A DNA stretch of 17,353 bases from Chloroflexota bacterium. Its GTDB lineage: Bacteria; Chloroflexota; Dehalococcoidia; SHYM01. Below are positions 1 to 17,353 of this stretch, piece by piece (position 1 is the first letter of the stretch; every line of letters starts with the position of its first letter). Made by a program: the position numbers and the translations under genes. The notes beneath the pieces are model-generated. The model ran no database searches and was not told the origin of the DNA. It was given only the letters and a program-made list of their open reading frames with translations. The stretch is from NCBI GenBank assembly GCA_016199375.1, contig JACQGV010000200.1, positions 1 through 17,353 on the forward strand. The letters are read 5' to 3'.

Positions 1-83
1 CGATTATATCCGCCCGGCGGGGTTTCCGGACTCCATCCTCCGACAGGCTCCGGACGAACGGAGGTGGGCGCCCCTTCTCAGGC

Positions 84-130
84 CGTTCGTCGTGAGCCTG
101 CCGAACCGCGTGCGGCAAAGCAGGCTCACG
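84..130. repeat. Inverted repeat at the 3' end of the hydrolase gene
   Basis: An 11-bp perfect inverted repeat (CGTGAGCCTGC at 91-101, its complement at 120-130) surrounds an 18-nt loop. The right arm overlaps the stop codon of the hydrolase gene on the minus strand. No T-run follows, so it is not a standard intrinsic terminator. From memory, the left half (84-108) resembles a dispersed intergenic repeat of the type GGTTCGACAGGCTCACGACG seen in many genomes. Only this one copy is visible here. Confidence 0.5.
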
Positions 131-953
131 CCCCCAGGAACTGGCGCACGGCCCGCTCGAAGGCAGCCGGTTGGTCGGCGGGCACCGGATGGCCCGAATC
201 GGGGACGGTGACCAGGGTGGCGTGGGGGATGGTCCCGGCCATGCGCTCCGCCACCTCGGGCGCCAGGATGTCGCTCTCGGCGCCCCGGACTATCAGCGTG
301 GGGCAGGGCACGCGCGCCAGGGCGGGCCAGAGGTCGGGGACCGCCGGGGTCCACTGGCGCAGCGCGGGGTCCAGCTTCCAGCGCCAGCGGCCATCGGGCT
401 GACGCCGCACGGCGTGGTGGGCGCGGTGCCGCAGCGCCTTCTCGTTGCGGAAGCCCCCCAGCGAGCGCAGGTACTGGAAGGCCTCCTCCTGCGAGGCGAA
501 CTCAGGGGGCGGGGCGACCTGCCCCGCGCGGATGCGCCCCGCGCCGGCGGCCATGATCTCGGGGCCGATGTCCACAATCACCAGCCGGTCTACCTTGGAG
601 GTATCGCGGGCCATGTAGCCCATGGCATTGAGGCCGCCCATGGAGAGGCCGATAAGGATGAACCGGTCGAGGCCGAGGGCGGCCACGAACCCCACGACAT
701 CGTCAACGAAGCGCTCGTGAGTATAGCCGTCCTGCGCCCAGGCGGAATCGCCATGCCCGCGCTGGTCCAGGGCCAGGATATGGTAGCGGCCCCGGAGAGC
801 GGTGGCGAAGAAGTCCCAGGTGTGGGCGTGGCCGGTGTAGCCGTGGAGAAGCAGCATGGGCGGGGCGTCCGCGTTGCCCCAGTCCAGGTAGTGCAGCCGC
901 AGGCCGTTCACGCCGACGTAGCGGTCCTGGGCGGCCTGGAGCTCTAGCGCCAT
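126..953 (-). CDS. Alpha/beta-fold hydrolase
   Basis: A 275-residue protein of the alpha/beta hydrolase superfamily, probably a cytoplasmic esterase or related hydrolase. The order of motifs is canonical: the oxyanion-hole segment LLLHGYTG (residues 34-41), the DQRGHGDS strand-turn (63-70), the nucleophile elbow GLSMGG with Ser104, a likely acid Asp228 in RGAESD, and His255 in DSGHPVP. Length is normal for the family. I start it at the ATG at 953, because the reading frame extends further upstream only by running antisense-like through the neighbouring MaoC gene. A purine-rich GAGAGGG lies about 7 nt upstream. It begins 14 nt after the MaoC-like gene, so the two are probably cotranscribed, and a role on an acyl-CoA or ester intermediate is plausible. 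The substrate cannot be told from sequence. Confidence 0.9.
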   Translation of the reverse strand: MALELQAAQDRYVGVNGLRLHYLDWGNADAPPMLLLHGYTGHAHTWDFFATALRGRYHILALDQRGHGDSAWAQDGYTHERFVDDVVGFVAALGLDRFILIGLSMGGLNAMGYMARDTSKVDRLVIVDIGPEIMAAGAGRIRAGQVAPPPEFASQEEAFQYLRSLGGFRNEKALRHRAHHAVRRQPDGRWRWKLDPALRQWTPAVPDLWPALARVPCPTLIVRGAESDILAPEVAERMAGTIPHATLVTVPDSGHPVPADQPAAFERAVRQFLGA

Positions 954-967
954 CGCCCGCACCCTCT

Positions 968-1420
968 CTAGCCTTTCCCCCGCGCCGGCAGGCGCACCGT
1001 GGCCTTGCCCGGCGCCGTGTTCTCGCCCCTCTGGTTCTCCACCCACACCTCCAGGTCCACCAGGTGCTCGCCGTTCTCGACGCGCTTGCCCGTGACCTTC
1101 CCTTTGGCGGTGAGGGTGTCGTTCTTGAGGTTCAGCCCCGTGTAGCGGAGTTCGACTTCGACGATGTCGCCGCTGTCGCCGATCCAGTCGCGGAGCATGT
1201 GATGTACGTAGGTCCAGCGCAGGTTGCCCATGCCGAAGACGCCCGGCTGCTTGGCGGCTTTGGCCGCCTCGTCGTCCATGTGGAAATAGATGAACTCGTC
1301 GTTGACGGCGGCGTAGCGGTTCCAGTTCATCAGGTCCGTCACCCGCACGAAGGGGGGTGTCTCCTGGCCCTCGCGCACATCCTCCCACCACAGCTTGACC
1401 GCGTAGCTTAGCTTGGCCAT
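968..1420 (-). CDS. MaoC-like hot-dog dehydratase domain protein
   Basis: A 150-residue protein with the look of a single MaoC/hot-dog domain, a fold used by enoyl-CoA hydratases. The segment AAVNDEFIYFHMDDEAAK (residues 37-54) matches the family pattern in which an Asp (D41) and a His (H47) form the hydratase pair. VFGMGNLRWTYV (61-72) corresponds to the following glycine-containing helix. The C-terminal half, with alternating strands around KNDTLTAKGKVTGKR and EVWVENQRGE, fits the beta-sheet of the fold. The ATG at 1420 has a GGAGG box at 1430-1434, 9 nt upstream. Its neighbour at 1497-2015 looks like the complementary N-terminal-type domain, suggesting a heteromeric hydratase. The substrate is unknown. 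Confidence 0.8.
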   Translation of the reverse strand: MAKLSYAVKLWWEDVREGQETPPFVRVTDLMNWNRYAAVNDEFIYFHMDDEAAKAAKQPGVFGMGNLRWTYVHHMLRDWIGDSGDIVEVELRYTGLNLKNDTLTAKGKVTGKRVENGEHLVDLEVWVENQRGENTAPGKATVRLPARGKG

Positions 1421-1439
1421 AGTTCGCTGCCTCCACAGA

Positions 1440-1482
1440 TTCTCCGCTCGGGCGGATTCTTCGCTGCGCTCAGCATGACATG
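1440..1482. repeat. Possible dispersed intergenic repeat
   Basis: The 76-nt gap between the two hot-dog genes contains a stretch (TTCTTCGCTGCGCTCAGCAT near 1457-1476) that resembles, from memory, short palindromic repeats of the TTCTTCGCTxCGCTCAGxATGACA type scattered between genes in many bacteria. Only one copy is present here, so the assignment needs a genome-wide count. Confidence 0.35.
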
Positions 1483-1496
1483 GTGCGGGGGCCGCG

Positions 1497-2015
1497 TCAG
1501 TACCTGATGCCGGTGCCGACGGTCACCTTCACCAGCTCGCCCTTCTGGTTGGTCCAGCGGTTCTCGGTGAAGGTGAAGAGCAGAAGCCCCGTCTTCTTGC
1601 CCAGGGCCTCTTTCAGGTCCACCAGCTTGCTCACTGAGGTGATGACGTCGCCCGCGCGCATAGGGTTGTGGTAGCGCACCCGGCTGCCGCCGTTCATCCC
1701 CCGCGAGCCGGGGACATCGGCGCTGTCGCCCTTGACCTGGCTCTTGAGTACCTCCATAAGGCGCGCCCAGCCCTCGTCGTCCACCGGCCAGGCGAAGGGG
1801 TTGAAGTCGTAGGGTGCGATGATGCCGCCCCACTTGGTGCCGCGGGCATACCCATCGTCCCAGTAGATGCGCGGCGGGCGCTCCGGCCAGTAGGTGGCGA
1901 TGGCCCACTTGCGGATGTCGCTGAGGGCGATGGGGGGCGAGACCCGCCGCTCGCGCTCCACTCCCAGCTCCGCCCGCAGCTCCGGGGTGATATAGGTGGT
2001 CGGTTGCTCAGGCAT
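1497..2015 (-). CDS. MaoC N-terminal-type (FAS1-like) dehydratase domain protein
   Basis: A 172-residue protein resembling the N-terminal hot-dog domain of two-domain MaoC dehydratases (the PF13452 type). Visible features are VSPPIALSDIRKWAIATYWP (residues 25-44), a substrate-entrance segment YWDDGYARGTKWGGIIAP in which the domain's usual Asp and apolar loop fall, then a long helix and strands ending SVSKLVDLKEALGKKTGLLLFTF. The ATG at 2015 has a strong Shine-Dalgarno (AAAAGGAGGT, 2026-2035 on the complement) with 10 nt spacing. It sits 76 nt before the second hot-dog gene on the same strand. In known systems such paired half-size proteins form a heterodimer in which one supplies catalytic residues and the other shapes the acyl pocket. 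The pairing here is inferred from adjacency. Confidence 0.78.
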   Translation of the reverse strand: MPEQPTTYITPELRAELGVERERRVSPPIALSDIRKWAIATYWPERPPRIYWDDGYARGTKWGGIIAPYDFNPFAWPVDDEGWARLMEVLKSQVKGDSADVPGSRGMNGGSRVRYHNPMRAGDVITSVSKLVDLKEALGKKTGLLLFTFTENRWTNQKGELVKVTVGTGIRY

Positions 2016-2067
2016 GCTCCGGCTGACCTCCTTTTGGCGACTAGCCCCTATTCTCTCACAGGCGTGG

Positions 2068-2316
2068 CTAGAGGTCGCGGGCCCTGGCCTGCCGTAGCTC
2101 CGTCAGGCGCTGCCAGAGGCGGCTCCACACCAGGCGCCGCTCGCGGTCGGTCAGCTCCCTGCCCAGCTCTCTGCGGCAGGCTCCCACCGCCTTCCCCGCC
2201 AGGTAGCCCCAGCTCTTCGGCGTGTCGGCCAGCCACCTCTCGACCATGTCGGCATTGTTCTCGATGGCCAGCCGCACCGCTTGTTCGATTGGAGTACCCT
2301 CGGGCTCCGGCCGCAT
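2068..2316 (-). CDS. Small conserved-looking hypothetical protein
   Basis: An 82-residue, charged, probably all-helical soluble protein that I cannot assign to a family. It has no signal peptide, membrane segment or metal-binding motif. Notable segments are ENNADMVERWLADTPKSWG (residues 19-37), LAGKAVGACRRELGRELTDRERRLVW and an Arg-rich tail. The composition and codon use look like real coding sequence in this high-GC genome, and it is the first reading frame of the minus-strand cluster, 52 nt before the MaoC N-terminal-type gene. No Shine-Dalgarno precedes the ATG at 2316, so the transcript may be leaderless or the start may be wrong. It diverges from the aldo/keto reductase gene, with 55 nt between the two starts that must hold both promoters. 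Confidence 0.6.
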   Translation of the reverse strand: MRPEPEGTPIEQAVRLAIENNADMVERWLADTPKSWGYLAGKAVGACRRELGRELTDRERRLVWSRLWQRLTELRQARARDL

Positions 2317-2371
2317 TTACACCCGCGCCCGCGCCTGCTAAGTTAGGCCCAAGCTGAAAGGAGAGTCCGCT

Positions 2372-3325
2372 ATGCGCTATAAGAAGATGGGCCGGACCGG
2401 CCTGAAGGTATCCGAGCTGTGCCTGGGCTGCATGACCTTCGGCGGCCAGGCCGACGAGGAGACCTCCTTCGCCATCATGAACACGGCCCTGGAGGCCGGC
2501 TGCAACTTCTTCGACACCGCCAACGTCTACACCGAAGGCCGCTCCGAGCAGATCGTGGGCCGCTGGCTCAAGGGCCGCCGCGAGTCCGTCATCCTGGCCA
2601 CCAAGGCGCGCGCCCCGGTCGGCAAGGGCCCCAACGACTCCGGCGTCTCCCGCAAGCATATCATGCGCGCAGTGGAGGACAGCCTGCGGCGCCTCCAGAC
2701 CGACTATATAGACCTCTACCAGGTCCACTCCTGGGACCCCGACACACCCATTGAAGAGACCCTGCGGGCGCTGGACGACCTGGTGCGCGCCGGCAAGGTG
2801 CGCTACATCGGCTGCTCCAACTTCGCCGCCTGGCAGCTGTGCAAGGCACTCTGGGTCAGCGACGCGCGCAACCTGGCCCGCTTCGACTGTCTTCAGCCCC
2901 GCTACAATCTTATCTTCCGCGACATCGAGGAGGAGCTGCTGCCCCTCTGCGCGGCCGAGGGCGTGGGCATTATCGTGTACAACCCCCTGGCCGGGGGCTT
3001 CCTGAGCGGAAAGTACACCCGCGACCAGGAGCCGCCCGGGGGCACCCGCTTCGCCCTGCGGCGCGACATCTACTGGAAGCGCTACTGGCACGACCGGCAC
3101 TTCGACGCCGTGGACCGCCTCAAGGAGATCGCCTCGTCTCACGGCAAGAGCATCGTCCCCTTCGCCGTCGCCTGGACGCTCCGGAGCCCCGTGGTCACCG
3201 CAGCCATCGTGGGCGCCACCTCGGTGGCCCAGCTCCAGGAGAGCCTGGGCGGCTTCGGGATGAGCATCGGCCCCGAAGAGATGAGCGCCTGCGACGAGGT
3301 CTGGGGCTTCCTGCGGGGGCGCTGA
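2372..3325 (+). CDS. Aldo/keto reductase
   Basis: A 317-residue NAD(P)H-dependent oxidoreductase of the aldo/keto reductase superfamily, a cytoplasmic TIM barrel reducing aldehydes or ketones. The catalytic tetrad is complete: Asp48 (FFDTAN), Tyr53 (VYTEGRSE), Lys78 (LATKA) and His119 (YQVHSWD). The cofactor-binding C-terminal signature is seen in VGATSVAQLQESLGGF. The N-terminal MRYKKMGRTGLKVSELCLGCMTFG segment is typical of the general-reductase (AKR11/12-like) branch. The ATG at 2372 has an AAAGGAGAG ribosome-binding site at 2357-2364. The gene ends 4 nt before the CoA-transferase start, so they form a translationally close pair. The physiological substrate is unknown. Confidence 0.93.
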   Translation: MRYKKMGRTGLKVSELCLGCMTFGGQADEETSFAIMNTALEAGCNFFDTANVYTEGRSEQIVGRWLKGRRESVILATKARAPVGKGPNDSGVSRKHIMRAVEDSLRRLQTDYIDLYQVHSWDPDTPIEETLRALDDLVRAGKVRYIGCSNFAAWQLCKALWVSDARNLARFDCLQPRYNLIFRDIEEELLPLCAAEGVGIIVYNPLAGGFLSGKYTRDQEPPGGTRFALRRDIYWKRYWHDRHFDAVDRLKEIASSHGKSIVPFAVAWTLRSPVVTAAIVGATSVAQLQESLGGFGMSIGPEEMSACDEVWGFLRGR

Positions 3326-3329
3326 CGCC

Positions 3330-4517
3330 ATGCCCGGCGTGCTGGAAGGCATTCAGGTCCTGGACCTGGCGACGATGTGGGCGGCGCCCCTAGCCGCGGC
3401 CTATCTGGCCGACCAGGGCGCCCAGGTCGTCAAGGTGGAGCCCCTGCAAGGCGACGAGGCCCGCCGCACCCTGACCACGCCGCCCCTGGCCAGCGGGGAG
3501 AGCCGCGCCTGGCTGGCGGCGGGCCGGGGCAAGCGCGGCATCGCCCTGGACATCGCCCGTCCCGCGGGGCGCGAGGTCGTGCGCCGCCTGGTGGCCCGCA
3601 GCGACGTGCTGCTGGCCAACTTCCGGCCCGGCGTGGCGCGGCGCCTGGGCTACGATTACGAGACGCTGCGCGGCATCAACCCGCGCCTGGTGCACGTGGC
3701 GCTGACCGCGTACGGGGACAAGGGCCCCTACGCGGGCCGGCGGGGCTACGACCGGCTGGTGCAGGCGCTCGCGGGGATGCTGCGCCAGCCCCGCCCGGAG
3801 AGCCCGCCCCAGGCCGCCGGTGTTTGGGCCGCGGACATGTCCACCCCCTGGGCCATCTGCTACGGGGTGGCCCTGGCGCTGCTGCACCGCGAGCGCACTG
3901 GCCGGGGCCAGCTCGTGGAGACGTCGCTCCTGCACATGGCCCTGGCCATGCAGACGGTGGACCTGGTGCGGGCTGAGCGGGAGGCGCCTCCAAACCCCGC
4001 GCAGGGCGACTACGCCAGCCAGGCCCTCTTCGCGCCCTACCGGTGCGCCGACGGCCTCTGGCTGAACCTGGTGGTCGTGAGCGACCGGGAGTGGCAGGCG
4101 CTCTGCGAGTGCCTGGGCGTCGCTCATCTGGCCCAGGATCCCCAGTTCGCGGGCGCCAACGACCGCGCCCGCCACAGCCAGCCCCTCTACGAGCTGCTGG
4201 AGGGCCTGTTCGCCACCCGGCCCCTGGCGGAGTGGCTGGAGGCCCTCCAGCGCCACGACGTGCCCTGCGCGCCGGTGCTGGCGCGCGAGCAGGTCTTCGA
4301 CAGTCCTCAGGTGAAGGCCAACGGGATGGCGCTGGCGCTGGAGCATCCCACTGCGGGGAGGCACGAGACCGTCAGCGCCCCGCTGCGCCTGGATGCGGCG
4401 CCCGGCCCCGCCCCGCGCCGGGCGCCCCTGCTGGGCGAGCACACCCTGGAGGTGCTGCGCGAGCTGGGGTATTCGCAGGAGGAGGTCCGGGGGCTAAGGG
4501 ATGCAGGCGCCATCTAG
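3330..4517 (+). CDS. Family III (CaiB/BaiF-type) CoA-transferase
   Basis: A 395-residue member of the CaiB/BaiF/formyl-CoA transferase family, which moves CoA between carboxylic acids through an aspartyl-CoA intermediate. Family hallmarks are VLDLATMWAAPLAAAYLADQGAQVVKVE (residues 10-37), the GKRGIALD strand (67-74), the ANFRPGVARRLGYDYETL segment (96-113), and Asp169 in AADMSTPWA, the expected nucleophile position. The later LFAPYRCADGLWLNLVV and CAPVLAREQVF motifs belong to the second half of the interlocked ring fold. Length is usual. The start at 3330 lies 4 nt after the reductase stop with no clear separate ribosome-binding site, pointing to coupled translation. Together the pair may process an acyl-CoA, but the substrate is not readable from sequence. 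Confidence 0.92.
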   Translation: MPGVLEGIQVLDLATMWAAPLAAAYLADQGAQVVKVEPLQGDEARRTLTTPPLASGESRAWLAAGRGKRGIALDIARPAGREVVRRLVARSDVLLANFRPGVARRLGYDYETLRGINPRLVHVALTAYGDKGPYAGRRGYDRLVQALAGMLRQPRPESPPQAAGVWAADMSTPWAICYGVALALLHRERTGRGQLVETSLLHMALAMQTVDLVRAEREAPPNPAQGDYASQALFAPYRCADGLWLNLVVVSDREWQALCECLGVAHLAQDPQFAGANDRARHSQPLYELLEGLFATRPLAEWLEALQRHDVPCAPVLAREQVFDSPQVKANGMALALEHPTAGRHETVSAPLRLDAAPGPAPRRAPLLGEHTLEVLRELGYSQEEVRGLRDAGAI

Positions 4518-4631
4518 TGATAGCTCCGGGGAGAGGAAGGAGGCAAGCACAAAACGGCATGCGGCCATCTTGACTTTCGGTGGATTTGATTCTAGACTTC
4601 GTTTGGAACGCACGTTCGGGGCAGGTGCCTG

Positions 4632-5330
4632 ATGGGCTTGATGACTGACAAACAAATAAGGCAAGCGGTCGAAGCTAAGAGAGTTGTGATTGAAAACTTC
4701 GACACCAAGTACCTCCAGCCTGCAAGCTATGATATGCGGCTCGGGGAAGAGGCCATCACGGCTACGCTGCGCGAGAAGATCAATCCTGCCCAAAAGGGCC
4801 TGTTAACTATTCCATCCGGAGATTTCGCGCTTGTCACCACCCATGAAAGAATAGTGATGCCACCAGATATGGCTGGTCATCTAGGCATGCGTTCTCATTA
4901 TGCTAAGAAGGGGCTTGTTCTCCTTTCCGGCCCCCAGATAGACCCCGGCTTCAAAGGCGTATTGGTTCTAGGTTTTTCAAACCTTAGCCCTCGCGATATC
5001 ATCATCCCGTACAAGGACTCGCTCTGCACTGTCGAGTTCTATTCTCTAGAACAACCAGCGGAAAAGGGGTACCAGGGTGAGTACCAGGAACAGGTTGGCA
5101 TTTCAGCCAGAGACCTGGAGAACTTAGTCGAAGCCCAAGGGATGACCTTTGGACAGGTCATCAAAACTCTAGGGGAGTTAAGTCTAAATGTTAAGGAGTT
5201 AACTCTAAATGTTAAGTCGCTTTCGGATTCAGTCAGCTTTATGAGGTGGTTCGTCCCCGTTGGTCTAGCAGGCACAGCCCTTATCATCACAGTTGCCATA
5301 GCTATCATCAATATTCTCACGAGACGGTAA
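4632..5330 (+). CDS. Membrane-anchored dCTP-deaminase/dUTPase-fold protein
   Basis: A 232-residue protein whose N-terminal 155 residues resemble the dCTP deaminase/dUTPase family: LQPASYDMRLGEE (28-40), GMRSHYAKKGLVLLSG (85-100), IDPGFKGVLVLGFSN (103-117) and YQGEYQEQ (147-154). Compared with classic Dcd, the position of catalytic Glu138 (VLEFYN) reads VLGFSN, giving Gly114, and the Arg115 position appears as Lys92, so deamination looks unlikely. A heptad-patterned stretch (about 180-200) encoded by a 21-bp tandem repeat leads into one transmembrane helix (206-228) and a short RR tail, giving an N-in anchored topology. The region is AT-richer than its neighbours, suggesting transfer. I use the ATG at 4632 with weak GCAGGTG; an ATG at 4641 is also possible. 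The role is unknown: nucleotide sensing or phage defence are speculations. Confidence 0.82.
   Translation: MGLMTDKQIRQAVEAKRVVIENFDTKYLQPASYDMRLGEEAITATLREKINPAQKGLLTIPSGDFALVTTHERIVMPPDMAGHLGMRSHYAKKGLVLLSGPQIDPGFKGVLVLGFSNLSPRDIIIPYKDSLCTVEFYSLEQPAEKGYQGEYQEQVGISARDLENLVEAQGMTFGQVIKTLGELSLNVKELTLNVKSLSDSVSFMRWFVPVGLAGTALIITVAIAIINILTRR
5174..5215 (+). repeat. 21-bp tandem duplication inside the Dcd-like gene
   Basis: Two adjacent 21-nt units (5174-5194 and 5195-5215) differ at one position only (G5182 versus C5203). In frame they encode consecutive heptads of the form ELSLNVK and ELTLNVK, extending a probable coiled coil just before the membrane helix. Confidence 0.9.
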
Positions 5331-5403
5331 GCAGACGGCGCTGAGCCAGCTTGCTCAACCATGCCTATACCACAGTCGCTTCGGAACCGATTCGCGCCGC
5401 TGC

Positions 5404-5432
5404 TTGACGTAAGGCGACGGGGGCGGTAGACT
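5404..5432 (+). promoter_or_regulatory. Sigma70-type promoter for the SAM riboswitch and threonine synthase gene
   Basis: A TTGACG -35 box (5404-5409) and a TAGACT -10 box (5427-5432) are separated by exactly 17 nt. Predicted transcription would start near 5439, just before the riboswitch P1 stem that begins at about 5454. No experimental start is known. Confidence 0.65.
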
Positions 5433-5453
5433 AGCACCACAACTGAATAGGCG

Positions 5454-5568
5454 CCCCTTATGCAGAGTGGCGGAGGGACCGGCCCTGTGAAGCCCCGCAA
5501 CCGGTCCTTCACCGATGAGGTGAGGGACACGGTGCGAAGTCCGGCAGATAGTTCTGCAACATGAGAGG
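5454..5568 (+). promoter_or_regulatory. SAM-I-type (S-box) riboswitch
   Basis: The S-box core is visible in order: the GCAGAGTGGCGGAGGGACCG segment (kink-turn and P2 entry), GGCCCTGTGAAGCCCCGCAA, ACCGGTCC forming P3 with the later GGGACACGG, and the SAM-pocket strand GGTGCGAAGTCCGGCAGA. P1 pairs CTTATG (5457-5462) with CATGAG (5560-5565, one G-U), extended by CC/GG pairs. The P1 3' strand AGAGG (5564-5568) can alternatively pair with CCTCT (5581-5585), the 5' arm of the following terminator. SAM binding should therefore favour termination and switch the downstream threonine-synthase-family gene off. S-box elements normally control methionine, cysteine or SAM genes. SAM-IV shares the core, so the subclass is not certain. 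Confidence 0.9.
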
Positions 5569-5580
5569 CTGAGCAACAGA

Positions 5581-5607
5581 CCTCTTCCGGCGCAGAAGAG
5601 GTTTTTT
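5581..5607 (+). terminator. Intrinsic terminator, expression platform of the riboswitch
   Basis: A perfect 7-bp stem (CCTCTTC 5581-5587, GAAGAGG 5595-5601) with a 7-nt loop is followed by six T residues (5602-5607). It lies between the aptamer and the gene's ribosome-binding site, and its 5' arm overlaps the antiterminator pairing described for the aptamer. Confidence 0.92.
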
Positions 5608-5633
5608 GTTTGCCCCGCCCAGGAGGAGCGGCG

Positions 5634-6872
5634 ATGTCCTTTGCCCGAGCCCTGCGCTGTCGCGAGTGCGGCCGCGAGTACAAGCTTGCCCCCAGCAACG
5701 TCTGCGAGTTCTGCTTCGGCCCCCTGGAGGTCGCCTACGACTACGAGGCGATCAAGGCCGCCATCAGCCGCGAGCGCATCCAGGCGGGCCCCCGTACCCT
5801 CTGGCGCTACCAGGACCTACTGCCCGTGGACGGCAACGCCCGGGTGGACATCGCCGACGGCTTCACCCCCCTTATCAAGGCCAATAACCTGGGCAAGGAG
5901 CTGGGGCTCGACGAGCTGTACCTGAAGAACGACTGCGTCAACCCCACCTACTCCTTCAAAGACCGGGTGGTCGCCGTGGCTGCCAGCAAGGCCATCGAGC
6001 TCGGCTTCAAGACCCTGGCCTGCGCCTCCACCGGCAACCTGGCCGGTTCGGTGGCCGCCCACGCCGCCCGCGGCGGGCTGGAGGCCTTCGTCTTCGTCCC
6101 CGCCGACCTGGAGGCCGGCAAGATCATCGGCGCCGCCGTCTACGGCCCCACCATCGTCGCCGTCAAGGGCTCCTACGACGAGGTGAACCGCCTCTGCTCC
6201 GAGCTGGCCGACCGCTATCCCTGGGCCTTCGTCAACATCAACGTGCGGCCCTACTATGCCGAGGGCTCGAAGACCCTGGCCTACGAGGTGGCGGAGCAGT
6301 TGGGCTGGGGGACGCCCGCCCACGCCGTGGTGCCGGGCGCCTCGGGCTCCCTCTTCACCAAGATATGGAAGGGGTTCAACGAGTTCCACCGCCTGGGCCT
6401 CATTGGGCCCGTCAGCACCCGCATGCACATCGCCCAGGCCGAGGGCTGCTCCCCCATCGTCACGGCGTATAAGGAGGGGAGCAAGTTCATCCGGCCGGTG
6501 AAGCCCAACACCATCGCCAAGTCCCTGGCCATCGGCAACCCCGCCGACGGCTACTACGCCCTCAAGACCATCGTGGAGTCCCAGGGCTCCGGCGTGGCCG
6601 TCAGCGACGAGGAGCTGGTGGAGGGGATGAAGCTGCTGGCGCGGACCGAGGGCATCTTCGCCGAGACGGCGGGCGGCGTCGCGGTGGCGGGGCTGCGCCG
6701 GCTGGTGCAGGCGGGCCTGATCAAGCGCAAGGACCCGACGGTGGCCTACATCACCGGCAATGGCCTCAAGACCCTGGAAGCGGTGGCCGGGAACCTGCTC
6801 CATCCCCTGACGGTGGAGCCCACAGTGGCGTCCTTCGAGGCGGCCCTCAAGCAGCGCACTGCTCGTAGCTAG
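5634..6872 (+). CDS. thrC: Threonine-synthase-family PLP enzyme under SAM riboswitch control
   Basis: A 412-residue fold-type II PLP enzyme of the threonine synthase family, which normally converts O-phosphohomoserine to threonine. It starts with a zinc-ribbon-like CREC...CEFC motif (Cys9, Cys12, Cys24, Cys27). The PLP lysine is Lys109 in NPTYSFKDR, the cofactor-phosphate loop is ASTGNLAGS, and ITGNGLK lies near the pyridine-ring site. The start is the ATG at 5634, supported by AGGAGGA at 5621-5627; a TTG at 5610 is inside the terminator context and is rejected. Repression of a threonine enzyme by SAM makes little sense, and the nearby NIL and MoaD-type genes point to sulfur transfer. A homocysteine-forming variant using O-phosphohomoserine is therefore a real alternative to threonine synthesis. 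The symbol reflects the family only. Confidence 0.88.
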   Translation: MSFARALRCRECGREYKLAPSNVCEFCFGPLEVAYDYEAIKAAISRERIQAGPRTLWRYQDLLPVDGNARVDIADGFTPLIKANNLGKELGLDELYLKNDCVNPTYSFKDRVVAVAASKAIELGFKTLACASTGNLAGSVAAHAARGGLEAFVFVPADLEAGKIIGAAVYGPTIVAVKGSYDEVNRLCSELADRYPWAFVNINVRPYYAEGSKTLAYEVAEQLGWGTPAHAVVPGASGSLFTKIWKGFNEFHRLGLIGPVSTRMHIAQAEGCSPIVTAYKEGSKFIRPVKPNTIAKSLAIGNPADGYYALKTIVESQGSGVAVSDEELVEGMKLLARTEGIFAETAGGVAVAGLRRLVQAGLIKRKDPTVAYITGNGLKTLEAVAGNLLHPLTVEPTVASFEAALKQRTARS

Positions 6873-6911
6873 AGGTTGTTGCCCTTACCCCCAGCCGCCA
6901 TCGAGGGAGGC

Positions 6912-7238
6912 TCAGCGCCCCGCCAGCGCCCGGCGGGCCTGCTCCAGGTGGCCCTGTCCGTGCTCCACGTAGTGAGCGATGCCCCTGGTGGCCAGCTCCT
7001 CGCGCTTGCCGTCGTGCTCCACCAGGTGGCTGAGCACCTCGAGGGCCGACCACTCGCCGGGGTTCGGCTGGCGGACGAGGGACTCCGCCGGCGCCGCCTC
7101 CAAGAGCGTCAGCAGGGAGCGGCGTAGGTCGGCGAGGCCAGCGGCCGCGTCGGACCCACTGGCCGCCAGGAGCTGGCTGTGGTTGCGCTCCAGGGAGCGC
7201 AGCAGCTTGCGGGCCAGGCTGCTCAGGCTGCGCGTCAT
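6912..7238 (-). CDS. DinB-like four-helix-bundle protein
   Basis: A 108-residue, probably all-helical protein with the DinB/YfiT-like pattern. GEWSALEVLSHLVEHDGKR (residues 61-79) includes the typical Trp-Ser and His71, and HGQGHLEQAR includes His93 and His97, together a plausible metal-binding triad. Family members are metal-dependent transferases, often acting on thiol cofactors or unknown substrates; no specific role can be given. It is shorter than the 150-170 residues common in the family. It is convergent with the threonine-synthase-family gene (39 nt apart) and divergent from the NIL gene. No Shine-Dalgarno precedes the ATG, but a TATAGT box on the complement (7249-7254) ends 10 nt before it, suggesting a leaderless transcript. 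Confidence 0.75.
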   Translation of the reverse strand: MTRSLSSLARKLLRSLERNHSQLLAASGSDAAAGLADLRRSLLTLLEAAPAESLVRQPNPGEWSALEVLSHLVEHDGKREELATRGIAHYVEHGQGHLEQARRALAGR

Positions 7239-7284
7239 AGCAACGAAAACTATAGCATTGGTGGCCCCTGGCGGCCCAAACTGC

Positions 7285-7290
7285 TAGAAT
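7285..7290 (+). promoter_or_regulatory. Possible -10 box for the NIL-moaD pair
   Basis: TAGAAT lies 31 nt before the chosen GTG start and just upstream of the ribosome-binding site GGAGGGGAG (7309-7317). No good -35 box is seen at 16-18 nt spacing. It is offered because the reverse-strand DinB-like gene makes simple read-through from the riboswitch transcript less certain. Confidence 0.35.
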
Positions 7291-7321
7291 GTGCCCGTAC
7301 GCAGCACCGGAGGGGAGCGTG

Positions 7322-7561
7322 GTGAAGCAGCGCGTCAAGTTCACCTTCCCCGAGAATCTCATCAAAGAGCCGGTCATCTACCAACTGGGCATGAAGTTCC
7401 AGGTCGTCACGAACATCCGGCGGGCCGACGTCGAGGAATCGAAGGGCTGGGTGGTGCTGGAGCTGGAAGGCGCCCAGCAGGCTATTGACGACTCCCTGCG
7501 CTGGGTGCGGCAGCAGGGAGTGATCGTGGCCCCGGTGACCGGAGACGTTATCGAGGGCTAG
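7322..7561 (+). CDS. NIL-domain protein
   Basis: A 79-residue protein consisting of one NIL domain, the ferredoxin-like fold first named from the C-terminus of methionine ABC-transporter ATPases (MetN), where it binds methionine. Segments are VKFTFPENLIKEPVIYQLG (residues 5-23), VVTNIRRADVE (28-38) and GWVVLELEGAQQAIDDSLRWV (42-62). The GTG at 7322 is chosen because GGAGGGGAG at 7309-7317 gives sensible spacing; GTG at 7319 is too close and an upstream ATG-like start at 7289 precedes the ribosome-binding site. It ends 23 nt before the MoaD-like gene, so the two are a pair. NIL domains also occur in the archaeal homocysteine synthase partner protein, which fits a methionine-synthesis role as sensor or sulfur/electron partner. 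Confidence 0.85.
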   Translation: MKQRVKFTFPENLIKEPVIYQLGMKFQVVTNIRRADVEESKGWVVLELEGAQQAIDDSLRWVRQQGVIVAPVTGDVIEG

Positions 7562-7584
7562 CGCCTACCACGGAGGCGACGCTA

Positions 7585-7860
7585 ATGCCAGTGAAGATTC
7601 GCATCCCCACGCCCCTGCGCTCGGCGACCAACGGCCGCGACATCGTGGAGCTGAAGGCCGCCAGCCTGAGTGGGCTCATTGACTCGCTGGACTCCACCTA
7701 CCCTGGGATCAAGGAGCGCCTGGTCGGCGACGACGGCGACATCCGTCACTTCGTCAACGTCTATGTCAACGGTGAGGATGTGCGCTTCCTCCAGGGGCTC
7801 GACACCTCTTTGAAGGACGGCGACGAGATCAGCATCGTCCCCGCCGTCGCCGGCGGCTAG
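7585..7860 (+). CDS. MoaD/ThiS-family sulfur-carrier protein
   Basis: A 91-residue beta-grasp protein of the MoaD/ThiS family. It opens with the KIRIPTPLRSATNGRD strand, has VNVYVNGEDVRF mid-domain and KDGDEISIVPAVAGG at the end. The C-terminal Gly90-Gly91 is the site that E1-like enzymes adenylate and convert to a thiocarboxylate, the sulfur donor for molybdopterin, thiazole, cysteine or homocysteine synthesis. GGAGG at 7572-7576 supports the ATG. Its position directly after the NIL gene and near the SAM-regulated PLP enzyme argues for an amino-acid role (like CysO or HcyS) rather than molybdenum cofactor. No E1-like activating enzyme or JAMM protease is in the window, so activation must be done from elsewhere. 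Confidence 0.88.
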   Translation: MPVKIRIPTPLRSATNGRDIVELKAASLSGLIDSLDSTYPGIKERLVGDDGDIRHFVNVYVNGEDVRFLQGLDTSLKDGDEISIVPAVAGG

Positions 7861-7908
7861 CCCTCAAGCTTCACACTGCCTGAGCTAATTTGGAATTGCT
7901 GGCGCCGC

Positions 7909-10473
7909 ATGTCTCCTCTAGACCAGATAACCAGCACTCCGTGGGGCCAGGCTGCCACTGGTGTGGCAGCTTTCATCCTCTTCGCGCTCGTTTGGCTTTA
8001 CCTTGTTCGCCGTGCCCGTGTCAAGCTAAAACGGGACCTAGAGCGTAGTCCCATACAAATCCTGGGGCCTCTTCTGAAGCGGTCTCTGGGGCTTTTGCAG
8101 GTCTGGGGACTGCTTGCGAGTGCCTTTTTTGCAGTAGAGCTTGCTGGCGGCGCTCTGCCATCCAACGTATCCGGTCCTCTGCAGAAGGTCCTCTTTGGCG
8201 TGCTGGCAGTTTTAGTGGGCTCAACCGTGACAGCGGCAATAGTGCGCCTAGTAGGTCATTCGCTGAAGGCGGCGCAAACACCCCTCCCGCTAGTGAGGTT
8301 CAGCGAGCTGGTGGCCCTCGTGAGCTTCAGCTATCTGACTCTGCTCACCCTGCTCGCTGTAATAAACGTCTCTATCACGCCTCTTCTCGGGCTGGGCGCC
8401 GTAGCAGCCATTCCTCTTCTGCTGGTGCTCCAGGACGCAGCGTCGGACCTCTTCTTTTATTTCCGCTTGATGCGACGGCAGTATTTGAGAGTAGGCGACT
8501 TTGTGCGCCTGGAGAATGGCATCGCCGGGCATGTGGTGTCCATCACTTGGCAGGACGTGCGAATCCGCACCAAGGCCAATAATCTGGCTGTCATCCCCAA
8601 TCGCCGGATGGCGAAGCTGCTGGTCACCAACTTCCATCTGCCCGTTGGTCGGACTTCGCTGACCATCGCTATACCGGTGACTCAGGGCCCGCCTCCCGAA
8701 GTTCTTGAATCTATCCTTCAAGAGGAGCTCCAGTTGGCCGTTCGGGACCTCCCAGGCCTGGCACCTGACATCCTTCCTGAAATCAAGAGGGCTTCGAGTA
8801 GGTCAGGGGAGGCAAACTCGTTCATCGTCCTGTGTCAAGTCGAGGACCCTGACTTCACGGACGGAGTAGAGCGGGAGTTGCTCAAGAGGATTGCACGTCG
8901 TTTCAAGAAAGAGGAAATTCGGAGCCCGCTCCTGGATTCAGTCGTGGAGGAGGAACGCGAAACCCCGACCACTCAGAGCGGCCAGGAGCTCCGCTTTCTC
9001 GTGGGAAGCAAACTGAAAGATGCCCTTTTTGTGGTCGCCTCCAATGTAGAACCCTATACCCACACCCTTGAAGGTAAGTCTATCCAGTGGGCCAGTCCGG
9101 CCAGTGGCCTAGTTACTGCGATCGACCCCGTGATGCGCCTCCTGGGAGGAGTGTGGGTTGCCGTGGCCAGGGGCAATGCCGACCGAGAGGTCAGCGGGGC
9201 TCAAGGCCGCATCCCCGTGCCGCCTGATAGGCCCCAATATACCTTGCGTCGCCTCTTCCTTTCTAGAGACCAGGTAGAGAAATATTACTACGGCATCAGT
9301 AACAGAGCCTTCTGGCCCCTCTGCCACACTGTCTATGTGCGTCCTGCCTTCAACGCCGCCGAATGGGAAGACTACAAGGAAGTGAATCGGCTGTTCGCCG
9401 AGGCCATCCTAGAGGAGATCAGGGGCAAAAGGGCGTTCGTCTTCCTCCAGGACTTCCACCTTGCTCTCGTCCCACAACTGCTGAAAGACGCCGGGGCGAA
9501 TGTCGCCGTGGCGCACTTTTGGCATATCCCGTGGCCCACCAGCGAGGTGTTTCAGACCTGTCCCTGGGGCGAAGAGATTCTCTTGGGTCTTCTCGGCAAC
9601 GACCTCCTAGGTTTCCATACACGGCATCACTGCAACAACTTCCTCGATACCGTGGACAAGGTGCTGGAGTCACGAGTGGACTATGGCACCTACAGCGTTA
9701 CCCGCCAGGGCCACCATACCCTGGTGAGGCCCTTCCCCATTAGTGTGGACTTTGAGGCCATCTCTCAAGGCGTCGCCAGCGAACCCGTCCAACGGGAAAG
9801 GCGACGCCTAATGGAGCAGCTAGGCTTCCGTCGCGGCCCCATAGGGTTGGGGGTCGATCGCCTGGACTACACCAAGGGCATTCCCGAGCGGCTGAAGGCC
9901 ATAGACCGCCTCCTGGAATTGCATCCCCAGTTGAAGGGTAGGTTCACCTTTATCCAGGTCGGCGTGCCCAGCCGCTCCCAGATCAAGGAGTACCGGGAAG
10001 TGGACGATGAAGTCCAACACCTGGTGGACGAGATCAACTGGCGGCATCGCACGGACTCCTGGGAGCCCGTCATCTACTTCCGCCGGTACTTCTCCTCCAT
10101 ACCCTTGTGGGCCCTCTATTCATTGGCCGATTTTTGCATTGTTAGCTCACTCCACGATGGCATGAACCTGGTAGCCAAAGAGTACGTCGCTGCCCGCCCT
10201 GACGCCACAGGGGTGCTCATCCTGAGCCGCTTCACCGGGGCTGCCACTGAGCTGGCAGACGCCCTGCTGGTGAACCCCTACGACACCGAGCGGTTTGCAG
10301 AGGCTATCGCTCAAGCCTTGGAGATGCCCGCGTCAGAGCAGTCCCGGCGGATGCAGCGGATGAGGGCCTATTTGCGGGAGAACGATATCTACCGCTGGGC
10401 CATCCGCGTTCTGACCGAGCTCTCGCGCTTGGAGACATCTATGCCTGAACCCTTGCTGCCTGGGGCGCGCTAA
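7909..10473 (+). CDS. MscS-like mechanosensitive channel fused to trehalose-6-phosphate synthase
   Basis: A single 854-residue frame with two recognisable parts. Residues 14-34, 58-80, 92-116, 132-155 and 156-185 are membrane helices. The last plus YLRVGDFVRLENGIAGHVVSITWQDVRIRT and VIPNRRMAK form the MscS pore helix and beta domain (to about 245), followed by a soluble vestibule-like region (to about 345). Residues 370-840 are a GT20 synthase making trehalose-6-phosphate from UDP-glucose (or another nucleotide sugar) and glucose-6-phosphate: SNVEPYTHTLEG (378-389), LQDFHL (513-518), FWHIPWP (537-543), VDRLDYTKG (649-657) and LHDGMNLVAKE (748-758), so the active-site set looks complete. The frame is unbroken across the junction. 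Codon use looks less GC-biased than neighbours, hinting at transfer. The start has no strong ribosome-binding site. Tension-controlled osmolyte synthesis is inferred. Confidence 0.92.
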   Translation: MSPLDQITSTPWGQAATGVAAFILFALVWLYLVRRARVKLKRDLERSPIQILGPLLKRSLGLLQVWGLLASAFFAVELAGGALPSNVSGPLQKVLFGVLAVLVGSTVTAAIVRLVGHSLKAAQTPLPLVRFSELVALVSFSYLTLLTLLAVINVSITPLLGLGAVAAIPLLLVLQDAASDLFFYFRLMRRQYLRVGDFVRLENGIAGHVVSITWQDVRIRTKANNLAVIPNRRMAKLLVTNFHLPVGRTSLTIAIPVTQGPPPEVLESILQEELQLAVRDLPGLAPDILPEIKRASSRSGEANSFIVLCQVEDPDFTDGVERELLKRIARRFKKEEIRSPLLDSVVEEERETPTTQSGQELRFLVGSKLKDALFVVASNVEPYTHTLEGKSIQWASPASGLVTAIDPVMRLLGGVWVAVARGNADREVSGAQGRIPVPPDRPQYTLRRLFLSRDQVEKYYYGISNRAFWPLCHTVYVRPAFNAAEWEDYKEVNRLFAEAILEEIRGKRAFVFLQDFHLALVPQLLKDAGANVAVAHFWHIPWPTSEVFQTCPWGEEILLGLLGNDLLGFHTRHHCNNFLDTVDKVLESRVDYGTYSVTRQGHHTLVRPFPISVDFEAISQGVASEPVQRERRRLMEQLGFRRGPIGLGVDRLDYTKGIPERLKAIDRLLELHPQLKGRFTFIQVGVPSRSQIKEYREVDDEVQHLVDEINWRHRTDSWEPVIYFRRYFSSIPLWALYSLADFCIVSSLHDGMNLVAKEYVAARPDATGVLILSRFTGAATELADALLVNPYDTERFAEAIAQALEMPASEQSRRMQRMRAYLRENDIYRWAIRVLTELSRLETSMPEPLLPGAR

Positions 10474-10534
10474 GAAGCTCCTCGGTCACAGATGGCTCAG
10501 GCGTCACCATGCCAGGCCGTTTAGCCCACTGGCG

Positions 10535-10600
10535 GCGAGACCAGTTCCTAGAGCCTCAGCCGGGCGTGGGCTAGGCCCCAGACGCCGCATTCGGTCTCGC
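10535..10600. other. Nested inverted repeats in the gap after the channel-synthase gene
   Basis: GCGAGACC (10535-10542) pairs with GGTCTCGC (10593-10600), enclosing CCTAG (10547-10551) with CTAGG (10571-10575). The rest of the 202-nt gap (10474-10675) shows no reading frame of note, no tRNA cloverleaf and no T-run. It could be a structured RNA leader for the small HAD-like gene or chance folding of GC-rich DNA. Confidence 0.35.
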
Positions 10601-10675
10601 GGGCTTCGGACTACGACGCTACTCTTCCGGTACAAGCAGCGGCTAGACAAAGTGCTGGTCACGATCGGAGGTTAG

Positions 10676-11029
10676 ATGAGGCTGTACCTGTTCGACGTGG
10701 ATGAGACCCTTGAGTGTTCTGGAGGACCAATCAAACTCAACTCCTTGGTAGTCCTGCGGAATGAGGGGCATATACTCGGGCTGTGCGGCAACTTCGCCAT
10801 GGTTACTCTGCACATAGCCAACTGGCATCACCTCTTCTCGCTCATCGGGCCTATGAGTATGTCAAAGACCGATTTTATGAGGAACGTTCGCCAGCATGTT
10901 CCTGCCGACGACTACATCATGGTTGGAAATATACTGGGCGTCAGCGGGGCATCAGACGACAGTGGAGCGGCGGGCGAGGCCGGATGGCGGTTCATCAAGG
11001 AGTCTGACTTTGCGCAGGGGGCAAGTTAG
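10676..11029 (+). CDS. Small HAD-like protein of unknown function
   Basis: A 117-residue protein that begins with the HAD-superfamily motif I signature FDVDETL (Asp7, Asp9, Thr11) and ends with VGNILGVSGASDDSGAAGEAGWRFI (83-107), which resembles motif IV plus the following core strand and helix. The intervening part is too short for a cap domain, and no obvious motif III lysine can be fixed, so it may be a minimal or degenerate HAD fold. GGAGG at 10667-10671 with 4-nt spacing supports the ATG at 10676. It lies 202 nt after the trehalose-6-phosphate synthase fusion. OtsB, the matching phosphatase, is also a HAD protein, but this one is less than half its size, so I do not call it OtsB. Confidence 0.7.
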   Translation: MRLYLFDVDETLECSGGPIKLNSLVVLRNEGHILGLCGNFAMVTLHIANWHHLFSLIGPMSMSKTDFMRNVRQHVPADDYIMVGNILGVSGASDDSGAAGEAGWRFIKESDFAQGAS

Positions 11030-11037
11030 GCCGAACC

Positions 11038-11085
11038 GTGGGGGGGGGCGGCGTTAGCATTTTCCCCGCCGTCGCCGGCGGCTGA
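11038..11085 (+). pseudogene. Orphan C-terminal fragment of a MoaD-family gene
   Basis: In frame with the TGA at 11083-11085 the sequence reads VSIFPAVAGG, the standard C-terminus of MoaD-family carriers. It shares 20 identical nucleotides (11064-11083) with the end of the intact gene (7839-7858). Upstream in the same frame it dissolves into a G-run coding only glycines, so the body of the gene is missing. It looks like the scar of a second carrier gene or a duplicated gene tail. Confidence 0.7.
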
Positions 11086-11127
11086 CCTCTTCCCCCAGCG
11101 GGGTCGCCAAGAGGCCAGGGGTCATTG

Positions 11128-11271
11128 GGCTCTGTTGACATCAACGCTTACAAGCGCTTTCTTCCCACCCACCCTCCCTCGAAACGTTCTTGGGCTTGAG
11201 GGGACACCCCTCAAACCCCCTGGCAGTCCCGGCCTGTCGGGACTGCACTCTCCCAGGATGTCAACAGAGCC
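11128..11271. mobile_element. 144-bp MITE-like element with perfect 15-bp terminal inverted repeats
   Basis: GGCTCTGTTGACATC (11128-11142) recurs as its exact complement at 11257-11271. Between them there is no coding frame but two tight hairpins: TTGAGGGG/CCCCTCAA (11196-11203, 11207-11214) and GCAGTCCCG/CGGGACTGC (11223-11231, 11238-11246). The termini resemble, from memory, IS6-type ends (GGxTCTGTTG). Flanking octamers (GGTCATTG, AAACAAGC) do not match, so no target duplication is seen. This makes up most of the 319-nt gene-free stretch 11030-11348. Confidence 0.65.
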
Positions 11272-11298
11272 AAACAAGCTCTGGAAGGGTTAAACTGG

Positions 11299-11330
11299 GC
11301 CTGGCCGTGCGCCGTAGAAGCTGGCCAGGC
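11299..11330 (+). other. Hairpin just upstream of menC
   Basis: GCCTGGCC (11299-11306) and GGCCAGGC (11323-11330) form a perfect 8-bp stem with a 16-nt loop ending 18 nt before the menC ATG. There is no T-run. It might affect translation initiation or be unrelated. No clear sigma70 promoter for menC is visible here. Confidence 0.35.
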
Positions 11331-11348
11331 TAGGTGTATTTAGATGCC

Positions 11349-12479
11349 ATGAGTGCAGCGCTGGAAGTGTCACGCATCGAATGGCAGGGCGTGCGCGTCC
11401 CCTTCCGGCGGCCCTTCGTCACCGCCGAGGGCGGCGCCCGCTTTCGCTACGCCATGTTGCTGACCGTCCGTACCGAGGGCGGGGTCATGGGCTGGGGCGA
11501 GGCGGGGGCGGTGGGCGCTGGCACCGCCGCCAGCCTGCGGAGCCTCGATGCGTTGCTGCGGCTGACGGGCCCGCATTTGCTCGGCGTCCCGCTGCGCGCC
11601 GTGCCGGCGCGGGCCCGCGCCATCCTGGGGGGCAGCCCTCTGGCGCACGCGCTCGGCTTCGGCATTGAGACAGCGATATACGATGCCCTGGGGCGCGCCC
11701 GTGGGAGGTCCGTAGCTAGACTCGTGGGGGGCGAGCCCCGCCCGGTGCCGGTGAACGCGACGCTGGGCGTGGCCTCGCCGGCAGAGACGGCACGGCAGGC
11801 CCGTCTGGCCTTCTCCGAGGGGTTCACGACCCTGAAGCTGAAGGTGACGGGCGAGGGTGAGCAGGATGGCGCTGTGATCGAGGCGGTGCGGGCGGCTGTA
11901 GGCAGTAGCGTGAGGCTACGGCTGGACCCCAACCAGGCCTGGAGCGCCGAGGAAGCGGTCGCGGCCCTGGCGCGCCTGAAGAGATACGGTGTCGAGTATG
12001 TGGAGCAACCGGTGGCGGCGCGCGACATCGCGGGCCTGGTCCGGGTGAGACGTGAGGCGGGTGTGCCCGTCGCCGCCGACGAAACGGTGACTGGCCTGTA
12101 CCGGGCGCGCCGGGTGCTGGATGCTGGGGCGGCTGACGTGCTGGTGATAAAGGCCGCGCGGGTGGGTGGCCTGAGGGCGGCCGCCGCCATCCTGCTGCTG
12201 GCGCGCCGGCGCGGAGTGCCGGCCGTGGTCACGTCATCCCTGGAGACGGGCGTCGGCATCGCCGCGTCGTTGCACCTGGCGGCGCTAACGGATACTGGCT
12301 GGCCGGCCTGCGGCCTGGCGACTGGTGTGTTGCTGGAGTCGGACTTGCTGGTGGAGCCCCTGCTCCCGAGAAGAGGGATGATGAGAGTGCCGGAGCGGCC
12401 CGGACTGGGAGTAGAGGTGGACCAGGCTGCGTTGCATCGCTACCGCGCGGGCCCGGCGGGCAGCGTCGCGGCGCCCTGA
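11349..12479 (+). CDS. menC: o-Succinylbenzoate synthase (enolase superfamily)
   Basis: A 376-residue enolase-superfamily enzyme of the muconate-lactonizing/OSBS group, with the complete acid-base and metal set: KLK motif (Lys163, Lys165), Asp193 in RLDPNQ, Glu219 in VEQPV, Asp244 in AADET, and Lys268 in VIKAARVGG. OSBS dehydrates SHCHC to o-succinylbenzoate in menaquinone synthesis. Sequence alone cannot separate OSBS from dipeptide epimerase or N-succinylamino acid racemase; the adjacent menF, menD and menH decide the call. The ATG at 11349 is chosen; a GTG at 11334 would add five residues and neither has a strong ribosome-binding site. It is on the opposite strand to the other men genes, and its last 40 nt overlap the end of menH. 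Confidence 0.88.
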   Translation: MSAALEVSRIEWQGVRVPFRRPFVTAEGGARFRYAMLLTVRTEGGVMGWGEAGAVGAGTAASLRSLDALLRLTGPHLLGVPLRAVPARARAILGGSPLAHALGFGIETAIYDALGRARGRSVARLVGGEPRPVPVNATLGVASPAETARQARLAFSEGFTTLKLKVTGEGEQDGAVIEAVRAAVGSSVRLRLDPNQAWSAEEAVAALARLKRYGVEYVEQPVAARDIAGLVRVRREAGVPVAADETVTGLYRARRVLDAGAADVLVIKAARVGGLRAAAAILLLARRRGVPAVVTSSLETGVGIAASLHLAALTDTGWPACGLATGVLLESDLLVEPLLPRRGMMRVPERPGLGVEVDQAALHRYRAGPAGSVAAP

Positions 12480-13306
12480 CCGGGCTCGTCGGCGGGCAGG
12501 CTGCGCAGGAAGTCGAGGACGGCGCAGTTGAAGGCAGCGGGCTGCTCCAGGTGGGCGGCATGGCCCGCCCGCGGGATGAAGGCCACGCGCCCGGCGGGCA
12601 CGGCAGCGCCCATCTCCTGGGCGATTTGACGGAACTTCAGGTCCTCCTCACCTGCCAGGAACAGCACGGGGAGCGCCAGGCCAGCGAGTCGATCGTGGAA
12701 GGCAGGCTGGGCGCCAGTGCCGATGCCGCGCAGGCTGGCAGCCAGCCCGGCTGGATTGTTGCGCAGCCGCTGGGCGCGCAGCCGGGCCCGCACCCGCCCG
12801 GTCAGGCGCGCCTGGGACGCGAAGAGAGGCAGCCGCTCCCAGTAGTCCACGAAGGTTGCCAGGCCGTGGCGCTCGATGCTCTGCGCCAGCAGCTCGTCGC
12901 TGGCAGCGCGCTGGGTGCGCTCCTCCGCGGTGGGCAGGCCGGGGGAGGCTCCCTCCAGCACCAGGCCGCGGCAGCGCTCGGGGGCGAGGACGCCGACACC
13001 CAGAGCGATGCGTCCGCCCATGGAGTAGCCGAGCCACGCGGCGCGCTGGATGCCCAGGGCGTCCAGGACTCCCACCAGATCGGCGACGGTGCGCTCCATG
13101 CGGTAGCGGTCGGGGTCGGTGGGGCAGGTCGAGCGGCCGTGGCCGAGCAGATCAACCAGGATGACGGTGTTGTCAGCCGGGGCCGCGCGGGCGAAGGCAC
13201 GCCAGGTGCCGAGGTCGCCGGTGAAGCCGTGAAGGGCGACCACGGCGGGGCCGCGGCCAGCGACGCGGACATTCAGGTCCACGCCGTTCACCCGCAGCAG
13301 GGCCAT
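12440..13306 (-). CDS. menH: SHCHC synthase (alpha/beta hydrolase fold)
   Basis: A 288-residue alpha/beta-fold protein, most likely 2-succinyl-6-hydroxy-2,4-cyclohexadiene-1-carboxylate synthase, which eliminates pyruvate from the MenD product. Visible are VALHGFTGD (residues 23-31), LLGHGRS (53-59), the elbow GYSMGG with Ser95, the acid region LAGEEDLKF and the His in RAGHAAHLEQP. The MenH-type LRNNPAGLAASLRG segment is also present. The ATG at 13306 fits an AAGGTAGG box about 9 nt upstream; a TTG at 13315 overlapping the menD stop is possible. It follows menD by 5 nt, so it is in the same operon. The GC-rich C-terminal tail overlaps the end of menC for 40 nt on the opposite strand. Confidence 0.88.
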   Translation of the reverse strand: MALLRVNGVDLNVRVAGRGPAVVALHGFTGDLGTWRAFARAAPADNTVILVDLLGHGRSTCPTDPDRYRMERTVADLVGVLDALGIQRAAWLGYSMGGRIALGVGVLAPERCRGLVLEGASPGLPTAEERTQRAASDELLAQSIERHGLATFVDYWERLPLFASQARLTGRVRARLRAQRLRNNPAGLAASLRGIGTGAQPAFHDRLAGLALPVLFLAGEEDLKFRQIAQEMGAAVPAGRVAFIPRAGHAAHLEQPAAFNCAVLDFLRSLPADEPGQGAATLPAGPAR

Positions 13307-13311
13307 TGGGC

Positions 13312-15093
13312 TCAACCTACCTTTTGGCGGACGGCATCGAGGGCGGCGGCGGTAAGCTCGCGGTGGAGGGCAACGTTGCGGGCACGGTCGCCGGGCACCT
13401 CGATGAGCGCGGTGCCGGGCGTGGCGATGCTGCTGGCCACCGCCGAGCGGAAGGCCGGCCAGGAGTCAACGTGAGTGTAGGCCAGGCCATAGAGGTCAGC
13501 AGCGGGTCCGAAGCGCAGGCCGTGAGGTGTGCCGAAGAACCGCTCGAAGACGTCCGGGTAGGCGGCCTGAGGCAGGAAGGAGAAGATGCCACCGCCGTCG
13601 TTGTTGACCACAACGATGGTGGCGTTGAGGCGGTGGAGCTTGGCGGCCAGCAGGCCGTTGAGGTCGTGGTACAGGGAGATGTCGCCCAGGACCAGGACCA
13701 GGCGTTCCGGCGCTACAGCGGCGTGTCCCAGGGCTGTCGAGACGACGCCATCAATGCCGTTGACGCCGCGGTTGCCGAGGCAGCGGACTGGCTTATCGGT
13801 GAGGGGGAAGTAGGCGTCTAGATCGCGCACGGGCATGCTGCTGCCGGCGAACAAGCCACTGCCAGCGGGCAGGAGGTCGGCGAGCTCGCTGAAGACCTTG
13901 CCCTCGAATAGCTCATCCAGGCGGTGCAGGCGGGACTGGAGGGCGGCGCGGCAAATGGAGTCGAGCCGCAGCCACTCGCTGAGCCAGCTAGACGGCGAGC
14001 GGGCGGCGCCCAAGTCGGCGGCGAGACCCTGGCAGACCAGGCCAGGGTCGGCGTGGATGAAGTCCCAGGCGGTGTGGCCGGGGTCGCTCCAGCCTTCGGC
14101 GCGGATGACGACCTGGCGAGCGCTATGGTGCTGGTCCAGGAACTGGCTGAGCGGCTTGGACGTGGGAGCGTCACCGAGGCGCAGGACTATCTGGGGCGCC
14201 AGACGCGCGGGCAGGTCCGGGTCCTTCAAGAAGGTGTCATAAGCGACGACGACCGCGGACTTGTCGTGGGGGCCGGCGCGGAGCTGGGAGAGAGGATCGG
14301 CCAGCACCGGGTAGCCGAGGCAGGCGGCCAGACGAGCCACCTGGGCGGGGAGCGCGGCGTCGTATTGGGGGCCGCAGATGATCAGGCCCCGCTCGAGGGC
14401 GCGCAAGTCCTCCACCAGGCGCCCAATGGCGGCGGGGCCAGGAGCGATTCTGCCAGTGGCCGTGGATATGTAGGGGCGACCGCCAGCGCGTCCATCCCAG
14501 GCGTCGCGGTCGGGGTCGTAGGGCTGGGCTGGGATGTCAGCGGGCACGCGAGCAGGCACCAGAGGGTCACGGAACGCCAGGTTCACGTGCACGGGGCCGG
14601 AAGGTGCGGCGGCGGCGACGGCGTAGGAACGACAGGCGAGAGCGCGGACGTAGCGCAGGAGGTCGGCGGTGGCCTCAGGGGTGGCGAGCTGCACGGACCA
14701 CTTGACGTGGGCACCATAGAGACGCGTCTGGTCTATGGTCTGGGCCGCGCCCCACTCCCAGAGCTCGGGCGGGCGGTCTGCGGTCAGCAAAAGCAGCGGG
14801 ACTCCGGCGTAGCGGGCCTCGACCACGGCGGGATAGAAGTTGGCGGCGGCGGTGCCGGAGGTGCAGACGACAGCGACGGGCTGGCCCAGGGCTCGTGCCA
14901 TGCCGAGGGCGAAGAAGGCGGCGGAGCGCTCGTCGAGATGGAGCCAGGTCTTGACGGCGGGATTGGTTCCGAACGAGATAGCCAGGGGAGAAGAGCGGGA
15001 GCCGGGGCAGATGACGGCGTGGCGCAGGCCAGAGCGGGCCAGCTCGTCCACAAAGGCGCGGCTGAAGGCGTAGCCACGGTTTTCGAAGTCCAC
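13312..15093 (-). CDS. menD: SEPHCHC synthase, thiamine-diphosphate enzyme
   Basis: A 593-residue ThDP-dependent enzyme that joins 2-oxoglutarate to isochorismate. The N-terminal domain has CPGSRSSPLA (29-38), the cofactor-activating Glu55 in LHLDERSAAF and CTSGTAAANFYPAVVEA (77-93). The C-terminal half has GSSMPVRDLDAYF, the conserved LGNRGVNGIDGVVSTALG loop and the ThDP/metal-binding GDISLYHDLNG followed by NNDGGGIFSFLPQ. Length is usual for MenD. The start is set at the GTG at 15093, because GGGGAG precedes it by 5 nt and the upstream extension runs through menF in another frame. It starts 2 nt after the menF stop, consistent with coupling. Confidence 0.96.
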   Translation of the reverse strand: MDFENRGYAFSRAFVDELARSGLRHAVICPGSRSSPLAISFGTNPAVKTWLHLDERSAAFFALGMARALGQPVAVVCTSGTAAANFYPAVVEARYAGVPLLLLTADRPPELWEWGAAQTIDQTRLYGAHVKWSVQLATPEATADLLRYVRALACRSYAVAAAAPSGPVHVNLAFRDPLVPARVPADIPAQPYDPDRDAWDGRAGGRPYISTATGRIAPGPAAIGRLVEDLRALERGLIICGPQYDAALPAQVARLAACLGYPVLADPLSQLRAGPHDKSAVVVAYDTFLKDPDLPARLAPQIVLRLGDAPTSKPLSQFLDQHHSARQVVIRAEGWSDPGHTAWDFIHADPGLVCQGLAADLGAARSPSSWLSEWLRLDSICRAALQSRLHRLDELFEGKVFSELADLLPAGSGLFAGSSMPVRDLDAYFPLTDKPVRCLGNRGVNGIDGVVSTALGHAAVAPERLVLVLGDISLYHDLNGLLAAKLHRLNATIVVVNNDGGGIFSFLPQAAYPDVFERFFGTPHGLRFGPAADLYGLAYTHVDSWPAFRSAVASSIATPGTALIEVPGDRARNVALHRELTAAALDAVRQKVG

Positions 15094-15095
15094 TG

Positions 15096-16490
15096 CTACT
15101 CCCCGGCCAGCGCCGACTGCAGCGCCATCAGCTTCAGCTCCGTCTCGGCCCACTCCTTCTCGGGGTCGGAGCCGGCCAGTATGCCAGCCCCGGTGTAGAG
15201 GGTGGCCTGTCTGCCCTGGACAAGGGCGCAACGCAGGGCGATGGCGAAGTCGCCGTCCCCGTGGCGGTCAATGAGGCCAATGGGGCCAGCGTACCACCCC
15301 CGGTCGAAGCCCTCGGACTCCCGAATGACCTTCAATGCTAGAGACCGTGGCACTCCCGCGACCGCAGGCGTCGGGTGCAGACGCTCGACCAAGTCCAGCA
15401 CGTGAACAGATGAGGAGCAGCGACCAGAGAACGAGGTCGCCAGGTGCTGGACGGTAGGGAGCTTCATCAGGCTGGGGGTCTGGTTCCAGTCCAGGCTGGC
15501 GCAGATGCCCGCCAGGCCTTCGTGTACGGCCTGGACCACCAAGGCATGTTCTTGGCGCTCCTTCGCGCTGGTCAGAAGGTGCTCCCCCAGGAGGCGGTCC
15601 TGGCAGGGGTCGGGGCTCCTGGGTGCGGTGCCTGCCAGGCAGGTGCTGGAGACGTTCCCGCGCTGTAATCTCACGATAGTCTCAGGCGTGGCGCCGAGGA
15701 AGCAGGCGTCGTCCACGGCGACTGCGAATACCAGGCAATCGGAGTGAGAGGCCGCTAGTCGTCGCAGGATTGGACGGGGCTCGAAGTCTCTGTCGGCCTG
15801 GACTCTGCGAGGACGCGCCAGCACCACTTTCTCCAGCCTACCTTGGGCGATGTCTCGCAGGACGCAATGGAGGGCGTCCTCCCAGCGCGGGCGGGCGCTG
15901 AGGTCGGGAGGGGCGTCCACTCGCATGCCGCTCGAAACTGGAGAGCAGGGGGCGCGGTAACGGTCGGCCTCGGCGATGAGGCGGCGCTCCAGGGCAGCAA
16001 TGTCGGTGTCGAAGGAGACGCTGGCGTTGAAGGTGAGCCAAGCCCCCTGAGGCGTGGAGGATAAGAGCAGGCGGGGCAGGAATAGCAACCCGGGGCCGAA
16101 GCCGCGCCACTCGGGCGCGATAGGGGCGGCCGGGTCGAAGCGCACGCCGGCGAAGCAGACGGGCCCCGCGCCGGGGAGGTCAGGAGCATCAATCAGGGCG
16201 TCGTCAAGCAGGCGCCGGTGGGCCAGGCGCAGGTCTGGCAAGGGTGACGCGCCCGCAGGAGCGCGCAGGGCCTCGCCGACGCCGGCGAGCCAGAGCCCGC
16301 GGGATGGCCGGGCCCAGTAGAAGCGGGGGACCCCGGGACCGGCAACGGCAAAGGCGGCGGCGACATCCTCTTCACCGGATAGGAAGCGGGCTGCGCTCAC
16401 AAGAATGGGGTGGCCCAGCTCGGCGGCGCGGCGGCGCCCGGCTTCCAGGGGGTCGCGCAGGGTCAGCGCCTGGGTTCGCGGGGGGCTCAT
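15096..16490 (-). CDS. menF: Isochorismate synthase
   Basis: A 464-residue chorismate-utilising enzyme converting chorismate to isochorismate, the first menaquinone-specific step. The catalytic C-terminal domain shows EKVVLAR with Lys221 (the water-activating lysine), GATPE with Glu270 (general acid), CLAGTAPR, TSAKERQEH, LPTVQHLATSFSG, LHPTPAVAGVP, FDRGWYAGPIG and GAGILAGSDPEKEWAETELK with the Mg-binding glutamates. Lysine at the LARP-preceding position separates it from anthranilate synthase. The N-terminal part is the usual poorly conserved domain. The ATG at 16490 overlaps the tetR stop (ATGA), so translation is coupled and tetR and menF share a transcript. No separate ribosome-binding site is obvious beyond the coupling. 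Confidence 0.95.
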   Translation of the reverse strand: MSPPRTQALTLRDPLEAGRRRAAELGHPILVSAARFLSGEEDVAAAFAVAGPGVPRFYWARPSRGLWLAGVGEALRAPAGASPLPDLRLAHRRLLDDALIDAPDLPGAGPVCFAGVRFDPAAPIAPEWRGFGPGLLFLPRLLLSSTPQGAWLTFNASVSFDTDIAALERRLIAEADRYRAPCSPVSSGMRVDAPPDLSARPRWEDALHCVLRDIAQGRLEKVVLARPRRVQADRDFEPRPILRRLAASHSDCLVFAVAVDDACFLGATPETIVRLQRGNVSSTCLAGTAPRSPDPCQDRLLGEHLLTSAKERQEHALVVQAVHEGLAGICASLDWNQTPSLMKLPTVQHLATSFSGRCSSSVHVLDLVERLHPTPAVAGVPRSLALKVIRESEGFDRGWYAGPIGLIDRHGDGDFAIALRCALVQGRQATLYTGAGILAGSDPEKEWAETELKLMALQSALAGE

Positions 16491-17104
16491 GGGGCGGGCT
16501 CCACGCCCAGGGCGGCGGGGTCCACCCCTACACTGCGCAAGAGCAGGGAGCGGACGCCGGGAATGATCGCCGCCATCGGGCGGGGACGGTCGGCCAGGAG
16601 CCACTGGAGCAGGACCTCGTGGAGGGCGCCCAGCCACATCCGGGCCGCAAGGGTAGTGTCCAGGGGCGGGACGGCGCCAGCAGCGACCGCGCGGTCCAGC
16701 TCCCGCTGGATGAGGGTGGCGAAACGGTCCCGTACGGGCATGAACTTCTTGTCCATGGTTTTGCCCTGGCCGACCAAGTTGAAGAGGAGGGTCTGGGCGA
16801 GGCGCCGTTGGCGGGAGAAGGTGTGGAGAAGAGTATCGCTGGCGGCGGCGATGCGATGCAGGGGTCGAGTCTCCTTCTCCAGGGACTGCTCGATCTTCTG
16901 GACAAGGCGCTCGCTGAGCTGGTCTACCAGGGCCAGAACCATCCTCTCCTTGCTGGGGAAGTGAAAGTAGAAGCTACCCTTTGAGGTGCGGGAGAGGGCA
17001 ATGATCGCGTCGAGGTTGGCACTCTGGTAACCGCGGTCGGCCAGGACGCTGGTGGCGGCGTCCAAGATGCGGTCCCGGGCGGTGGGCTTGAACCGAACGC
17101 GCAT
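16487..17104 (-). CDS. TetR-family transcriptional regulator leading the men operon
   Basis: A 205-residue TetR/AcrR-type repressor. The N-terminal DNA-binding part reads RDRILDAATSVLADRGYQSANLDAIIALSRTSKGSFYFHFPSKERM (residues 10-55 in segments), with the helix-turn-helix near 29-49 and the hallmark YFHFPSKE. The rest is the helical ligand-binding and dimer domain, with a Leu-rich RLAQTLLFNLVGQGK segment. I start at the ATG at 17104 because the frame upstream runs through the promoter and operator. Its stop overlaps the menF start. A 16-bp operator-like palindrome sits at the predicted transcription start, so it probably represses itself and menF-menD-menH. The effector is unknown; a quinone precursor or an acyl-CoA is conceivable. 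Confidence 0.92.
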   Translation of the reverse strand: MRVRFKPTARDRILDAATSVLADRGYQSANLDAIIALSRTSKGSFYFHFPSKERMVLALVDQLSERLVQKIEQSLEKETRPLHRIAAASDTLLHTFSRQRRLAQTLLFNLVGQGKTMDKKFMPVRDRFATLIQRELDRAVAAGAVPPLDTTLAARMWLGALHEVLLQWLLADRPRPMAAIIPGVRSLLLRSVGVDPAALGVEPAP

Positions 17105-17114
17105 AGTGCAACTA

Positions 17115-17130
17115 GACCGACTAGTCTGTC
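17115..17130. promoter_or_regulatory. TetR-type operator
   Basis: GACCGACTAGTCTGTC is a 16-bp near-palindrome: the half-sites GACCGACT and GACAGACT (reverse complement of the right half) match at 7 of 8 positions, with a perfect 8-bp core GACTAGTC at 17119-17126. It lies 11 nt upstream of the tetR ATG and covers the predicted transcription start, the usual place for TetR autorepression. Confidence 0.7.
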
Positions 17131-17134
17131 CATC

Positions 17135-17163
17135 ACCATACACCAGGAGGTCCGCGACGTCAA
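17135..17163 (-). promoter_or_regulatory. Sigma70-type promoter of the tetR-menFDH operon
   Basis: Reading the minus strand, TTGACG (17158-17163) and TATGGT (17135-17140) are separated by exactly 17 nt. Transcription should start near 17127, inside the operator palindrome, leaving a leader of roughly 24 nt before the tetR ATG. Confidence 0.65.
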
Positions 17164-17170
17164 TGGTCAC

Positions 17171-17353
17171 GTACAGTTGCCCCTCCCAGCGAGGGCTGTA
17201 CGGCAGTAGTGCTGTAGAGCAGCGAGGTCGAGCGTTTGGTGCCGGAAAACGCCGAAACTGGTGGTGGTGTTTGGCACAAGTACGGTTGTCGGCATGGGAG
17301 GGCAGGCTGCCGGCGGCGGCTGTGCGGCGTCAAAGACAGAACCGGAACGGCGC
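17171..17353. other. Unassigned sequence at the right edge
   Basis: No reading frame of convincing length is contained here. An ATG at 17294 on the plus strand stays open to the edge for 20 codons (MGGQAAGGGC...), but has no ribosome-binding site and is too short to judge. It may be the upstream region of a gene diverging from tetR. Confidence 0.4.

Follow-up and report, generated by a model that had tools for sequence, protein, structure and literature searches.

Bacteria raise their osmolyte levels when they lose water and lower them when they swell, and the links known to us depend on gene expression, on ions or on separate channels. The described system closest to the locus analyzed here is the msc-gt-tpsp operon of Thermoproteus tenax, published in 2013 by Zaparty et al. 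The operon gives rise to a tricistronic transcript encoding a putative mechanosensitive channel, a glycosyltransferase (a GT4 protein likened to PimA) and a trehalose-phosphate synthase/phosphatase which is activated by the glycosyltransferase (PMC3634074). The authors present a model of trehalose efflux through the channel, propose a joint osmotic response of the three gene products, and describe the arrangement as one confined to Thermoproteus and Pyrobaculum (PMC3634074). The excerpted text on Sulfolobus describes salt-induced trehalose pathways and mentions no channel genes (PMC7688234).

The locus that we describe lies in a stretch of 17,353 nucleotides (the window; contig JACQGV010000200.1, assembly GCA_016199375.1) from a Chloroflexota bacterium of the class Dehalococcoidia, and encodes an MscS-type membrane module and a GT20 glucosyltransferase domain. 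The T. tenax operon brings together a channel gene, a GT4 gene and a GT20-phosphatase gene, but its channel, a protein of 197 aa that resembles the membrane region of MscS, is separate from its enzyme (PMC3634074). In the Chloroflexota fusion, the two are a single chain. A literature search that covered titles and the openings of abstracts found no description of an MscS-GT20 fusion protein. An earlier, sequence-only reading of this DNA knew of no described system of this design, which holds for the covalent fusion as far as that search reached, but an unfused operon of such genes was reported from T. tenax in 2013 (PMC3634074). What is known, then, is the domains and the kind of gene association, and what is new is the covalent design; the Chloroflexota data offer a gene association similar to that of T. 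tenax plus covalent fusions.

Architecture of the fusion protein

The gene and its parts have the following positions in the window:

7909..10473, forward strand: MscS-GT20 fusion gene, 854 aa, ATG start (open frame and full-length relatives)
7942..8463, forward strand: five membrane helices, residues ~12-185; the fifth, GLGAVAAIPLLLVLQDAASD, corresponds to the pore helix (hydropathy and alignment with stand-alone MscS; limits approximate)
8467..8637, forward strand: MscS beta domain, PF00924, residues 187-243 (Pfam and solved-structure alignments)
8644..8928, forward strand: MscS C-terminal alpha/beta domain, residues ~246-340 (profile comparison; 3udc/3t9n alignment)
8929..9024, forward strand: linker, residues ~341-372, poorly conserved and with no start codon common to four fusions (fusion alignment)
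9034..10425, forward strand: GT20 (trehalose-6-phosphate-synthase-like) domain, residues 376-839 (Pfam and solved-structure alignment)
9046..9048, forward strand: codon GTA for Val380, in the place of OtsA Arg9, which has a part in binding glucose-6-phosphate (GT20 alignment; PMC1769515, PMC5685639)

The sequence-only reading of an MscS-type module, with five predicted helices and a beta domain, that is joined to a GT20 synthase without a frame break was borne out. The frame at 7909-10473 (+) consists of 854 codons from its ATG without a stop. Hydropathy places membrane segments at residues of about 12-38, 60-83, 87-119, 128-152 and 153-183, where the boundary between helices 4 and 5 is a split that we made within one long hydrophobic stretch. 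In a Pfam search, the beta domain (MS_channel_2nd, PF00924, residues 187-243) scored above its curated cut-off (E 9e-9; 35.8 bits vs 20.2) and Glyco_transf_20 matched residues 376-839 at essentially full length (profile positions 5-472 of 473; E 6.7e-126, 421 bits), while MS_channel_3rd (PF21082) gave no score on the fusion protein. A profile of the module from four fusions aligned with 12 stand-alone MscS proteins of ~370 aa over columns 7-337 of 347 (E 6.8e-37), so the alpha/beta domain is present and the MscS module is complete. The best solved MscS structures align with fusion residues 141-339, and the best solved TPS structure with residues 371-843.

Stand-alone five-helix MscS proteins of the class (~370 aa) align with the fused module from end to end, but they lack a GT20 domain and keep the pore-helix glycines that the fusion does not have. 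For E. coli MscS and YnaI, which are likewise without a GT20 domain, the alignment covers part of the module. Soluble OtsA and OtsA-OtsB fusions share with our protein a GT20 domain in which the donor-site residues are kept, but they have no membrane module.

Conservation and origin of the fusion

A pattern-seeded scan of the GTDB species collection yielded two full-length relatives and three Planctomycetota GT20 genes. The relatives, on JACPQL010000043.1 (L002) and JACQUM010000051.1 (L003, identical with genome G110 and counted once), have the same architecture and are 70% and about 57-58% identical to the window fusion, respectively; a fourth fusion, in genome G029 (locus L046), is about 68-69% identical. 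Among the matches listed, at least three of 393 genomes of the class carry the fusion (G000, which is that of the window, G029 and G110), and a further 301 genomes, drawn from the phylum beyond the class, yielded none. The fusion is thus represented by four species of uncultured Chloroflexota. Its presence in separate assemblies of other species rules out an assembly error or artificially joined genes.

The four fusions have a single origin: they form one clade in the GT20 tree (support 100/100, and 100 in another tree), inside a larger clade A that also includes Planctomycetota sequences, and one clade in the MscS tree (support 100). In pairwise comparisons, dN is 0.15-0.28 in the GT20 half and 0.26-0.52 in the MscS half, far below a dS that is at least 1.3 or saturated, so that both halves look to be under purifying selection. 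Identity between fusions is 66-77% in the GT20 half, and the linker is the least conserved part (22-59% between fusion pairs). No start codon common to the four fusions was found within this linker, which rules out separate expression of GT20 from a shared internal start and suggests that the enzyme is made only as a fusion. In the window alone, a GTG codon at residue 365 has AGGAG 12 bases upstream.

The stem leading to the fusions is 1.9 changes per site for the MscS half and 0.25 for the GT20 half, a rough comparison in that the sister groups are not equally close. An origin of the MscS half from the MscS::DUF5752 proteins described below has a support of 63, and grouping with the 370-aa type is not rejected (p-AU 0.358). 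The fused modules form a long branch in the MscS tree, as they did in the first tree.

With these observations we regard the MscS-GT20 fusion as almost certainly a real, functional gene product. The existence of the fusion in four species, its one origin, the conservation of both halves, and the frequent placement of MscS genes beside unfused trehalose-type genes lend good support to the proposal that a channel module and an osmolyte-type synthase are linked for a purpose.

Channel genes beside unfused GT20 relatives

Gene neighborhoods within 3.5 kb were analyzed with our own profiles for 50 unfused clade-A loci of the class, among the matches listed. Six of these loci (L091, L092, L094-L097) were too short for the tree and were put in clade A by identity alone, genomes G202 and G261 are each represented by two loci, several loci sit at the end of a contig, and the clade-A fragments G207:C27 and G011:C143 are outside the count. 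A trehalose-phosphatase gene is present at 42 of the 50 loci; none was seen in the clusters of L058 and L092. At 26 loci, GT20 is accompanied on its own strand by a gene in which an MscS module is fused to DUF5752, and in every one of these a TreT-like GT4 gene is part of the stretch as well (TreT_GT1 was confirmed by Pfam in three of the GT4 genes). This set of MscS, TreT-like GT4 and GT20 resembles that of T. tenax, and it is not found around the window fusion. A plain MscS gene is additionally found beside GT20 at seven loci, including L058, where the copy is only a 123-aa piece, and L054, where the MscS frame ends one stop codon ahead of the opening of the GT20 frame. At the remaining 24 loci, no MscS gene occurs within 3.5 kb, which in some cases is due to the end of the contig.

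Other GT20 clades served as controls, with 17 clade-B and 12 clade-C loci that are part of those listed. None of the 17 clade-B loci (typical OtsA and OtsA-OtsB fusions) has an MscS neighbor, versus five of the 12 in clade C; in four of these five, MscS adjoins the phosphatase gene and both face GT20. In a set of 60 relatives plus the window's own genome, an MscS gene was found within 3 kb of unfused GT20 at 14 of 43 loci, compared with 0.24 expected, a ratio that is inflated by shared descent because genome kinship is ignored, yet the 14 hits fall in 14 genera. The 43 loci are what is left of 45 when the two fused ones are subtracted, with weak or short matches in G013, G030 and G054 and a 57-residue piece in G032 excluded and two pieces in G036 merged; genomes in this set have zero to five MscS genes. 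Around the nearest stand-alone MscS gene (in G008), no trehalose-type genes were detected by our profiles in 20 kb.

A second MscS fusion in trehalose clusters

MscS modules are thus joined to domains of trehalose clusters in two ways. Pfam recognized both MscS and DUF5752 in all four proteins scanned (L047, L062, L065 and L066). Like the GT20 fusion, an MscS::DUF5752 protein (for example, L062 9910-11325) has the MscS membrane and beta domains and carries a trehalose-cluster domain at its C-terminus, but DUF5752 starts straight after the beta domain, whereas the MscS-GT20 fusion keeps the alpha/beta domain. OrfY is a protein which we presume to be tied to the T. tenax trehalose genes. DUF5752 has the fold of OrfY (PDB 4cso, annotated as a transcription factor; profile E 1.3e-38), and a stand-alone DUF5752 copy from Planctomycetota matches the same structure with E 3.9e-14. 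A literature search on DUF5752 and OrfY found nothing of use.

Across 386 genomes of the class there are 43 strong DUF5752 matches, of which 39 lie in frames of 447-518 aa, a length that agrees with that of the MscS fusion, and the other four in frames of only 167-316 aa; the MscS part beside DUF5752 was checked directly in the 26 loci above. No match occurs in G000 or G029, and G110 is not among the genomes listed as having one. At three Planctomycetota loci, DUF5752 without an MscS part lies beside TreT, GT20 and phosphatase genes.

Possible coupling of membrane state to osmolyte synthesis

The fusion, together with the frequent adjacency of channel and sugar genes in unfused relatives, makes a connection of membrane tension with osmolyte synthesis look real, to the extent that genes can indicate it. 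The reading that we prefer, tentatively and without backing it against all of its alternatives together, is that the state of the membrane acts through the MscS module on how active or how clustered the synthase is. An odd number of helices and a cytosolic C-terminus are features of the MscS architecture, and they would put GT20 at the base of the vestibule. From this architecture we infer that the five-helix modules come together in the membrane, as a heptamer if the fused module keeps the MscS habit, that their C-termini face the cytosol, and that each subunit holds an active glucosyltransferase there, at the base of the vestibule. The MscS module would read membrane tension or cytosolic crowding and set synthase activity or clustering accordingly, so that synthesis of trehalose-6-phosphate, or a close relative of it, is on at low tension, when the cell is losing water, and off at high tension, when it is swelling. 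The sequence-only reading likewise proposed that channel conformation could gate or localize osmolyte synthesis by an enzyme hanging from a heptamer. The preferred reading gains from the phosphatase gene directly upstream of two of the fusions and from the OtsA substrate residues that are kept, and loses from the altered acceptor side, the changed pore helix, the absence of a PF02358 match from two of the three fusion genomes searched and the 24 clade-A loci that lack an MscS neighbor.

A Gly/Ala packing pattern of the pore helix is defining for the MscS channel family. In all four fusions, the helix reads AIPLLLVLQ or a close variant, versus GIAIGFGAQ in type A and GLAVALALQ in the 370-aa type, so that positions taken by Gly and Ala in ordinary MscS helices are occupied by Pro and bulky residues; the mean number of glycines in the stretch of window residues 160-176 is 2.0 in the fusions, versus 3.1 in type A and 3.8 in the 370-aa type. 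MscS::DUF5752 modules likewise have fewer pore-helix glycines. The glycine pattern is retained by the plain MscS genes that belong to these clusters. The faster change of the MscS half, together with a pore helix that is missing the usual glycines, suggests that the fused module may not conduct, and such a degenerate helix is no less compatible with a sensor or an anchor than with an open pore. These patterns suggest, without proving it, a division of roles in which MscS modules that carry a cytosolic domain serve more as sensors or anchors, and plain MscS proteins as valves.

If the module were an anchor, it would only hold or concentrate the synthase at the membrane and pass no tension signal to the enzyme, and the variable linker, the degenerate pore helix and the fast-changing membrane half are all consistent with this possibility. 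A complete MscS module whose beta and alpha/beta domains are kept under constraint, however, goes beyond what an anchor needs, and we consider simple tethering unlikely, if still a serious contender. The preferred reading, in which the module senses the state of the membrane, has a strong form in which tension acts directly on the osmolyte-making enzyme through the attached, possibly non-conducting MscS sensor, without a second messenger; we view this form as doubtful at present, but if it is correct, the MscS::DUF5752 proteins would be a two-protein version of the same principle. The union of MscS with a synthase, together with the second type of MscS fusion in the clusters of relatives, is a direct genetic argument for wiring between tension and synthesis, and the fusion offers a one-protein system in which such wiring can be assayed.

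Synthesis and release could instead be combined in one protein, with an osmolyte made at high osmolarity and let out by the attached channel on hypo-osmotic shock, as in the published model for msc-gt-tpsp (PMC3634074) and in line with the same gene pairing in relatives. This would seem improbable for a helix in which Pro and bulky residues replace Gly and Ala, and each of the four fusion genomes or contigs (L002, L003, G000 and G029) has a separate MscS gene with an ordinary pore pattern that could perform the release.

Active site of the GT20 half

Positions in the fusion were placed by motif, from the alignment with 5jij, and are given in the OtsA residue numbering. With 11 substrate residues of OtsA considered (PMC1769515), the window fusion keeps nine, has lost Arg9, and leaves Trp40 of uncertain placement. 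All UDP-glucose residues are kept (Gly22, Asp130, His154, Arg262, Asp361 and Glu369), as are Tyr76, Trp85 and Arg300 of the glucose-6-phosphate site, while Arg9, which has a part in glucose-6-phosphate binding (PMC1769515; PMC5685639), is replaced by Val380. In the W-x-x-W motif, the first Trp is kept (residue 416) and the second is Val419. The sequence-only reading had considered all key motifs intact, which does not hold for these two positions.

The Arg9 column is otherwise nearly invariant, with 77 Arg and two Val in 79 aligned GT20 sequences; the two Val belong to the window and L003, Arg is present in L002 and G029, and none of the 75 non-fusion sequences has lost it. The codons are GTA in the window and GTT in L003, versus AGA and AGG in the other two fusions, and the distance of GTA and GTT from Arg codons, at least two bases, makes a read error unlikely. 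The second Trp of W-x-x-W is absent from all four fusions (Val, Val, Ala and Gln) and from 43 of 44 unfused clade-A rows; the position is His in 37 of the 44 clade-A rows. Unlike the window fusion, OtsA-like rows of the class keep Arg9, and the second Trp is present in 16 of 17 clade-B rows. The window protein scored 442 bits against the TPS equivalog TIGR02400 (NCBIfam), short of the cut-off of 565.

The acceptor site, as judged from these alignments, is altered. Every protein for which TPS activity had been reported at the time has all of the listed residues (PMC1769515), so that the product of the fused enzyme is not certain; trehalose-6-phosphate is assigned by homology only, and with Arg9 replaced by Val and W-x-x-W changed, the enzyme may be weak or act on a different acceptor. 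A search of PMC6879718 and PMC5247666 for residue numbers gave none. That the GT20 half has ceased to be a trehalose-6-phosphate synthase altogether, and now works on a different acceptor, or controls the MscS half by sensing a sugar phosphate, is very improbable, for although the Arg9 equivalent is lost in two of four fusions (versus 0/75 elsewhere) and the second Trp in all four, the donor-site residues, the Arg9 equivalent of the other two fusions and the strong conservation of this half all argue against it.

Genomic setting of the fusion genes

In the window, the fusion gene is downstream of ThiS-like and NIL-domain genes on the same strand, beginning 48 bases after the ThiS-like gene, and no phosphatase or GT4 gene was seen beside it. 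In L002 and G029, a trehalose-phosphatase gene is directly upstream of the fusion. Of the three fusion genomes searched for a PF02358 phosphatase, G000 (63% complete) and G110 (78% complete) gave none, and one is present in G029. Third-position GC is 0.70 in the window fusion, versus 0.80-0.94 in 13 of the 14 other window genes, which would fit a horizontal arrival of the fusion; this signal is weak, since the other fusions have values of 0.69-0.75 and two neighbors of the L002 fusion have values of 0.73 and 0.80.

MscS modules and other channels near GT20 genes

Relatives of the MscS-GT20 fusion gene offer a second covalent arrangement of the channel module, since MscS membrane and beta domains are joined to DUF5752 in locus L062 (9910-11325) and in 25 more loci (within L047-L092) of clade A, the GT20 clade that holds the fusions. 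In these 26 clusters, the partners of the MscS::DUF5752 gene are GT20, a TreT-like GT4 and, in most cases, a trehalose phosphatase. The DUF5752 part has the OrfY fold (PDB 4cso). His, Asn-Asp, Trp and Arg positions that never vary within it look like a motif present twice.

Another GT20 clade (identity ~34%) contains a separate, short MscS gene of ~285-325 aa at five loci (L115, L120, L122, L124 and L125). This gene adjoins a phosphatase gene oriented toward the GT20 gene in four of the five (L115, L122, L124 and L125); no phosphatase was seen at L120.

A ClC chloride channel gene with CBS domains (L004, 7478-9382, forward strand) adjoins a Planctomycetota GT20-phosphatase pair, and is a further ion channel next to trehalose-type genes. 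At L048, a short GT20-like fragment (11263-11589, reverse strand) lies 5' of a complete cluster, close to a contig end.

Other genes of the window

10676-11029, forward strand: 117-aa frame downstream of the fusion, start reading MRLYLFDVDETL
7289-7860, forward strand: NIL-domain and ThiS/MoaD-like genes, immediately 5' of the fusion
4632-5330, forward strand: dCTP-deaminase-like domain gene, with a hydrophobic segment at the C-terminal end

The downstream frame, whose start we take to resemble the opening of a HAD phosphatase, matched no Pfam family and is possibly a remnant. The NIL-domain and ThiS/MoaD-like pair is preceded by a threonine-synthase-like gene. The dCTP-deaminase-like gene has a GC content of 0.49, compared with 0.66 for the window, and a GC3 of 0.54.
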